Below are positions 1 through 64,000 of a stretch of DNA of 64,000 nucleotides, piece after piece. Each line of letters begins with the position of its first letter. Position 1 is the first letter of the stretch. This DNA is from Sinomicrobium pectinilyticum (GTDB lineage Bacteria > Bacteroidota > Bacteroidia > Flavobacteriales > Flavobacteriaceae), in assembly GCF_003725735.1 (NCBI RefSeq), contig NZ_RJTM01000026.1, forward strand, positions 1 through 64,000, given 5' to 3'. Under the pieces are notes generated by a model, which did not search any database, was not told the origin of the DNA, and saw nothing but the letters and a program-made list of their open reading frames with translations. The translations under genes and the position numbers were made by a program.

Positions 1-452
1 CCAGCGAACAACTTATGAGCGTACCCGAAATTACACGTATAGAGCAGGAAGACGATGCCGGTTTCCTGAGCGATGAAATTGAGGTAACATTTTATTACCA
101 GGATAACCCCGAAGAAAACAATCATTATATGTCAAAGTTTGAGACGGATTTCCTTATTTACCCGGAATACGATATCAATGACGATAAATTTACGCAGGGC
201 AATGAAATGTTCGACAGTTTCAGTCATGAAGATCTCGAAACCGGCGACCGGCTTGACATCACCTTCTACGGTATTTCCGAACGTTTTGACAATTACATGT
301 CCCTCATCCTGGAAGCAACCGACGGAGGGTCTTTCAGCACACCACCGGCCAATGTTAGGGGAAACCTCATAAATACAACCAATGAGGAAAATTATGCCTA
401 TGGTTATTTCAGGCTTTGTGAAACCGATATTCGTTCGTATGTGGTGGAATGA
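1..452 (+). CDS. DUF4249-type lipoprotein, C-terminal part (5' truncated by window edge)
   Basis: The reading frame is open from the window edge (Ser-Glu-Gln-Leu precede the first Met at base 15), so this is the C-terminal part of a longer gene. The tail carries features I associate with DUF4249 outer-membrane lipoproteins of Bacteroidota: a 'GDRLDITFYGISE' strand, then a 'PPANVRGNLINTTNEENYAYGYFR' type ending (residues about 108-132 from base 15) close to the stop. DUF4249 genes usually sit next to a TonB-dependent receptor, which would lie upstream outside the window. The N-terminal signal peptide and lipobox cannot be seen. The specific substrate is unknown. Confidence 0.65.
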   Translation, partial: SEQLMSVPEITRIEQEDDAGFLSDEIEVTFYYQDNPEENNHYMSKFETDFLIYPEYDINDDKFTQGNEMFDSFSHEDLETGDRLDITFYGISERFDNYMSLILEATDGGSFSTPPANVRGNLINTTNEENYAYGYFRLCETDIRSYVVE

Positions 453-547
453 TCCGTTAACAAAAAATTTTACGCCAAGGTTTACGGTGGGGGGCCATTA
501 TTGACCGGTATAGGTTATTTTTCATTTCCACCATTATCAGAAAAAGC

Positions 548-775
548 ATGAAGAAAGAAATTCCCGCTATCGTAGAAATATTCCGGACCGATATTACCGA
601 TCCGGTGAGGGCAGACATATGTGCCCTGGTCCTATCACGTCATTTTCCGCATGCAGGTATTGATTTCGACCTGGAAGATACGGATCATATATTGCGCATC
701 GAGGACAGCGATATAGACCCCGAAGGGATTATAAGCGTCCTTAAATCTATGGGAATAACAGGTGATCTTCTGTGA
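548..775 (+). CDS. Small conserved protein, HMA/ferredoxin-like fold, no metal-binding CxxC
   Basis: A 75-residue protein starting ATG AAG AAA after an A-rich stretch. The pattern (strand 'AIVEIFRTDI', helix, strand 'GIDFDLED', strand 'HILRIEDSD', helix 'EGIISVLKSMGI') looks like the beta-alpha-beta-beta-alpha-type fold of heavy-metal-associated domains, but the CxxC metal site is absent: its only Cys is in the first helix. Similar short proteins are common in Flavobacteriaceae with no assigned role. A strong bidirectional terminator follows 20 bases after the stop. The fold is inferred by eye and no function is claimed. Confidence 0.65.
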   Translation: MKKEIPAIVEIFRTDITDPVRADICALVLSRHFPHAGIDFDLEDTDHILRIEDSDIDPEGIISVLKSMGITGDLL

Positions 776-796
776 GACGAAAACAGGACAAACCAT

Positions 797-836
797 AAAA
801 AAATCCCCGGTATATAAAGGTTTCCGGGGATTTTTT
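797..836. terminator. Bidirectional intrinsic terminator
   Basis: Stem ATCCCCGG (803-810) / CCGGGGAT (824-831) with a 13-base loop. It is flanked by an A-run on the left and a T-run on the right, so it can terminate both the 75-residue gene on the plus strand and the convergent FKBP gene on the minus strand. Confidence 0.85.
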
Positions 837-937
837 CAGATAGAGTATTTTGCGTGCAACCATTATTCTTTAAGCCTGATTCTTCTTTAATGAATGAACT
901 AAAGCTTTAAATAACGGACACTACTTATTTATTATCA

Positions 938-1366
938 TTATTTTATCTCCACCAGTTCCAGGTCAAAAACAAGATCTTTACCTGCAAGGGGATGATTACC
1001 GTCCAGAACTACATGGTCTTCTTCTACTTTTGCAACGCGCAACTGGTATTCGGAACCGTCGGGATTTTTAGCTACCAGTCCCATACCTACTTCCGGAGTA
1101 ATCTCGGAAGGAAGTTCTTCTTTCTTTATGGAATGGAAAAGTTCCTCGCGTACTTCACCGTAAGCTTCTTCCTTCGGAATGGTCACTGTTTTCTTCTCAT
1201 TTACCTCCATGTCTATAAGCCCCTGTTCAAACCCGGGTATAAGACTGCCTTGCCCCAGCTGTACTTCCAGGGGGTCACGGTCCAAAGAACTGTCAAATAC
1301 CTGCCCGTCGTTCAGTTTTCCTGTGTAATGCACTCGTACCGTGTCGTTTGCTTTTACTTTACTCAT
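938..1366 (-). CDS. SlyD-like FKBP-type peptidyl-prolyl cis-trans isomerase
   Basis: A 142-residue cytoplasmic prolyl isomerase and folding helper. The N-terminal FKBP half has 'VRVHYTGKLNDGQVFDSS' (residues 10-27) and 'LIPGFEQGL' (42-50). The insert-in-flap chaperone domain follows from about residue 68 ('AYGEVREE') to 125, ending in the SlyD hallmark 'GNHPLAGK' (123-130). The His/Cys-rich nickel-binding tail of E. coli SlyD is missing, so a nickel-delivery role is not supported. The ATG start at 1366 lies downstream of a good Bacteroidota-type promoter at 1402-1430. The gene is monocistronic and convergent with the 75-residue gene. Confidence 0.92.
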   Translation of the reverse strand: MSKVKANDTVRVHYTGKLNDGQVFDSSLDRDPLEVQLGQGSLIPGFEQGLIDMEVNEKKTVTIPKEEAYGEVREELFHSIKKEELPSEITPEVGMGLVAKNPDGSEYQLRVAKVEEDHVVLDGNHPLAGKDLVFDLELVEIK

Positions 1367-1401
1367 AAAAAAAATATATCTAATTTATAGTCGTTTAGCT
1401 A

Positions 1402-1430
1402 CAAAGGTAAGATTTCTGAGGTATCTCCAA
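1402..1430 (-). promoter_or_regulatory. Promoter of the SlyD-like FKBP gene
   Basis: Read on the minus strand: -33 TTG (1430-1428), 18-base spacer, -7 TACCTTTG (1409-1402), matching the Bacteroidota TTG...TAnnTTTG consensus. The predicted transcript starts near 1395, about 30 bases before the ATG. Confidence 0.6.
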
Positions 1431-1530
1431 GGGAAATCACGGGATAATTTACTGATTTTGATCGGATTTCATAAAAAAGATCCGTCACAATGACATAAAT
1501 GAACAAAAAGAGCATTACAACTTATTACCG

Positions 1531-2640
1531 TTAAATGGTGATGCGGCGCCTTCTCGCCGTAATTTCCCAGGTATCGGATTTTTTTCCATCCCGGATGATG
1601 TCAATCTCATCATAGAGGTTAATAGTGGGGCATATATGGTACGGAACCCCGTAAAGCACATCTCCTACGTTTATTTTGTTCCAGTCCTCAACACGGAGAA
1701 CCCCGTGTTCTTCACTTTGGGAAAGTAGCTCATAACCGGACAGGTTAAGGAATTTAATACGTTTATCCACAGGATTTTCCGGAGCTACCGCTTTGTGTCC
1801 CAGGTCTATGGTAACAATTCCTTCCGTGGGTTTGGAAATAACCCGTGTAACGAGAAGTACGGCAAATTTAAAATCCTGTTCCGTGAGTTTTTCATCATAT
1901 CCCCAGTCCCAAAACACACAGGTCCCCGGGCTGCATATTCGCTCTTTGTCCAGACGATGTGTGGTAAATGCCGGAGTGCCTCCGGATATGACCTGAAAAT
2001 CCGGATGAGCATTTTTCAGTGCATCGGTCATTTCCTGCAGCTTCCGGAAATCCGCTTCCAGTTTCTCCTTTCTTTCCCCGTAGTCCTGGTCCCGATGATG
2101 CCCGTCATAGACATGTAATCCCACCAGGCTTGCATGGGCTGCCTTTTCCGTTTGAGCGATAAGTTCCGTTAAACCCGGTCCCGGCTCCACTCCGGACCTG
2201 TTCATCCCGTTATTTACATCAATAAAAACAAATACCTCCCTTCCTGTCGCTTTTGCTTTTGCATCCCATATTCCTAGGGTATGCGAATTATCTATAATCG
2301 TATAAAACCTCGTATCGGGAAAACGGTCCGCAAGCATAAAAAACCGATCTGTCTTGGGCCCTACCAGCTGATGGGCTATCAGTATGCTTTCCGCCCCCTC
2401 CTTTGCAGCCATCTCGGCTTCTGCGATGGTAGAAGATTTGAAGTTTTTTATTCCAAGCCCAACCATACGCTTTACCACTTCGGGCATTTTGTTGGTTTTC
2501 AGGTGAGGCCTTAGCCTGTTTACATCTCCTCCTACCATGTTGAGCATCTCTTCCAGGTTGTGGTCCAGATGCTTTTCGTATAAGACCACTGCCGGAGAGT
2601 CTATCTTCTCTATATTATCGATAATATACCAATCTTTCAT
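1531..2640 (-). CDS. D-threonine aldolase / D-serine dehydratase family PLP enzyme
   Basis: A 369-residue fold-III PLP enzyme (alanine racemase-like barrel plus D-Ser_dehydrat C-terminal domain). 'RPHLKTNK' (residues 44-51) carries the probable PLP lysine, Lys48. The C-terminal 'PYHICPT' has the His335-x-Cys337 pair that binds the metal in eukaryotic D-serine dehydratases. Expected chemistry is retro-aldol cleavage of D-beta-hydroxy amino acids or D-serine deamination, and the sequence does not decide between them. The frame is open to a further ATG at 2721, but a TAnnTTTG promoter box lies at 2659-2666, so the start at 2640 (MKDWYIID) is preferred. It stands alone and is divergent from the ArsR-SRPBCC cluster. 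Confidence 0.82.
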   Translation of the reverse strand: MKDWYIIDNIEKIDSPAVVLYEKHLDHNLEEMLNMVGGDVNRLRPHLKTNKMPEVVKRMVGLGIKNFKSSTIAEAEMAAKEGAESILIAHQLVGPKTDRFFMLADRFPDTRFYTIIDNSHTLGIWDAKAKATGREVFVFIDVNNGMNRSGVEPGPGLTELIAQTEKAAHASLVGLHVYDGHHRDQDYGERKEKLEADFRKLQEMTDALKNAHPDFQVISGGTPAFTTHRLDKERICSPGTCVFWDWGYDEKLTEQDFKFAVLLVTRVISKPTEGIVTIDLGHKAVAPENPVDKRIKFLNLSGYELLSQSEEHGVLRVEDWNKINVGDVLYGVPYHICPTINLYDEIDIIRDGKKSDTWEITARRRRITI

Positions 2641-2658
2641 ATCCTGGTTTTTACTTTC

Positions 2659-2666
2659 CAAAGCTA
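2659..2666 (-). promoter_or_regulatory. Promoter -7 box for the D-amino-acid enzyme; decides its start
   Basis: TAGCTTTG on the minus strand fits TAnnTTTG. It lies between the two possible start codons (2721 and 2640) and so favours the downstream ATG. No clear -33 TTG was found at the expected distance. Confidence 0.45.
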
Positions 2667-2768
2667 AGTAAAACCAAAATATTTGTTGGCCTGTAGCTTG
2701 TTTCATTTCGGGATCATCCAAAAAATTATCCCGAAAAATTGGAGAACCGAACAGTTTCGCTTAAATTA

Positions 2769-2784
2769 GTAACCGATTAGTTAC
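2769..2784 (+). promoter_or_regulatory. Probable ArsR operator
   Basis: A 16-base imperfect palindrome with outer arms GTAAC / GTTAC (12 of 16 positions symmetric), ending 8 bases before the arsR start codon. Its position and size fit an autoregulatory operator for the small repressor that follows. Confidence 0.5.
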
Positions 2785-2792
2785 ATAATTAT

Positions 2793-3113
2793 ATGAGAAG
2801 AGATGTTTTTCAGGCCATAGCTGATCCCAACAGAAGGGCTATTATCCATTTACTGTCCGGTGAACGGCTTACAATTAACCAGATCGCCGATAATTTTGAA
2901 GTGAGCAGGCCTGCTATTTCCAAACATGTTAAAGTACTGGAAGAGTGTGGTCTGGTCGTAATAAAACCGCAAGGCAGGGAAAGATATTGCGAAGCCCGCC
3001 TGAAAAAACTGGGGGAAGTGTCCGAATGGATAGCGCAGTATCAAAAATTCTGGACCGGCAAACTGGATGCTCTCGAAGATTTTCTGTATAAAAATGAATT
3101 AAAATCCCGATGA
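2793..3113 (+). CDS. ArsR-family winged-helix repressor
   Basis: A 106-residue transcription factor. 'AIADPNRRAIIHLLSGERLTINQIA' opens the winged helix. The recognition helix is 'SRPAISKHVKVLEECGLV' (residues 38-55), followed by a wing 'IKPQGRERYC' (57-66). The metal-binding CxCxxC of ArsR/SmtB sensors is missing, so it belongs to the metal-independent (SdpR/YczG-like) branch that is usually linked to AHSA1-type genes. Two such genes follow directly. A palindrome just before the start suggests autoregulation. Ligand unknown. Confidence 0.88.
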   Translation: MRRDVFQAIADPNRRAIIHLLSGERLTINQIADNFEVSRPAISKHVKVLEECGLVVIKPQGRERYCEARLKKLGEVSEWIAQYQKFWTGKLDALEDFLYKNELKSR

Positions 3114-3135
3114 AAAACCGAAAACCGATCGCTTT

Positions 3136-3573
3136 ATGAAAAATGCTCCCTTAATCATCGAACGAATACTGAATGCTTCCGTAGAAAAAGTCTGGAAAGC
3201 AATTACGGACAAGGATCACATGAAACAATGGTATTTTGACCTTGAGGAATTTCGTCCCGAAGTAGGTTTCGAATTCAGCTTCACAGCCGGGAAGGATGAA
3301 AAAAAATACCTGCATATCTGTAAAATAACCGAGGTTGTAGAAAACAGAAAAATTGCCTATACCTGGCGATACGACGGTTATCCCGGCAACTCCCTGGTGA
3401 TTTTCGAGCTTTTTCCCGAAGGGAACCGGACAAAGCTTCGGCTTACCCATGAAGGGCTGGAAACATTCCCGGAAAGCAACCCGGACCTTTCCCGCAAAAA
3501 CTTCAACGAGGGATGGATATATTTTATAGGTACGGCATTGCCGGATTTCATAAACAAACAGGCACAGGTTTAG
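3136..3573 (+). CDS. SRPBCC (AHSA1/START-like) domain protein, first copy
   Basis: A 145-residue single-domain protein of the Bet v1-like fold. It opens with 'IERILNASVEKVWKAITDKDHMKQWYF', the usual AHSA1 start (residues 8-34), and ends with 'GWIYFIGTALPDFI'. These proteins bind hydrophobic ligands in a deep cavity, and the ligand here is unknown. It starts 22 bases after the ArsR gene and is followed 33 bases later by a second SRPBCC gene, so the three form an operon. The paired arrangement suggests the repressor controls these two proteins in response to a ligand they may share (inference). Confidence 0.85.
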   Translation: MKNAPLIIERILNASVEKVWKAITDKDHMKQWYFDLEEFRPEVGFEFSFTAGKDEKKYLHICKITEVVENRKIAYTWRYDGYPGNSLVIFELFPEGNRTKLRLTHEGLETFPESNPDLSRKNFNEGWIYFIGTALPDFINKQAQV

Positions 3574-3606
3574 GAAAAAACAACCTGTACAGACAAATTG
3601 AAAGAT

Positions 3607-4077
3607 ATGAAAGAAGACGAATCAAATTACGTAGAGGCACAAATGCTTATACGAAAGCCCGTAGCCATGGTTTTCGAGGCATTTACAGACCCGGAAATCA
3701 CAAAGAATTTCTGGTTTACCCACAGTAGCGGTAAACTGGAACAGGGGAAAAAGCTGACCTGGGAATGGGAAATGTACCAGGTTTCCACTACTGTCTTTGT
3801 CAGGGAGATATCTCCTGATAAAAAGATCTCCATTACATGGGGAGACCCTCCCACTACAGTAGATTTTGAATTTACGGTTCTTGATGAGAACGCCACATAT
3901 GTAGTTATTAAAAATTACGGCTTTCCGGAGAAAGGAGAAGCACTCCTCCGGGTCATCAAAGATTCCACAGGAGGTTTTACCACGGTCCTGGATGGATTAA
4001 AAGCATTCCTGGAGCACGGGATACGTTTAAATCTTATTGAAGATAAGTTTCCTTATAAACTCCGAGAACATCAGTAG
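3607..4077 (+). CDS. SRPBCC (AHSA1/START-like) domain protein, second copy
   Basis: A 156-residue paralogue-like neighbour: 'AQMLIRKPVAMVFEAFTDPEITKNFWFT' at the N-terminus, a middle 'ISITWGDPPTTVDFEF', and a C-terminal 'FTTVLDGLKAFLEHGIRLNL' helix. The ATG at 3607 is preferred over the in-frame TTG at 3598. It is the last gene of the ArsR-SRPBCC operon. The two SRPBCC proteins are clearly diverged from one another, which argues against a recent duplication. Function not known beyond ligand-binding fold. Confidence 0.82.
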   Translation: MKEDESNYVEAQMLIRKPVAMVFEAFTDPEITKNFWFTHSSGKLEQGKKLTWEWEMYQVSTTVFVREISPDKKISITWGDPPTTVDFEFTVLDENATYVVIKNYGFPEKGEALLRVIKDSTGGFTTVLDGLKAFLEHGIRLNLIEDKFPYKLREHQ

Positions 4078-4278
4078 AAATTCCGTAGCGTTGTTCATAA
4101 TATTGCCGAAAGCCGGCTCTGTAATATCCGGTGTATGGCCGGAATTAAAGAGTTGACAACAATTCGCCGTTTTTTTTACAGACCCCATTGATTTATATCT
4201 ACAATTTTCATATTTTGCAATCCTTTTATTCTTAATTTTCCTTACCTTTAATTAAGACAAGGTTTAAAACAGCAGAAG

Positions 4279-6090
4279 ATGACCGACGTTACGCGTATAT
4301 TTGATATCCCCTATCTCCAACTTGAAAAATACGATCTGAAAGACGCCCTGGCAACCAAACAGGATGGCGCCTGGAAGCAAACTTCGAGTAAGGCCTATGT
4401 AGACCAGGCCAACAGTATAAGCAGGGGGCTTCTCCGCACCGGGCTTGAGGTAAACGATAAAGTGGCGGTGATCTCCTCCTCCAATCGCACCGAATGGCAC
4501 CTTCTGGATATCGGTGTATTGCAGACCGGGGCACAGACCGTCCCCATCTACCCTACAATTTCGGAAGAAGATTACGAATTCGTGCTCAACCATTGCGAGG
4601 CGCGGTATTGTTTTGTATCGGACGGGGAAGTACTGGCCAAGGTGAATGCCATTCGAGCCAAAGTCCCTTCCCTACAGGAAGTATACTCTTTTGACAAAAT
4701 TGAAAGGGTAAAAAACTGGACAGAGATCCTTGACGCCGGTAAAGACGACTCCAACCAGGATGAAGTCGAAGCCCGGAAAAAAGCTATAGATGCCCACGAC
4801 CTGGCAACATTGATCTATACATCCGGAACCACCGGGAGGCCCAAGGGGGTTATGCTTTCCCATAATAATATCGTATCTAACGTACTCGGCAGTGCCGAAA
4901 GAGTGCCGCTTAATGCGGGAGACTCCAGGGCCCTGAGCTTTCTTCCCATATGCCACATCTTCGAACGCATGGTAGTCTATCTTTATCAGTACTATGGCAT
5001 ATCCATTTACTTTGCCGAATCCATAGACAAGATGAGCGACAACCTCAAAGAAGTCAAACCCAATGTCATGACCGTAGTCCCCAGGTTACTCGAAAAGGTG
5101 TACGATAAGATTTATGCCAAGGGATCGGAATTAACAGGGATCAAGAAAAAACTGTTTTTCTGGGCACTGGAACTGGGAGAAAAATTCGAACCGTATAAAG
5201 CCAACGGATGGTGGTACGAAATGCAACTGGCAATCGCCCGGAAACTGATATTCAGCAAATGGCAGGAAGGGCTTGGCGGACAACTGGACATTATGGTTTC
5301 CGGCAGCGCGGCATTGCAACCCCGCCTGGGCAGAATATTTGCCGCTGCGGGCATTCCCGTAATGGAAGGTTACGGCCTCACGGAAACCTCTCCGGTAATT
5401 GCCGTCAACTGCCAGAAAAATCACGGGTGGAAAATCGGTACCGTAGGAAAAATGATCCCCGGAGTCGAAGTTAAGATAGCCGAAGACGGAGAAATACTTT
5501 GCAAAGGGCCCAATGTAATGATGGGCTATTATAAAGACCCCGAAAAAACCGAAGCGGCACTGACCGACGGGTATTTCCATACGGGGGACATCGGGGAAGT
5601 GGACGCGGAAGGCTTTTTACGTATAACGGACCGTAAAAAAGAAATGTTCAAAACTTCCGGAGGAAAATACATCGCTCCGCAGATCATAGAGAATGAAATG
5701 AAACAATCGCGTTTTATCGAACATATCATGGTCATCGGTGAAGGTGAAAAGCTTCCTGCAGCCTTTATTCAACCTAATTTTGATTTCCTGAAGGAATGGG
5801 CGGCAAGAAAACGTATAGACATTGGGAAAACCAACGAGGAGATCGCGACAAACCCGGACGTTATAGCCCGTTACCAGGAAGAAATTGCTGCTTATAATAA
5901 AAAATTCGGTCACTGGGAACAAATAAAGAAATTTGAACTCACGCCCGATATCTGGTCCATAGAAAGCGGGCACCTGACCCCTACCTTAAAACTAAAAAGA
6001 AAGATCATCAAAGAGAAGTACCAGGATCTCTACGATAAGATATACCGTCACGAAAGTGAAAACGGTAATAAGAAGAACCAGGGTACATGA
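4279..6090 (+). CDS. Long-chain fatty acid--CoA ligase (AMP-forming)
   Basis: A 603-residue adenylate-forming enzyme that activates long-chain fatty acids to acyl-CoA through acyl-AMP. Visible motifs are the P-loop-like 'YTSGTTGRPKGVMLSH' (residues 180-195), 'GYGLTETSP' (364-372), 'TGD' (435-437) and the hinge 'DRKKEMFKTSGGKYIAP' (451-467), with the catalytic lysine region at the C-terminus. Length and motif order fit the bacterial LC-FACS (FadD15-like) group common in Bacteroidota. It is monocistronic, and its product would feed the beta-oxidation operon that begins 2.4 kb downstream. No copy of that operon's MarR operator was seen upstream of it. Confidence 0.92.
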   Translation: MTDVTRIFDIPYLQLEKYDLKDALATKQDGAWKQTSSKAYVDQANSISRGLLRTGLEVNDKVAVISSSNRTEWHLLDIGVLQTGAQTVPIYPTISEEDYEFVLNHCEARYCFVSDGEVLAKVNAIRAKVPSLQEVYSFDKIERVKNWTEILDAGKDDSNQDEVEARKKAIDAHDLATLIYTSGTTGRPKGVMLSHNNIVSNVLGSAERVPLNAGDSRALSFLPICHIFERMVVYLYQYYGISIYFAESIDKMSDNLKEVKPNVMTVVPRLLEKVYDKIYAKGSELTGIKKKLFFWALELGEKFEPYKANGWWYEMQLAIARKLIFSKWQEGLGGQLDIMVSGSAALQPRLGRIFAAAGIPVMEGYGLTETSPVIAVNCQKNHGWKIGTVGKMIPGVEVKIAEDGEILCKGPNVMMGYYKDPEKTEAALTDGYFHTGDIGEVDAEGFLRITDRKKEMFKTSGGKYIAPQIIENEMKQSRFIEHIMVIGEGEKLPAAFIQPNFDFLKEWAARKRIDIGKTNEEIATNPDVIARYQEEIAAYNKKFGHWEQIKKFELTPDIWSIESGHLTPTLKLKRKIIKEKYQDLYDKIYRHESENGNKKNQGT

Positions 6091-6152
6091 GTATCAACAA
6101 TGAAAAATCCGGTAGTCTCCTAATATAGAATACTGCCGGATACAGAAAAGAG

Positions 6153-6294
6153 AAAGTCCTTGAAAAATTTTGAATGCTATTGCCCCTGCCGGAAATACGG
6201 GTATTGTTTTCCTAATAAAGTGTTGTTTTTTTCATAATCATAAACTATCCATAATCCCGATAACCGAATAATAGCTCAAATTTTCAAGGACTTT
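6153..6294. repeat. 142-bp element bounded by inverted repeats (MITE-like or large hairpin)
   Basis: Perfect 14-base arms AAAGTCCTTGAAAA (6153-6166) and TTTTCAAGGACTTT (6281-6294) enclose about 114 bases of non-coding, AT-rich DNA. Matching continues inwards imperfectly (a TTGA step, then GCTATT against AATAGC). It fills the gap between two convergent genes, so it could act as a terminator, but the arms are far apart and there is no T-run directly after them. Confidence 0.5.
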
Positions 6295-6319
6295 TGATTT
6301 TCAAAATGAAGCTATTATC

Positions 6320-7678
6320 TCAATTTTCCTTTTCCGGCTTTTGCCCTTGCTGTGGGCCATATTTGTTGAATAACTCCAGCGGACCGTCCAGATCAACTTT
6401 CAACACTGTCATATAAGTATCCGTAACTTCCTTCGGAACTTTTATATACGATATGCCGGGATAATGGGCCCAGTCTATGGCCCCCTTGGTGTAATAGTCC
6501 AGTTTTTCTCCGCTTCCCACCACACTTACGGAAGTAATCTGATTCTTAATCCCTTTCAGTACCAGTTCATTTTGAGAGGTACCGGGCACAAAGAGATAAA
6601 GTGTTTTTTTGTCTTTTGATAATGTTGTCGGTCCGTAGAAATAATGCAGATCTATTCCCTTACGCGTACCGTATATGGCTTCTTTATGTTTGCCGGTCCA
6701 TTTTCCCAGTTCCTTAAGTATATGTACCTGTTCGGCCGGAATTTCCCCGTCTGCTTTCGGGCCGATATCGAGCAAGAGATTACCTCCCATACTTATCATA
6801 TCCGAAAAAATGCGGATAACCTCGTATGGCGTTTTGTATTCCGTATCCAGGGGCTGATAGCCCCAGCTCCCGTTCATGGTAAGGCACAACTCCCAGTACC
6901 TGGCAGGAGGGTTGAATACCGGCACTCCCTGTTCCGGGGTAGAATAATCTCCATATCCCTGCAAGCGGGAATTAATGATCGTATTGGGGTTTTTATCCAG
7001 CAATATCTTTCGTATCCCGGGAGCTTCCCATTCCTCCGCACTGTGTTCCCAGTCACCGTCAAACCACCAAAGGTCCGGGTTAAATGTTTCCGACAGTTCT
7101 TCTATCTGTCCGAACATGTACTTTTTATAACGTTCCCAGCGCCTAGGCTCCTTCTTTATATCGTAGCGTTTTTCCTCACGTGTAAATTCATTATAATCCT
7201 TATGCGACCAGTTGGAAAGCGAGTAATACATCCCCACTTTTAACCCGTTGGCCCGCAATGCGTTTGTAAAGGGAGTAATAAGGTCGCGTTTTGCGGGAGT
7301 GTCTTTTACGGTAGTTGTTCCTCCCTGCTCACTGTCCCACAGGGCCACCCCGTCGTGATGACGCGAGGTAATGACGGCATACTGCGCTCCGCTCTCTTTG
7401 ATAAGTTCCGCCCAATGTCCCGGATCGTAATTTTTAGCGGTAAATCCCTCCAGTTGCTTCATATAATCCCCGTGTTCTATCTTTCCGTTATAGAACGACC
7501 AGGATTCGTCTATACCTTTCACGGCATAGATTCCCCAGTGTACGAAGATACCCAGTTTGGCATCGGCAAACCACTCCATTTTTTGTTCGTCTACCGAATC
7601 CGATAGTTTTTCATTCCCCTGTCCGTAGAAAACCCCGGGTAACAGGCCTGAAAATAATAACAACAAGCACTTTCTCAT
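6320..7678 (-). CDS. Secreted alpha-L-fucosidase, GH29
   Basis: A 452-residue retaining alpha-L-fucosidase. A signal peptide (MRKCLLLLFSGLLPGVFYGQ) sends it out of the cytoplasm. GH29 markers: 'WFADAKLGIFVHWGIYAV' (residues 36-53), 'YAVITSRHHDGVALWDS' (100-116) with the substrate-binding His pair, and 'DLWWFDGDWE' (202-211), where Asp207 is the likely nucleophile. The acid/base residue is not conserved across GH29 and was not assigned. It is single, with no SusC/SusD pair nearby. Substrate could be fucose-bearing algal or host glycans. A sulfatase-maturing enzyme lies 33 kb away, but no link is shown. Confidence 0.93.
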   Translation of the reverse strand: MRKCLLLLFSGLLPGVFYGQGNEKLSDSVDEQKMEWFADAKLGIFVHWGIYAVKGIDESWSFYNGKIEHGDYMKQLEGFTAKNYDPGHWAELIKESGAQYAVITSRHHDGVALWDSEQGGTTTVKDTPAKRDLITPFTNALRANGLKVGMYYSLSNWSHKDYNEFTREEKRYDIKKEPRRWERYKKYMFGQIEELSETFNPDLWWFDGDWEHSAEEWEAPGIRKILLDKNPNTIINSRLQGYGDYSTPEQGVPVFNPPARYWELCLTMNGSWGYQPLDTEYKTPYEVIRIFSDMISMGGNLLLDIGPKADGEIPAEQVHILKELGKWTGKHKEAIYGTRKGIDLHYFYGPTTLSKDKKTLYLFVPGTSQNELVLKGIKNQITSVSVVGSGEKLDYYTKGAIDWAHYPGISYIKVPKEVTDTYMTVLKVDLDGPLELFNKYGPQQGQKPEKEN

Positions 7679-7716
7679 GAAAAATAAAGTTTAGTGAGTA
7701 AAAACGTGTTCGATAA

Positions 7717-7724
7717 CAAATATA
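7717..7724 (-). promoter_or_regulatory. Promoter -7 box of the fucosidase gene
   Basis: TATATTTG on the minus strand, a match to TAnnTTTG, 39 bases before the ATG. No convincing -33 box was found, so activator dependence is possible. Confidence 0.45.
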
Positions 7725-7984
7725 CGATTTTTATGGTATCCTACCCTTTTCTTTGATTAATGGAGAGATTTAATCAGCGGCTGTCGAAACACTTATCCCT
7801 ATCCTGCTTTACCCCGTTACAAAATATCCCGGCACCTGTATATACCTGCTTTGGCCGGTTGGGCGATAAAAAATATGTTGAAAACGGCTTTATATAATTG
7901 TTAACAGCCAGCGGATAATAGGTATTGTTATAAAATTATCATAAATTAAAGGTCCGTTTTACAGATGTAAAAATTTAACGTCTA

Positions 7985-8006
7985 TTTATTATGCGTGCAT
8001 AATAAA
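7985..8006 (+). promoter_or_regulatory. Palindromic operator, probably for the MarR regulator
   Basis: Perfect 10-base arms TTTATTATGC / GCATAATAAA separated by GT. It occupies the spacer just upstream of the -7 box at 8013-8020, where a bound repressor would block RNA polymerase. Its size fits MarR-family operators. The rest of the 339-base gap (7679-8017) holds only the divergent fucosidase promoter. Confidence 0.65.
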
Positions 8007-8012
8007 ATTTTG

Positions 8013-8020
8013 TATATTTG
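8013..8020 (+). promoter_or_regulatory. Promoter -7 box of the marR-fad operon; decides the marR start
   Basis: TATATTTG matches TAnnTTTG. The in-frame TTG at 8018 lies inside this box, so the real start codon is the ATG at 8039, giving a leader of roughly a dozen bases. Confidence 0.55.
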
Positions 8021-8038
8021 GTTTTCAGACCAATATAC

Positions 8039-8476
8039 ATGAAAGACAAAACCATAGATTATGCATTGAGGGCTACCTGGCAGGCCATTGCCAGGATGTA
8101 TAATGAAGAAGCCGGTAAATATGAAACTACGATGGCTACGGGTTTCACCTTGTTGAGTATCGACCGGGACAAAGGCACGCCTTCCACTTCACTCGGACCT
8201 AAAATGGGAATGGAAGCAACCAGTTTATCCCGGATACTAAAAAATATGCAGGCCAAGGGGCTCATTGAAAGAAAACCCAATCCGGATGATGGCAGAAGCG
8301 TTCTGATATGTCTTACTGAACTCGGACGTGAAAAAAGAGAGCTTTCCAAAGCTGTGGTACTCCGGTTCAACGACGTGATAAAAGACAGTATTTCCGAAGA
8401 AAAACTTGAAATATTTTTTGAAGTTATAGATATTATCAACAATCTCATCGTGGAAAAGAAGATATACAAAACATAA
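8039..8476 (+). CDS. MarR-family regulator of the beta-oxidation operon
   Basis: A 145-residue winged-helix dimer. 'TGFTLLSIDRDKGTPSTSLGPKMGMEATSLSRILKNM' covers the first helices and the recognition helix (about residues 36-72). 'LIERKPNPDDGRSVLICLTELG' is the MarR wing with the DxR motif. It is the first gene of the cluster, 65 bases before the hydroxyacyl-CoA dehydrogenase gene, and is preceded by a near-perfect 22-base palindrome overlapping the promoter. This suggests autorepression and control of fatty acid degradation, possibly relieved by acyl-CoA (inference, by analogy with other fatty-acid regulators). Confidence 0.85.
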   Translation: MKDKTIDYALRATWQAIARMYNEEAGKYETTMATGFTLLSIDRDKGTPSTSLGPKMGMEATSLSRILKNMQAKGLIERKPNPDDGRSVLICLTELGREKRELSKAVVLRFNDVIKDSISEEKLEIFFEVIDIINNLIVEKKIYKT

Positions 8477-8541
8477 GTACGATCGGTTTCCTTCATCCGC
8501 AATAAAATACATAATAACGACAAACCACAGAAAACAAAAAA

Positions 8542-10947
8542 ATGAAACGACACATTAAGAAAGTAGCGGTAATCGGCTCCGGGATTATGGGAAGTGGCAT
8601 TGCCTGCCATTTTGCCAATATCGGTGTAGAAGTACTGCTTCTCGATATCGTCCCCCGCGAACTTACCGAAAAAGAACAGCAAAAAGGACTGAGCCTGGAA
8701 GATAAAATCGTCCGCAACCGTATAGCTAACGACAATCTGGCTTCCGCATTAAAATCCAGCCCCTCTCCTATTTACCACAAAAATTTCGCAGACCGGATCA
8801 CTACGGGAAACCTTGAAGATGATATAAAGAAAATTGCAGATGCAGACTGGATCATTGAGGTTGTTGTAGAAAGACTGGATATCAAGAAAAAGGTTTTCGA
8901 GCAGATTGAGCGGCACCGCACCCCGGGTACCCTTGTTACTTCCAATACATCGGGTATTCCTATTCATTTTATGAGTGAAGGCCGTAGTGAAGATTTCCAG
9001 AAGCACTTTTGCGGAACACACTTCTTTAATCCTGCACGTTACTTAAAACTATTCGAAATCATACCGGGACCGAAAACTTCCGGGGAAGTGCTGGATTTTC
9101 TGAATATATACGGAGACAAGTTTCTCGGAAAAACATCGGTAGTAGCCAAAGACACCCCTGCATTCATAGGAAACCGTATCGGTATTTTTGGTATTATGAG
9201 CCTGTTCCATCAGGTTAAGGACATGGGACTTACCGTAGAAGAAGTGGATAAACTTACGGGACCGGTGATCGGGCGTCCCAAATCCGCTACCTTCCGGACG
9301 GTAGATGTTGTAGGATTGGATACCCTTGTCCACGTAGCCAACGGCTTATATGAAAACTGTCCGGATGACGAAGCCCACGATCTTTTTAAACTTCCGGATT
9401 TCATCAATACTATGATGGAGAACAAATGGCTGGGAAGCAAAACCGGCCAGGGATTCTACAAGAAAATTAAAGGAGAGGACGGAAAAAGCGAAATTCTTTC
9501 CCTCGATCTGGACACACTGGAATACCGTCCCGGCAAAAAAGCTTCTTTCGGCACACTGGAACTCACCAAAACCATTGACCGGCCCATAGACCGTTTTAAA
9601 GTACTCGTAGAGGGCAAGGACAAGGCCGGTGAGTTTTACAGAAAGAACTTCTCTGCCTTGTTTGGCTATGTTTCTCATCGTATCCCCGAGATCACGGACG
9701 ATCTTTATAAAATAGACGACGCTATGAAAGCCGGTTTCGGCTGGGAAAACGGTCCCTTTGAAATCTGGGATGCCATCGGCGTGAAAAAAGGCCTGGAGAT
9801 AATGAAAGCCGAAGGGTACAAAGCTGCAGACTGGGTCGGAGAAATGCTGACCTCCGGTAACGAGTCTTTCTATACCGTAAAAGAGGGTAATACCTATTAT
9901 TACGATATTCCCTCCAAATCCCAGGTGAAAGTCCCAGGACAGGATGCCTTTATTATTCTGAACAACATACGCGAAAGCAAAAAAATATGGAGCAACAGTG
10001 ATGCCGTTATCGAAGACCTGGGCGACGGAATTCTGAACCTGGAATTCCAGTCCAAGATGAACACCATCGGCGGAGAGGTACTACAGGGGATCAATAAAGC
10101 CATAGACCTTGCGGAAAGGGAATATGCCGGACTGGTGATCGGTAACCAGGCGGTCAATTTCTCCGTAGGGGCCAATATAGGAATGATCTTTATGATGGCT
10201 GTGGAGCAGGAATATGACGAACTGAACATGGCTATTAAAATGTTCCAGGATACCATCATGCGTGTACGCTATTCCTCTGTTCCGGTGATTGTGGCGCCAC
10301 ATGGCATGACCCTGGGCGGCGGATGCGAAATGAGCATGCATGCCGATAAAGTGGTGGCCGCGGCAGAAACTTATATCGGTCTCGTGGAATTCGGTGTAGG
10401 GGTTATTCCCGGAGGAGGCGGTTCCAAGGAAATGACCCTGAGAGCGGCCGATACCTTCAAAAAAGATGATGTGGAACTTAATGCCCTGCGTGAATATTTC
10501 CTGACTATCGGTACTGCAAAAGTATCTACATCCGCATATGAAGCATATGACCTGGGTATCCTTCAAAAAGGAAAAGACATTATTGTGGTCAACAAGGACC
10601 GTCAGATAGCGGAAGCAAAGAAACATGCCTTATTACTGGCAGAAGCCGGATACACACAACCTGTCCGGAGAAAAGACATCAAAGTCCTAGGGAAACAGGC
10701 GCTGGGAGCGTTCCTGGTGGGTACCGATAGTATGTACGCAGGTAAATACATATCTGAACACGATAAGAAAATCGCAAATAAACTTGCCTATGTCATGGCT
10801 GGTGGTGACCTGTCCGAAGCCACAAACGTCAGTGAGCAGTACCTGCTGGATCTCGAAAGAGAAGCCTTCCTCTCACTCTGTACCGAACGAAAAACACTGG
10901 AACGGATACAACATATGCTTAAGACGGGGAAACCATTGAGAAATTAG
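8542..10947 (+). CDS. fadN: 3-hydroxyacyl-CoA dehydrogenase / enoyl-CoA hydratase, FadN-like
   Basis: An 801-residue bifunctional beta-oxidation enzyme. The N-terminal NAD-binding domain starts with 'VAVIGSGIMGSGIACHFANI' (residues 8-27), followed by the 3HCDH C-terminal domains ('TPAFIGNRIG', 'GPVIGRPKSATFRTVDVVGLD', 'GFGWENGPFEIWDAIG'). The C-terminal half is a crotonase-fold hydratase with 'GMTLGGGCEMSMHAD' (about 588-602) and 'GVIPGGGGSKE'. The dehydrogenase-then-hydratase order is that of Bacillus FadN and opposite to E. coli FadB. The next two genes are a thiolase and an acyl-CoA dehydrogenase, the same set as Bacillus fadNAE. A relic ORF with repeat arrays separates it from the thiolase gene. 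Confidence 0.9.
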   Translation: MKRHIKKVAVIGSGIMGSGIACHFANIGVEVLLLDIVPRELTEKEQQKGLSLEDKIVRNRIANDNLASALKSSPSPIYHKNFADRITTGNLEDDIKKIADADWIIEVVVERLDIKKKVFEQIERHRTPGTLVTSNTSGIPIHFMSEGRSEDFQKHFCGTHFFNPARYLKLFEIIPGPKTSGEVLDFLNIYGDKFLGKTSVVAKDTPAFIGNRIGIFGIMSLFHQVKDMGLTVEEVDKLTGPVIGRPKSATFRTVDVVGLDTLVHVANGLYENCPDDEAHDLFKLPDFINTMMENKWLGSKTGQGFYKKIKGEDGKSEILSLDLDTLEYRPGKKASFGTLELTKTIDRPIDRFKVLVEGKDKAGEFYRKNFSALFGYVSHRIPEITDDLYKIDDAMKAGFGWENGPFEIWDAIGVKKGLEIMKAEGYKAADWVGEMLTSGNESFYTVKEGNTYYYDIPSKSQVKVPGQDAFIILNNIRESKKIWSNSDAVIEDLGDGILNLEFQSKMNTIGGEVLQGINKAIDLAEREYAGLVIGNQAVNFSVGANIGMIFMMAVEQEYDELNMAIKMFQDTIMRVRYSSVPVIVAPHGMTLGGGCEMSMHADKVVAAAETYIGLVEFGVGVIPGGGGSKEMTLRAADTFKKDDVELNALREYFLTIGTAKVSTSAYEAYDLGILQKGKDIIVVNKDRQIAEAKKHALLLAEAGYTQPVRRKDIKVLGKQALGAFLVGTDSMYAGKYISEHDKKIANKLAYVMAGGDLSEATNVSEQYLLDLEREAFLSLCTERKTLERIQHMLKTGKPLRN

Positions 10948-10978
10948 ATATAAGATTTGAGACTTGAGATATTAGATA
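10947..10978 (+). repeat. Left heptanucleotide array (4 units), inverted partner of 11206-11240
   Basis: Directly after (and overlapping by one base) the fadN stop codon: consecutive 7-mers GATATAA, GATTTGA, GACTTGA, GATATTA, then GATA. Rotated, the units read NNTTGAGA/NNTTAGA, which is the reverse complement of the TCTAARR units in the right array. The two arrays flank a 48-56-residue relic ORF. Confidence 0.55.
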
Positions 10979-11005
10979 ATTGTTAACCGACTAAAAACTC
11001 TGAAT

Positions 11006-11176
11006 ATGCATCTGAACCCGTGCCAAAAGGCTATGAACATAACCGGGCAGGCTTATATTATTACATCGCGATTTCCTGTTAATCTCATTTCTGAAAAAGA
11101 AGTAACACCTCTTATAGAAGATTTGATCGAAGTACAAAAAATAAATTATACTTTGATAAAAAAGTTTTCAAAATAG
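11006..11176 (+). pseudogene. Relic ORF resembling the C-terminus of a four-helix-bundle (S23/IVP-type) protein
   Basis: A 56-codon ORF (alternative ATG at 11033, 47 residues). Its end, 'NLISEKEVTPLIEDLIEVQK' then 'INYTLIKKF', resembles the last helices of the roughly 120-residue 'four helix bundle' proteins related to 23S rRNA intervening-sequence proteins, which are frequent in Bacteroidota. The N-terminal two thirds of such a protein are missing, so it reads as a decayed copy. It lies between fadN and fadA and is flanked by inverted 7-base repeat arrays. The assignment is by eye and tentative, and it may not be translated. Confidence 0.4.
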
Positions 11177-11205
11177 CATTAAAGCAAAAGACTTGATACG
11201 TAACA

Positions 11206-11240
11206 TCTAAGGTCTAAATTCTAAGATCTAAAATCTAAAA
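11206..11240 (+). repeat. Right heptanucleotide array, five TCTAARR-type units
   Basis: Five exact-spacing 7-mers beginning at 11206, 11213, 11220, 11227 and 11234 (TCTAAGG, TCTAAAT, TCTAAGA, TCTAAAA, TCTAAAA), ending two bases before the thiolase ATG. In the mRNA it could pair with the left array (10947-10978) and loop out the relic ORF. Confidence 0.7.
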
Positions 11241-11242
11241 AA

Positions 11243-12427
11243 ATGAAAAAAACAGCATATATAGTAAAAGCATACCGTACCGCGGTTGGTAAAGCTCCGC
11301 GGGGGACGTTCCGGTTCAAAAGGCCCGATGAACTCGCCGCGGAGACTATTCAGCACCTGATGAACGAACTGCCGGGGCTGGATAAAAACCGTATTGATGA
11401 TGTTATGGTGGGAAATGCCATGCCCGAAGCTGAACAGGGATTGAATATGGGCAGGCTCATCTCCCTCATGGGGCTCGACATTGTCGATGTTCCCGGGGTA
11501 ACGGTTAACAGGTACTGTGCATCCGGAATAGAAACCATAGGTATGGCAACAGCAAAAATACAGGCCGGAATGGCCGATTGTATTATAGCCGGAGGAGCCG
11601 AAAGTATGAGCTATATTCCTATGGGCGGATATAAACCCGTCCCCGACTATGCCGTGGCTAAAGCAGGGCATGAAGATTATTACTGGGGAATGGGACTGAC
11701 CGCAGAGGCCGTAGCCGAAAAATACAAGGTTTCCCGTGAAGACCAGGACGAGTTTGCCTATAATTCACACCAGAAAGCATTAAAAGCACAGGCCGAAGGT
11801 AAATTCGACCGGCAGATCGTCCCTATAGAGATCGAACAGGTCTATGTAGATACTTCCGGAAAAAAAACCGAAAAATCCTATACCGTAAATAAAGACGAAG
11901 GTCCCCGCGCAGATACTTCCCCGGAAGCGCTGGCAAGGCTAAGGCCCGTATTCGCCAACGGGGGCAGTGTTACTGCTGGTAATTCCTCGCAAATGAGCGA
12001 CGGTGCCGCCTTTGTTATGGTAATGAGTGAAGAAATGGTAAAGGAACTCAACCTGGAGCCCATAGCACGCCTGGTAAGCTATACCGCTGCCGGTGTGGAA
12101 CCCAGAATAATGGGTATTGGCCCCGTGATAGCCATTCCGAAGGCATTGAAACAAGCCGGTATGCAATTAAAGGATATCGAACTGGTGGAACTCAATGAAG
12201 CTTTTGCTTCTCAATCCCTTGCCGTAATCCGCGAACTCGGCATGAACCCGGATATTGTGAATGTAAATGGAGGGGCCATAGCCCTGGGGCACCCGCTCGG
12301 ATGTACAGGGGCCAAATTATCCGTACAACTGTTTGACGAAATGAAACGCCGCGGTAACAAGTACGGAATGGTTACCATGTGTGTAGGTACCGGTCAGGGA
12401 GCAGCAGGGATTTATGAATTGTTATAG
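11243..12427 (+). CDS. fadA: Acetyl-CoA C-acyltransferase (3-ketoacyl-CoA thiolase)
   Basis: A 394-residue thiolase performing the last step of beta-oxidation, cleavage of 3-ketoacyl-CoA by CoA. The nucleophilic cysteine is in '[12 protein letters not shown]' (Cys92). The other catalytic residues are His350 in '[15 protein letters not shown]' and Cys380 in '[11 protein letters not shown]'. 'LNEAFA' is also present. Length is normal for the family. It is the second enzyme of the fadN-fadA-fadE operon and is followed by fadE after 33 bases. The ATG sits immediately after a heptamer repeat array, which may affect ribosome access. Confidence 0.95.
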
Positions 12428-12460
12428 CACAATAAAGGAATAAATATAAAGATAACGGTT

Positions 12461-14269
12461 ATGGAAACACAAGCAGAAAAAGACAATATTCTTCGTGGTG
12501 GACAGTTCCTTGTCAAGGAAACCGCATGTGAAGATGTCTTTACTCCAGAAGATTTTTCGGAGGAGCAGAAGATGATGCGGGACACGGTAAAAGATTTTAT
12601 AGACCGGGAAGTGTGGCCCAATAAAGAGCGGTTTGAGAAAAAAGATTATGCCTTCACCGAAGAGATTATGCGCAAAGCCGGTGAACTCGGTCTTCTCAGT
12701 GTAGCTGTACCGGAAGAACTTGGCGGTATGGGAATGGGGTTCGTATCCACGATGCTGGTATGCGATTATATTTCCGGTGCCACAGGCTCTCTGGCCACAG
12801 CCTTCGGGGCACATACGGGAATCGGCACCATGCCCATACTTCTCTACGGAACGGAAGAACAAAAGCAAAAGTACGTACCCAGACTAGCCACAGGAGAATG
12901 GTTTGGCTCCTATTGCCTTACCGAACCCGGTGCGGGAAGTGATGCCAACAGTGGCAAAACAAAAGCCGTCCTGAGTGAAGATGGCAAACACTATCTCATT
13001 TCCGGGCAGAAAATGTGGATATCCAATGCGGGGTTCTGCGATCTTATGATCGTATTTGCAAGGATTGAAGATGACAAGTATATTACCGGCTTTATCGTGG
13101 AGTACGACCCGGAAAACGGGATTACCCTCGGAGAAGAGGAACACAAACTCGGAATCCGGGCCTCCTCTACCCGCCAGGTATTTTTCAATGAGACTAAAGT
13201 CCCGGTGGAAAATATGCTTTCCGAACGCGGAAACGGTTTCAAAATAGCCATGAATGCCCTTAATATAGGCCGCATAAAGCTTGCTGCCGCCTGTTTGGAT
13301 GCGCAGCGAAGGGTTATCACCAATTCTGTCAAATATGCCAATGAACGCGTTCAGTTTAAGACTCCTATAGCACAATTCGGGGCAATCAAGGCCAAACTTG
13401 CCGATATGGCCGCTACCATGTATGCAGGAGAATCTGCCTGCTACCGTGCAGCCAAAAATATTGAGGACAGGATCGCTATCAGAAAATCCGATGGCAACAG
13501 CCATCAGGAAGCCGAACTGAAAGGTGTGGAAGAATACGCTATAGAATGTTCTATTCTCAAAGTGGCCGTTTCCGAAGACATACAGCATTGTACGGACGAA
13601 GGTATTCAGATATTCGGTGGAATGGGCTTCTCCGAAGATACTCCCATGGAATCTGCCTGGAGAGATGCCCGTATTTCGCGTATCTATGAAGGTACCAACG
13701 AAATTAACCGTATGCTCGCTGTGGGCATGCTGGTAAAAAAAGCCATGAAAGGCCATGTTGACCTCTTGTCTCCGGCCAAAAGCGTGGCAGACGAACTCAT
13801 GGGGATTCCCTCTTTCGACATCCCGGATTATTCCCCGTTGTTTTCCGAGGAAAAAGAAATGATCGGGAAGCTCAAGAAAGTATTTTTAATGGTCGCCGGG
13901 GCTGCCGTACAAAAATACGGGCCGGCCCTGGAAGAACACCAGCAATTGCTTATGGCCGCCGCCGATATCCTGATCGAGATCTATATGGCCGAATCCGTAA
14001 TTCTAAGAACAGAAAAACTGGCTAAAAAGAACGGAGAGGAAAAATCCGGAGCGGAGATCGCCATGGCCCGGTTATACCTTTACAAAGCCGTGGATATTAT
14101 CACCGAAAAAGGAAAAGAAGGCATTGTATCCTTTGCGGAAGGCGACGAACAGCGAATGATGCTCATGGGGCTCAAACGTTTTACAAAATATACGAACTTA
14201 CCCAATGTAATAGCCCTGCGCGAAAAAATAGCAGACAAGATCATTGCGGAAAACGAATATTGCTTCTAA
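12461..14269 (+). CDS. fadE: Acyl-CoA dehydrogenase
   Basis: A 602-residue FAD flavoprotein that introduces the alpha-beta double bond in acyl-CoA. The standard acyl-CoA dehydrogenase body runs to about residue 430: 'YCLTEPGAGSDANSGKTKA' (FAD/substrate loop), 'KMWISNAGFCDLMIVFA', 'GIRASSTRQVFFNETKVP', and 'RISRIYEGTNEINRML' containing the usual catalytic Glu region. The additional C-terminal helical domain makes it the long type, as in Bacillus FadE. It is the last gene of the operon, with a terminator about 40 bases downstream. Confidence 0.93.
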   Translation: METQAEKDNILRGGQFLVKETACEDVFTPEDFSEEQKMMRDTVKDFIDREVWPNKERFEKKDYAFTEEIMRKAGELGLLSVAVPEELGGMGMGFVSTMLVCDYISGATGSLATAFGAHTGIGTMPILLYGTEEQKQKYVPRLATGEWFGSYCLTEPGAGSDANSGKTKAVLSEDGKHYLISGQKMWISNAGFCDLMIVFARIEDDKYITGFIVEYDPENGITLGEEEHKLGIRASSTRQVFFNETKVPVENMLSERGNGFKIAMNALNIGRIKLAAACLDAQRRVITNSVKYANERVQFKTPIAQFGAIKAKLADMAATMYAGESACYRAAKNIEDRIAIRKSDGNSHQEAELKGVEEYAIECSILKVAVSEDIQHCTDEGIQIFGGMGFSEDTPMESAWRDARISRIYEGTNEINRMLAVGMLVKKAMKGHVDLLSPAKSVADELMGIPSFDIPDYSPLFSEEKEMIGKLKKVFLMVAGAAVQKYGPALEEHQQLLMAAADILIEIYMAESVILRTEKLAKKNGEEKSGAEIAMARLYLYKAVDIITEKGKEGIVSFAEGDEQRMMLMGLKRFTKYTNLPNVIALREKIADKIIAENEYCF

Positions 14270-14309
14270 TTCCCGGTAACAAAAACTGCCGGGGAGGTTT
14301 TGGTTGGTT

Positions 14310-14341
14310 AAAAACGTCTTGCTCTGCAGGGCGTTTTTGTT
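14310..14341 (+). terminator. Terminator of the marR-fad operon
   Basis: Stem AAAAACGTC (14310-14318) / GGCGTTTTT (14330-14338) with one G-T pair and a T-rich 3' side. The A-rich left arm may also serve the convergent bacilliredoxin gene. Confidence 0.7.
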
Positions 14342-14402
14342 TTCCGTATACCTGGTCTTCCGCCTTTTTTTCCTGTCTCCCGCAATCAGAACAAGTATAT
14401 TC

Positions 14403-14816
14403 TCAACCTGCCAGCATTTCCACTAACTTCGGTGCGGATATCCCCCCGTGAGATTCGTTGTATACGGCTTTTCCGTCCCTGATAAGTATGAGCTGGGGAC
14501 TTTCGTGCATCACGCCAAAACGGGTAGCTATTGCGTCAGATACATTCCTGTATTCCAACAGGTCCAGGTAGTAAAATTTGGCATTTACTTTTTCCGCAGG
14601 CATTTCACTTTCGAAATTCCTGTAGGCCATCCTGCTGATTCCGCAGCGGGTGCTGTGTTTAAATATAACGATCGGGACCATATTGCTCTCCTTCTCTATT
14701 ACTTCCAGTTGCGCGATATCCGTAAGCGGTTCCCACTCCCATGTTTTCTGCTTCTCATGATCACCGGCCCCCGGACCCGGAGCCTTCTTACCAAAAATCG
14801 TATCAAAAAATCCCAT
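14403..14816 (-). CDS. Monothiol bacilliredoxin, YtxJ/BrxC-like
   Basis: A 137-residue thioredoxin-fold protein. The motif 'IFKHSTRCGISRMA' (residues 51-64), with a single active Cys58, is the signature of YtxJ (BrxC), which removes bacillithiol from oxidised proteins in bacillithiol-making bacteria, including many Flavobacteriia. Bacillus YtxJ has Pro after the cysteine and this one has Gly, a mild change. The Gly/Lys/Pro-rich N-terminus (residues 8-22) looks like a flexible tail. It is divergent from clpB, which is fitting company for a thiol-stress protein, though shared control is not shown. Confidence 0.85.
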   Translation of the reverse strand: MGFFDTIFGKKAPGPGAGDHEKQKTWEWEPLTDIAQLEVIEKESNMVPIVIFKHSTRCGISRMAYRNFESEMPAEKVNAKFYYLDLLEYRNVSDAIATRFGVMHESPQLILIRDGKAVYNESHGGISAPKLVEMLAG

Positions 14817-14851
14817 AACTTTATATCTGATAAAATTTGCATTAGAAAATA

Positions 14852-14859
14852 CAAAGGTA
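14852..14859 (-). promoter_or_regulatory. Promoter -7 box of the bacilliredoxin gene
   Basis: TACCTTTG on the minus strand (TAnnTTTG), 36 bases before the ATG. The -33 box is unclear. A 12-base perfect palindrome TTCTTTAAAGAA lies at 14933-14944 between this gene and clpB and could be a shared operator or chance. Confidence 0.45.
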
Positions 14860-15029
14860 AATGATCCCGGTCATTTATCATTAAGACAATTACCGGTATA
14901 TTTCGCTCCATATAAACGCCATATTGTCTGCTTTCTTTAAAGAATTTACTGACATATTGTCCATGATGCAGCAATGGAATAAGAATTGACGCTACGGGTT
15001 GAAGATCTATTAATAACAAAACAGCACAA

Positions 15030-17636
15030 ATGAACCTTAATAATTTTACGATAAAATCACAGGAGGCCATCCAGCAGGCACAACAGATTGCCCAGGGATA
15101 CGGCCATCAGCAAATTGAAAATGAACATTTGTTCAAGGCTATTTTTGAAGTGGATGAAAATGTACTCCCCTTTCTGCTTAAAAAATTGCAGGTTAATGTC
15201 CCCTTATTAAAACAGATACTGGATAAGACCCTGGACAGCTTTTCTAAGGTGGAAGGCGGACAACTTATGTTTTCGAGGGAAGCGGGTACTGCTTTGAACG
15301 AGGCCAGTGTCATTGCCAAAAAAATGAACGACGAATACGTCTCCGTAGAACACCTGATACTCGCGATCTTTAAATCCAAAAGTAAGATCGCACAAATATT
15401 AAAAGACCAGGGAGTTACCGAAAAAGGACTTCAAACCGCTATAGACGAATTGCGTAAAGGTGAAAGGGTAACTTCTTCCGGGGCGGAAGAAACTTACAAT
15501 GCTTTGAATAAGTACGCCAAAAACCTCAATCAGCTTGCCAATGACGGTAAACTGGACCCTGTTATAGGCCGTGACGAAGAAATCCGGAGGGTGCTGCAGA
15601 TACTCTCGCGTAGGACAAAGAACAACCCCATGCTCGTAGGAGAACCGGGGGTCGGTAAAACAGCCATTGCCGAAGGTATCGCCCACAGGATCATACAGGG
15701 AGATATCCCGGAAAACCTGAAGGACAAGGAAATCTACTCTCTGGATATGGGCGCCCTTATTGCAGGTGCAAAGTACAAAGGAGAATTCGAGGAGCGACTG
15801 AAATCCGTTATTAAGGAAGTCACTGCATCGGATGGCAATATTGTAATGTTCATAGACGAAATACATACCCTGGTCGGTGCCGGTGGCGGCGAAGGGGCCA
15901 TGGATGCGGCAAACATACTGAAGCCCGCCCTTGCCCGCGGGGAACTCAGGGCCATAGGGGCCACTACCCTCGATGAGTACCAAAAATATTTCGAAAAGGA
16001 TAAGGCACTGGAAAGACGTTTCCAGAAAGTAATGGTGGACGAGCCGGATACGGAAAGTGCCATCTCCATACTTCGCGGTATTAAAGAGAAATACGAAACC
16101 CACCACAAAGTGAGGATCAAGGACGAGGCCATAATTGCTGCGGTGGAATTGTCCCAGCGCTATATCACCAACAGGTTCCTCCCCGACAAGGCGATTGACC
16201 TGATGGATGAGGCCGCTTCCAAACTGCGTATGGAGATAAATTCCAAACCCGAAGAACTCGATGTGCTCGACAGAAGGATCATGCAGCTCGAAATAGAGAT
16301 CGAAGCCATAAAACGCGAAAATGACGAGGACAAACTGAAGTCTCTCAATGCCGATCTCGCTAACATCAAGGAAGACAGAAATGATATCTATGCGAAATGG
16401 CAAAGTGAAAAAGAGGTTGTAGACAACATACAGAACACCAAAGAAGATATAGAGAATTTTAAACTCGAAGCGGAACGCGCGGAACGTGAAGGTGATTACG
16501 GAAAGGTAGCGGAAATACGTTACGGGAAGATCAAGGAGGCTCAGGAAAAACTGGATAAACTCCAGGAACAGTTAAACCGGCAGCAGTCCGAAGGAAGCTC
16601 GCTTATAAAAGAAGAAGTGACCAATGAGGATATTGCTGAAGTAGTAGCTAAATGGACAGGAATCCCCGTGACCAAAATGCTGCAGAGCGATAGGGAAAAA
16701 TTGCTCCGGTTGGAGGAAGAACTCCATAAAAGAGTGGTTGGACAGGAAGAGGCCATACAGGCCGTATCCGATGCCATACGCCGAAGCCGTGCAGGACTAC
16801 AGGACGAAAAACGACCTATAGGGTCTTTCCTTTTCCTCGGAACAACAGGTGTTGGTAAAACGGAGCTGGCAAAGGCCCTTGCCGATTACCTGTTCGATGA
16901 CGAATCTGCCATTACCCGTCTCGACATGAGCGAATACCAGGAACGCCACGCCGTAAGCAGGCTGGTAGGAGCGCCTCCGGGATATGTGGGATATGATGAA
17001 GGCGGACAGCTCACGGAAGCCGTAAGACGCAAGCCCTATTCCGTAGTCTTGCTTGATGAGATCGAAAAAGCGCATCCGGATACGTTCAACATACTGCTAC
17101 AGGTACTGGACGAAGGTCGTCTTACCGATAACAAAGGACGACTGGCAGATTTTAAGAATACGATCATCATCATGACCAGCAATCTCGGCAGCCATATTAT
17201 CCAGGAAAAGTTCGAAGCGGTCAAAGACCTCTTAAGTGCTACCGAAGCGGCAAAAGCAGAAGTGCTCGGATTGCTCAGACAAACAGTACGACCCGAATTT
17301 CTCAACCGTATCGACGACATTATCATGTTCACCCCGCTTACGGAGGGCAATATCAGGGAAGTTGTGAAGTTACAGCTTAAAAATGTCACCAGAATGATCG
17401 CGAAGCAGCACATTGTACTCGACGCGACAGAAGAGGCCATTTCATATCTCGCCAGGAAAGGATATGATCCCCAGTTTGGTGCCCGGCCCGTAAAACGGAT
17501 CATACAGAAGGAAGTGCTCAACGAGCTTTCCAAAGAAATCCTCAGTGGCAGGGTATCTACCGACAGTATTATCCTCCTTGACGAATTTGACGACAAACTC
17601 GTTTTCCGGAATCAGGCAGATGCTGTTGAAGGATAA
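15030..17636 (+). CDS. clpB: ATP-dependent disaggregase ClpB (Hsp104 family)
   Basis: An 868-residue hexameric chaperone that pulls proteins out of aggregates with DnaK. Order: N-terminal Clp_N repeats (1-150), AAA domain 1 with Walker A 'GEPGVGKTA' (about 204-212) and '[20 protein letters not shown]', the long coiled-coil middle domain (about 410-530) that defines ClpB against ClpA/ClpC, AAA domain 2 with 'GTTGVGKTE' (about 605-613), and the C-terminal ClpB_D2 small domain. There is no ClpP-binding IGF/IGL loop context. Full length, monocistronic, heat-shock protein in other bacteria. Followed by a strong terminator. Confidence 0.97.
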
Positions 17637-17661
17637 AAAAGAGAAAAATATATTTATAAAC

Positions 17662-17693
17662 AAAAAATAGCGGGAAAAATCCCGCTATTTTTT
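17662..17693. terminator. Bidirectional terminator between clpB and the TPR gene
   Basis: Perfect 13-base stem AAAAAATAGCGGG (17662-17674) / CCCGCTATTTTTT (17681-17693) with a 6-base loop. A- and T-runs on both sides make it work for the two convergent genes. Confidence 0.88.
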
Positions 17694-17728
17694 GTCTTAT
17701 CCGGTATACATTACCGTTTGATATGCTT

Positions 17729-19003
17729 TTATTGCATGGTATCCAGTTTGGATTTCAGCTCCTTGTACTTGGCATCTTCTCCTATAGACCCGTAAATGTT
17801 CATGAGGGTTTTTGTGGCTTCTACACTATTAGGATTCAGTTCCAGTATCTTTTCCAGGTAAGGGACAGCTTCTTTGTAAAGTCCTTCTCTTTTTGCCTTT
17901 AGTTCGTCATAACGCTTGTTATCTGCTTTGGAAGTTCCCAGGCTATTCATTTCATCCACTATGGCAACTTCTTCTCCCAGTATCAGCGAAGCCATATTCA
18001 TATAACTTGCTTCGTATTTCGGATCAAGTTCAATGGCCTTTTCATAATATTTCCTGGCTTGTTCCTTATCGCCCTGCTCTCCCGTAATAACACCGAGGTT
18101 ATAGTACAGCATTGCATTGTTGGGATCTTTTTGGATGGCCTGCTCCATAACTTCCTTAAACTTGTCTTTTTGTCCGAGCTTAATATAAAGGTTAGCTTCG
18201 GTCATAAGAAGGTTTACGTCTTCAGGATCTACTTTCCTTGCTTCCTTCACCGCTTCTATCGCTTTTTCATTATCTCCCTTTTGAGAATAGATCAATGCAA
18301 TATTTTTAACGATCTCGGGAAACCTGGATTCCGTTTTCTCGTCTTCGGGTTTTTCATGCGTCCCCGCTTTTACCATAAGGTCCCTTTGATCTTTGGGAAG
18401 TTCTTCCTTCTCTCCGGTTTCCTTGTTAGTAGCATAATATTTTACCGCTTCTCCGGTGTACCCGAGTTCCTTAAGTTCCTCGTAATATTTCAATGCCGTG
18501 TCATAATCTTCTCCGTTTACGGCACTCGAAGCTGCATAATACAGGTAATCCTGATTAGTGGTATCCAGCTGATATGCCATATACAATTTTTTGGCGGCCT
18601 CTGCATAATCCTGGTTTTGATTATCTTCTACTGCAGAATTCACCAGATCGGCAGAAATGGATTGAATCAGTTGGGAAGCTTCCCCGGTATATTTTTCACT
18701 ACCGCTCTCTTTTTCCACGGCTATGAGCTCTTTAAAGGACTCTACTGCCTTTTGGTAAGAAGCATCTGCATTTCCCCCGCTTTTTGCCTCTTCGTAGTTT
18801 AGTTTACCATCCAGAAAATAATACTGGGCCTTGTATTTATCGTCGGCAGAGGAAATCGAGGACTCGACACTCTCCAACGCACTTTTGGCTTCCGCTATGC
18901 TTCCTTTTTTCAACGCTTTCTCCGCATCTCTCAATTCTTTCTTCTGAGCTATGGATAAAGAAGAAATTAACAATGCAGAAAAAATAAAAATCTTTTTCTT
19001 CAT
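17729..19003 (-). CDS. Exported tetratricopeptide repeat protein, gyrA operon partner
   Basis: A 424-residue protein with a signal peptide (MKKKIFIFSALLISSLSIAQ) and several TPR units, e.g. 'ALIYSQKGDNEKAIEAVKEA' (about 236-255), 'MLYYNLGVITGEQGDKEQAR' and 'YYEKAIELDPKYEASYMNMA'. It probably acts as a periplasmic or surface protein-protein scaffold. The last part ('LGTSKADNKRYDELKAKREGLY') inserts a charged helix between repeats. It lies 109 bases downstream of gyrA on the same strand, an arrangement I recall from other Flavobacteriaceae. No role in DNA topology is implied. Confidence 0.85.
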   Translation of the reverse strand: MKKKIFIFSALLISSLSIAQKKELRDAEKALKKGSIAEAKSALESVESSISSADDKYKAQYYFLDGKLNYEEAKSGGNADASYQKAVESFKELIAVEKESGSEKYTGEASQLIQSISADLVNSAVEDNQNQDYAEAAKKLYMAYQLDTTNQDYLYYAASSAVNGEDYDTALKYYEELKELGYTGEAVKYYATNKETGEKEELPKDQRDLMVKAGTHEKPEDEKTESRFPEIVKNIALIYSQKGDNEKAIEAVKEARKVDPEDVNLLMTEANLYIKLGQKDKFKEVMEQAIQKDPNNAMLYYNLGVITGEQGDKEQARKYYEKAIELDPKYEASYMNMASLILGEEVAIVDEMNSLGTSKADNKRYDELKAKREGLYKEAVPYLEKILELNPNSVEATKTLMNIYGSIGEDAKYKELKSKLDTMQ

Positions 19004-19112
19004 GAGTCTTGAATTAAAATAGTTTCTTTTTTAATTATATCCGTTAAAACGGTTCAAGATTAGGTTTTATTTTTTTTAATTTCAATAAACTTAAGATAAT
19101 ATTTTAACAAAA

Positions 19113-21635
19113 CTAATCATTTGTTTCCACATCATCTATTTCGGTACCTTCAAATTCTTCACCATCGGCTTCCTCTTCACGCATTACTTTTGCAACGGCA
19201 GCAATAGAATCATTTCCTTTGATGTTGATAAGCCTTACTCCTTGCGTTGCCCGCCCCATAACACGTAAATCACTTACTTTTAAACGTATGGCAATACCGG
19301 ATTTATTAATGATCATCAGGTCATCCGTATCGGATACACTTTTTATCGCCACTAATTTACCGGTTTTTTCTGTAATGGAAATAGTTTTCACACCTTTTCC
19401 ACCTCGATTTGTGATTCTGTATATCGGACTGCCATCTTCCGGATCATCGATAAAAGTCCGTTTACCATAACCGTTTTCGGATACGACCAGTACACTTTCT
19501 TCCTGTGAATTATTGATTGTTATCATCCCTACCACTTCGTCTGAAGCATCCGCAAGAGTAATACCACGTACACCGGAAGCATTTCTTCCCATAGGCCGGG
19601 TCTTCTCTTCTTCAAAACGCACTGCCTTACCGGACCTTACCGCAAGCATCACCTGGCTGTTCCCGGTAGTAAGTCTTGCTTCCAACAATTCGTCATCTTC
19701 ACGTATGGTAATGGCATTAATACCATTCTGTCGCGGTCGTGAATATTGCTCCAAAGAAGTTTTCTTAACGATCCCTTTTTTGGTAGCCATTATCACATAA
19801 TGATTATTGATGTATTCTGTGTCCTTCAGGTCCTGTGTACAGATAAATGCTTTTACCTTATCTTCCTGTTCTATATTGATAAGGTTCTGGATAGCCCTTC
19901 CTTTGGAAGTTCGCGTACCCTCGGGAATTTCATAGACCCGGAGCCAGAAACATTTACCCTTTTGGGTAAAGAACAGCATATACTGGTGATTTGTCCCTAC
20001 AAACAGATGTTCCAGAAAATCCTCGTTCCTTGTAGTAGATGCTTTTTGGCCTACACCTCCCCTGTTCTGTGTTTTGTATTCGGACAGCGAGGTTCTTTTA
20101 ATGTAACCGGCATGCGAGATGGTAATTACCACCTGCTCGTCCGGGATCATATCTTCAATACTTAGATCCCCTCCGGCATACTCTATGGTAGATCTTCTGG
20201 GATCTCCGTACTTATCCTTGATTTCGTGGAGTTCTTCTTTGATAATCTCCATTCTTCGTTCCTTACGTGCCAGAATATCCTTCAGTTCTTCTATAAGTTT
20301 TATGATCTCTTCGTATTCCGTACGCAGCTTGTCTTGCTCCAGTCCGGTGAGCTGTCGTAGTCTCATTTCTACGATTGCCCTGGCCTGTACCTCGGAAAGA
20401 GAGAAACGTTCCATCAGTTTCTCACGGGCCTCTTCACCATTGCTGGATGCCCGGATAAGGGCAATTACTTCATCTATATTGTCGGAAGCTATGATAAGTC
20501 CCTCCAGGATATGTGCTCTCTCTTCTGCTTTTTTAAGCTCGTATTCCGTTCTGCGCACCACAACTTCGTGACGATGTTCCACGAAATGGTGAATCATATC
20601 CTTGAGGTTGAGCAGTTGCGGTCGCCCGGCAACAAGTGCAATATTATTAACACTGAAAGAAGACTGCAGCGCAGTGTATTTGTATAACGTATTCAGAACA
20701 ATGTTTGGTATCGCATCTCTTTTCAATACATAAACGATACGCATCCCTTTCCGGTCCGATTCATCCCGGATATTGGCAATACCTTCCAGTTTCTTATCGT
20801 TAACAAGCTCTGCGGTTTTCTTGATCATCTCCGCCTTGTTTACCTGGTAAGGAATCTCTGTAACCACGATACACTCACGGCCCTGTACTTCCTCTATTGT
20901 GGCTCTGGCACGGATAACTACCCGTCCCTTCCCGGTTTTGAATGCTTCCCTTACCCCGTCATAACCGTAGATAATGCCCCCGGTCGGAAAATCCGGGGCT
21001 TTGATGTGCTGTATCAGCTCATCGATTTCAATATCGTTGTTGTCGATATAAGCTATGGTTCCGTCTATGACCTCTGCCAGGTTGTGGGGAGGCATATTGG
21101 TTGCCATACCCACCGCAATACCGGAAGCTCCGTTTACAAGAAGGTTTGGTACCCGGGTAGGCAATACCGTCGGTTCCTGTAGAGTATCGTCAAAATTCAG
21201 GGAATGATCTACTGTCTCTTTGTCTATATCTGCCAACATGTCTTCCGAGATCTTCCTCATCCTTGCCTCGGTATAACGCATTGCAGCAGGCGGGTCACCA
21301 TCAACGGAACCGAAGTTCCCCTGTCCGTCCACCATCATATAACGAAGGCTCCATTCCTGAGCCATCCTTACCATAGTATCGTAAACCGAACTGTCCCCGT
21401 GCGGGTGGTACTTACCCAAAACCTCTCCTACTATTCTAGCCGACTTCTTATACGACCGGTTACTCAATACGCCCAGTTCATACATTCCGAACAGGACCCT
21501 TCTGTGTACCGGCTTTAATCCGTCCCTCACATCCGGAAGGGCACGTGACACAATGACCGACATCGAATAATCGATGTAAGCCGACTTCATCTCATCTTCA
21601 ATATTAATAGGTATCAGCTTTTCTCCTTCTGCCAT
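19113..21635 (-). CDS. gyrA: DNA gyrase subunit A
   Basis: An 840-residue breakage-reunion subunit of gyrase. The catalytic tyrosine is Tyr121 in 'RYTEARM'. The quinolone-resistance region '[19 protein letters not shown]' keeps Ser82 and Asp86 at the positions of E. coli Ser83 and Asp87, so it looks wild type for quinolone sensitivity. The C-terminal beta-pinwheel repeats begin near residue 500. The GyrA box reads 'QNRGGVG', differing from QRRGGKG but in the expected place. The acidic tail ('[21 protein letters not shown]' region) is normal. Identification as GyrA rather than ParC rests on this box and tail. Confidence 0.96.
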
Positions 21636-22150
21636 ATTAAAAAAATTAATTATACAGGTTTAATTTCAAATCGAGCCAATATACGGATTTTATCCACTTC
21701 CCCTGAGCAAAACCCTTTCCTTTTTTAAGTATTTTATTAACAGCAACAACACAACAGGGATAGCATTTTTTTCCTGTTGATAACCAGTATATTTGCACTT
21801 TCACGGTATTTCCGGGCAAATGAGTAAAACCGTGTGCATACCGGTTTTAATGGAGCATTACAACATCTCTGCAAAGTCCTGCAAAGGTGTTTTTCATCAC
21901 GGGAGGTAAAGAAAACGAAAGGGTACGCACACAAGGGCCCACCAACCCCTGCACCGGTATCCCGGAAACCGTTAATAAAATGCACGTTAAAAATTTTTGT
22001 TTTTCATAGATTTTTCGTCTATTAGCAGTACGTTCCACCTCAAAGGGTATGGTTTTTGTAATATCGTTGTAGATTTTTATTATTTTTAAACCTGTTCCCC
22101 GTAACCATACCTTTTATTGATGCCGGGGATATTCGAAAGGAGACAAAATT
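21636..22150. other. 515-bp divergent intergenic region between gyrA and clpC
   Basis: No convincing gene. On the plus strand it contains a TATATTTG -7 box (21788-21795). Just after it, the segment TAAAACCG (21825-21832) can pair either backwards with CACGGT-containing sequence (21802-21807) or forwards with CGGTTTTA (21842-21849), that is, two competing hairpins. There is a repeated CTGCAAAG, and close to clpC an inverted repeat AAAGGGTATGGTT (22042-22054) / AACCATACCTTTT (22103-22115). Short ORFs in this gap on both strands have no recognisable product. It may encode a small RNA or a long regulatory leader of clpC. Confidence 0.4.
21788..21795 (+). promoter_or_regulatory. Promoter -7 box far upstream of clpC
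   Basis: TATATTTG, an exact TAnnTTTG match, 356 bases before the clpC start. It implies either a long 5' leader or a separate small transcript. No TTTG at the optimal -33 position. Confidence 0.4.
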
Positions 22151-24703
22151 ATGGATGACAATTTTTCACCGAGAGTAAAAGATGTTATTGCTTATAGCAA
22201 GGAAGAGGCACTTCGTCTCGGACATGATTTTATAGGCACGGAACACCTTATGCTTGGACTACTGCGCGACGGTAGTGGCAAAGCAATCAACATACTTAAT
22301 GCAATGGATGTGGACCTGGATGTGCTGCGGAGAAAAGTGGAAATACTGAGTCCGGCTAATTCAAGCTCTGCTTTTGTTGCCAACGACAAAAAGAATTTAC
22401 ATCTTACCAGACAAGCGGAACGCGCTTTAAAGACAACATTCCTGGAAGCCAAACTCTTTCAGAGTTCTTCCATAAACACAGCGCACCTTTTGCTCTGTAT
22501 ACTAAGAAATGAAAACGACCCTACCACTAAATTACTGAACAAGCTTAAAGTAGATTACGATGGGGTCAAAGAACAATTTAAGTTTATGAGTGCAAGCGAA
22601 GACGAATACATAGACCTGCCTTCCGCCGAATCTTTTTCGGATGAACCGGGAGCTGCGGATGAACCTTCAAGGGACAACCCTTTCAACAATCCTTCCGGGG
22701 GCAAATCCACCAAAAAATCCAAGACCCCGGTCCTGGACAATTTCGGGCGTGATTTGACACAACTGGCCGAAGAAGGCAAACTGGACCCCGTAGTAGGAAG
22801 AGAAAAGGAAATAGAAAGGGTATCGCAGATACTCAGCAGGAGAAAGAAAAACAACCCGCTGCTGGTCGGGGAACCCGGTGTTGGTAAAAGTGCCATTGCC
22901 GAGGGTCTGGCCCTGAGGATTGTTAAGAAGAAAGTTTCCAGGATACTGTACAATAAACGTGTGGTTACCCTGGACCTGGCCTCGCTCGTGGCCGGAACCA
23001 AATACCGCGGACAGTTCGAAGAAAGGATGAAAGCCGTGATGAACGAGCTGGAAAAGAATGATGACATCATTCTCTTTATCGACGAGATCCACACTATAGT
23101 GGGTGCCGGCGGTGCCACGGGAAGTCTGGATGCATCCAACATGTTCAAACCGGCCCTTGCCAGGGGTGAAATTCAATGTGTAGGAGCTACCACCCTGGAT
23201 GAATACCGGCAGTATATCGAAAAAGACGGGGCCCTGGAACGACGTTTCCAGAAGGTTATCGTAGAACCTACTTCGGTAGAGGAAACCATAGAGATCCTGC
23301 ACAATATTAAAGAAAAATACGAAGAGCACCACAATGTGAACTACACGGAAGAAGCCATAGAGGCCTGTGTAAAACTCACAAACAGATATATGACGGACCG
23401 TTACCTCCCGGACAAAGCTATAGATGCACTGGACGAGGCAGGGTCCAGGGTACATATCACCAATATGCAGGTACCCAAACAGATCCTGGAACTCGAAAAA
23501 CAGCTCGAAGATGTACGGGTCCTCAAAAATTCGGTCGTAAAAAAACAGAAATACGAGGAAGCGGCCAAGTTACGTGACGATGAAAAACGCCTGGAAAAAG
23601 ACCTTGCTACTGCCCAGGAAAAATGGGAGGAAGAAAGCAAACTTCACAGGGAAACCGTTACCGAAGACAATGTTGCTGACGTAGTGTCCATGATGAGCGG
23701 TGTACCTGTAAACCGCATAGCCCAGGCAGAAAGCAGCAAACTGGCAAAACTTCCGGAACTTATCAAAGGTAAGGTTATCGGGCAGGATGAAGCCGTCGGT
23801 AAAGTGGTTAAGGCCATCCAGAGAAACCGGGCGGGGCTTAAGGACCCCAATAAACCGATAGGATCGTTTATTTTCCTCGGTCAGACCGGTGTGGGAAAAA
23901 CGCAGCTGGCCAAAGTACTCGCAAAAGAACTGTTTGATTCCGAAGATTCTCTGGTACGTATCGATATGAGTGAATATATGGAGAAATTCGCCATATCCAG
24001 ACTGATCGGAGCACCTCCCGGATACGTGGGGTATGAAGAAGGCGGACAACTTACGGAAAAAGTACGCAGAAAACCATACGCAGTTATTCTTCTCGACGAG
24101 GTGGAAAAAGCGCATCCGGATGTATTTAACATGCTGCTCCAGGTATTGGATGACGGGTATCTGACCGATAGTCTCGGAAGAAAAGTGGATTTCAGGAATA
24201 CCATTATAATAATGACCTCCAATATCGGGGCCCGCCAGATCAAAGATTTTGGTCAGGGCGTTGGTTTTGGTACGGCGGCAAAAAAGGCCCAGGCAGATGA
24301 CTATCAGAAAAGTGTTATTGAAAATGCCCTCAAAAAAGCTTTTGCCCCGGAATTCCTGAACCGTATTGACGATGTGGTTGTCTTTAATCCTCTCGAAAGA
24401 GAAGATATCCACAAGATCATCGATATCGAACTCGAAAGGCTTTACGTTCGCATCAAAGACATCGGCTATAATCTTAAGCTAAGTGATGCGGCCAAGGATT
24501 ATATCGCGGAAAAAGGATTTGACAAACAATATGGTGCGCGTCCGCTCAAAAGGGCTATTCAGAAATATATAGAGGATACCCTTGCGGAGGAGATCATCAC
24601 TTCCAAACTTGCAGAAGGTGACAGCATCTTTATGGACCTCGACAAGGAGAAGGATGAACTTACCGTAGCCATCAGAAAAGCGGAAGAACCTACCAACAGT
24701 TAA
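22151..24703 (+). CDS. clpC: ATP-dependent Clp protease ATP-binding subunit ClpC
   Basis: An 850-residue Hsp100 unfoldase that feeds ClpP. N-terminal Clp_N double repeat ('[20 protein letters not shown]', '[20 protein letters not shown]'), an acidic linker, AAA-1 with 'GEPGVGKSA' (about 240-248), a UVR segment '[20 protein letters not shown]' (about 463-482) in place of the ClpB coiled coil, AAA-2 with 'GQTGVGKTQ' (about 577-585) and the C-terminal D2 domain. The UVR motif separates it from ClpA and ClpB. It starts after 'aaaggagac', a good ribosome site for this phylum. It has no ctsR/mcsAB neighbours, unlike Firmicutes. Confidence 0.96.
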
Positions 24704-24730
24704 TATTCGTATAACTGCCATTAACTACAG

Positions 24731-24774
24731 AGCCGTACTTTGACATTTTCGTTTAAAGTACGGCTTTCTTTTTT
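24731..24774 (+). terminator. Terminator of clpC
   Basis: Perfect 11-base stem AGCCGTACTTT (24731-24741) / AAAGTACGGCT (24755-24765) followed by TTCTTTTTT. Confidence 0.85.
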
Positions 24775-24873
24775 ACAGGAATCCTGTCGCAAAAGGGACC
24801 ATGCGTCATCCCGCAAAAAGATAACAATAGATTTACAACTTTTTCTTTTAAAATTTTGATATATTGTAGTTTA

Positions 24874-24887
24874 TTTGCCGCGGCAAA
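24874..24887. promoter_or_regulatory. Perfect 14-bp palindrome upstream of the RimB-RimK gene
   Basis: TTTGCCGCGGCAAA, ending 29 bases before the start codon and standing out as GC-rich in an AT-rich leader. With no loop it cannot form a good RNA hairpin, so a dimeric DNA-binding protein site is the more likely reading. The regulator is unknown. Confidence 0.4.
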
Positions 24888-24916
24888 AAAGCAACCTTAT
24901 TACATAAAAACATACC

Positions 24917-26308
24917 ATGACAGAAAATAAAACCATCGTTGGAAGTGAAGAGTGGGTTGCCCTCCCCCAACTCCAGATTCCCGCAATAAAAGTACGTGTA
25001 GACAGCGGGGCAAAAACTTCTGCCCTTCATGCGGTAAACATTAACCCGTTTCAGCGAAATAATGAAACATGGGTAACCTTCGATGTTTTTCCCATTCAGA
25101 ATAACGGCAAAAAACTTATCCACTGCGAAGCACTTGCTATCGACAAAAGAGTTGTAAAAAGTTCTACCGGAAACCGGGAAAACCGGTATGTAATCCGGAC
25201 TGCCCTGCACATTAACGGTTCCTCATGGGATATTGAACTCACACTTACGAACAGGGACAGCATGGGATACCGTATGCTGCTTGGCAGGGAAGCCATGATG
25301 GGCCGCATGCTCGTCGATCCTGAAAGCAGCTTTTTACTTGGTGAAATGTCCGACGAAGATGTGGAGAGTAAATACAAACTTAAAGTGGAAAGCCGTCACG
25401 GACTGAAAATAGGAGTCCTTGCAAGCAATCCGGACCTTTACAGTAACCGCAGGATTATCGAGGCGGGAGAACGAAGAGGCCACGATGTACGTTTTTTCAA
25501 CATCCGTCAGTGCTATATGAAACTGGATGCCAAAACCCCCGAGATACATTACAGGGGGGGAAAAATCCTCAATGACCTGGATGCCGTAATCCCCCGTATC
25601 CGTCCGGCCATGACGTTCTACGGCTGCGCTCTCACCAGGCAGTTCGAATCCCTTAAAATATTTTGCCTGAACAGTGCCGCTGCCATAAGCCAGTCCAGGG
25701 ACAAATTGTTTTCCCTGCAATTACTGCTTAACAACGGTATTGACATCCCCACCACGGGATTTGCCAATTCTCCGCTGGACACTAACGACCTTATTAAAAT
25801 GGTTGGAGGTTCCCCTCTTATCATTAAACTGCTGGAAGGCACCCAGGGCAAAGGGGTCGTCCTCGCAGAAACCAAAAAGGCCGCAGAAAGTGTAATCAAT
25901 GCCTTCAAGAGTCTTAATGCGAATATCCTGGTACAGGAATTCATCAAAGAAGCTAACGGTAAGGACATCCGCTGTTTTGTTATAGACGGCAAAGTTGTTG
26001 CCGCCATGCAAAGGGAAGCTCCTCCCGGAGAATTCCGTGCCAATATGCACCTGGGAGGTACGGCTTCATTGATAAAGGTAACCGCAGAAGAAAAAAGAAT
26101 TGCAGTAAAAGCGGCAAAAGCCATGGGACTTCAGGTTGCCGGGGTGGATATCATCCGTTCTTCCAAAGGACCGTTGCTCCTGGAAGTAAATTCTTCTCCG
26201 GGCCTCGAAGGCATCGAAACCGCTACAGAAAAAGATATTGCTTCCCTGATGATCCGGGCTATCGAAAAATACCTGAAATACAATCCGAGGGAATACGAGC
26301 AATCGTAA
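24917..26308 (+). CDS. Fusion of RimB-like retropepsin-fold protease and RimK-like ATP-grasp glutamate ligase
   Basis: A 463-residue two-domain protein. Residues 1-150 match the RimB / 'ATP-dependent zinc protease' family (PF05618-like), with '[14 protein letters not shown]' (27-39) carrying the Asp29-Ser-Gly aspartyl-protease triad, and '[15 protein letters not shown]' later. From about 160 ('[26 protein letters not shown]' region) to 455 it is RimK-like ATP-grasp: '[15 protein letters not shown]', '[19 protein letters not shown]', '[26 protein letters not shown]' parts. RimK adds glutamates to ribosomal protein S6 in E. coli, and RimB can process such tails. Having both on one chain suggests an add-and-trim enzyme. 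The actual target is not proven here. Confidence 0.85.
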
Positions 26309-26314
26309 ATATCC

Positions 26315-26349
26315 GAAAGAGGTTGTTTTTCTGACAAACCACCTCTTTC
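26315..26349 (+). terminator. Stem-loop after the RimB-RimK gene, probable terminator
   Basis: Stem GAAAGAGGT (26315-26323) / ACCTCTTTC (26341-26349), extended inwards by GTTT/AAAC after one mismatch. The following tract is C/T-rich rather than pure T, so termination may be partial. Confidence 0.5.
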
Positions 26350-26555
26350 CTCCCCCCTTTCTCCACACCTATAGCATTTTGAGGGTGTTACATCCCCCTT
26401 TCTTTTAGGGTGAAAAGCTTTTTCTTCGGAAATATATGCCTTTCGTCTAGTTTTTTTCCGTTTCCTTCACAGCTAATTTATTTTCGTACCGTCCTTTCAA
26501 AACAACCTGATACTTTTTTGATATACCTTTTTAACCGGGAAACAGCCCGTTCATT

Positions 26556-26942
26556 ATGCCAAAAAGAGTAAAACTGGACTTTGGATATCTCGAATTTTAC
26601 GAGAACTTCGTCATTGCGGAAATAAATGAAGGGATACATCTTGTATCCGAGCAAAATAATATACTGCTTTCTCTCTGTCTCAAGAATTTCAGGAACAAAC
26701 CCTTCGGGTTTATTTCCAACAGGATATACTCTTATTCCATTGATCCCTTTATCTATCTTGAAGCAGAAAAAATAGAGAATTTTGTAGCCATTGCAATTGT
26801 GGTCACTACGTCCGCTCAAAGGCTCAGTTCCAGGATCGAAGAATTATTTTGCAAGAAGCCCTTTCAGTACTTCTATAACCTGGAAACTGCCAAAAGCTGG
26901 ATACGCGACCGCGTAAATGCTTCCGGGGTCACTCTCGATTAA
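26556..26942 (+). CDS. Conserved flavobacterial protein, STAS/SpoIIAA-like
   Basis: A 128-residue cytoplasmic protein without signal peptide. The centre 'NKPFGFISNRIYSYSIDPFI' then 'YLEAEKIENFVAIAIVV' and the end 'FCKKPFQYFYNLETAKSW' are characteristic of a family seen widely in Flavobacteriaceae and annotated as STAS/SEC14-like or hypothetical. It alternates short strands and helices, as in SpoIIAA folds. No phosphorylatable-serine partner kinase is nearby. It stands between convergent hutH and the RimB-RimK gene. Function unknown. Confidence 0.75.
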   Translation: MPKRVKLDFGYLEFYENFVIAEINEGIHLVSEQNNILLSLCLKNFRNKPFGFISNRIYSYSIDPFIYLEAEKIENFVAIAIVVTTSAQRLSSRIEELFCKKPFQYFYNLETAKSWIRDRVNASGVTLD

Positions 26943-27043
26943 ACGGGAAAACCAAAAAATGATGACATAGCCACAACCGGCCTGTATCGCCTTCAGGCAT
27001 TCTACTTACACTTTCAGACTTTTATTATAGTAACCTGCTCCGC

Positions 27044-28555
27044 CTAATCCGTCAACATTTCTTCTCCTATACCGTAATCTTTTAAAAAGGCTATGGCGTT
27101 TGCTATATCATCATGCAATATCCTGTCCTGACTGATAAACGGCACCTTTTCCCGGAAACTTTTCAGGAATTCCTCCAGGAACGGTGATGTTTTCACAGGC
27201 TCACGAAACACCAGGGCCTGTGATGCGTTGAGCAACTCAATAGCGAGGATACGCTCTACATTATCCATTAACCTAAGGCATTTGGTAGCCGCATTAGCCC
27301 CCATACTTACGTGGTCTTCCTGTCCGTTGGAAGAAACAATACTGTCTATACTCGCCGGTGTAGCAAGCTGTTTATTCTGACTTACAATACTCGCAGCCGT
27401 GTATTGCGGTATCATTAGCCCCGAATTAAGTCCCGGGTCGTTTATCAGAAAAGCCGGTAATCCCCTGAGCCCCGAAACCAGTTGATACGTTCTCCGTTCC
27501 GAAATATTTCCCAGTTCCGCCATGGCTATGGCCAGATAATCCAGGGCAAGTGCGAGCGTCTGTCCGTGAAAATTCCCTCCCGATAATATTTTATCTTCAT
27601 CGAGGAATATATTGGGATTGTCCGTAACCGAATTGATCTCTGTTTTAAAAGTTTTCCGGACAAAGTTCAACGTATCTTTTGTAGCCCCGTGCACCTGTGG
27701 CATGCAACGGAACGAATACGGGTCCTGCACATGTTTCTTTTTCCGGGCGATAAGTTCACTCCCCCTGAGAAAACCGGAGATCCTTTCGGCCGTCTTCACC
27801 TGTCCGCGATGGGGCCTTATAAGATGAATAGAAGCATCAAAAGGCTCTATCCTTCCGTCATAAGCCTCCAGCGAAATACTCCCTATGAGATCGGCCAGGT
27901 AAGATAGTTTATAAGAACGTATCACCAGTGAGATCCCGTACGCACTCATAAACTGTGTTCCGTTTAACAAGGCGAGACCTTCCTTAGACTGTAATTCTAC
28001 GGGAGACCAGTTCATAATTCCCATTATTTCATCGGCAGTCACGACCTTTCCCCGGTAGTATACTTCTCCTTTCCCTATCAGGGGCAATGCCAGATGTGCC
28101 AGAGGAGCCAGGTCTCCCGAAGCTCCGAGCGATCCCTGAGTGTACACCACGGGAATAATATCATTGTTGTAAAAATCAATCAGTCTTTGCGCTGTGGACA
28201 ACTGAACCCCACTATAGCCATAGGAAAGGGACTGTACTTTGAGAAGCAACATCAGTTTTACAATATCCACGGGCACTTTTTCCCCGGTCCCGCAAGCATG
28301 GGACATGACCAGGTTTTCCTGTAACCTGTTCAGGTGTTCCCCGGAAATCTTAATATTGTACAACGATCCGAACCCCGTATTAATACCGTAAATGGGTTCT
28401 TTTTGGTTTTTCAGTTTTTCATCCAGATACGCCCTGCACTTTTTTATATTAAGCTTGGCTTCTTCAGAAAGTGCTATCTTTTTGTTATTGCGGACAATAT
28501 CCAGTATCTGCTCCAAATTCAGTATGTCCGTGCATATATAATGTGTATCCTTCAT
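27044..28555 (-). CDS. hutH: Histidine ammonia-lyase (HutH family)
   Basis: A 503-residue MIO-containing lyase converting L-histidine to urocanate and ammonia. The Ala145-Ser146-Gly147 triad in 'GSLGASGDLAPLAH' cyclises to the MIO cofactor. Histidine-type residues are present: 'LVMSHACGTGE' (83-91) and 'GQEDHVSMG', which favour HAL over PAL/TAL. Other hut genes (hutU, hutI, hutG) are absent nearby, so it is either a lone hut gene or makes urocanate or an aromatic acrylate for another purpose. It lies 123 bases downstream of nnr on the same strand with no terminator between, so co-transcription is possible. Confidence 0.92.
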   Translation of the reverse strand: MKDTHYICTDILNLEQILDIVRNNKKIALSEEAKLNIKKCRAYLDEKLKNQKEPIYGINTGFGSLYNIKISGEHLNRLQENLVMSHACGTGEKVPVDIVKLMLLLKVQSLSYGYSGVQLSTAQRLIDFYNNDIIPVVYTQGSLGASGDLAPLAHLALPLIGKGEVYYRGKVVTADEIMGIMNWSPVELQSKEGLALLNGTQFMSAYGISLVIRSYKLSYLADLIGSISLEAYDGRIEPFDASIHLIRPHRGQVKTAERISGFLRGSELIARKKKHVQDPYSFRCMPQVHGATKDTLNFVRKTFKTEINSVTDNPNIFLDEDKILSGGNFHGQTLALALDYLAIAMAELGNISERRTYQLVSGLRGLPAFLINDPGLNSGLMIPQYTAASIVSQNKQLATPASIDSIVSSNGQEDHVSMGANAATKCLRLMDNVERILAIELLNASQALVFREPVKTSPFLEEFLKSFREKVPFISQDRILHDDIANAIAFLKDYGIGEEMLTD

Positions 28556-28678
28556 TCCGGTAGAGGTTCAAAAATCGGTCAAAATTCCACATTCAAACCA
28601 AAAAATCCAAGTTTTTATTGCTAATTATTTATTATGGAAAGCAAAAACTGAAAAATTGTGATTTTATCTGTCCTTTTC

Positions 28679-30226
28679 TTATCCTGCTTCCTGTCCGGCC
28701 TCCTGATGCTCCGGGCGGGCAAAAAGATCAAGGAAAGCATCCCCCGTATAATCTATAATACCACCTGCCGTAAGTGCTTCGTAACCTGTATTGGAAACAG
28801 CAATATCCCCGGCCTTCCCGTGAAGATAAACCCCGAATACAGCTGCATTGACAGGAGTGTATCCCTGGCTTATAAGCCCCGTTATCATTCCGGTCAAAAC
28901 ATCTCCGCTCCCTCCGGTGGCCATCCCTGGATTACCGGTACTGTTCACATATAACTTTTCATTATATATTACAATAGTATGTGCGCCTTTCACAACCAGG
29001 ACCAGGTCGTGTTCTTTCGCAAAAGCCTTTCCCTTCTCGAGTTTTTCCATATCATCCTTCCATGTCCCTATCAGCCGTTCCAGTTCCTTCGGATGCGGGG
29101 TTAATACCGATTTTGCAGGTACCCGTTGCACTAACTCCGGATTTTCAGATAATATATTGAGGGCATCGGCATCGATTACGAGAGGTGTACTGTTTTTCTG
29201 AAGAAAAGCCTTAAAGGCGTCCACCGTGGCCCGGTGTTTTCCCAGCCCGATCCCTATGCCTATCACCTTAGGCTCCAGATCAAATGCTATAGTGGAAATA
29301 TGTTCCTCATTGGCATCGGTCAGCACCATAGCTTCCGGTAAAGCGGTCTGAAGTATCGAATATCCGCAACGGGGCATATACGTGGTTACCAGCCCGGCCC
29401 CGGAGGTTAAACAAGCCTTTGCAGAAAGGTAAACAGCACCTATTTTACCATAACTTCCTCCTATAAACAAGGCGTGCCCATAGGTACCTTTATGGGAGAA
29501 TTTCTTTCGGGGAATATAGAGGGACAAGGCTTCGCTCTTCTCTATAAAGACAGCCTCAGGCTGAATATTCCGCAGGTATTCCTTGTCCAGATCAATGTCC
29601 AGGATCTCCCAGGAAGAAGTATAAATCCCCGTACCGGGAAGAAAAAACACCAGCTTCGGAGACTGGAACGCAAGAGTATGTGCAGCCTGAATAACCGGAG
29701 AACCTTTTTCCGGTACCGTATTCATAAACAATCCGGATGGCATATCTACGGAAAGCACAAAAGCCCCGGTCGCATTGATATGTTCCATCAGTTTCCCCAC
29801 CCATCCGGACGGGGCCCGGTTAAGCCCCACCCCGAAAATGGCATCTACGATAATATCCTCTCGTTTGATGTCCGGCAGTTCCTCCCCCTTGTCCCCGTTA
29901 AAATGTTCGGGCCAGTGTTTCATGTTTTTTATCCTGTCGAGGTTGAGCAGAAAGTCCGGGGATCTCTTTTCACTGAAATCAACAATATACACTTTGACAT
30001 TATATTCGCTCTCCATCAGGAGGCGGGCAATAACAAGACCATCACCACCATTGTTCCCTACACCGCAAAAAACATGAATACGGACCGCATTCCCCTGTAA
30101 CCTGCCGTGCAGCCATTCAAAAACACGTGCTCCTGCCCTTTCCATCAATTCATCACTGCTTATATTCTGGTTCAATATTGTTAATCTGTCAGCTTCACGT
30201 ATTTGTTCGAGGGAAAAAATGTTCAT
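28679..30226 (-). CDS. nnr: Bifunctional NAD(P)H-hydrate repair enzyme (epimerase + ADP-dependent dehydratase)
   Basis: A 515-residue metabolite-repair enzyme that restores damaged NADHX/NADPHX. The N-terminal YjeF_N epimerase domain carries 'VFCGVGNNGGDGLVIARLLM' (58-77). The C-terminal ribokinase-like dehydratase domain has 'FIGGSYGKIGAVYLSAKACL', 'LVIDADALNILSENPELV', 'LTPHPKELERLIG' and 'GNPGMATGGSGDVLTGMI'. Length is normal for the fused bacterial form. Its promoter is back-to-back with that of the threonine operon. The ATG at 30226 follows a short A/T-rich leader. Confidence 0.95.
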   Translation of the reverse strand: MNIFSLEQIREADRLTILNQNISSDELMERAGARVFEWLHGRLQGNAVRIHVFCGVGNNGGDGLVIARLLMESEYNVKVYIVDFSEKRSPDFLLNLDRIKNMKHWPEHFNGDKGEELPDIKREDIIVDAIFGVGLNRAPSGWVGKLMEHINATGAFVLSVDMPSGLFMNTVPEKGSPVIQAAHTLAFQSPKLVFFLPGTGIYTSSWEILDIDLDKEYLRNIQPEAVFIEKSEALSLYIPRKKFSHKGTYGHALFIGGSYGKIGAVYLSAKACLTSGAGLVTTYMPRCGYSILQTALPEAMVLTDANEEHISTIAFDLEPKVIGIGIGLGKHRATVDAFKAFLQKNSTPLVIDADALNILSENPELVQRVPAKSVLTPHPKELERLIGTWKDDMEKLEKGKAFAKEHDLVLVVKGAHTIVIYNEKLYVNSTGNPGMATGGSGDVLTGMITGLISQGYTPVNAAVFGVYLHGKAGDIAVSNTGYEALTAGGIIDYTGDAFLDLFARPEHQEAGQEAG

Positions 30227-30278
30227 TGTATTAAGTTTTTATTTTTTCTTTAAGAATTTCGCAAAAGTTGAAAAAATG

Positions 30279-30309
30279 TTTGCTCCTTTTGACAAATGTA
30301 CTACATTTG
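30279..30309 (+). promoter_or_regulatory. Promoter of the threonine operon
   Basis: -33 TTTG (30279-30282), 19-base spacer, -7 TACATTTG (30302-30309): a full match to the Bacteroidota TTTG-N19-21-TAnnTTTG consensus. The transcript would begin near 30316, about 75 bases before the leader peptide start. Confidence 0.72.
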
Positions 30310-30326
30310 AACTGTCAATACTTCAA
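30293..30326 (-). promoter_or_regulatory. Divergent promoter of nnr, -7 box mirrored with that of thrA
   Basis: On the minus strand the -7 box is TACATTTG (30300-30293), separated from the plus-strand TACATTTG by a single C, giving the 17-base palindrome CAAATGTA-C-TACATTTG. A TTG at 30326-30324 gives a 23-base spacer, at the long end of the range. The two promoters cannot easily be occupied at once. Confidence 0.55.
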
Positions 30327-30389
30327 TAAATGTCAGAAGCTTTTAATATATCACCCGCTACTTTTAAAGGATGTACCTCTACATCCGGG

Positions 30390-30443
30390 ATGATTTCTTT
30401 TGGCATTATTACTACCGGTATTATTACCCCATTTGGGGTATAA
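30390..30443 (+). CDS. Threonine operon leader peptide
   Basis: An 18-codon ORF (too short for routine gene calling) encoding MISFGIITTGIITPFGV: five Ile and three Thr codons in 17, the two amino acids that control thr operons in E. coli through thrL. A 7-base hairpin GGATGTA/TACATCC (30369-30386) precedes it. A hairpin TACCCC/GGGGTA (30425-30440) overlaps its last codons and is followed by a U-rich stretch. This matches attenuation, in which ribosome stalling at Ile/Thr codons prevents terminator formation. The peptide itself has no predicted function. Confidence 0.7.
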   Translation: MISFGIITTGIITPFGV

Positions 30444-30452
30444 TTTCTTTCA
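30425..30452 (+). terminator. Attenuator hairpin overlapping the thr leader peptide end
   Basis: Stem TACCCC (30425-30430) / GGGGTA (30435-30440), loop ATTT, then a T-rich but interrupted tract (TAATTTCTTTC). Short but GC-rich relative to its surroundings, and its left arm lies within leader codons Thr-Pro. Confidence 0.5.
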
Positions 30453-30528
30453 TATAATCCACATCTGTCTTGTTTGAACCAAACATTCAAACACATAATT
30501 TTTATAATCAACTCAAGATTTTTCACAC

Positions 30529-32976
30529 ATGAAGGTTTTAAAATTCGGAGGTTCGTCCGTTGCCAATGCTGAACGCATAAAATTGGTAAAAAAAATTGTA
30601 GAAAGCAACGCCAAAGATGATAAACAGATCATTGTGGTATCTGCTTTCAGTGGTGTAACCGATCTTTTGCTGGAAGCTGCCGAACAGGCCGCTCTGCGAA
30701 ACGAAGGCTACACACAGATCATGGAGGAAATAGAAAAGCGGCACCTGGATACTGCCCGGGAACTACTCCCCGTTTCTTCTCAAAGCAAAATTCTCAGTGC
30801 CGTTAAAAGAGAGCTTAACACACTGGAAACCCTGCTGGAAGGCGCTTTTTTAATTGGTGAAACCACCTCGAAGCTGCTGGACAGAATACTGGGATACGGC
30901 GAACTCCTCTCCTCTTATATCATAGGTGAATTCTTTGTTTCGGAAGGTTTGGACGCTATCCATAAAGACAGCCGGACCCTCATCAAAACTGATGAAAATT
31001 ACGGTAGGGCTGCCGTAGATTTCACAACTACCAACCACCTGTGCGAAACCTATTTTGGTACCGTGACCTACAAAATAATTGTAGCCCCCGGATTTGTTGC
31101 TTCTTCGGCAAACGGAAATTCCACTACACTCGGAAGAGGCGGATCGGACTATACCGCAGCGATCATGGCCGGCGCCGTGAATGCGTCTGTATTAGAAATA
31201 TGGACTGATGTCAGCGGTATGTACACCGCGAACCCGAAACTGGTAAAACAAGCTTTCGCCATACCCGATATCTCTTACGAAGAAGCGATGGAACTGTCAC
31301 ATTTCGGGGCTAAAGTGCTGTATCCGCCAACTATCCAGCCCGTACTTATGAGAGGGATCCCTATCCATATCCGTAACACCTTTCACCCGGAGGAAAAAGG
31401 CACTTTTATCCGTAAAAACACCAATGGCTCTTCCCGTCCCGTCCGGGGGATAAGCCACATAGATAATATGGCACTGCTCTCACTGGAAGGCAGCGGTATG
31501 GTCGGGATATCCGGTATTTCCAAAAGGTTCTTCGAAGTACTGTCCCTTCACAATATCAATGTGGCCCTTATCACCCAGGCTTCTTCCGAGCATTCCATAT
31601 GTATAGGTATTGCCGAAAAAGATATGCAAAAGGCGGAAAAGGCGGTAAATGAAGCTTTCGAATATGAAATAGCCGCAAAAAAACTCAACCCGGTCATCGT
31701 AGAAGACCATCTGGCTATCGTAGCCCTGGTGGGTGACAATATGAAAAGTCACCAGGGGCTCAGTGGCAAAATGTTCAGCGCACTCGGACAAAACAATGTA
31801 AACATCCGGGCCATAGCGCAGGGAGCTTCCGAGCGGAATATTTCTGCGGTGATCCATAAATCCGATGTTAAAAAAGCCCTGAATACACTGCACGAGCGTT
31901 TCTTTGAGGATAACGTAAAACAGCTCAATATTTTTGTGATGGGAGTCGGGAATGTAGGTGAAAAATTCCTTAACCAGATAGACCGTCAAAAGAAGTATCT
32001 CAAGGAAAAGCTCCGGCTCAATGTAAGGGTTGTGGCGCTTTCCAATTCCAGGAAAATGTATTTTGACGATAACGGGATAGACCTGAAAAACTGGAAAGAA
32101 GCCCTGGAAAACGGAGAGGCCGCCGGTAAAGAAAAATTCTTTGAGAAAGTCAAAGAGCTCAATCTCAGGAACAGTATATTTGTCGATAATACGGCCAGCG
32201 ATATTGTAGCCGCGACTTATGCGGATTACCTGAAAAACAGTATTGCCGTGGTAACCTGCAACAAAATAGCCTGTTCTTCCGTTTTTGAACATTACTCCCT
32301 GCTGAAAGACCTGTCCAGGAAGTACAATGCACCCTTCCTTTTCGAAACCAATGTGGGGGCCGGATTACCGATTATCGACACACTCAAGAACCTGGTAGCT
32401 TCGGGAGATAAAGTAAATAAGATACAAGCCGTACTTTCCGGAAGTCTTAATTTTGTGTTCAACAATTTCAATGATAAGAATTCTTTTAATGAGGTCGTAA
32501 AACAGGCCCAAGCCGAAGGCTATACCGAACCGGACCCTAAAATCGACCTGAGCGGTATTGATGTGATGCGAAAAATACTTATCCTTGCCCGGGAAAGCGG
32601 TTATGCCCTGGAAATCGCCGATATCGAAAACGAGTCTTTCCTGCCGCAGGAAAGCCTGGACACGGTTTCCGTAGATGACTTTTACAAATCCCTGGCAGAT
32701 CACAAATCGCATTTCGAAAAAATATACACGGATGCCGCTTCCAAAGGATGCAGGCTGAAATATGTAGCACAATTCGAAAACGGAAAAGCCAAGGTGGGAC
32801 TTCAGCATATTCCAAAAGACCATCCTTTCTATAACCTGGAAGGAAAAGACAATATCGTACTGTTTTTCACGGAAAGGTATAACGAACAACCTCTTCTGGT
32901 AAAAGGGGCCGGAGCCGGGGCAGATGTTACCGCATCGGGTATCTTCGCCGATATCATAAGGGCCGGTAACATGTAG
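30529..32976 (+). CDS. thrA: Bifunctional aspartate kinase / homoserine dehydrogenase I
   Basis: An 815-residue fusion catalysing the first and third steps of the threonine branch from aspartate. The kinase half begins 'MKVLKFGGSSVANAERI' with 'GRGGSDYTAA' and 'WTDVSGMYTANPK' in the active site. Two ACT domains (about 315-460) provide allosteric control. The dehydrogenase half has 'FVMGVGNVGEKFLNQI' (NAD(P)-binding), 'SGSLNFVFNNF', and 'GIDVMRKILILARESG' with the catalytic lysine region. First structural gene of thrA-thrB-ATPase-thrC, preceded by an Ile/Thr leader peptide. The order and length match other Bacteroidota ThrA. Confidence 0.96.
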   Translation: MKVLKFGGSSVANAERIKLVKKIVESNAKDDKQIIVVSAFSGVTDLLLEAAEQAALRNEGYTQIMEEIEKRHLDTARELLPVSSQSKILSAVKRELNTLETLLEGAFLIGETTSKLLDRILGYGELLSSYIIGEFFVSEGLDAIHKDSRTLIKTDENYGRAAVDFTTTNHLCETYFGTVTYKIIVAPGFVASSANGNSTTLGRGGSDYTAAIMAGAVNASVLEIWTDVSGMYTANPKLVKQAFAIPDISYEEAMELSHFGAKVLYPPTIQPVLMRGIPIHIRNTFHPEEKGTFIRKNTNGSSRPVRGISHIDNMALLSLEGSGMVGISGISKRFFEVLSLHNINVALITQASSEHSICIGIAEKDMQKAEKAVNEAFEYEIAAKKLNPVIVEDHLAIVALVGDNMKSHQGLSGKMFSALGQNNVNIRAIAQGASERNISAVIHKSDVKKALNTLHERFFEDNVKQLNIFVMGVGNVGEKFLNQIDRQKKYLKEKLRLNVRVVALSNSRKMYFDDNGIDLKNWKEALENGEAAGKEKFFEKVKELNLRNSIFVDNTASDIVAATYADYLKNSIAVVTCNKIACSSVFEHYSLLKDLSRKYNAPFLFETNVGAGLPIIDTLKNLVASGDKVNKIQAVLSGSLNFVFNNFNDKNSFNEVVKQAQAEGYTEPDPKIDLSGIDVMRKILILARESGYALEIADIENESFLPQESLDTVSVDDFYKSLADHKSHFEKIYTDAASKGCRLKYVAQFENGKAKVGLQHIPKDHPFYNLEGKDNIVLFFTERYNEQPLLVKGAGAGADVTASGIFADIIRAGNM

Positions 32977-32987
32977 ACAGCCATAAA

Positions 32988-33030
32988 AGATGTCCGGTTC
33001 ATAATATGTATACCACCCGACCGGACATCT
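32988..33030 (+). promoter_or_regulatory. Intra-operon stem-loop between thrA and thrB
   Basis: Perfect 11-base arms AGATGTCCGGT (32988-32998) / ACCGGACATCT (33020-33030) with a 21-base loop, ending 21 bases before the thrB start. There is no T-run directly after it, so it is more likely an RNA-stability or processing element, or a partial terminator, than a full stop. Confidence 0.55.
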
Positions 33031-33051
33031 ATTGCTTTAAAAAATGACAAA

Positions 33052-33975
33052 ATGAACGAAATACGATTTTTTTGCCCGGCAACCATTGCAAATGTTACCT
33101 GTGGATTTGACGTACTGGGATTATGCCTGGATACTGTAGGAGACGAAATGGTGATCCGGAAAACGGATGACGGCAAGGTATCCATCACCAGGATCGAAGG
33201 CCAGGAGCTTCCCCTTCAGACCGAAAGGAACGTGGCAGGTGTGTCTGCCATGGCTATGCTTAAAGCCCTCGGAAGTTCCCAGGGATTCGAAATAGAAATA
33301 TACAAAAAAATAAAGCCCGGCAGTGGTATAGGAAGTAGCGCGGCAAGTGCGGCGGGTGCCGTATTCGGCATAAATAAGCTCTTGGGAACACCTTTTTCCG
33401 CAACAGAACTTATTCCCTTTGCCATGGAAGGCGAAAAACTGGCCAGCGGAGCGCTTCACGCGGACAATGTAGCACCTGCCCTCCTTGGCGGTTTTTCCCT
33501 GGTACGTAGCTATGAGCCGCTGGATGTTATAAAACTGCATACTCCAGGGGAACTTTTTGCTTCTGTGATACACCCGCAGATCGAAGTGAAAACAGCAGAT
33601 GCCCGTTCTGTGCTGAAACATTCCGTCCCTTTGAAAAAGGCCATACAGCAGTGGGGAAATTTAGGAGGGCTGGTAAGCGGCCTTTACACAGAAAATTACG
33701 AACTTATCTCCAGGTCGCTTAACGACGGTATCATAGAACCCCTCCGCAGCCTGCTCATACCAAAATTCAACCAGGTAAAACAGGCAGCACTGGATGCGGG
33801 AGCACTCGGAGGAGGAATTTCTGGTTCAGGCCCGTCCATTTTTGCATTGAGCAAAGGACAAGTCACTGCTGCAAAAGTAGCCGAAGCCATGGCCGGAATA
33901 TATGCCGGTGCAGGTGTGGATTTCGAAGTGCATATCTCCGGTATCAATGTGGAAGGGATGCGTGTCCTTTCCTGA
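33052..33975 (+). CDS. thrB: Homoserine kinase (GHMP family)
   Basis: A 307-residue kinase phosphorylating homoserine for threonine synthase. It opens 'FFCPATIANVTCGFDVLGLC', and the ATP-binding GHMP motif is 'KPGSGIGSSAASAAGA' (about 86-101). The C-terminal 'ALGGGISGSGPSIFAL' is the third conserved GHMP segment. Length is typical. The next gene, a P-loop ATPase, follows after only 15 bases, and thrC after that, indicating one transcript. A stem-loop separates it from thrA. Confidence 0.95.
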   Translation: MNEIRFFCPATIANVTCGFDVLGLCLDTVGDEMVIRKTDDGKVSITRIEGQELPLQTERNVAGVSAMAMLKALGSSQGFEIEIYKKIKPGSGIGSSAASAAGAVFGINKLLGTPFSATELIPFAMEGEKLASGALHADNVAPALLGGFSLVRSYEPLDVIKLHTPGELFASVIHPQIEVKTADARSVLKHSVPLKKAIQQWGNLGGLVSGLYTENYELISRSLNDGIIEPLRSLLIPKFNQVKQAALDAGALGGGISGSGPSIFALSKGQVTAAKVAEAMAGIYAGAGVDFEVHISGINVEGMRVLS

Positions 33976-33990
33976 AAAAACCGCTTGAAA

Positions 33991-34557
33991 ATGCTCCCTA
34001 AGAATATACAGGAAGAAAACGGATTTTATGTCTTTACCGGAGGACCGGGAGTAGGAAAGACCACTACCCTGCTGGCCTTATCCCGATCGGGATTTGAATA
34101 TGTCCCGGAAGTGGCCAGGGAGATCATCCGCGAACAAATGGATAATAAAGGTAATGCCTTACCCTGGAAGAACAAGAAAAAGTACAGGGACATCATGCTA
34201 CGCCGCTCCATAGATTCTTACCGGTCTGCAAGGGAAAGGGAAAAGACAGACATCCTTCTCTTCGATCGTGGTATACCGGATTCTCTCGCCTATTCCCGAC
34301 TGGAGAATATTCCGTTATCCGAAGCCCTGGAAGATGAAATACATAAATATCGTTACAATACCACCGTATTTCTTTTCCCGGCATGGGAGGAGATATACCG
34401 GACTGACGGAGAGAGAAAACAGGATTTTGAAGAAGCCCTGAGAACTTATGAAATAATGGCGGATACTTATACGAAACTGAATTATAAAATCGTGGAACTC
34501 CCGAAAACTAATGTGGAGGACCGTGTGAAATTTATACTGAACCATCTCAACTTGTAA
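33991..34557 (+). CDS. AAA_28-type P-loop ATPase embedded in the threonine operon
   Basis: A 188-residue single-domain P-loop protein. Walker A is 'FTGGPGVGKTTTLLAL' with the rest of the family pattern: 'YVPEVAREIIREQM', 'DILLFDRGIPDSLAY' (Walker B-like Asp), 'YRYNTTVFLFPAWEEIYRTD' and 'ERKQDFEEALRTYEIM'. This is the AAA_28 (PF13521-like) family of predicted small-molecule or nucleotide kinases without proven function. The ATG at 33991 is chosen over the in-frame TTG at 33985. It begins 15 bases after thrB and ends 5 bases before thrC, so it is co-translated with the pathway. A role in threonine synthesis or threonine-linked metabolism is inferred from position only. Confidence 0.82.
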   Translation: MLPKNIQEENGFYVFTGGPGVGKTTTLLALSRSGFEYVPEVAREIIREQMDNKGNALPWKNKKKYRDIMLRRSIDSYRSAREREKTDILLFDRGIPDSLAYSRLENIPLSEALEDEIHKYRYNTTVFLFPAWEEIYRTDGERKQDFEEALRTYEIMADTYTKLNYKIVELPKTNVEDRVKFILNHLNL

Positions 34558-34562
34558 AAATA

Positions 34563-35867
34563 ATGAACTATTACAGCTTAAACCACAAAAGTGAAAAGAC
34601 ATCTTTCAGGGATGCCGTAATACGGGGGCTTGCTCCGGATAAAGGACTGTATTTTCCGGAATCGGTACATCCGCTGGAACCGGATTTTATAAAAGATCTC
34701 GAAAACCTTCCTGATGCGGAAATTGCGTTCCGGGCCATAGAACAGTTTGTCGGGAACGAAATACCGGAAAAGGAACTTCGCGAGATCGTAAAAGACACTT
34801 TATCTTTTGATTTTCCCCTGGAAAAGGTGGAAGATGATGTTTATTCCCTTGAATTGTTTCATGGGCCCACCATGGCCTTTAAAGATGTCGGGGCCAGGTT
34901 CATGGCCAGGTGCCTGGGGTATTTTAACCGGGACAGAAAACAGGATTCCGGAAAAGTAACGGTTCTTGTCGCTACTTCCGGAGATACCGGAGGTGCGGTA
35001 GCAAGCGGTTTCCTCGGTGTGGAAGGTGTAGACGTAATTATCCTCTACCCCTCCGGAAAAGTGAGTGATATCCAGGAAAGGCAGCTTACTACCCTGGGGC
35101 AGAATATCACCGCACTGGAAGTAAACGGTACTTTTGATGATTGCCAGGACATGGTGAAAACCGCCTTCCTCGACGAAACATTAAAGGAAAGAAACCTCAC
35201 TTCGGCCAACTCCATCAACGTAGCCCGCTGGCTGCCGCAAATGTTCTATTTCTTTTTTGCCTTCAAACAACTGAAAAACAAAAACAAAGATGTAGTGTTT
35301 GCCGTGCCGAGCGGAAACTTCGGAAATATCTGCGCCGGTATCATGGCCGGTAAGCTCGGGTTGCCCGTAAATCATTTTGTTGCTGCAACCAATATTAATG
35401 ATACCGTTCCGCAATACCTGAAAAGCGGTGTGTATTCGCCAAAACCGTCCAGGCAGACGATATCCAACGCTATGGACGTAGGAAATCCGAGCAATTTTAT
35501 ACGCATACAACAACTTTTTGACAATGATATAGAAACATTGAAATCCAGATTTTCATCGTATAGCTTTACCGATGAAGCCACCCGGAATACCATGGCAGCA
35601 CTCTACAGAAAATCCGGTTACATAGCTGACCCGCACGGTGCCGTAGGTTACCTGGGACTTAAAGAATACCTGGACAAAAATCCCGGAAAAACCGGGATAT
35701 TCCTGGAAACCGCACACCCGGTAAAATTCCTGGATATCGTGGAAGAAACACTGGGAGTGAATGTAGGTATCCCGGAACAGATCCAGGCTGTTATGGGTAA
35801 AGAAAAAGTAAAACAGAACATAAGTTCTTATGATGAACTGAAAGCCTTCCTCCTGGATGCCAGGTAA
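34563..35867 (+). CDS. thrC: Threonine synthase
   Basis: A 434-residue PLP enzyme converting O-phosphohomoserine to threonine. 'YYSLNHKSEKTSFRDAVIRG' is the usual N-terminus. The PLP lysine is in 'HGPTMAFKDVGARFM' (about residues 100-114), 'VATSGDTGGAVASGF' binds the phosphate, and 'FAVPSGNFGNICAGIMA' follows. It belongs to the long (yeast/E. coli) type. Starts 5 bases after the ATPase gene. Last gene of the operon, with a stem-loop 70 bases downstream. Confidence 0.96.
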   Translation: MNYYSLNHKSEKTSFRDAVIRGLAPDKGLYFPESVHPLEPDFIKDLENLPDAEIAFRAIEQFVGNEIPEKELREIVKDTLSFDFPLEKVEDDVYSLELFHGPTMAFKDVGARFMARCLGYFNRDRKQDSGKVTVLVATSGDTGGAVASGFLGVEGVDVIILYPSGKVSDIQERQLTTLGQNITALEVNGTFDDCQDMVKTAFLDETLKERNLTSANSINVARWLPQMFYFFFAFKQLKNKNKDVVFAVPSGNFGNICAGIMAGKLGLPVNHFVAATNINDTVPQYLKSGVYSPKPSRQTISNAMDVGNPSNFIRIQQLFDNDIETLKSRFSSYSFTDEATRNTMAALYRKSGYIADPHGAVGYLGLKEYLDKNPGKTGIFLETAHPVKFLDIVEETLGVNVGIPEQIQAVMGKEKVKQNISSYDELKAFLLDAR

Positions 35868-35936
35868 ACAAGTATAGAAACAAACAGCATACCCATACCG
35901 GTAACAGGCGAAAATGCGGAACATTACGTTCCGGGC

Positions 35937-35983
35937 AGAGCAGGAAAACCTTTGCAAGAAATAGGGTTTTCCGGCTCTCTTTA
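35937..35983 (+). terminator. Terminator of the threonine operon
   Basis: Stem AGAGCAGGAAAACC (35937-35950) / GGTTTTCCGGCTCT (35965-35978) with one mismatch and 14-base loop, then a short T-rich run (CTTTATATT). The remaining bases to 36122 show nothing recognisable. Confidence 0.6.
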
Positions 35984-36122
35984 TATTGGGCATTCCGTAC
36001 TTTTAACGAGTCAGCCCCTCTGCACCAAGATGTGCAAAGGTTTGGGCAAAGAATGGAATTGCTCTTTAGTTATTTTCAGACGGTCAAAGGGCTTTACTCC
36101 TCTGAAAAACATAGTTTTCCCC

Positions 36123-39023
36123 TCACTTTCTCAAAGCCTCTTTTAATATGGTGACCGGATGTTTTGCTTTTCTTCCCGTTCCGTCCAGTATCTGGTGCCT
36201 GCAGCTGGTACCGTTCGCGGCGATAATGGTATCTGCCTCCGAACTCTGTATGGCCGGAAATAATCGTAGCCCCCCTACCTTCATACTTACTTCGTAATGT
36301 TCTTTTTCATAGCCGAAAGAACCTGCCATTCCACAACAACCACTGCTAATAATGCGTACATTATAGTTTGCGGGAAGGTTGAGAATATCAAAGGTTACTT
36401 TCTGATTGGACAGGGCTTTCTGGTGGCAATGGTTGTGTATTTTTACTTGTCTGGAATCGTCCGTGAACTGCGCCGCGGTAATATTTCCTTTTTGGATTTC
36501 GCCCGCGAGAAACTCTTCGATCAGAAACGAATTCCCCGCAATTCTGCCGGCTTCTTCCTTATCCGTAGCCAGCTTCATATATTCGTCCCGGAACGACAGG
36601 ACAGCGGAAGGTTCGAGACCTATCAACGGGCAGTTTCCGGAAACCATCTCCCGTAATTTTTCTATGTTCCTGTCTGCAGCTTTAGCCGCCTGCTTTAAAA
36701 AACCTTTGGAAATAAAGGTACGTCCGCTATCTCCCCTGTAGATATGGATACCGTATCCCAAACCTTGTAAAAGGTTTACTGCATCTTCTCCTATGTTTCC
36801 ATCTAAATAATTGGTAAATTCATCAATAAATAGCACAACTTCACCTTTTACTTTAATATTATCCGACGTGATCCCCGATTTTAAAACCGGTCTTTTAAAT
36901 GGTTTTAACAGAGGAAGATTTCTTTCCGGTGAAATGCCTATCACTTTTTTAAGCATGCCCGCCGTAATATTATTCCGGTACAGCTCATTTACCAGCCATG
37001 GAAAAACAGAGGCAAGACTATTGAGTTGCGCATTATAGGCAAACGCCTTGTCCCTCAGGCTCGTTCCGTTCTCCTTTTGGTACTGATAAAGAAATTCCGC
37101 TTTCAGAGTAGCCATATCCATGTTACTCGGGCATTCGCTGCTACAGGCTTTGCAGCTTAGACAGAGATCGAGAACTTCCTTGATCTCCTGATGGTCGAAC
37201 CTGTTTTCTTTTTCGGATCGGGTAAGAAATTCACGAAGGGTATTGGCCCGAGCACGTGTAGTATCCTTTTCGTCTTTCGTAGCGTGGTAACTGGGGCACA
37301 TTGCTCCGGCAGACAAATGGGTTTTCCGGCAATCGCCACTGCCGTTACACTGTTCCGTTGCCCTTAGTATTCCTTCCGATCCTGAAAAATCGAGGAAAGT
37401 CCGTATTTCCGGCTCCTTACGGTCCTTCTCATACCGAAGCGATTCGTCCATCGGAGGGGCATATACTATTTTTCCCGGGTTAAAGATATTTTCAGGATCA
37501 AAGGCAGACTTTATCTCCGTCAGCAGTTGATAGTTTTCGGCGCCAAGCATTAATTTTATGAACTCCGAACGCACAATTCCGTCACCGTGTTCCCCGCTCA
37601 GGGATCCGTTATATTTTTTCACCAGTTGTGCCACATCCGTAGTTATACGACGAAACATGGCCACATCGCCCGAGGTTTTCAGGTTGAGTATCGGTCTTAA
37701 ATGTAATTCCCCTGCTCCTGCATGAGCATAATAAACCGCTCTCTGGTGATATTTCTTCATCAGGGTTGAGAACTCGGCGATATAGAGGGCCAGGTCATCC
37801 AGGGCCACAGCAGTGTCTTCTATACAGGCCACAGCCTTTTTATCGCCCACGATATTGCCCAGGAGCCCCAGTCCGGCCTTCCGGAGTTCCAGTGCCTTCT
37901 GAATATCATCTCCGTATAATGCCGGGTAAGCATAACTCTGCCCGCTTTCCGCCAGGGCTTCCACTAACCTGTTTTTCCGCGCTTCCAATATTTTTTCATC
38001 ATCTGATCGCAATTCCAGCATAAGAATGGCCTGGGGGTCGCCTTCTATAAAAAAACGGTTGGCCATCTGGCTTTTGTTATTTTTGGTGCAGTCCAGTATT
38101 ATCTTATCCATCATTTCACAGGTAAACAGGTTGTGCTGCATTACCGGTACAACAGCATTAAGGCAGTTTTCAACACTCTCAAAATGGGCCGCCACCATAA
38201 CGCTGTATTTCGGGGGAAGGTCTTCCAGCTGCAATTTGATCCTGGTTATAAAGACCAGCGTACCTTCACTGCCACAGATCAGTTTACAGAGATTAAGATT
38301 TTCCCCATCCTGCTCAAACGGTTTCTGTTTAATGATCTCATCAATGGCATATCCGTTATTTCTTCGGTGAATTTCGGGTTTGGGATATGCACTGCGGATG
38401 CGTTCTCTTACTTCCTCAGGCATTAATTTATCATATAAACTCCTGTATATGTTTCCTTCTAAAGTATTTAGTTCAAGTTTTTCTTTAAACTCTTTTTCCG
38501 ATAATGATTTGAATACTACTTCCGACCCGTCAGCCAAAACAGCCTCTATTTCCAACACCTTATCCCGGGTAACTCCATACTGGATTGAGGTTGTCCCGCT
38601 GGAATTATTACCTACCATTCCGCCGATCATGCAACGGTTGGATGTGGATGTGTTCGGTCCGAAAAAGAGGTCGTACAAATGCAGGTATTCGTTCAGTTCG
38701 TCCCTTATAACACCGGGCTCCACATCTGCTGTTTTCTTTTCTTTGTCCACATGGAATATCCTGGTAAAGTAGCGTGACACGTCAACTACAATCCCTTCTC
38801 CTACACACTGCCCCGCCAGGGAAGTTCCTGCTGTTCTGGGAATAAGCGACAAATTATTCTCCGAAGCATATGCTATCAGTTTTTTTATATCTTCTTTAGT
38901 CCGTGGATATGCTACCGCGAGAGGAAGTTTCCGGTATACGGAAGCATCTGTAGCATAGATATTTCGATGTAAATCATCACTTCGTATTTCTCCTTCAAGC
39001 TGTAAACCTGCCGATTTTAACAT
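36123..39023 (-). CDS. FAD-linked oxidase with C-terminal Fe-S/CCG domains (D-lactate / D-2-hydroxyacid dehydrogenase type)
   Basis: A 966-residue protein. The N-terminal half is a GlcD-like FAD_binding_4/FAD-oxidase_C module ('AVAYPRTKEDIKKLIAYA', 'LIPRTAGTSLAGQCVGEG', 'NNSSGTTSIQYGVTRDKV', 'GEHGDGIVRSEFIKLML'). The C-terminal half has a 4Fe-4S motif 'CLSCKACSSECP' and the CCG region 'SSGCCGMAGSFGYEKEHYE'. It resembles YdiJ/Dld-II enzymes that pass electrons from D-lactate, D-2-hydroxyglutarate or glycolate to quinone; the substrate cannot be told. The start at 39023 (MLKSAG) is preferred to 39065 because a -7 box lies at 39070-39077. Monocistronic. Confidence 0.85.
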   Translation of the reverse strand: MLKSAGLQLEGEIRSDDLHRNIYATDASVYRKLPLAVAYPRTKEDIKKLIAYASENNLSLIPRTAGTSLAGQCVGEGIVVDVSRYFTRIFHVDKEKKTADVEPGVIRDELNEYLHLYDLFFGPNTSTSNRCMIGGMVGNNSSGTTSIQYGVTRDKVLEIEAVLADGSEVVFKSLSEKEFKEKLELNTLEGNIYRSLYDKLMPEEVRERIRSAYPKPEIHRRNNGYAIDEIIKQKPFEQDGENLNLCKLICGSEGTLVFITRIKLQLEDLPPKYSVMVAAHFESVENCLNAVVPVMQHNLFTCEMMDKIILDCTKNNKSQMANRFFIEGDPQAILMLELRSDDEKILEARKNRLVEALAESGQSYAYPALYGDDIQKALELRKAGLGLLGNIVGDKKAVACIEDTAVALDDLALYIAEFSTLMKKYHQRAVYYAHAGAGELHLRPILNLKTSGDVAMFRRITTDVAQLVKKYNGSLSGEHGDGIVRSEFIKLMLGAENYQLLTEIKSAFDPENIFNPGKIVYAPPMDESLRYEKDRKEPEIRTFLDFSGSEGILRATEQCNGSGDCRKTHLSAGAMCPSYHATKDEKDTTRARANTLREFLTRSEKENRFDHQEIKEVLDLCLSCKACSSECPSNMDMATLKAEFLYQYQKENGTSLRDKAFAYNAQLNSLASVFPWLVNELYRNNITAGMLKKVIGISPERNLPLLKPFKRPVLKSGITSDNIKVKGEVVLFIDEFTNYLDGNIGEDAVNLLQGLGYGIHIYRGDSGRTFISKGFLKQAAKAADRNIEKLREMVSGNCPLIGLEPSAVLSFRDEYMKLATDKEEAGRIAGNSFLIEEFLAGEIQKGNITAAQFTDDSRQVKIHNHCHQKALSNQKVTFDILNLPANYNVRIISSGCCGMAGSFGYEKEHYEVSMKVGGLRLFPAIQSSEADTIIAANGTSCRHQILDGTGRKAKHPVTILKEALRK

Positions 39024-39069
39024 GAGTCTGATAAGATTTGTGTAAAAATAGCGTTGTAATGGCATTAAA

Positions 39070-39077
39070 CAAAGTTA
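39070..39077 (-). promoter_or_regulatory. Promoter -7 box of the FAD/Fe-S oxidoreductase gene
   Basis: TAACTTTG on the minus strand (TAnnTTTG). It places transcription start near 39063, inside the longer ORF start, supporting the ATG at 39023. It lies within the untranslated leader of the divergent outer-membrane protein gene. Confidence 0.4.
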
Positions 39078-39088
39078 AATTGAACTAT

Positions 39089-39565
39089 ATGAGAAAAATA
39101 TTCTTGTTCTGTATTGTTGTACTTGGCGCTGCTTCCTTATCTCACGCACAGCGCATATCTCCGAATGCTCTGGGATTGCGTATCGGCGACAGTGACGGGT
39201 TTGGTGCCGAGGTCTCCTATCAAAGATTATTAAAGAGTAACACCCGCCTGGAACTCGATCTGGGGTGGCGCGATTCAAATCATGTAGACGCTGTTAAACT
39301 GACCGCACTCCATCAATGGGTCTGGAGGCTCGATGGTAATTTTAACTGGTTTGCAGGTGCCGGTGGCGGATTGGGTAGTTATGACAATGAGCGACTGGAC
39401 AAAAGCGGAACTTTTTTATTTCTGGCAGGAGACATAGGCCTGGAATATAATTTCGATATTCCTCTTGTTCTCTCTCTTGATATGCGCCCTGAATTGGGAT
39501 TTAACGATTACTACAGGGATGATCTCGATCTGGATATTGCCCTGGGTATCCGGTTTCAGTTCTAA
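39089..39565 (+). CDS. Small outer-membrane beta-barrel protein, tandem copy 1
   Basis: A 158-residue protein with signal peptide (MRKIFLFCIVVLGAASLSHAQ) and alternating amphipathic strands rich in Gly/Asp ('ALGLRIGDSDGFGAEVSYQR', 'RLELDLGWRD', 'FNWFAGAGGGLGSYDN', 'LDLDIALGIRFQF'). The final aromatic Phe is typical of BAM-inserted barrels. It probably has about eight strands. The start at 39089 gives a clean signal peptide, while the upstream in-frame ATG at 39038 does not. The next gene is a close paralogue, 141 bases on. Function unknown. Confidence 0.82.
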   Translation: MRKIFLFCIVVLGAASLSHAQRISPNALGLRIGDSDGFGAEVSYQRLLKSNTRLELDLGWRDSNHVDAVKLTALHQWVWRLDGNFNWFAGAGGGLGSYDNERLDKSGTFLFLAGDIGLEYNFDIPLVLSLDMRPELGFNDYYRDDLDLDIALGIRFQF

Positions 39566-39706
39566 TACACTGAAACAAAGTAAGTTTTAGGGCTATTCTT
39601 CTATTTTGAAACCGGATTCGCAAATATCATCTGGATTTGGATGTAAGAATATTAAAAAAATTCCTTATCTTGAACTATAAATATTGTTAAATTAATAATA
39701 TCTGTT

Positions 39707-40183
39707 ATGAAAAAAATTGTTTTTTTGGCCGTTTTATTCGTAGGGACTATGGCAACATCTCAGGCCCAGGAGATCTCTCCAAATGCCCTTGGGCTCCGTT
39801 TAGGAGACAGTAAGGGTTTTGGTGCCGAAATCTCCTATCAGAGAGCCCTGGGAGCCAATAACCGACTGGAACTCGACCTGGGTTGGAGAGACTCCGACAA
39901 TGTGGATGCCTTTAAACTTACTGGTTTGTACCAATGGGTATGGAACCTGGAAGGTAATTTTAACTGGTATGCAGGCGCAGGTGGTGGTCTGGGTAGCTAC
40001 GACAATAACGATATTGACGACAGCGGTGCCTTCTTTTTTATAGCAGGTGACGTTGGTATCGAATATGATTTTGATATTCCTCTTATTTTATCCCTCGATT
40101 TCCGGCCGGAGCTGGGTTTTACGGATGAATACAGAGACGGACTGGACCTGGACATAGCTCTGGGTATCCGTTATCAATTCTAA
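39707..40183 (+). CDS. Small outer-membrane beta-barrel protein, tandem copy 2
   Basis: A 158-residue paralogue of the preceding protein with the same length, signal peptide (ending 'TSQAQ') and near-identical core: 'ISPNALGLRLGDSKGFGAE', 'NNRLELDLGWRDSDNVDAF', 'NFNWYAGAGGGLGSYDN', ending 'LDLDIALGIRYQF'. Differences cluster in the turns, e.g. 'NERLDKSG' against 'NNDIDDSG'. This fits a tandem duplication with diverged exposed loops. A strong terminator follows 25 bases after the stop. Function unknown. Confidence 0.82.
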   Translation: MKKIVFLAVLFVGTMATSQAQEISPNALGLRLGDSKGFGAEISYQRALGANNRLELDLGWRDSDNVDAFKLTGLYQWVWNLEGNFNWYAGAGGGLGSYDNNDIDDSGAFFFIAGDVGIEYDFDIPLILSLDFRPELGFTDEYRDGLDLDIALGIRYQF

Positions 40184-40208
40184 AGATATAATATCGACAT
40201 TATATTTC

Positions 40209-40243
40209 AACTCCCGAAAGCTCCGGTTTTCGGGAGTTTTTTT
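40209..40243 (+). terminator. Terminator after the tandem beta-barrel genes
   Basis: Perfect 11-base stem AACTCCCGAAA (40209-40219) / TTTCGGGAGTT (40228-40238), loop 8, then TTTTT. Confidence 0.88.
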
Positions 40244-40375
40244 ATGCAGTACCGACAGGATCTCAGAAAACATGCCCGATATTTTTCCCGCAATCCCCGA
40301 TGGATGTGTTTCCCATTGCTTTCACTTCTGTATTTTATCTGTTATTAGTACCTTTAGGTCCAAAATCCAAGAATA

Positions 40376-41533
40376 ATGTCTTTTAAGAATATTTCCCGTG
40401 CCTTTTTTCTGTGCCTCGCATTAAACAGCATCCTGATGTCCTGCAACTCCCGGAACAAGGAGCAGGACCAAACTCAAAAAGAGAATACGGAGCACGAAGT
40501 CCCGGATAGTATAACTTCATGTGAAACCGGGCTTCCGCAACGGTTTTCCGGTAACCCGGACAGCAGTTCCGCAAGTATTCCGCAAGGAGAAGTTTCGCAT
40601 GAGGGAATGGTCTGGATCCCCGCGGGAGAATTTTATATGGGGGCTTCCGACGATGAAGGACGGCAGGATGAATATCCCTCACATAAGGTAAGAGTAAATG
40701 GTTTCTGGATGGATGAAACGGAAGTAACCAATGCCCAGTTCCGGAAATTTACAGAAGAAACAGGTTATATTACCACGGCGGAAAAAGCACCATTATGGGA
40801 AGACATCAAACAACAGCTTCCTCCGGGTACACCTAAGCCCCATGACAGCGTTTTTGTTGCCGCTTCTCTTGTATTCACTCCTCCGGCACACCCGGTGCCC
40901 CTGAACAATGCATCGCAATGGTGGAGCTGGATGAAGGGTGCCGATTGGAAACACCCTGAAGGACCGGAAAGTTCCATTGAAGGAAAGGACAATTACCCGG
41001 TAGTGCACATCTCCTGGGATGATGCCAATGCCTATGCCAGGTGGGCCGGAAAAAGGCTTCCTACCGAGGCGGAATGGGAATTCGCTTCCCGTGGCGGGCT
41101 GAAAGACAACAAATACCCATGGGGGAATGAAGATATAGAAGCGGGTAATCCCAAAGCCAATACCTGGCAGGGAACCTTCCCGAACAAAAATACCGATTGG
41201 GATGCCTATCTCCTTGCCGCCCCTGTCAAATCCTTTTCCCCGAACGGATATGGATTGTATGACATGGCCGGAAACGTATGGGAATGGTGTTCGGACTGGT
41301 ATCACAACGATTATTACCAGCAGTTACAGGATAAAACCACCGACAACCCGAAAGGCCCGGAAACCAGCTACGATCCCATGGAACCTACCGTTCCGAAAAA
41401 AGTGATCCGTGGCGGATCTTTTCTGTGTAATGCATCCTACTGCAAAGGGTACCGGGTAACATCGCGTATGAAATCATCTCCTGACACCGGTATGCAGCAT
41501 ACGGGTTTCCGGTGTGTTTCCTCCGGAAAATAA
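40376..41533 (+). CDS. Lipoprotein formylglycine-generating enzyme (sulfatase-modifying factor)
   Basis: A 385-residue FGE-sulfatase family protein with a lipoprotein signal ('LNSILMSC', Cys23). The body starts 'GMVWIPAGEFYMGASDDEG' and contains 'WMDETEVTNAQFRKFTEETG', 'YPVVHISWDDANAYARWAGK' and 'AGNVWEWCSDWY'. The C-terminal 'GGSFLCNASYCKGYR' retains both catalytic cysteines of human SUMF1 (Cys351 and Cys356 here), so it is probably a true formylglycine-generating enzyme that activates type I sulfatases, using copper and oxygen in an oxidising compartment. No sulfatase gene lies in this window. Gene is followed closely by an unrelated binding-protein gene. Confidence 0.9.
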   Translation: MSFKNISRAFFLCLALNSILMSCNSRNKEQDQTQKENTEHEVPDSITSCETGLPQRFSGNPDSSSASIPQGEVSHEGMVWIPAGEFYMGASDDEGRQDEYPSHKVRVNGFWMDETEVTNAQFRKFTEETGYITTAEKAPLWEDIKQQLPPGTPKPHDSVFVAASLVFTPPAHPVPLNNASQWWSWMKGADWKHPEGPESSIEGKDNYPVVHISWDDANAYARWAGKRLPTEAEWEFASRGGLKDNKYPWGNEDIEAGNPKANTWQGTFPNKNTDWDAYLLAAPVKSFSPNGYGLYDMAGNVWEWCSDWYHNDYYQQLQDKTTDNPKGPETSYDPMEPTVPKKVIRGGSFLCNASYCKGYRVTSRMKSSPDTGMQHTGFRCVSSGK

Positions 41534-41609
41534 CCCGGATAGCAGTACAGTCCGGAATTCAGCCTGCCCCGGAACTGTATCCCAGGCAGGGAACGTAAAT
41601 TTTTTTTGA

Positions 41610-42461
41610 ATGAAAACCATAAAGATCACCGGGGTTCCGGAGCATTTTAACCTTCCGTGGCACTTTGCTATAGAAGAAGGGGCTTTTAAAGAAAGAGGCA
41701 TTGACCTGCAATGGAAAGACACTCCCGAAGGCACGGGTAAAATGTGCAACATGCTGCGGGAAGGAGAAACCGACATTGCCATTATTCTCACCGAAGGCAT
41801 CGTAAAGGATATAACAGCGGGGAATCCTTCCGGCATAGTACAAACTTATATAGAAAGTCCGTTAATATGGGGCATTCATGTGGCAGAGGCATCCGGCTAC
41901 CGGAAAATCGAAGACCTTCGTAACACTACAGTCGCTATAAGCCGTTTCGGTTCAGGGTCGCACCTGATGGCTTTCGTTAATGCCCGTAAAACAGGATGGG
42001 ATACTGAAAATCTCAAATTTGAAGTCGTGAATACGATAGACGGTGCGGTCGATGCCCTCACAACCGGCAGGGCAGATTATTTTATGTGGGAACGCTTCAT
42101 GACCAAGCCCCTGGTAGACAGAGGGATATTTCGTAGTATTGGTGACTGCCCTACCCCCTGGCCCTGCTTTGTCATCGCCGTACGGAATGAAATACTGGAA
42201 AAAAACAGGAATGTGATTAAACACATCCTCGAAGTCATAAATATATATACGGAGGATTTTAAACAGATACCCAGTATAGACAGGACCCTGGCCAATCGAT
42301 TCGATCAGAAAGCCGAAGACATTTCGGAATGGCTTTCCTTGACCCGGTGGAGCCAGTCCCCTATGAACAAACAGACCATAGAAACCGTACAGGACCAGCT
42401 TCTGGAACTGAACCTCATTCCGGAAAAACTGCCTTATGAAAAGCTGGTTACCCTCGTGTAG
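41610..42461 (+). CDS. Cytoplasmic NMT1/SsuA-like periplasmic-binding-fold protein, orphan
   Basis: A 283-residue type-2 periplasmic-binding-protein fold: 'PEHFNLPWHFAIEEGAFKER' and 'GIDLQWKDTPEGTGKMCNML' at the start, 'VAISRFGSGSHLMAFVNARK' and 'DALTTGRADYFMWERFMTKP' further on. Such proteins normally deliver thiamine precursors, sulfonates or nitrate to ABC transporters, but this one has no signal peptide or lipobox and no permease or ATPase gene next to it. It may therefore bind a cytoplasmic ligand or be an enzyme, as THI5/NMT1 is in yeast. Function unknown. It starts 76 bases after the FGE gene and ends in a shared terminator. Confidence 0.75.
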   Translation: MKTIKITGVPEHFNLPWHFAIEEGAFKERGIDLQWKDTPEGTGKMCNMLREGETDIAIILTEGIVKDITAGNPSGIVQTYIESPLIWGIHVAEASGYRKIEDLRNTTVAISRFGSGSHLMAFVNARKTGWDTENLKFEVVNTIDGAVDALTTGRADYFMWERFMTKPLVDRGIFRSIGDCPTPWPCFVIAVRNEILEKNRNVIKHILEVINIYTEDFKQIPSIDRTLANRFDQKAEDISEWLSLTRWSQSPMNKQTIETVQDQLLELNLIPEKLPYEKLVTLV

Positions 42462-42468
42462 CCCTTGC

Positions 42469-42508
42469 ATTTCAGGTTGTGTATTTCTGTTGGTATACAA
42501 CCTGAAAT
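42469..42508. terminator. Bidirectional stem-loop between the binding-protein gene and ung
   Basis: Perfect 12-base stem ATTTCAGGTTGT (42469-42480) / ACAACCTGAAAT (42497-42508). No long T-run, but it is placed exactly between two convergent stop codons. Confidence 0.65.
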
Positions 42509-42517
42509 CCTATCAAA

Positions 42518-43183
42518 TCACCATCGCACAGGTTCTTTTCCCACACTCTCCAGGTAAGCATTGGCCTTACTAAAATGTTTATTGCCAAACCATAATCCCC
42601 GGTTAGCACTCAACGGCGAAGGATGCCCTGTTTCCAGTACAAAATGTTTGCTCCGGTCTATTTTACTTCCCTTTCGTTTGGCGTAACCTCCCCATAGCAT
42701 AAACACCACATTTTCCTTTTCGTCTGATACTTTCTGAATGACGGCATCCGTAAAATTTTCCCATCCCCTGTTCTGATGGCTCCCGGCCTGGCGTGCTCTC
42801 ACAGTTAATGTAGCATTGAGAAGCAGCACACCCTGGTCTGCCCAGCGTTCCAGGTTACCGCTCTTGGGATATGGGGTGCCCACATCTGCTTCTATTTCGT
42901 GAAAAATATTGATAAGTGACGGCGGATGTGGTATTCCATCGTTAACCGAAAAACAAAGCCCGTTAGCCTGTCCGGGGCCATGATAGGGGTCCTGGCCAAT
43001 AATCACCACTTTAACATCATCAAAACTACAATGCTCGAAAGCAGAAAAGATCTCGCTTCCTTTAGGATAGCATTTGTGTTGTCGGTATTCGCTTTTAACA
43101 AAGTTTATGAGAGATGCAAAATAGGGTTTCTCAAATTCCGGTTCCAGTCTGGCTTTCCAGCTGGCTTCTATGTCTACATTCAT
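42518..43183 (-). CDS. ung: Uracil-DNA glycosylase, family 1
   Basis: A 221-residue base-excision-repair enzyme removing uracil from DNA. 'VVIIGQDPYHGPGQANGLCF' (59-78) contains the catalytic Asp65, and 'GHPSPLSANRG' (186-196) contains His187 and the DNA-intercalating loop. 'LLLNATLTVRARQAGSHQNRGW' is the middle signature. Full length for the family. Monocistronic, convergent with the binding-protein gene. Confidence 0.96.
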   Translation of the reverse strand: MNVDIEASWKARLEPEFEKPYFASLINFVKSEYRQHKCYPKGSEIFSAFEHCSFDDVKVVIIGQDPYHGPGQANGLCFSVNDGIPHPPSLINIFHEIEADVGTPYPKSGNLERWADQGVLLLNATLTVRARQAGSHQNRGWENFTDAVIQKVSDEKENVVFMLWGGYAKRKGSKIDRSKHFVLETGHPSPLSANRGLWFGNKHFSKANAYLESVGKEPVRW

Positions 43184-43286
43184 TCTTTGTGGTTTGTCTA
43201 TGCCAAAAATAACGAATCCGGAAAGTATATCAAAAAAGCCGGTGTAGCTGTTATTAACAATGGCAGCAAATTACGGTCCCGCAGTT

Positions 43287-44387
43287 CTATAGCTTTACTT
43301 CGCCTCCGTCTGCTGCAGATTTATATATGGCCTCTACTATACGGATATCCCTGAGTCCTTCTTCTCCGGGTACCAGCATGGGCTTTTTCTGCATAATGGC
43401 CAGTGCATCATCATCCATTTGTCTGATCTGCTGCCACGGAAGCTTGTAGCGATGATTAATTTCTCCCAACGGGCTGCTGCCCTTAACTCCTTCATAAGCA
43501 GAAAAAGGAGCCATTTCAATATTCCCTTTATCGCACGCTATATTGAGAAAGTTTACATTCTCCCCGAAACTGGTTTTAATATCTGCAAAAACACCTCCGG
43601 GAAATTCCAGTCTTGCCACGGCGGTCTCATCGAGACCGTTCTTATAAATTTCCGGTCTGGTAGTAGATAATTCGGCGGAGACCACTGCTACGGGTTCCAT
43701 GGCAGATCCCAGCCGGGCTCCCTGAATGGCATATACTCCCATATCGTACAGAGCACCGCCTCCCATTTCCTTTTTTTGCTTCCAGTGGTCGGTACGGTTA
43801 TCCCGGTACCCGGCAGCGCAATTTATATTCCTGACATTCCCCAGTAGTTTTTCCTGCACAATACGCCGGTATTCCTGTGTGTTTGGTTCGTGATGGAGTC
43901 TGTAACCGATAGCAAGCGATCTTTTATTCTTATTGCAGGCATCTATCATATCCCTGCATTCCTGTTCCGTAATCGCCATTGGCTTTTCGCACCAGACATG
44001 TTTTCCGGCTTCCGCTGCCCTGACGGAATATTCCCGGTGCATAGACGGCGGCAGGACCACATAGACCACATCGATATCCGGATTATCCGCTATCGTATCA
44101 AAATTTTCATAATTATAGATATTCTTATCCGGAATATTGTATTTTTTCCTCCATCTTTCCGCTTTGGCAGGGGTCCCGGTTACAATTCCCGCAAGAAAAC
44201 AGTTCTTGGTCTGCTGCAATGCCGGGGCCAGCAGATCGGTACTATAGTATCCGAGTCCTACGAGGGCTACTCCCAGACGTTCTTTGGATTTATTACCGGC
44301 AGATAATAACAGGTTTGGCGTAAGGGCAACGGCGCCACTTCCCAGGGCCATAGTCTTCAATACGGTTCTTCTTGATAAAGAGTTCAT
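43287..44387 (-). CDS. Tat-exported Gfo/Idh/MocA-family oxidoreductase
   Basis: A 366-residue sugar-type oxidoreductase. The N-terminus 'MNSLSRRTVLKTMALGSGAV' is a twin-arginine signal, so it is folded with cofactor and exported to the periplasm. The Rossmann part begins 'GVALVGLGYYSTDLLAPAL'. The family lysine is in 'HVWCEKPMAIT', and 'DMGVYAIQGARLG' belongs to the C-terminal domain. It resembles glucose-fructose oxidoreductase. Exported Gfo/Idh proteins in Bacteroidota often oxidise sugars or glycosides, including 3-keto-glycoside routes. Substrate unknown. Monocistronic. Confidence 0.88.
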   Translation of the reverse strand: MNSLSRRTVLKTMALGSGAVALTPNLLLSAGNKSKERLGVALVGLGYYSTDLLAPALQQTKNCFLAGIVTGTPAKAERWRKKYNIPDKNIYNYENFDTIADNPDIDVVYVVLPPSMHREYSVRAAEAGKHVWCEKPMAITEQECRDMIDACNKNKRSLAIGYRLHHEPNTQEYRRIVQEKLLGNVRNINCAAGYRDNRTDHWKQKKEMGGGALYDMGVYAIQGARLGSAMEPVAVVSAELSTTRPEIYKNGLDETAVARLEFPGGVFADIKTSFGENVNFLNIACDKGNIEMAPFSAYEGVKGSSPLGEINHRYKLPWQQIRQMDDDALAIMQKKPMLVPGEEGLRDIRIVEAIYKSAADGGEVKL

Positions 44388-44768
44388 GGTTTACAGAAGT
44401 TTTGATATCAGACGATTAAGTTAATTATTTTTTACACTTAATCAAATTCTTCCGGAAATTAGTTTGACCATTGACAGCTTATATCATGAATGCACAATAG
44501 AAAGGTTCAGACTTCGGCAACTTCATCCTATACACCAAAGGTTTTAATATCCAAGCAGGGTACCAGGCAAGCATGAGCATACCTTTTCGGCCGGAGCGGA
44601 TACGGAGATAAAAAAGCATAAAAAACGGCTCCGGAAGGCTGCCTCAAAAAATCACCATCTTCAGCGAAGCCGGGGATACCGGATATGGCAGGATAGGATA
44701 TTCCGACTCCGCCCGAGATAGCAGTATTAAAATATCAGATAGCCGGACATTGAATCGCTACAAGACAA
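44388..44768. other. 381-bp intergenic stretch with no recognisable gene
   Basis: Separates the Tat-exported oxidoreductase start from the aldo/keto reductase stop. No ORF, RNA gene or clear terminator was seen. A distant inverted pair CCGGAGC (44591-44597) / GCTCCGG (44638-44644) is the only structure noticed. It must also contain the promoter for the minus-strand oxidoreductase, but no good TAnnTTTG box was found. Confidence 0.4.
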
Positions 44769-45716
44769 TTATTTACTTGCATTATTCAACATCTGCATGT
44801 CTTCGGTATCTAGTTGCAGTTTTGGTGCGTCGAAGAGGGTTTGTAATTGTTTTTCATTGGTAGCACTGGCAATCGGTGCGCCGATATGTGGCTGTGCCAG
44901 TAGCCAGGCCAGCGAAACCGTAGCCTGTGAAGTCCGGTGCTTCTCAGCTATCTCGTCCAGGGCGGCTATGACCGCCATACCTTTTTCATTCAGGTATTTT
45001 TTTGCTCCTCCTCCGCGTACACTCTTATTCAGATCATCCTCCGAACGGTATTTCCCGGTCAGGAATCCCGCTGCAAGTGCCCAGTACGGGAAGACGGTAA
45101 GATTATATTTCTCCGCTAAGGGAGCATACTTCATTTCATAATTGGTGCGCTCCACCAGGTTGTAATGCGGTTGCAATGCCTGGTATCGGGGCAGATTGTT
45201 TTTCTCCGAAGCCTCAAAAGATGCCTTCAGCCGTTCCGGGGAAAGGTTGGATGCGGCAATATACCGTACTTTTCCGGCTCTTATAATCTCATCATAAGCT
45301 TCCAGGGTTTCTTCCACCGGGGTCTTTTCATCATCAAAGTGGGTGTAATACAGGTCTATATAATCGGTCTGCAGGCGTTGTAATGATTTGTCCACTCCTT
45401 CCAGGATATGCTTTTTACTGGTATCCACGGGATGCAGACCGGTCTCTCCCCCCACTTTTGTGGCCATAATTATTTTATCGCGATTCCCCCGTTCTTTCAT
45501 CCATTTACCCAGAATGGTTTCCGACTGTCCCCCGCCTTTGCCATCTACCCAGTACGAATACATGTCGGCAGTATCGATAAAATTAAAACCTTCGGCTACA
45601 AAGGCATCCAGTATTTTAAAAGATTCCTTTTCGTTGAGTGTCCATCCGAACACATTGCCACCCAGGTTAATGGGTGCCACTTCCAGATCGGTATTTCCTA
45701 TGATTACTTTTTTCAT
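44769..45716 (-). CDS. Aldo/keto reductase
   Basis: A 315-residue NADPH-dependent reductase with the (beta/alpha)8 fold. 'FNFIDTADMYSYWVDGKGGG' contains Asp and the catalytic Tyr, and 'IMATKVGGETGLHP' contains the catalytic Lys. 'DYIDLYYTHFDDEKTPVEET' supplies the His region, and 'IAASNLSPERL' and 'GAPIASATNEKQLQTL' are near the cofactor site. It resembles the YajO/IolS-like subgroup. It is the last gene of the SDR-MFS-AKR series on the minus strand, 100 bases after the MFS gene. Confidence 0.92.
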   Translation of the reverse strand: MKKVIIGNTDLEVAPINLGGNVFGWTLNEKESFKILDAFVAEGFNFIDTADMYSYWVDGKGGGQSETILGKWMKERGNRDKIIMATKVGGETGLHPVDTSKKHILEGVDKSLQRLQTDYIDLYYTHFDDEKTPVEETLEAYDEIIRAGKVRYIAASNLSPERLKASFEASEKNNLPRYQALQPHYNLVERTNYEMKYAPLAEKYNLTVFPYWALAAGFLTGKYRSEDDLNKSVRGGGAKKYLNEKGMAVIAALDEIAEKHRTSQATVSLAWLLAQPHIGAPIASATNEKQLQTLFDAPKLQLDTEDMQMLNNASK

Positions 45717-45816
45717 TATTACTTGATTTTACGGCTTATACAAAATATTACGTATTAATTTCCCGCAGGCACAACATCGATATGATAGCCATACCTGCCC
45801 GGGAATATCAGGGGGG

Positions 45817-46977
45817 CTACTTTTTCCAGGCGAGGTGGACCAATAAGGTCAGTACCCCGAACCCAAATCCGGCGGCAGAAACCCCTGTCCATCCGAAATA
45901 TTGCCATACTATTCCTCCTATAAAGGTACCTGTGGCACCACCGGTAAAATACAATACCATATATACTGTGTTGATCCGGTTTCGTTCCGGCGGGTTATCT
46001 TCAAAAATAATGGTCTGGTTGGTAATATGTACTGCCTGGATACCCAGGTCAAGAAACAGCGCCCCAATGATAAGGACAACTATACTGCCTGCCCCCAGTC
46101 CCAGAAGTACCCACGATAGCATGGCAATAAAAACAGAGACCATAATTATGGTGTTTTTATTCATCGTATCACTGAGTTTTCCTACCACGGTAGCTATTAC
46201 TGCCCCCGCTATCCCTACAAAACCGAAAGCCCCGGCCTCCCTGCTTCCCATATTGAAAACCGGGGTTTCGAGAAGGAATATCAGGGTTGTCCAGAACACA
46301 CTGAAACTGGCAAACACAAGGGAACCCCTCAACGCGGCAAGTCGCAGTTTGGGTTTGGTTTTAAACTGCTCTACTATAGAAATCAGCAGTTGTTTGTATG
46401 TCCCTTTAAAGTCGGGCCTGATCTCAGGCAGTTTCCACTTGAGGAAGAACCATAATACGGCTATAATCCCGGCAGCTATGAAAAACATGGATCTCCACCC
46501 CAGGTAACTACCTATAAAACCGCTTAGCGTTCGCGATCCCAGGATCCCTATAAACATTCCTGTCATCACTGTTCCTATGGCCTTACCCCTGTTACGGTCT
46601 TCCGCGAGCTGTGCTGCCATAGGTATCATGAGCTGCGGGATTACGGAAGTCAGCCCGATAAAGAGACTGGACACCTTAAGAGTAGCAGGGCCAGGTGCCA
46701 TACCGGCCGAAATAAGGGCCGCTATGATAAACGCAAAATCGATGAGTATCATCTTCTTTCGCTTCAGCATATCACCTAACGGGACGATTAGAAATAATCC
46801 CATTGCATACCCTATTTGTGTAAGCATCGGTACATCGCTGATGGCGGCTTCCGAAATTTCAAATTCCCCGGCCATATCTGCCAGTAACGGCTGATTGTAG
46901 TAATTATTTGCTACGACCATTCCCGTGGTTATTGCCATAAGCAGCAATAACCCGGGCGTTAATTCTTTCTTTTCCAA
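45817..46977 (-). CDS. Major facilitator superfamily transporter
   Basis: A 386-residue membrane protein with about 12 hydrophobic segments. 'QIGYAMGLFLIVPLGDMLKR' then 'KKMILIDFAFIIAALISAG' is the loop 2-3 region with the MFS 'GDxxKRK' pattern, and 'GIAGAVIATVVGKLSD' begins the second half. It resembles the sugar/drug efflux type of MFS proteins (YgaY-like) seen with oxidoreductases. Substrate unknown. It starts 24 bases after the SDR stop, so they are co-transcribed. Confidence 0.88.
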   Translation of the reverse strand: MEKKELTPGLLLLMAITTGMVVANNYYNQPLLADMAGEFEISEAAISDVPMLTQIGYAMGLFLIVPLGDMLKRKKMILIDFAFIIAALISAGMAPGPATLKVSSLFIGLTSVIPQLMIPMAAQLAEDRNRGKAIGTVMTGMFIGILGSRTLSGFIGSYLGWRSMFFIAAGIIAVLWFFLKWKLPEIRPDFKGTYKQLLISIVEQFKTKPKLRLAALRGSLVFASFSVFWTTLIFLLETPVFNMGSREAGAFGFVGIAGAVIATVVGKLSDTMNKNTIIMVSVFIAMLSWVLLGLGAGSIVVLIIGALFLDLGIQAVHITNQTIIFEDNPPERNRINTVYMVLYFTGGATGTFIGGIVWQYFGWTGVSAAGFGFGVLTLLVHLAWKK

Positions 46978-47001
46978 CTTCTTTTTTCTGTTAACAATAC
47001 C

Positions 47002-47796
47002 CTAAACGATATAATTGGCCACACCACCGTCTACCCTGAGTGCCGCACCGTTGGTAGCAGAGGACAACGGACTTGCTATATAGGTAACCATATTGGCCAC
47101 TTCTTCCGTATTGGCAAAACGTTGAATAAGGGATGTGGGTCTTCTCGTTTCGAAAAACTCTCTCTGTATTTCTTCCACGGTTGTTCCTTTTTCCCGGGCC
47201 TGTTCATTCAGGTCCTTTTCATTCGCCCTGCTCATCGTAGGGCCGGGCAATACACTGTTTACCGTAACCCCGGAACCTTTACTAAGTCTTGCGAGCCCCC
47301 TGGAAACGGCAAGTTGTGCTGTTTTACTAAGGCCGTAATGCACCATTTCGACAGGAATATTCAGGGCAGATTCGCTGGATATAAAAATGATCCTTCCATT
47401 ATTCTTTTCCAGCATCCTTGGAAAATAATGCCTGGCCAGGCGTATTCCGCTCATCACGTTTATATCAAACATCTCAAACCACTCTTCATCGGTAATATCT
47501 TCAAATTTAACCTGGTTAAAAATACCGACGTTGTTCACCAGGATATCCACATCAGGGATTTCCTTCAATAAATTGGCTATGTCCTCCTTTTTGGAAAAAT
47601 CGGCTGCGATACCGGTAATCCCGTTGTTATTCGTAGCTATTCTCAAATCCTTAATCTTCTCTGCCACATCCATGGCTTTTCTACCGTTTATAATCACATG
47701 GGCTCCTTCCGCAGCAAGCCCCTTGGCTATGGCATAACCTATTCCGGCAGTAGAACCGGTAACCAAAGCTGTCTTCCCTTCTAATTGCAAATTCAT
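47002..47796 (-). CDS. Short-chain dehydrogenase/reductase
   Basis: A 264-residue Rossmann-fold oxidoreductase. 'ALVTGSTAGIGYAIAKGLAA' is the TGxxxGIG cofactor motif (9-28), 'DILVNNVGIF' is the NNxG motif, and 'IIFISSESALNIPVEMVHYG' then 'LSKTAQLAVSRGLA' carry the Ser-Tyr-Lys triad. 'GPTMSRANEKDL' and a long helix 'TTVEEIQREFFETRRPTSLI' follow the active site. First gene of a minus-strand cluster with an MFS transporter and an aldo/keto reductase, divergent from an AraC regulator. Confidence 0.92.
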   Translation of the reverse strand: MNLQLEGKTALVTGSTAGIGYAIAKGLAAEGAHVIINGRKAMDVAEKIKDLRIATNNNGITGIAADFSKKEDIANLLKEIPDVDILVNNVGIFNQVKFEDITDEEWFEMFDINVMSGIRLARHYFPRMLEKNNGRIIFISSESALNIPVEMVHYGLSKTAQLAVSRGLARLSKGSGVTVNSVLPGPTMSRANEKDLNEQAREKGTTVEEIQREFFETRRPTSLIQRFANTEEVANMVTYIASPLSSATNGAALRVDGGVANYIV

Positions 47797-48054
47797 GATC
47801 TTTTATTTTTGTTTAAAAACATCTTGTTATAATCAGAAAAAAGGTGTCTGCAAAACTTTCAGTCATTCCCTCCCAAATCTTTGCGGTTTCGGAAGGTGTA
47901 CCAAACCGTGTCCCGGGAAACTCAGGCCAATGGGCAACCCGGCAATTGTGTACGTTATCGTTTCCTTTTTCACAATCAAAATTTTATACGAAGTAACAAC
48001 AAGGAAGCAGGAAGTCCTTTGTAAAAAAACATTATTTTTTTGTAAATTTCCATT

Positions 48055-48903
48055 ATGGAACGTTACAAGCAATTCAACCGGCTTATCGTGAATGATTTTA
48101 CCACGGATGTCTGGCAACACCCGTTGCATAATCACAATCATTATGAAATCATATTCATAGCCGGGGGGTCCGGGATACATCACCTTAATAAACGCCTGAT
48201 GCCTTATAAAACCGGCGATTTATACCTGCTGGGACCCGAAGATGAACATGAATTTATTATTGAAGAAACCACCCGTTTTATCTATTTCAAATTTACCAGA
48301 CGCTACCTGGAGTCTTTTGATTCAGAAAACCCGGCCCAATGGAACCGGTATATCGATGATTTGCTGAGCAGGCCCGAGCGGAAAAAAGGCGACATGCTCA
48401 GGATTGCAACCGATAAAGCCATTGTGGCTACTTTACTGGAACTCATTGTCAGCGAATACGGGCGTAATGAGATTTTTGGAAAAAATCTCATTTTTCAGTG
48501 GTTCAAATCCATCATAATGGTGCTCAGGAGAAACTGGCGAAGTTGCGGAACCCGTCCGGACCGTTCGGCAGGTTCGGTAATTACGGAAGAGCTATTGGAA
48601 TATATAGAACTTCATATCTATGATCCTAAAATGTTAAGTCAAAAGGTCATAGCGGAGCATTTCCACTACTCCCGGAATTATATCGGCGTGTTGTTTAAGG
48701 AAAAGGTAGGGACATCCTTAAAGAATTACATTCAGCAATACCGCTACAACTTACTCGAACAACGCCTGAAGCACGGCAATACCGGAACCAAACAGCTCGC
48801 TCTGGAATTTGGTTTCACCGACGAGAGCCATTTACACAAGTTTGTAAAAGGATACGGAGGAAGGACATTCTCCGAATTGAAGTTACTGGCCTCACAGTCT
48901 TAA
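48055..48903 (+). CDS. AraC-family transcriptional regulator with cupin sensor domain
   Basis: A 282-residue regulator. The N-terminal cupin-like domain has 'HPLHNHNHYEIIFIAGGSGI' and 'LMPYKTGDLYLLGPEDEHEF' (about 21-69), typical of small-molecule-sensing AraC proteins. The C-terminal AraC double helix-turn-helix starts near residue 180: 'LSQKVIAEHFHYSRNYIGVL' then 'FKEKVGTSLKNYIQQYR', and the last 'TKQLALEFGFTDESHLHKFV'. It is divergent from the SDR-MFS-AKR cluster across 258 bases, so it is the likely local activator. No operator could be named. Confidence 0.9.
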   Translation: MERYKQFNRLIVNDFTTDVWQHPLHNHNHYEIIFIAGGSGIHHLNKRLMPYKTGDLYLLGPEDEHEFIIEETTRFIYFKFTRRYLESFDSENPAQWNRYIDDLLSRPERKKGDMLRIATDKAIVATLLELIVSEYGRNEIFGKNLIFQWFKSIIMVLRRNWRSCGTRPDRSAGSVITEELLEYIELHIYDPKMLSQKVIAEHFHYSRNYIGVLFKEKVGTSLKNYIQQYRYNLLEQRLKHGNTGTKQLALEFGFTDESHLHKFVKGYGGRTFSELKLLASQS

Positions 48904-49015
48904 AGGAATGTTATTTTTATTTTAAAATTTTGTAATAAATCGATGGGAATTTTTATTTTTCTCATTTAAATCCAGGAAATTGCTTCTTTAAATGGATTTA
49001 TTTATAATGTTTTTA

Positions 49016-49023
49016 TAAGTTTG
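49016..49023 (+). promoter_or_regulatory. Promoter -7 box of the following TPR gene
   Basis: TAAGTTTG (TAnnTTTG), 32 bases before the ATG at 49056. No TTG at the optimal -33 distance. Confidence 0.4.
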
Positions 49024-49055
49024 CGATTATTTATCTTAATCCATAATAACAAATC

Positions 49056-50420
49056 ATGAAAAGGAATTTTTCTGTATTGGCAGGTATTTTTGGTTCCGTT
49101 CTATTCAGTTTTGCGCAGCAGAACCCTGAATGCCCACAAAACCTTTCCATTTTTGCAGAACACGCAAAAAACAAAAACTATGATTCGGCTTATGAGCCGT
49201 GGAAAATGGTCTATGAAAACTGTCCGGATCTGCACTGGGCCACTTACCATTACGGTGAACGGATATTAAAGGATAAAATTCAAAAAGATCCTGCTAACAA
49301 AGAGCAGTATATCAAAACGTTGACAGAGCTGTATAAATCGGGACCAAAATACTTTCCCAAGCGTTACACCGAAGTAGGAAGTCTTATAGACATTGCTCTT
49401 TTGACAAATGATAATAAACTGGGATCACAGGAAGAAATTTACGATCTTCTGGACCAGGCTTTCAAAAAGGACAAAGACGCTTTTAAAAATCCGAAAGCGC
49501 TGTACCTCTACTTCTCCACACTGGTAGATTTGCAGGCTGCCGGTAAAAAAGACCTCCAGGAAGTATTTGATGTATATGACGAAGTAACTGCCAAGATTGC
49601 TGAAGAAAACCAGGAACTTGCGGAAACTATCGTTAAATATGTAGCTAAAGAAGACGAAGGCACCCTTACTGCCAAAGAAAAGCAAATACTTGCGGCTGCC
49701 CGTCAAAACGGGGAAAACTATGAAAAGATAAGCAGCAGTATCGATAGCAAACTTGGTAAACTGGCAGATTGTGATAACCTTATCCCGTTGTACCAAAAGA
49801 ATTTTGATGCACATCAGAATGATGCGGCATGGCTTAAAAGCGCTGCCGGGAGAATGGATTCCAAAGATTGTACAGGAGACCCTCTTTTCGTAAAACTGGT
49901 AGAAGCCCTGGATAAGATAGAGCCTTCGGCAAGTTCCAAATACTACCTCGGCTCCCTTTATGAAGAGCAGGGAAATAAAAGCAAGGCCCTGGAGTTTTTC
50001 AAACAATCTATCCAGCTGGAAAGCGACCCGATAAAGAAAGCTAACAAGTTGACAAGCATTGCTTCCAAAATGAGCAAAAGCGGACAAAAGTCCGCTGCGA
50101 GAAACTATGCTCAACAGGCGCTGGACGTTAATCCTGCCAACGGTACACCTTACCTGATCATTGCTTCACTATATGCCAACAGCGCTAACGAATGCGGTAG
50201 CACTACTTTCGAGAAAAGGGCTATTTACTGGAAAGCTGCAGAGATGGCAAGAAAAGCCGGACAGGTTGATCCTTCCCTGAAAAGCCGCGCGGCACAAACT
50301 GCTGCAAGCTACGCAGGAAGGGCTCCCAGCAAACAGGACATCTTCAGTGCCGGAATGAGTGGAAAAACAGTAAACTTCAGTTGTTGGATTGGCGGTAGCG
50401 TAAAAGTGCCTGATTTATAG
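49056..50420 (+). CDS. Exported TPR-containing protein of unknown function
   Basis: A 454-residue protein with a signal peptide (MKRNFSVLAGIFGSVLFSFAQ). It is mostly helical, with TPR-like units such as 'YYLGSLYEEQGNKSKALEFF', 'KQSIQLESDPIKKANKLTSI' and 'AARNYAQQALDVNPANGTPY'. The C-terminus ends in a short strand-like tail 'GKTVNFSCWIGGSVKVPDL'. Cys pairs in the N-terminal part ('NPECPQNL', 'ENCPDLHW') may form disulfides in the periplasm. Similar proteins are frequent in Flavobacteriaceae without a known role. It is monocistronic and convergent with the HEPN gene. Confidence 0.8.
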   Translation: MKRNFSVLAGIFGSVLFSFAQQNPECPQNLSIFAEHAKNKNYDSAYEPWKMVYENCPDLHWATYHYGERILKDKIQKDPANKEQYIKTLTELYKSGPKYFPKRYTEVGSLIDIALLTNDNKLGSQEEIYDLLDQAFKKDKDAFKNPKALYLYFSTLVDLQAAGKKDLQEVFDVYDEVTAKIAEENQELAETIVKYVAKEDEGTLTAKEKQILAAARQNGENYEKISSSIDSKLGKLADCDNLIPLYQKNFDAHQNDAAWLKSAAGRMDSKDCTGDPLFVKLVEALDKIEPSASSKYYLGSLYEEQGNKSKALEFFKQSIQLESDPIKKANKLTSIASKMSKSGQKSAARNYAQQALDVNPANGTPYLIIASLYANSANECGSTTFEKRAIYWKAAEMARKAGQVDPSLKSRAAQTAASYAGRAPSKQDIFSAGMSGKTVNFSCWIGGSVKVPDL

Positions 50421-50459
50421 TAACTATCTACCCTTTTTCAATCATTACCATACAAAAAA

Positions 50460-50500
50460 CCGGGTTTACACTACACTATGTAAACCCGGGTTTCTTTTTT
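50460..50500. terminator. Bidirectional terminator between the TPR and HEPN genes
   Basis: Perfect 11-base stem CCGGGTTTACA (50460-50470) / TGTAAACCCGG (50479-50489), loop 8, followed on the plus strand by GTTTCTTTTTT and preceded by an A-run for the convergent gene. Confidence 0.82.
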
Positions 50501-51659
50501 AAACCACGGGTACGCCGTTTTTCAGGTATCCGGACATGATTTCGTTAAGACATTCCATTTCTTCATACGGCAGTAACTGTACGGCAAGTTCCAGAGCAGT
50601 TTTTATTTCCATATAAGGTTGTGGTATGAAGCCGGAGAGGTCGTACTCCGGGTATTCCATAGCCATGACACACACTTTGATCAGGCTTGAGACACCAAAC
50701 AACACCTCCAAAGGACTCTCCAGTAAAAAACCTGCTTTGTAGTATACCTTTTCGGAATTCTCCTGGTATTTATAAAATTTCTTTTCTATAAGCTTCTCTA
50801 TCCTCCTTTTTATTTCATCCTTTTCTTCCGCGGATAATGGTACGGCCCGTGGCGAAGGAGATTTCTTTTCCGGGGACCCTGAAACTTTTTTACCTGTTTC
50901 ACATGCTTTGATCCCTGCATCGAAAAGCTCCCGGATCTCGGTTTGTAGTAACCTGTATTTCTCCTGCAGCAACAGCAGTTCTTCTTTGCCTATCTGGTAG
51001 TCATATCCGTATCTTACTTCTTTATAAGCATGGTCAAGTAACTGCAACAACCTGTTTTCTTCTTCATTTCCCGGGTCAAATAGCATCCCGAGTCGCGGAA
51101 TAAAATCGCGGACATATTTTTGATGCTCTGCAATACTGTGACATATTTTTTCCTTTCCGGTTACCAATATTTCTGCCAGCCGGAAAGCAATTTCCAGGGA
51201 CTGATGCAACATAAATGCCGCTTGCGGATAGTCTTCCTTATCACAATAAAAATCAGTCCCTTCCCGGAAAGCCCTTATTTTGGTACATTCCGTTTCAAAC
51301 CGTTCTTTCGCCACGGCCATCACCTTTTCCATATCTATATTTTCCGATGGTGGTTCTATGTGTTCTTCATTGCTGTAAACCAGGTTCCGGCTTTGACAAA
51401 CACGGATAAAAAAGAGGTTTCCTTCACGCATTTGTTTTTTCATGTATTGCAATGTGTACAGGCGAAGCAGAAAACCCTCCTGTCCCCCCAGTATATCTGC
51501 TATTACAGAAGAGTGATCGTGTTGCCTGGGAAAAGTTTTTTCGGAGAATAGTACCAATATCAGCTTTTTACCTTCCTCCATATCGGAGATATAAACATAC
51601 TCGGCATCTATTAAAGCAGTTATTCTAGACAGTATTTCTTGTATGGCAGTATTTTTCAT
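50499..51659 (-). CDS. Nucleotidyltransferase-like plus HEPN domain protein, both degenerate
   Basis: A 386-residue protein of a Bacteroidota family. The N-terminal part ('ITALIDAEYVYISDMEEGKK', 'LILVLFSEKTF') looks like an MNT-type nucleotidyltransferase fold but lacks GS...DxD. The HEPN part follows: 'AAFMLHQSLEIAFRLAEILV', 'HSIAEHQKYVRDFIPRLGML' and 'LLQLLDHAYKEVRYGYDYQI' (about 152-235). The RNase motif R-x4-6-H was not found, so catalysis is doubtful. After a Ser/Pro linker, a C-terminal helix domain ('LEVLFGVSSLIKVCVMAMEY') resembles the whole of the small protein encoded just upstream. No partner toxin or antitoxin is evident. Confidence 0.75.
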   Translation of the reverse strand: MKNTAIQEILSRITALIDAEYVYISDMEEGKKLILVLFSEKTFPRQHDHSSVIADILGGQEGFLLRLYTLQYMKKQMREGNLFFIRVCQSRNLVYSNEEHIEPPSENIDMEKVMAVAKERFETECTKIRAFREGTDFYCDKEDYPQAAFMLHQSLEIAFRLAEILVTGKEKICHSIAEHQKYVRDFIPRLGMLFDPGNEEENRLLQLLDHAYKEVRYGYDYQIGKEELLLLQEKYRLLQTEIRELFDAGIKACETGKKVSGSPEKKSPSPRAVPLSAEEKDEIKRRIEKLIEKKFYKYQENSEKVYYKAGFLLESPLEVLFGVSSLIKVCVMAMEYPEYDLSGFIPQPYMEIKTALELAVQLLPYEEMECLNEIMSGYLKNGVPVV

Positions 51660-51846
51660 AAATATTATTTTTAATGATTAGAAAAAGGTCATTTTCAGGT
51701 AATGGATTCCCTTTCCCCGCCGACAATCAGGGCGGGAAATATCGCAATGAAAATAAAACCTCATATTTGAATTTAAAATCGGGGCAAGTGTCCGGAAGGG
51801 TGGAAAAATCTTAGCTTTTGCGGAAATAATCCCGGAGAATGAATGT

Positions 51847-52128
51847 CTATACAATCACTTTCGTACATGGGCAACAATTAATAAATAATTCCCAATGCTT
51901 GTTTACGCCGAGGTGCGGGCGGGAGATATCCGAACAGATTTCCGGTGCTTCTTCTGTAGCCACGACACATGACTTCAATAAACCGGAGATCGTACTTAAG
52001 AGGTTCTGATACCCCCTCTGACGGATATCTACCATATAACCTCCTTTACCCGGACAATATTTCAAATACCGGAAACGGGCCGGAGCAATTTTCCGAAGTT
52101 CATTTAATACAATATATTCCTGTTTCAT
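51847..52128 (-). CDS. 93-residue protein resembling the C-terminal domain of the HEPN protein
   Basis: A small protein with no signal peptide. 'NLLSTISGLLKSCVVATEEA' and 'PEICSDISRP' then 'WELFINCCP' align by eye with 'VLFGVSSLIKVCVMAMEY', 'PEYDLSGFIPQP' and 'LELAVQLLP' in the downstream HEPN protein, sharing the S-x-L-x-K-x-C-V-x-A-x-E core, so the two look homologous. It lies 187 bases upstream of the HEPN gene on the same strand and 100 bases after pxpC. It may be a partner domain that competes with or binds the HEPN protein (inference). Four cysteines in the last third are unusual for a cytoplasmic protein. Confidence 0.6.
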   Translation of the reverse strand: MKQEYIVLNELRKIAPARFRYLKYCPGKGGYMVDIRQRGYQNLLSTISGLLKSCVVATEEAPEICSDISRPHLGVNKHWELFINCCPCTKVIV

Positions 52129-52228
52129 AATGGTGTAGTTTTAAGTTCTGCTAATTATACACCCGAAACTACTATCAGGCCCAACTAAAACAGCTTTTTT
52201 CGCAAATTCTTTTTCCTCCCGTTGAAGA

Positions 52229-53089
52229 TCAGGAAGTAATATGCTGTTGGAGAACCTGTAAATCCACACGTTCGCCCGACCTTTTCTGTGCAAGAACGGA
52301 AGTGCTCTTTTCCGTAAGTTGCAGGATACGGGGATATCCTCCGGTGGTCTGGCAATCCCGCATCAGCACAATCATTTTGCCGGAAGGGGTAAGTTGTACG
52401 GTGCCCGGTATTGTGGCCGAAGTGATGATACTGAAATCATTGGAAGACAATCGCTCTTCCAGCTGATAAGCCATACGGTTGTTTTGTGCAGAAACAGTAA
52501 AAGCAGCATTTTCCAGCCGTTTTCTGTCATTTTCCGACAACGTGTCGTATTCCGGTCCGGGACAGACTTTAATAAGAGAATCAAAGAGAAAATCATTATC
52601 TATCTTGATCTCGATAAGATTTTCTATATCCCCTTTGAAAGGTTCATAAGGCAGCGTACTGCCTTCCTGTATCCGGGCTGTTTTGGTAACCGGGACATAC
52701 AACGACCTGCTGTGAAGTACCTTATCCGTTTTTATCCCGCCTTTAATCCCCAGATAAGAACGGATCCCCTTCTGTAATTTACCGAACGAAAGCACATCTC
52801 CCGCTTTTATCCTGACCACACGGTTGTACGGTATTTCCGTTTTATTAAGCGAGGGCTGCATTTCCGCCCCGGTAATCACAATATGAGTAGGTTCGGAAAA
52901 TTCCAGTACGGGACCCGTCATGGTTATCTCCACAATGGCTGTATCATCCTCATTATTCAGTAACCTGTTGGCCAGCACGGCCGAAAAAATATCCATAGCA
53001 CCCGAAACAGGCACTCCCATATGCCGGTATCCTGTCCTCCCGGTATCCTGAACGGAAGTATAAAAACCCGGTTTTAAGACTTTAATCAT
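52229..53089 (-). CDS. pxpC: 5-oxoprolinase subunit C (biotin-dependent carboxyltransferase-like fold)
   Basis: A 286-residue protein of the KipA/allophanate-hydrolase C (CT_A_B) family. 'PGFYTSVQDTGRTGYRHMGV' then 'PVSGAMDIFSAVLANRLL' is the family's N-terminal signature (7-44), and 'IPGTVQLTPSGKMIVLMRDC' plus 'QTTGGYPRI' is the C-terminal one. With PxpA and PxpB it forms the bacterial 5-oxoprolinase that opens 5-oxoproline (pyroglutamate) to glutamate using ATP. Its ATG overlaps the end of pxpB by 8 bases, which implies coupled translation. Confidence 0.92.
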   Translation of the reverse strand: MIKVLKPGFYTSVQDTGRTGYRHMGVPVSGAMDIFSAVLANRLLNNEDDTAIVEITMTGPVLEFSEPTHIVITGAEMQPSLNKTEIPYNRVVRIKAGDVLSFGKLQKGIRSYLGIKGGIKTDKVLHSRSLYVPVTKTARIQEGSTLPYEPFKGDIENLIEIKIDNDFLFDSLIKVCPGPEYDTLSENDRKRLENAAFTVSAQNNRMAYQLEERLSSNDFSIITSATIPGTVQLTPSGKMIVLMRDCQTTGGYPRILQLTEKSTSVLAQKRSGERVDLQVLQQHITS

Positions 53090-53819
53090 GCCACTCCTCC
53101 TTCTTTATTTTGTATACTCCTGCTGCGGCTTCGATACTTATCAGTTCGTGCTCCGCTTTTTTTATCCGGAAAAACTTTACCTTGTCACCTACTTTTATTC
53201 TGCACGGTTTTTTCCGGGAGGCATCAAACAGCTTAATAGGAGAATTTCCGATAATATTCCAACCTCCGGGACTTTCCTGCGGATAGACTCCCGTTTGCTT
53301 TCCTCCTATGCCCACAGCCCCCTTGGGCACCTTTAGCCTGGGGTCATCTCTCCGGGGAGAAAAAAGTCGCTCTTCCAATCCGCCCAGGTACATAAATCCC
53401 GGCAGAAAACCTATGGCATATACTGTGTATTCTCCTGCCGTATGGAGCCAAATGAGTTCTTCCATAGGTATGCCTTTCTCCAAAGCAAGTGACGCCGTAT
53501 CTAATCCGAATTCTTCTTCATAGCATACAGGAATATGCCACAAGTGCCTCTTGACAGTTTTACTTTTTCTGGCTGTATACAATTTATGTAATTGACGGGT
53601 AATTTCCTTGTATCCTGTTTTTTTCGGGAAAATAACCAGGAGGGAATGATATGCAGGTATAAGTTCATGTTTATCCCCTAATTCCTTCTGCAGAATATGC
53701 CTGAACCTGATAACGTCCTCCAGGATAGCTTCGTCTATACCCTCAGGCCATTCGATAAGAATAGCTTTCTCTCCCATTGGCTTATATACAAGCTCGTAGT
53801 TTTTCAAGGTTGAAGTCAT
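53082..53819 (-). CDS. pxpB: 5-oxoprolinase subunit B (KipI family)
   Basis: A 245-residue KipI/allophanate-hydrolase-1 (CT_C_D) protein. 'PMGEKAILIEWPEGIDEAI' starts it, and 'IPVCYEEEFGLDTASLAL', 'YAIGFLPGFMYLGGL' and 'RLKVPKGAVGIGGKQTGVYP' then 'QESPGGWNIIG' are conserved. The ATG at 53819 is preferred to the in-frame TTG at 53834. It is the subunit partner of PxpC, whose gene overlaps its 3' end. It is 255 bases downstream of pxpA, a wide gap for this operon. Confidence 0.92.
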   Translation of the reverse strand: MTSTLKNYELVYKPMGEKAILIEWPEGIDEAILEDVIRFRHILQKELGDKHELIPAYHSLLVIFPKKTGYKEITRQLHKLYTARKSKTVKRHLWHIPVCYEEEFGLDTASLALEKGIPMEELIWLHTAGEYTVYAIGFLPGFMYLGGLEERLFSPRRDDPRLKVPKGAVGIGGKQTGVYPQESPGGWNIIGNSPIKLFDASRKKPCRIKVGDKVKFFRIKKAEHELISIEAAAGVYKIKKEEWHD

Positions 53820-54074
53820 ATTGCTAAGTACCAAAAAAACTCCATATTTTAAAAATAAAACCTATGTAAATTTCTAAGTTATAAACGTTCAATAATTTTA
53901 TATGATATTGTTTTTGAGTTTGTCGTATAAAAATTGTCTATCATGGATAGCAGGATCACTTTATCTTTGGATGGGTAGATCACCAACAGGGCGAAAATTC
54001 TTTATGGAACTCCTCCATCACCTGATTACCGTTGACCACTACCAAAACCCCGAAGATTTCCGTTGCTTTTTTAG
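53820..54074. other. 255-bp gap between pxpA and pxpB
   Basis: Unusually long for an operon whose other gaps are 50 bases or overlaps. No gene, hairpin or TAnnTTTG promoter on the minus strand was recognised. The sequence is AT-rich on the pxpB side and more gene-like in composition on the pxpA side. It may hold a lost gene remnant or an internal promoter of another type. Confidence 0.35.
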
Positions 54075-54785
54075 TCACCGGAGACGGTTGTACAGGTATT
54101 TAAGTATTTCTACGGCATGAGCATTATCACCGTGCAAACAGAAGGTATCTGCCCTGATTTTTACTTCGCTGCCATCGGATGTGCGTACTTTTCCCTCTTT
54201 TGCCATAAACAACACATGCCGCAGCACTTTTTCCTTATCGAGGATCACAGCTTTTTTTTCCTTCCTTGAAAGCAGGCTGAGATCATTGTTATAATTACGG
54301 TCGGCAAAAGCCTCATAGATTATCCGGAATCCTCTGGCTACAGCTAGTTTTGCGATCTCCGAATTATACGGAACATATAAAGGTACCCGCTCCCTGTATG
54401 ATATAAGGGCAGATAGAAATATCTCTGCGATGTCTGTTTTCCGGGCCATATCATTATATAAGGCTCCGTGTGCCTTAATGTGATGCAGCGGTATTCGTTT
54501 TTCCCTGAGCACATTTTCGAGCGTTACTACTTGCCGTTGTACACATTTCATCAGTTCTCCTTCTTCCATTTTTATGGACTCCCTGCCAAAATTTTCCCGG
54601 TCCGGATAAGACGGGTGTGCCCCTGCCCCTACTTTATATTTCACGGCCAGGTCTGCAACTCGTTGCATACTTCCCCTATCTCCGGCATGTCCGCCGCAGG
54701 CAATACTGCACGAAGATATATAAGGCATCAGCAAATGCTCATTGTCTAGGCCTTCGCCTACGTCACAATTCAATTTTATGGACAT
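54075..54785 (-). CDS. pxpA: 5-oxoprolinase subunit A (LamB/YcsF family)
   Basis: A 236-residue LamB/YcsF protein. It begins 'IKLNCDVGEGLDNEHLLMPY' with 'ISSCSIACGGHAGD' (20s-30s), then 'GAHPSYPDRENFGRESIKM', 'HIKAHGALYNDMARK' and near the end 'FCLHGDNAHAVEIL'. This is the NCxxGE and CxxHxG pattern of PxpA. It supplies the ATP-dependent ring-opening activity with PxpB and PxpC. It lies 50 bases downstream of the Nramp-like gene, as ycsF and ycsG are neighbours in Bacillus. Confidence 0.94.
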   Translation of the reverse strand: MSIKLNCDVGEGLDNEHLLMPYISSCSIACGGHAGDRGSMQRVADLAVKYKVGAGAHPSYPDRENFGRESIKMEEGELMKCVQRQVVTLENVLREKRIPLHHIKAHGALYNDMARKTDIAEIFLSALISYRERVPLYVPYNSEIAKLAVARGFRIIYEAFADRNYNNDLSLLSRKEKKAVILDKEKVLRHVLFMAKEGKVRTSDGSEVKIRADTFCLHGDNAHAVEILKYLYNRLR

Positions 54786-54835
54786 TCACATCGGTTTTTA
54801 TATAAATCAAGAGATGTTTTATTAATTATAGAGAG

Positions 54836-56038
54836 TTACCATCCCAAAACTTTGGTAATACTCCGCAAGCCCAGGAGAATAGTTATAAATATAATAATCC
54901 CGGCAATTATATTTTGCCATAAAGTGTTTTTATAAATCCCCAGCACTCCCGAACGATTGACCACCCACCATAAAAACAGGGCTATTACAGGCAGTAAAAT
55001 TCCATTGGCCACCTGTGCAAAAAGAATCTGTTCTATAGGATTAAACCCCAGAGAAGCAAATACGATCCCTATGCTGATAATTGCCATCCATATCATCCGA
55101 AAGCGCATATCCGTGAGGGAAGCCTCCCAGCCAAAACATCCGTTGGCTACATATGCCGCCGCAAGCGGTGCGGTAACAGAAGAAGTGATTCCGGCAGCAA
55201 ACAGTCCCGTGGCTATAAAATAGGTGGTATACCTCCCATACAGGGGTTCGAGGCCATGAGCCATATCCATAGCATTACTTACATCGGTAAGGCCACTGCC
55301 CGCTGCAGTAATAATAACTGCCATCGAAACCAGTCCGCCCAGTATTATGGATACGAAGGTATCTTTTCTTGCCGGTCTCAGGTCTGCTCCGCTACTCCAC
55401 CGTTCTCTTACCAGTGAAGCATGCAGGAACAGGTTATACGGCACTACGGTTGTCCCTACCAGACCTAAAATGGTAAAAATACTATCTTTCGGGAACACCG
55501 GCAGGAAGGCCCCCTGAAGTACGGCTCCCCAATCGGGCTTCGTGAGTACGGCGGCACACAAAAAGGAAAAGCTCATGAGTAACACCAGACTTATCATACA
55601 TCGTTCCAACACTTTATAATTCCCTATCCAGAGAAGGACACATGCTATTCCGCCTATTATCACAGGGTAAAAGGTAGCGTATGCCTCACCGAAAACTCCT
55701 GCGATACCCAGGGAGGCGCCGCTGAGGTTCCCCGCTTCATAAGCTGCATTACCGATAACCACCGCAGAGAAAACCAATATCATTGCAGGGATTTTCAGCC
55801 ATTTATCCGACCGTAATTCTCTTTTTATAATTTCAGCTAATCCCTGTCGGGTGAGGATACCTATACGTACTGCCATTTCCTGCAAAACCACGGTAGCTAT
55901 TACCGAAAGCACCATAGCCCAGAGCAAAGCATAGCCGAACCCTACTCCGGCCAATGTACATACCGTGACCGTACCCGGGCCTATAAATGCTGCAGCTACA
56001 AGGGTGCCGGGTCCTATATTTCTGAAAAACCCGAACAT
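54836..56038 (-). CDS. Nramp-superfamily transporter lacking metal-ligand residues, pxp operon
   Basis: A 400-residue protein with about 11 membrane segments and the Nramp frame ('AGVGFGYALLWAMVLS', 'LFLHASLVRERW', 'GLFAAGITSSVTAPLAAAYV'). In TM1 the metal motif DPGN is replaced by 'GPGT' (about 20-23), and in TM6 the MPH motif is replaced by 'VPY', so the usual Asp, Asn and Met ligands are absent. Manganese transport is therefore unlikely. The Bacillus homologue ycsG is also in the 5-oxoproline locus, so uptake of 5-oxoproline or another organic acid is a reasonable inference. Its ATG overlaps the DUF2891 stop codon (TGATG). Confidence 0.85.
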   Translation of the reverse strand: MFGFFRNIGPGTLVAAAFIGPGTVTVCTLAGVGFGYALLWAMVLSVIATVVLQEMAVRIGILTRQGLAEIIKRELRSDKWLKIPAMILVFSAVVIGNAAYEAGNLSGASLGIAGVFGEAYATFYPVIIGGIACVLLWIGNYKVLERCMISLVLLMSFSFLCAAVLTKPDWGAVLQGAFLPVFPKDSIFTILGLVGTTVVPYNLFLHASLVRERWSSGADLRPARKDTFVSIILGGLVSMAVIITAAGSGLTDVSNAMDMAHGLEPLYGRYTTYFIATGLFAAGITSSVTAPLAAAYVANGCFGWEASLTDMRFRMIWMAIISIGIVFASLGFNPIEQILFAQVANGILLPVIALFLWWVVNRSGVLGIYKNTLWQNIIAGIIIFITILLGLRSITKVLGW

Positions 56039-57132
56039 CAGTACGCGGAGTTCAGTGCATACACCGCAAAAGACCCCAGCCAGTGCGTTCCTTCGTAATT
56101 GTCATCTACAATATGCGGAAGCGAATGGAGCACATGGTCATTTGCTATCCGTTTTAAATGAGCGTATTCCGGCAAATCCCTCGCTATACCGTAAAGACAC
56201 CAGGCCCGGCTGAAATTTACACCATCCAGATGCACCAGCTTACCATCTTCCCGGTCCGATACTTTTCCCTGTTCCAGACTAAAGGATTTGTTTTTTAACT
56301 GTGGCAGGAATTTCCGCAGCCAGTGACCGAATTCTTCTCTGGGCAATACTCTTCGCATGATATCCGCTTCTTCTAGGCACGGGGACAGAAAGTCAAAACC
56401 TCCCGGTTCCCAGGTGATAGGACAATCCGTATCCTGCAGGTAAAAATCCCTCGCCCTTACGGTAATGAGTTCCGACAGTACAGTATCATTTACCGTCTTT
56501 GCATAGTCATAAGCAAAAGTAAGCCCGAATGCCGTGTTGGAATGTTCACCTATACGTATGGGGTAATTCAGTTTCGGGAGAAAATTTATATAACCATTTA
56601 CAATAACCTCCGAGAGCGGTTGCAGGTTTTCTTCCAGTTCTCTTGCCAAAGGATCGTTCCAGGTATGCAATTCTTCGGCCAGCTTCAGTAACCAGGCCCA
56701 TCCGTAAGTCCGTTCGTAAGAGGGTTCTTTGGAAAAATACACTATTTCCTGCAATATATTTTCACGGGAAATATTTTCTTTTAATTTTTTTCTGGCTTCT
56801 TCTGCCCGTTCCATGTCCGGAAATTGTTTGAGCAGGTTTACCAGCATCCAATGCCCATGTACGGAAGAATGCCAGTCAAAACAACCGTAAAAGGCAGGGT
56901 GCAGACTTTCGGGAGATTGAAGGTCCGTAGAATCATTTAAAGTCTGGTTCAGTTTATTCGGATACTCGGTTTGCATGCAGGCCAGTGGTAATGCGGCCAA
57001 CCTGCCGGCCTCTTCGGAAGTAAGTCTTAAGGCCCTGGTCCCGGGTTCCGGATTTTCCGGTTTTTTACGCGGCTGATCGGGCGTACAGGACATGAGGAGT
57101 AAAAAGATGAAAACAGTAGATAATAGCTTCAT
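56038..57132 (-). CDS. DUF2891-type lipoprotein, translationally coupled to the Nramp-like gene
   Basis: A 364-residue protein with a lipoprotein signal ('MKLLSTVFIFLLLMSC', Cys16), so it is anchored at the periplasmic or outer-membrane face. The conserved body starts 'HPAFYGCFDWHSSVHGHWML' and includes 'YGWAWLLKLAEELHTWNDPL', 'RIGEHSNTAFGLTFAYDYAK', 'WEPGGFDFLSPCLEEADIMR' and 'HLDGVNFSRAWCLYGIA'. This looks like the all-helical DUF2891 family of unknown activity. The ATG at 57132 gives the clean lipobox; a longer ORF to 57198 would overlap the preceding gene. Its TGA overlaps the next ATG by one base, tying it to the 5-oxoproline operon. Confidence 0.8.
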   Translation of the reverse strand: MKLLSTVFIFLLLMSCTPDQPRKKPENPEPGTRALRLTSEEAGRLAALPLACMQTEYPNKLNQTLNDSTDLQSPESLHPAFYGCFDWHSSVHGHWMLVNLLKQFPDMERAEEARKKLKENISRENILQEIVYFSKEPSYERTYGWAWLLKLAEELHTWNDPLARELEENLQPLSEVIVNGYINFLPKLNYPIRIGEHSNTAFGLTFAYDYAKTVNDTVLSELITVRARDFYLQDTDCPITWEPGGFDFLSPCLEEADIMRRVLPREEFGHWLRKFLPQLKNKSFSLEQGKVSDREDGKLVHLDGVNFSRAWCLYGIARDLPEYAHLKRIANDHVLHSLPHIVDDNYEGTHWLGSFAVYALNSAY

Positions 57133-57172
57133 ATGATATATCAGATATAAAATTTCAAAAATGGATTTAAAA

Positions 57173-58708
57173 TCAGGCCAGCCAGCCTTCCCTGTCAAGG
57201 CTTCGGTACTGAATAGCTTCGCTGATATGGTTTCCCGAGATGTTTTCAGTATGTTCCAGGTCGGCTATGGTCCGGGCTACTTTCAATATGCGGTCATAGG
57301 CCCTTGCGGAGAGGTTGAGCCTTTCCATGGCGTTTTTAAGCAATGTTTTGGAAGCATCGTCCAGTTCACAGTATTCCCGGATCTGCCTGGTATTCATTTG
57401 GGCATTATAATGGGTGTTTTTGACTTCTTTAAATCTCTCGGATTGTATTTTTCTGGCAGCCGTAACCCGTTTCCGTATTTCCCTGCTTCCTTCTCCCCTG
57501 CGATGATCCGACAGTTTCTCGAACGGAACGGGCGTCACTTCTATATGAATATCTATGCGGTCCAGGAGTGGCCCTGATATCTTCCCGAGATAACGTTGCA
57601 TTTCTGCGGGAGAAGATGTTATGGGTGCATCCGGATCGTTAAAATATCCGCCCGGGCTCGGGTTCATGCTGGCCACAAGCATGAAGGAAGACGGATAGGT
57701 AACGGTAAATTTTGCCCGTGATATGGTAACTTCCCTGTCTTCCAGCGGCTGTCTCATCACTTCCAGCACGCCCCGTTTAAATTCCGGGAGTTCGTCCAGA
57801 AAAAGAACACCGTTATGCGAAAGTGATATTTCCCCGGGCTGGGGATAGGTGCCGCCACCCACAAGAGCGACATCCGAGATCGTGTGATGGGGCGAGCGGA
57901 ACGGTCGCTGTACCATCAATCCCGAATGGTCCGTGCGCCCCGCCACACTGTGGATTTTGGTCGTTTCCACCGCTTCATTGAGCGTCATGGGCGGAAGGAT
58001 ACTGGGCAAGCGTTTGGCCAGCATGGTCTTTCCGGAACCCGGCGGCCCTATCAGGATAATATTATGTCCGCCCGCAGCGGCGATTTCCATACATCGTTTA
58101 ATACTTTCCTGCCCTTTAACATCTACAAAATCATACTCCGGAAAATCCAGCTTGCTATAAAATTCCTCCTGGTGGTCTACCAGCGTCCTTTCCAGTGGCT
58201 TCCTGCCATCGAAGTGGTCTATGACCTCCCGTATATTCTGAACTCCGTAGACCTCAATACCTTCTACTACCGCAGCTTCCCTGGCATTCTGTTCCGGAAG
58301 AATAAACTTTGTGAACCCTTCTTCACAGGCCCGGAACGCAATGGGCAGTGCTCCTTTTATGGGTTGCAGGCTACCGTCCAGCGAAAGTTCCCCCATGATA
58401 ATATAGTGTTCAATACCTTCGCTTTTTATTTGCCCGGAAGCAGCAAGAATGCCAACGGCGAGGGTAAGGTCGTAAGCGGAGCCTTCCTTTCGCAGGTCTG
58501 CAGGGGCCATATTAATGGTAATCTTTTTACCGGGTATTTTATATCCGTTGTTGAGCAATGCAGCAGCAATTCTGTAATTACTCTCTTTAATGGCATTGTC
58601 GGGAAGCCCCACAAGATGATACCCTACGCCTACCGCTACATTAACCTCTACGGTGATGGTGGTAGCTTCCACCCCAAAAACAGCACTTCCGAATATTTTT
58701 GTCAGCAT
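57173..58708 (-). CDS. YifB-family Mg-chelatase-like AAA+ ATPase
   Basis: A 511-residue protein. N-terminal ChlI-like domain ('[20 protein letters not shown]', '[16 protein letters not shown]'), AAA core with Walker A '[15 protein letters not shown]' (about 211-225) and '[20 protein letters not shown]' (Walker B), and C-terminal Mg_chelatase_C ('[18 protein letters not shown]'). It belongs to the YifB/ComM group; Vibrio and Haemophilus ComM acts as a branch-migration helicase in natural transformation. The start at 58708 (MLTKIFGS) is preferred over 58744. It lies 40 bases upstream of the DUF2891 gene, so it may be the first gene of that transcript. Confidence 0.92.
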
Positions 58709-58763
58709 TTGCTCTTTTTTGTTTAAAAATATAAAAATTAACAAATATGTAAGGGAAGCTTCT

Positions 58764-58771
58764 TAACTTTG
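58764..58771 (+). promoter_or_regulatory. Possible promoter -7 box for serine acetyltransferase
   Basis: TAACTTTG on the plus strand (TAnnTTTG), giving a leader of about 230 bases before the ATG at 59008. No -33 TTG at the right distance. Nothing else recognisable was seen in 58772-59007. Confidence 0.35.
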
Positions 58772-59007
58772 TTTTTAAGCTGTAAAGTCATTTTTATGTT
58801 TTACCTGCATCATTTGTATATAACCTACTGGAAAGTAAAATCGCTTATAGGAGTCTGTTAGGGCTCTGTGGCGGCTATTTTCTCTATATCCTATCATTAT
58901 TTATTTTTTGAACCTTTTACCCGGTCTGCGCGGACATGCGGGATTTGATTTGATATTTCAGGTTTTTCCGATGCCGGCTGTTACGGCCACTAACAACGCA
59001 ACACGCC

Positions 59008-59811
59008 ATGAAGAAAGAAACAATTATAGAAAACATTATAAAGAACAAGCAGAATCCAAACCTGAAGTTCGAACTGAAGGAAAAAACCGAAGCCTTCTCT
59101 TCTCAGTTATTTTATACCTTATTTGACAGTGACACCTCCGTGGTGGACAACATCAATCAGCTGGAGGAAGAATTTCAGAAGATCGTGGACCTCGCCTGCT
59201 GGGCTCCGGGAAAACCCTGCGGAAAGATCTGGGAGAATTATCTCAATGAACTCCCGGAAATCCTCAGGAAGCTCAACCTGGATGCCAAAGCTATCGTAGA
59301 AAACGACCCGGCGTCCCGTACCATAGAAGAAGTATGTCTTGCCTATCCCGGTTTTTATGCCATAGCCATTTACAGGTTGAGCAGGCCGCTGCATTTATAC
59401 GGATTACCCATTGTTCCGAGGTTAATGACCGAATATGCGCACAGGCTCACCGGTGTGGATATCAACCCGGGAGCACAAATAGGTGAATCATTTTTTATAG
59501 ATCATGCCACGGGTATTGTCATCGGAGAAACTACGATAATCAAAGATCATGTGAAAATTTATCAGGGAGTTACTCTCGGGGCCCTGCACGTAGAGAAATC
59601 ACTGACCGATATAAAACGACATCCCACCGTAGAGAGCAATGTAACCATTTATGCCAATGCCACCATACTCGGAGGAGAAACAGTCATAGGAGCCAACAGT
59701 ATCATAGGAGGAAACGTGTGGCTCACCGAGTCCGTTCCGGAGAACTCGCTGGTGTACCACACGCCCGATATTAAAATAAAAGCCAACAGTAAAATAAAAA
59801 GTGATAATTAA
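59008..59811 (+). CDS. cysE: Serine O-acetyltransferase
   Basis: A 267-residue enzyme making O-acetylserine for cysteine synthesis. A helical N-terminal domain (1-140) is followed by the left-handed beta-helix hexapeptide domain: '[20 protein letters not shown]' then '[20 protein letters not shown]', with catalytic Asp and His in 'FFIDHATG', and '[20 protein letters not shown]'. It is of the EpsC-like type typical of Bacteroidota. cysK/cysM is not adjacent. It ends only 4 bases from the convergent DUF5695-like gene, so their 3' ends must overlap. Confidence 0.93.
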
Positions 59812-59815
59812 TTGC

Positions 59816-62527
59816 TTACAGCTTTACTTTTACGGTTTTCTTTTTTAAAGGAATTTTATAAGCTCCCCGTTCTTTTTCATAGGGGAGTTTTTTGGTTATA
59901 CTCCCTGCAGAAAGATAAGCTACCGGGGTATATTTGTCCTTTGCATTTAAAATGAGTTCTACTTCTCCCGACTGCGGATTGTAATTTATCTGTTTGAAAG
60001 TTCCGGCATCCAGGGTAAGCCACAGCTTTTCCGGTGCAAGATATATTTTATTTTTACCGGCCGTTGTCAGCTGTACTTCTATTTTTTCGTCTTTTACCGT
60101 ACAGTTCCCTCCGAAAGCAAGCCATCCTTTATCCTCATCCCTGGTGATGTATGTCGCCGAATTTACGGCATATCCGAAAAACCCGGAACCGTAATCACCG
60201 GAAAGGCCGTCTATTTTCAGTGTCGAAGGAAAGGAATGAAATGCTGCAGGTCCAAATCCGTCTTCGGTAATATTGGAAATCGCCCCCAGCAGTCCGCCAT
60301 ACCCCACTTTTAAAAGATATAAATCCTCCGGGTGTTTCCGGTAATGAGTGAGCACGGGAATAGCATTCAGCCCGGAACCATAGTGATGTATCTGTCTTTC
60401 AATACGCGAAAGTTTTCCTCCATAAAGAAAATCCCAGTATCGCCTGGCATTTCCGTTATATGCCCAATGCGGCATTACCGGCATATAGGCCAGTATGGCA
60501 TTAAGGGTGACCGCTGCTTTTTCGTCAAATCCGAAATAATCGGACCACATATATACTTCTTCCTGACCGGTAGAGTCCCAGGGCATTTCGCTTCCGAAAG
60601 GATAATTGAGGCTTTTCCAGTGCAGGGCCCTTTCTTTCATCCGGTTTTCCAGGTCGGCAGCCATGGTGCTGTAATTCTCTCTCTTCAGGTCCTTGAGTAT
60701 ATTCAGAAAAACGGTACCTTCCATTTGTCCGAACTGGGCATAATGCGGGGCGAGTTTCTGCATGGCAACAGCAGTCCTGTATGCTTGCTCAAGATACCAT
60801 TCCCACGGATGATTGGTTACCAGTCCGTCCCTGTAACGGGCCAGACGATACATTACCCAGTATGCTGCTGCCACATGCGGATAATTATAAGAACGGCCTA
60901 CATCATCTGCGCCTTTTTTATCCCATGCAGCCCAGGTACCGTAATTGACATTTTTATCATATGTGCCGGCAGGCATCTTTTCAGGTTCGTAATAAAAGAC
61001 ACTTTTCTTAACTCCGTATTTCTGTGGTCCTTCACTGTGCTGGATGGTCCCCCAAAGTGTTTCATCGATAAAACGTTGTAGTTTTTCCACTTCTTCCTTG
61101 TCCGGCTGCACCAATTGCTTCATCACGGCACCAAGCCAGCTTCCGGCTCCTCCTTCATCGCTTAATCCCGCAATCCATGCACGACTGTCCTGAGTAACCT
61201 GTCGTTTTTCTTCATAATCATAACTTATTACCGAAGGATTACGATGAAACGGGTCCCCCTTTTCATCGAACCATTGTTCGGTAAGCAGGAAATGCCCAAA
61301 ATCTTTCACCACTTCTTCCTCCGGCTTTATGACATTGTAATGGATGGTCTGCTCCAGTCCGTCAGCATAATGTACCGTTACACGGGATCTTCCCCATCTT
61401 TTTCCCGTAACCCTGAATTTCTTCGCGCCGGAAGCCGTAGTGCCTTCCCGCTCGATCTTCAGAGCACCTTCGGGCTCTACCTCGAAATCTTCGATGTTTT
61501 CTCCATACTGTAGAAAAAGTAGGGCATGTACGTCCATGGGCAATACATATCCCGGAACCCCCATGGCTACGGGACGCTTTTCTTCTCTTAATACTTCCGG
61601 TTTCTGCCGGACCCCGTCGGTAAGCACAAACCGGAGTGCATAATTGCGGATTTCCCCCGGGCGGAGTATTTGTGATGTAGGACGGTTCCATTGTTCCACA
61701 CCTTCCCAATCTGTTTCGGCATAAGCCTTGCTATGGGCCATCCATTCGTGAAATCCTTCGAAAACTATACTTCTGGGCGTAGGATCTTCCAGTACCGGCC
61801 GGTAAGCTTCGAAAGACATATTTTCTTCGGGAAGCACCAAAAGATCAGGGCCATTACCGTGAAGTCTTTTCACTTCCAGGTATCCGGCGTCCTTTCCGAT
61901 ATAAGGATCAAAAAATACATTCTGGGCATGGGCTTCATCCAAAGATTTGCCTTCCAGAATATTGTTGAATATCATGGGGATGCCGAGAGCACCTATTTCC
62001 ACATCGGATGCGGAAGTATTGGTAAGTTCAAATCGCATCACCAGCGAACCGTCCTTCATTTCGTAATAACGTTTTACCGAAAGTGGTATGTCGTCCGGAA
62101 GGGTATTGGCCAGATCGGCCGCCGCAAGTATATTGCCCGAAGTTTCCAATGCTTCTACTGCTGATCTTTTGGTTGCAGTAGTATAATTTTTCCAGGTTTC
62201 TCCCGGGATACGGAGCCTCAGATTAAGGTCCCCGAGGTGGAACAGACTGTCCTTGTCCCGGACAGCTAAACGGTCTCCCGGCGTAAAATCAAACTCGGGG
62301 ACGGATACCGGAAACAAACCGGCTACGGTCTGGGATGATTTCACAAGTTTTAACCGGAAGTCCCCGGCATCAATGGTATTAAATCCTTCTTCCAATGCCA
62401 GTACCGAAGGACGCTTGGTAATCCGGCTCCAGTAATCCTGCGCAATTGTGGCCTGCAATGTCAGCAGCAACAGAACTACGGGAATCCGGTTCTTTAAAAA
62501 TTTAATCATTCTACTATTCCTGTTCAT
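59816..62527 (-). CDS. Secreted DUF5695-like carbohydrate-active protein
   Basis: A 903-residue exported protein (hydrophobic signal 'IPVVLLLLTLQATIA', alternative start 62509). The N-terminal half is beta-rich ('DFRLKLVKSSQTVAGLFPVS', 'RYYEMKDGSLVMRFELTNTS'). The centre and C-terminus form a probable (alpha/alpha)6-type domain with 'SDEGGAGSWLGAVMKQLVQP', 'SYNYPHVAAAYWVMYRLARY' and 'AILAYMPVMPHWAYNGNARR'. I recognise it as DUF5695-like, a family often found with arabinofuranosidases. Here a GH51 gene precedes it by 50 bases on the same strand. Activity unproven; a glycoside hydrolase or lyase is likely. Confidence 0.65.
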   Translation of the reverse strand: MNRNSRMIKFLKNRIPVVLLLLTLQATIAQDYWSRITKRPSVLALEEGFNTIDAGDFRLKLVKSSQTVAGLFPVSVPEFDFTPGDRLAVRDKDSLFHLGDLNLRLRIPGETWKNYTTATKRSAVEALETSGNILAAADLANTLPDDIPLSVKRYYEMKDGSLVMRFELTNTSASDVEIGALGIPMIFNNILEGKSLDEAHAQNVFFDPYIGKDAGYLEVKRLHGNGPDLLVLPEENMSFEAYRPVLEDPTPRSIVFEGFHEWMAHSKAYAETDWEGVEQWNRPTSQILRPGEIRNYALRFVLTDGVRQKPEVLREEKRPVAMGVPGYVLPMDVHALLFLQYGENIEDFEVEPEGALKIEREGTTASGAKKFRVTGKRWGRSRVTVHYADGLEQTIHYNVIKPEEEVVKDFGHFLLTEQWFDEKGDPFHRNPSVISYDYEEKRQVTQDSRAWIAGLSDEGGAGSWLGAVMKQLVQPDKEEVEKLQRFIDETLWGTIQHSEGPQKYGVKKSVFYYEPEKMPAGTYDKNVNYGTWAAWDKKGADDVGRSYNYPHVAAAYWVMYRLARYRDGLVTNHPWEWYLEQAYRTAVAMQKLAPHYAQFGQMEGTVFLNILKDLKRENYSTMAADLENRMKERALHWKSLNYPFGSEMPWDSTGQEEVYMWSDYFGFDEKAAVTLNAILAYMPVMPHWAYNGNARRYWDFLYGGKLSRIERQIHHYGSGLNAIPVLTHYRKHPEDLYLLKVGYGGLLGAISNITEDGFGPAAFHSFPSTLKIDGLSGDYGSGFFGYAVNSATYITRDEDKGWLAFGGNCTVKDEKIEVQLTTAGKNKIYLAPEKLWLTLDAGTFKQINYNPQSGEVELILNAKDKYTPVAYLSAGSITKKLPYEKERGAYKIPLKKKTVKVKL

Positions 62528-62577
62528 ATTTATAAATTAATTCTCCTTAATTAAAAAGCGGGTTCCCATTTTATATC

Positions 62578-64000
62578 TCATGGGCTTGCCCCGAGGTTCT
62601 TGATTTCCTGTACCTGAAAAAGATAAATACACGCACTTTCGGCCGGGACATTAACGGTATGATCGCTTAACCGGACCTCTTTTTCCGAAATATAGATATT
62701 ATTCTTATAGTCTTCGGTGTTATAGACCATATCTCCCTTTCCACCCAGACGGATCTGTTTTCCTTTTTCCGGTAGTTTTAATGTTTCCGGTTTTATTTTC
62801 AAAGGATATTCCTGTCCGGTGGCATTTATCACCGATATACTGAGTGTTTTTCCATCTTCCGACAAGGTAGCGGCTACATCCAGGGGTTCCGGCGCCCCGC
62901 TTACGGACACGGGATGAGTACCAAAATATTTTCTGTACATCTTTAAAGCCAGTCCTGTTCCTTCCATCCAGGAATCCGTTTTCGTGGTTTTGATAGCCCC
63001 TATAACATTTACGGTTTGCGCATAATTGGCCATATAATAGATATCGGACTGCCTGGAAAATTCATTAAAACCGGCAGCTATTCCCAATGCATCGCGCAGA
63101 AAATAACGGGTACCGAGCAATCCGAAAACATGGGGGCCATACCAATAGTTCCATTCATCCAATGCTATTTTTATGTCTCTGCCTTTGAGCTGAGGGATCT
63201 CCTCCCGGCAACGACGGTGTTCTTCGGCTATTTCGCGTATGGCATCGGGAATCTGTCTGACATGGGTCAGCAATCCCCCGGCATGCCAGTCCTGGCGATA
63301 AAAATGCTCGCTGATATAGGTCATGCTGTCACTACAGTTCTCATACATCATATCGTTCCATTTACCCGGGAAACCCACGGCTATAAGTTCGATATCCGGG
63401 TCAGTGTTCCACATGGCCCCGGCTACTTCATTATGCTTTTTTACATACGCTTCTACCGGCATGTGCCCCAACTGCCAGTCGCCGAACATTTCATTACCCA
63501 CGGCCCATAACTTTACATCATAAGGTTCGGGATGTCCGTTCTCAGCGCGTAATTTGCCCATGGCGGTCAACGTATCCCCGTTAAAATAGGTAACTTCTTC
63601 CACCGCCATTGCTGCTGTGCCCAGTCCCGTATTAACGGCAACATTAGCTTCGGCTCCCAACATACTGCACAACTCCATAAATTCGTGTGCGCCGACATCA
63701 TTGTATTCTAACCCTTTCCAGGCCCTTTCGTATTTTGTAGGGCGCGTATCGGGATCGCCGATACCATCTTTCCAATCGTACCCGGAAACAAAATTTCCTC
63801 CCGGCCAACGGTAAACGGGAGCATCGAGTTGTTTCATCAGTTCCAGTACATCCGGACGAAACCCCCGGACATGATCGTCGGGCATCAGGGATACGGCGGC
63901 AAGAGTAACTTTATCATTACCGTAAAAAGCAATGCTCAGTTTTCCTTGTTCGGTATCTGATTTTGCCATGACCTCGAAAGGGATCTTTACAAAACCATGT
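62578..64000 (-). CDS. Alpha-L-arabinofuranosidase, GH51 (N-terminus beyond the window)
   Basis: The frame is open through the right edge, so the N-terminus is missing; at least 473 residues are visible. GH51 features: 'VYRWPGGNFVSGYDWKDGIG' and 'LWAVGNEMFGDW' with the acid/base Glu, then 'YISEHFYRQDW' and 'IKIALDEWNYWYGPH' with the nucleophile Glu. The C-terminal beta-sandwich ends 'ESACIYLFQVQEI'. It cleaves terminal alpha-L-arabinofuranosyl residues from arabinan or arabinoxylan. It is first of the pair with the DUF5695-like gene, suggesting a small arabinose-polymer operon. A signal peptide cannot be judged. Confidence 0.9.
   Translation of the reverse strand, partial: HGFVKIPFEVMAKSDTEQGKLSIAFYGNDKVTLAAVSLMPDDHVRGFRPDVLELMKQLDAPVYRWPGGNFVSGYDWKDGIGDPDTRPTKYERAWKGLEYNDVGAHEFMELCSMLGAEANVAVNTGLGTAAMAVEEVTYFNGDTLTAMGKLRAENGHPEPYDVKLWAVGNEMFGDWQLGHMPVEAYVKKHNEVAGAMWNTDPDIELIAVGFPGKWNDMMYENCSDSMTYISEHFYRQDWHAGGLLTHVRQIPDAIREIAEEHRRCREEIPQLKGRDIKIALDEWNYWYGPHVFGLLGTRYFLRDALGIAAGFNEFSRQSDIYYMANYAQTVNVIGAIKTTKTDSWMEGTGLALKMYRKYFGTHPVSVSGAPEPLDVAATLSEDGKTLSISVINATGQEYPLKIKPETLKLPEKGKQIRLGGKGDMVYNTEDYKNNIYISEKEVRLSDHTVNVPAESACIYLFQVQEIKNLGASP

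Follow-up and report, generated by a model that had tools for sequence, protein, structure and literature searches.

The spacer between fadN and fadA in the 64,000-nucleotide stretch of Sinomicrobium pectinilyticum DNA analysed here (the window) is best read as a decayed S23 element, in which the middle of the gene was lost in frame and both flanking arms were kept. We assign a probability of about 0.6 to the fuller explanation that this was a single-gene mobile element whose arms are putative binding tracks for an S23 pentamer, an explanation in which we infer the binding, the catalysis and the form of nucleic acid involved. The features of the locus are the following:

8542..10947, plus strand: fadN, the upstream gene (ORF list; 145 of the 149 family genomes have an orthologue)
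10946..10980, plus strand: left arm, five in-phase R-G-N5 units (sequence; TRF score 56)
11006..11176, plus strand: remnant of an S23/23S_rRNA_IVP four-helix-bundle gene, in frame and 56 codons long (ORF list, profile, orthologue alignment)
11078..11173, plus strand: ORF segment with homology to the S23 C-terminal helix (tblastn)
11202..11236, minus strand: right arm, five in-phase R-G-N5 units, TCTAARR on the plus strand (sequence; TRF score 55)
11243..12427, plus strand: fadA, the downstream gene (ORF list; empty sites in relatives)

The fadN–fadA junction and its relatives

A first-pass annotation had reported inverted 7-nt arrays around a 56-codon ORF at this junction, and we confirmed them, with five units on each side. 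The left arm reads AGATATA AGATTTG AGACTTG AGATATT AGATAAT, its first AG being contained in the fadN stop codon TAG (10945-10947), where the insertion starts; the right arm, read on the minus strand from 11236 to 11202, is AGATTTT AGATCTT AGAATTT AGACCTT AGATGTT, and the fadA ATG at 11243 lies 6 nt past it. The period of seven and the inverted orientation stand as described, whereas the notion of a fixed heptamer sequence does not, the unit being R-G-N5. Counted mechanically the left run has six units, because an in-register AGA codon of fadN adds one to the five found at or after the stop codon. Tandem Repeats Finder ranked the two arrays first and second in the 64 kb, with scores of 56 and 55. 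Scanning the window for at least five in-phase RG dinucleotides at period 7 returned five runs and one inverted pair of runs no more than 700 nt apart, the fadN–fadA pair; of 100 sequences simulated from the window with an order-3 Markov model, 2 contained any such inverted pair. When a repeat-identity filter was applied and the arrays could lie up to 1500 nt apart, no inverted pair other than this one was found in a total of 464 kb, made up of the window and 400 kb from a congener. No Rfam family was matched at E ≤1 in positions 10900-11300.

When aligned with orthologues from this junction, the ORF is seen to retain its start ATG and to have lost most of helices 1-3. Its end had been likened to S23/IVP proteins, and the last 32 codons did match S23 proteins by tblastn, with 53% identity and a best per-query E of 1.5e-7 (217 queries, composition correction off). 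Our own S23 profile matched the ORF at model positions 12-33 and 90-120 (E 6.4e-6). No Pfam family was found at E ≤1, so the cut-off of PF05635, which together with TIGR02436 represents the S23/23S_rRNA_IVP family, was not reached, and the best NCBIfam match was weak (NF008911 positions 86-116, E 0.013, short of the curated cut-off). The proposed fold was borne out by an intact relative, L065, which matches PF05635 at E 1.2e-41 and was modelled as a four-helix bundle with a pLDDT of 96 and a TM score of 0.94 to the S23 structure 2GSC. Searches of Pfam and NCBIfam with four intact S23 proteins found no transposase above cut-off, and we know of no catalytic motif in S23. Five S23 residues, Q38, S45, N49, E52 and E75, are invariant.

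Comparison of the fadN–fadA spacer across relatives (34 loci) revealed both filled and empty sites: an intact S23 gene at 8 loci, a decayed one at 2, including the window, and a gap of 17 nt or less at 10. At the empty sites fadN is joined directly to fadA, and ten other genera have gaps of 17 nt or less. Of five congeners, two have the S23 gene intact at the junction, while in another two, and in one other genus, a RAYT-like ORF takes its place (L055, L056, L029); the L055 ORF, the only one searched, resembles NF047646 at E 2.4e-15, under that model's cut-off, and matches nothing in Pfam. Other junctions vary in a similar way, the murD–ftsW junction being filled in 2 of 6 congeners and the argH junction in 3 of 6, by two kinds of S23, with gene-less arms in one (L269). 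On the S23 tree the fadN–fadA label changes 16 times, a raw count given without shuffle comparison. Filled and empty relatives, together with the S23 remnant, therefore support the earlier suggestion of a mobile cassette that was inserted here and then decayed, but not that of a single event, as the junction is a recurrent landing site.

Heptamer arms at S23 loci

We analysed a first set of 217 S23 loci (107, 29 and 82 merged, one duplicate flank removed) and a second set of 59 fetched later (one of 60 dropped). Heptamer arrays do lie beside other S23 genes, as had been expected: among the 107 of 115 S23 ORFs that had a full-length match, the lag-7 score exceeded the 99th percentile of shuffles in 56 left and 38 right flanks of these family loci, while lags other than 7, 8, 14, 15, 16 and 21 did so at just 0-5 loci. 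The arm unit is R-G-N5, with 8-nt units in the minority, and AG is the most often fixed dinucleotide (143 of 235 arms). Matched as reverse complements, left arms scored 14.5 with their own right flank versus 8.2 with those of other loci, the largest of 2000 permutation means being 8.92; the own flank ranked first at 33 and within the top five at 68 of the 107 loci. This matching recurred in the 59 further loci (14.5 versus 8.0), and in both sets the inverted ends of S23 elements are heptamer arrays. Strand polarity followed the expected orientation at 145 of 217 loci and was reversed at 7; L182, L201, L206 and L208 have arms of equal or reversed polarity. The prediction of such arrays at S23 genes of Flavobacteriaceae was correct in itself and too narrow in its family bound, since the arrangement extends far beyond: arm-bearing S23 genes were found in Bacteroidota, on cyanobacterial plasmids known from isolate records and on MAG contigs of other phyla, which may be misbinned. 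The 32 non-Bacteroidota MAG loci were not counted as new because about one third were already in the named set.

In-phase RG runs of four, five and six units occurred at 27, 64 and 24 of the 217 loci in the left arm and at 21, 54 and 8 in the right arm, compared with 0.7 (left) and 0 (right) runs of five in shuffles. With one locus per 60% protein cluster (n=106) the corresponding counts were 19, 24 and 9 on the left and 10, 25 and 4 on the right. The peak at five recurred in the left arms of the second set (9, 16 and 9 of 59) and was absent from its right arms (12, 11 and 6 of 59; commonest length 2). At least four units were present in both arms at only 88 of 217 loci, and runs ranged from 1 to 15 at 12 plasmid loci, where arms overlapping a gene end are undercounted. 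The solved S23 structures 2GSC and 2RLD have five chains each, and the text of PMC4990558 describes 2GSC as a toroidal homopentamer.

Similar heptamers track similar S23 proteins and not the genome, a link which appears only near a protein identity of at least 0.5. Across every pair among the first 107 loci, a Mantel comparison gave only a weak correlation between protein and heptamer similarity (Spearman 0.058, with 55 of 999 permutations as high as observed), and the identity threshold of 0.5, applied to the 217 loci, was picked after this result. Above it, 2148 pairs from unrelated contexts had a heptamer score of 9.12, against a mean of 8.31 and a maximum of 8.65 in permutations, 2121 pairs in related contexts having been left out. 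The share of pairs scoring above 12 climbs from about 1% to 10, 15 and 22%, and none of 59 same-genome pairs of low protein identity scored that high.

Insertion, placement and known systems

At the level of sequence comparison, insertion is shown by presence and absence within one genus and by filled and empty plasmid alleles, the flanks of which are 97-98% identical. T. variabilis is among the hosts of the plasmid elements. Seven filled/empty cyanobacterial plasmid contexts gave a clean 5-bp target duplication in two cases, GTAAT and TTCTA (at the TTCTA junction L349 reads unlike L350), and no clean junction in contexts B, C, E, F and G (L328/L341; L329/L344 and L345; L333/L351; L324/L352; L326/L348, respectively). 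Among 102 older elements there was no excess of 4-6-bp duplications (for k=5, 27 versus 27.4 expected). Phage cargo was rejected as an explanation, a search of 50,697 phage records with one S23 query having found nothing at E 1e-3.

Neighbouring genes were clear at 259 of 276 loci. S23 lies between two co-directional genes and in the same sense at 229 of them, and opposite to both at 11. The elements mostly begin at about the stop codon of one gene and end shortly ahead of the following gene's start codon, the right arm ending -5 to 20 nt from that start codon at 86 of 118 loci. Gene-less hairpins with at least five units on both strands were found at L028, L035 and L043 (L026, with 18 of 77 nt of spacer covered, was left out of this check); these five-plus-five copies, together with L269 at argH, match a MITE-like form whose movement is putative.

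S23 elements resemble insertion sequences in being short, with one gene, inverted ends, presence/absence and, in two of seven contexts, a 5-bp duplication; they differ in having no recognisable transposase and ends made of tandem heptamers set by phase and RG. With MITEs, and with REPINs and their RAYT, they share gene-less inverted-repeat hairpins between genes, and RAYT-like genes occur at the same junction, whereas S23 hairpins have no common sequence among copies, are built as five plus five and have a coding relative that carries S23. A known arrangement of similar layout is the 23S rRNA intervening sequence (IVS), likewise an S23 ORF within terminal inverted repeats. According to PMC4990558, the Coxiella burnetii IVS has an S23 ORF, a terminal inverted repeat of 28 bp that RNase III cuts and, beside the ORF, three tandem GACAGAT heptamers with a fourth variant, which in register are AG-N5. 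The IVS lies inside 23S rRNA and is excised from RNA, while S23 elements lie between protein genes, as the window element does between fadN and fadA, and have a heptamer that varies by subfamily, typically with five units per arm.

Intergenic 7-nt repeats have been published before: GGGAATC in Xanthomonas, GGGGA(C/T)T in Nostoc and TAACTGA, which reversed is AGTTATC, in Beggiatoaceae and others. They are described as lying, on the C-rich strand, close upstream of start codons, and two Xanthomonas genomes have 70 and 75 inverted heptamer pairs. Xanthomonas also has S23 genes, XCC0516 among them. The sequences of these repeats and of the Coxiella IVS are compatible with the R-G-N5 arm rule. Unlike S23 arms, some published repeats are unpaired and many occur between the same genes in related species; the account in PMC4692102 places most of the Xanthomonas repeats at gene junctions shared by two species and did not find them with mobile elements, which favours old or fixed copies. 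Our literature search found no publication connecting heptamer repeats and S23 outside rRNA.

Alternative explanations and proposed mechanism

One alternative, which we consider unlikely, places the element at the RNA level: the arms would pair in the polycistronic transcript, RNase III would cut the stem as in the 23S rRNA IVS, and any movement would proceed via an RNA intermediate and a borrowed reverse transcriptase. The Coxiella IVS, with its S23 ORF, cut inverted repeat and tandem heptamers (PMC4990558), and the operon sense of S23 between co-directional genes speak for it. The window arms could also pair as RNA (duplex -17.6 kcal/mol), and S23 is related in fold to Avd of diversity-generating retroelements (4DWL, TM 0.80, E 0.02; the Avd RNP entries 8UB7 and 8UBE also surface in the comparison). 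The two share a four-helix bundle with weak sequence kinship (E 9e-7, 29 bits versus a cut-off of 80), which leaves S23 under the Avd cut-offs, and the S23 element, as delimited by its arms, includes no reverse transcriptase. Selection for an RNA hairpin found no support, as the arm mismatches (217 G:U versus 320 A:C) reveal no sense-strand preference for G:U, a count confounded by composition, in particular A-rich leaders. Furthermore, the two 5-bp duplications resemble a staggered DNA cut, and the spacer matches no Rfam family up to E 1. It is rather improbable that another transposase, for instance a RAYT, mobilises S23 elements in trans, with S23 as a passenger or accessory. RAYT-like ORFs do replace S23 at fadN–fadA, and gene-less hairpins, if mobile, must move in trans; however, family assignment covers one of these ORFs, L055, with an empty Pfam result, and a foreign enzyme reading the ends is not expected because the heptamer goes with the subfamily of S23.

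Overlap of the arms with leaders, the right arm lying near the next start codon, would suit an inherited, non-mobile operon gene that controls translation, either its own or that of its neighbours, through ring binding to the repeats. This reading is already disfavoured, and we regard it as very improbable, given presence/absence inside one genus, clean filled/empty alleles with nearly identical flanks, differing S23 kinds at one junction, gene-less copies and the raw count of label changes on the S23 tree. Slippage, the published guess for bacterial heptamer repeats in PMC4692102, would make the arms simple repeats arising by chance near a common small gene. We rejected this, attaching almost no weight to it, in view of the lag-7 periodicity, the inverted matching of flanks repeated in the second set, the RG phase, the polarity, the peak at five and the window simulations.

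We therefore return to the decayed mobile S23 element with arms as pentamer binding tracks. By analogy, each subunit of a five-membered S23 ring would bind one R-G-N5 unit of each arm, and this binding may mark and join the element ends. Each S23 subfamily would have its own address in the five variable letters, transcription of the host operon would supply the protein, and a staggered cut could be made by S23 itself or by a partner. TRAP, the trp RNA-binding protein, forms a ring of 11 subunits that binds spaced NAG triplets, and resembles the proposed S23 ring in having one spaced AG-containing repeat per subunit; it lacks kinship with S23 and is an RNA regulator, while binding by S23 is inferred.

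More tentatively, and with doubt slightly outweighing confidence, we propose that S23 elements constitute their own class of transposable element in several phyla, in which a pentamer reads two inverted five-unit arms, each subunit taking one unit, and moves the element to stop codons between genes. One niche of this class would then be the 23S rRNA IVS, with the gene-less hairpins as its miniature form and much of the bacterial heptamer excess (GGGAATC, GGGGA(C/T)T, TAACTGA) as its arms.

If the arms are S23 binding tracks, the S23 family would gain a function, which has been absent despite structures dating from 2006 onwards by release date. Mobile elements would acquire a new end design, in which five RG-N5 units form a periodic code that fits a five-membered ring and the five free letters per unit can change by subfamily; such elements would escape repeat finders because no two subfamilies share a sequence. 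Where 23S rRNA intervening sequences come from and why bacteria have an excess of heptamers would become one testable question. The S23 design is found again in intergenic positions of many bacteria and could account for seven-letter repeats that have long been puzzling.

Arrays and reading frame between fadN and fadA

Two heptamer arrays and a 56-codon ORF lie in the fadN-fadA gap of the window, where sequence inspection and ORF calling confirmed the positions reported in the first-pass annotation:

10946-10980, plus strand: left array, five units in register, each AG plus five letters
11236-11202, minus strand: right array, five units in register, each AG plus five letters

The stop codon of fadN (TAG) contributes the first AG of the left array. 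As tandem repeats these arrays score 56 and 55, the two highest values in the window. Among 100 simulated windows, only 2 contained any inverted pair of such runs no more than 700 nt apart, and under stricter criteria this was the sole pair in 464 kb.

A Pfam search with the ORF returned no match, because the ORF is too short. Its last 32 codons match proteins of the S23 family (23S rRNA IVP four-helix-bundle proteins; best E 1.5e-7 per query, 217 queries), and a profile derived from intact family members aligns to it over two segments (model positions 12-33 and 90-120; E 6.4e-6), in agreement with the likeness to S23/IVP C-terminal helices suggested earlier from sequence. The ORF has kept its start codon and C-terminal helix and has lost its middle, in frame. 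The intact relatives were assigned to PF05635/TIGR02436 by Pfam and NCBIfam searches, and for one of them, L065, structure prediction gave a four-helix bundle (pLDDT 96) which superposes on 2GSC (TM 0.94) and 2RLD, entries with five chains each, and more loosely on Avd, the accessory protein of diversity-generating retroelements (4DWL, TM 0.80, E 0.02). PF05635 was found in all six genomes of the genus, 113 of 149 of the family and 157 of 198 of the phylum; the 14 control genomes gave no hit.

Occupants of the junction in relatives

FadN is present in 145/149 family genomes and 6/6 genus genomes. Comparison of 34 fadN-fadA spacers across relatives revealed both filled and empty sites. The S23 gene is intact in eight and decayed in two (the window and L054), five hold what look like gene-less inverted arrays, ten spacers measure 17 nt or less, and the remaining six (24-91 nt) fall in none of the other categories. 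Three spacers, L055 and L056 from congeners G001 and G004 and L029 from G047 in the wider family, carry instead what looks like a RAYT (REP-associated tyrosine transposase) ORF or its remnant; the one tested, L055 (ORF at 2200-2805), matches NF047646 with E 2.4e-15, below the family cut-off. Within the genus, this junction has three kinds of occupant. G003 has an MHKVDD-type S23 gene, of which G002 and G000 hold decayed copies; G005 has an S23 gene of the MASTHNF type; and G001 has the RAYT-like ORF, with a remnant left in G004. Two unrelated small elements favour the same junction.

On a FastTree phylogeny of 217 S23 proteins the fadN-fadA label switches 16 times (raw count). At least 29 of 149 family genomes have an S23 gene within 400 nt downstream of fadN and at least 11 have one after fadA, a second frequent site of the same operon (L010 in G005, for example). 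The gene-less hairpins L028, L035 and L043 at fadN-fadA have at least five units on both strands. The left arm of L005, a congener's element at this junction, consists of about nine near-perfect tandem copies of a 14-nt double unit, and slippage can therefore lengthen one arm alone. Taken together, the arrays, the ORF match and the spacers of relatives give good support to a decayed, arm-bounded S23 insertion in the window, as the first-pass annotation had proposed.

Arms around S23 genes elsewhere

Heptamer arrays also accompany other four-helix-bundle genes, as had been anticipated: among 107 family S23 loci, lag 7 exceeded the 99th percentile of shuffles in 56 flanks on the left and 38 on the right, and lag 8 did so in 18 and 19; apart from lags 14, 15, 16 and 21, the remaining lags passed it in 0-5 loci. 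Left flanks scored 14.5 against the reverse complement of their own right flank versus 8.2 against those of other loci (largest permuted mean 8.92), the own right flank being the top-ranked partner in 33/107. The arm period is 7 in 193 arms, 8 in 42 and 6 or 9 in 10; AG is the commonest fixed dinucleotide of the unit (143/235 arms). On the coding strand, 145 of 217 loci have a G-rich left and a C-rich right arm, with the opposite in seven. Arms of equal or reversed polarity occur at L182, L201, L206 and L208, perhaps tandem or rearranged copies. The arm-S23-arm anatomy recurs in 80 named loci, a few of them on MAG contigs labelled as Clostridia, Ignavibacteriae and Proteobacteria; complete plasmids of cyanobacteria show it too.

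Units were counted as the longest in-phase RG run at period 7 per flank.

Flanks with runs of 4/5/6 units
217 loci, left: 27/64/24 (shuffles 6.3/0.7/0.3)
217 loci, right: 21/54/8 (shuffles 2.3/0/0.3)
One locus per 60% protein cluster (106): left 19/24/9, right 10/25/4
Second set (59): left 9/16/9, right 12/11/6

The second set, picked from an existing list before its flanks were viewed, peaks at five on the left and not on the right, so the peak was replicated on one side only. Plasmid loci are more variable (1 to 15 units). The simplest reading of the five-five match is that a pentamer ring may read five arm units.

An overall Mantel test of protein against heptamer similarity (107 loci) was weak, with 55 of 999 permutations as high. 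Across 21,112 locus pairs from unrelated contexts, arm similarity is flat at protein identity below 0.45 and climbs above 0.5, where 2148 pairs average an arm score of 9.12 (highest permuted value 8.65); the share of pairs scoring >12, about 1% at first, reaches 10, 15 and 22% as protein identity rises. Of the 59 same-genome pairs with low protein identity, none scored >12.

Mobility and relation to known systems

Presence/absence patterns and two target duplications support mobility of the arm-S23-arm unit. The murD-ftsW junction is filled in two of six congeners and empty in four; upstream of argH, three congeners have S23 (two kinds), one gene-less arms and two neither. T. variabilis and Scytonema carry an element at one plasmid junction that is empty (13 nt) in three records (flank identity 97-98%), and GTAAT of the empty site flanks this element on either side; in a second filled/empty pair (L332/L350), TTCTA stands on both sides. 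Both duplications share letters with the upstream gene's stop codon. The junctions of five other plasmid filled/empty contexts were not clean, and old elements gave no signal of target duplication.

Both neighbours are co-directional with S23 in 229/259 loci, the first left unit lies -3 to 15 nt from the upstream stop in 82/144, and the right arm ends -5 to 20 nt from the next start in 86/118. In 400 kb of G001, eight more RG arrays are found elsewhere than at S23 genes, and inspection by eye shows an inverted partner for three of them. On cyanobacterial plasmids, S23 genes sit between CRISPR genes (cas6-cas4 in L325 and L326, cas10-cmr3 in L333), and Nostoc plasmid pNsp_a (L332, ~406-675) has a gene-less array-bounded insertion ~0.5 kb upstream of its S23 element, absent in L349.

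Our search of the open-access literature found no paper in which heptamer arrays are tied to S23 genes located outside rRNA. The intervening sequence (IVS) of Coxiella is described in PMC4990558, TAACTGA repeats in PMC4679880, and GGGAATC and GGGGA(C/T)T repeats in PMC4692102; judging from period, strand and place, the three published repeats may be S23 arms. According to PMC4692102, its repeats are generally not associated with mobile elements and in two Xanthomonas species are mostly flanked by the same genes, an argument against recent movement there. In the elements described here, the S23 protein may itself act in movement. S23 elements show kinship with the 23S rRNA IVS but lack both the rRNA location that defines an IVS and the recognisable transposase that defines an IS.
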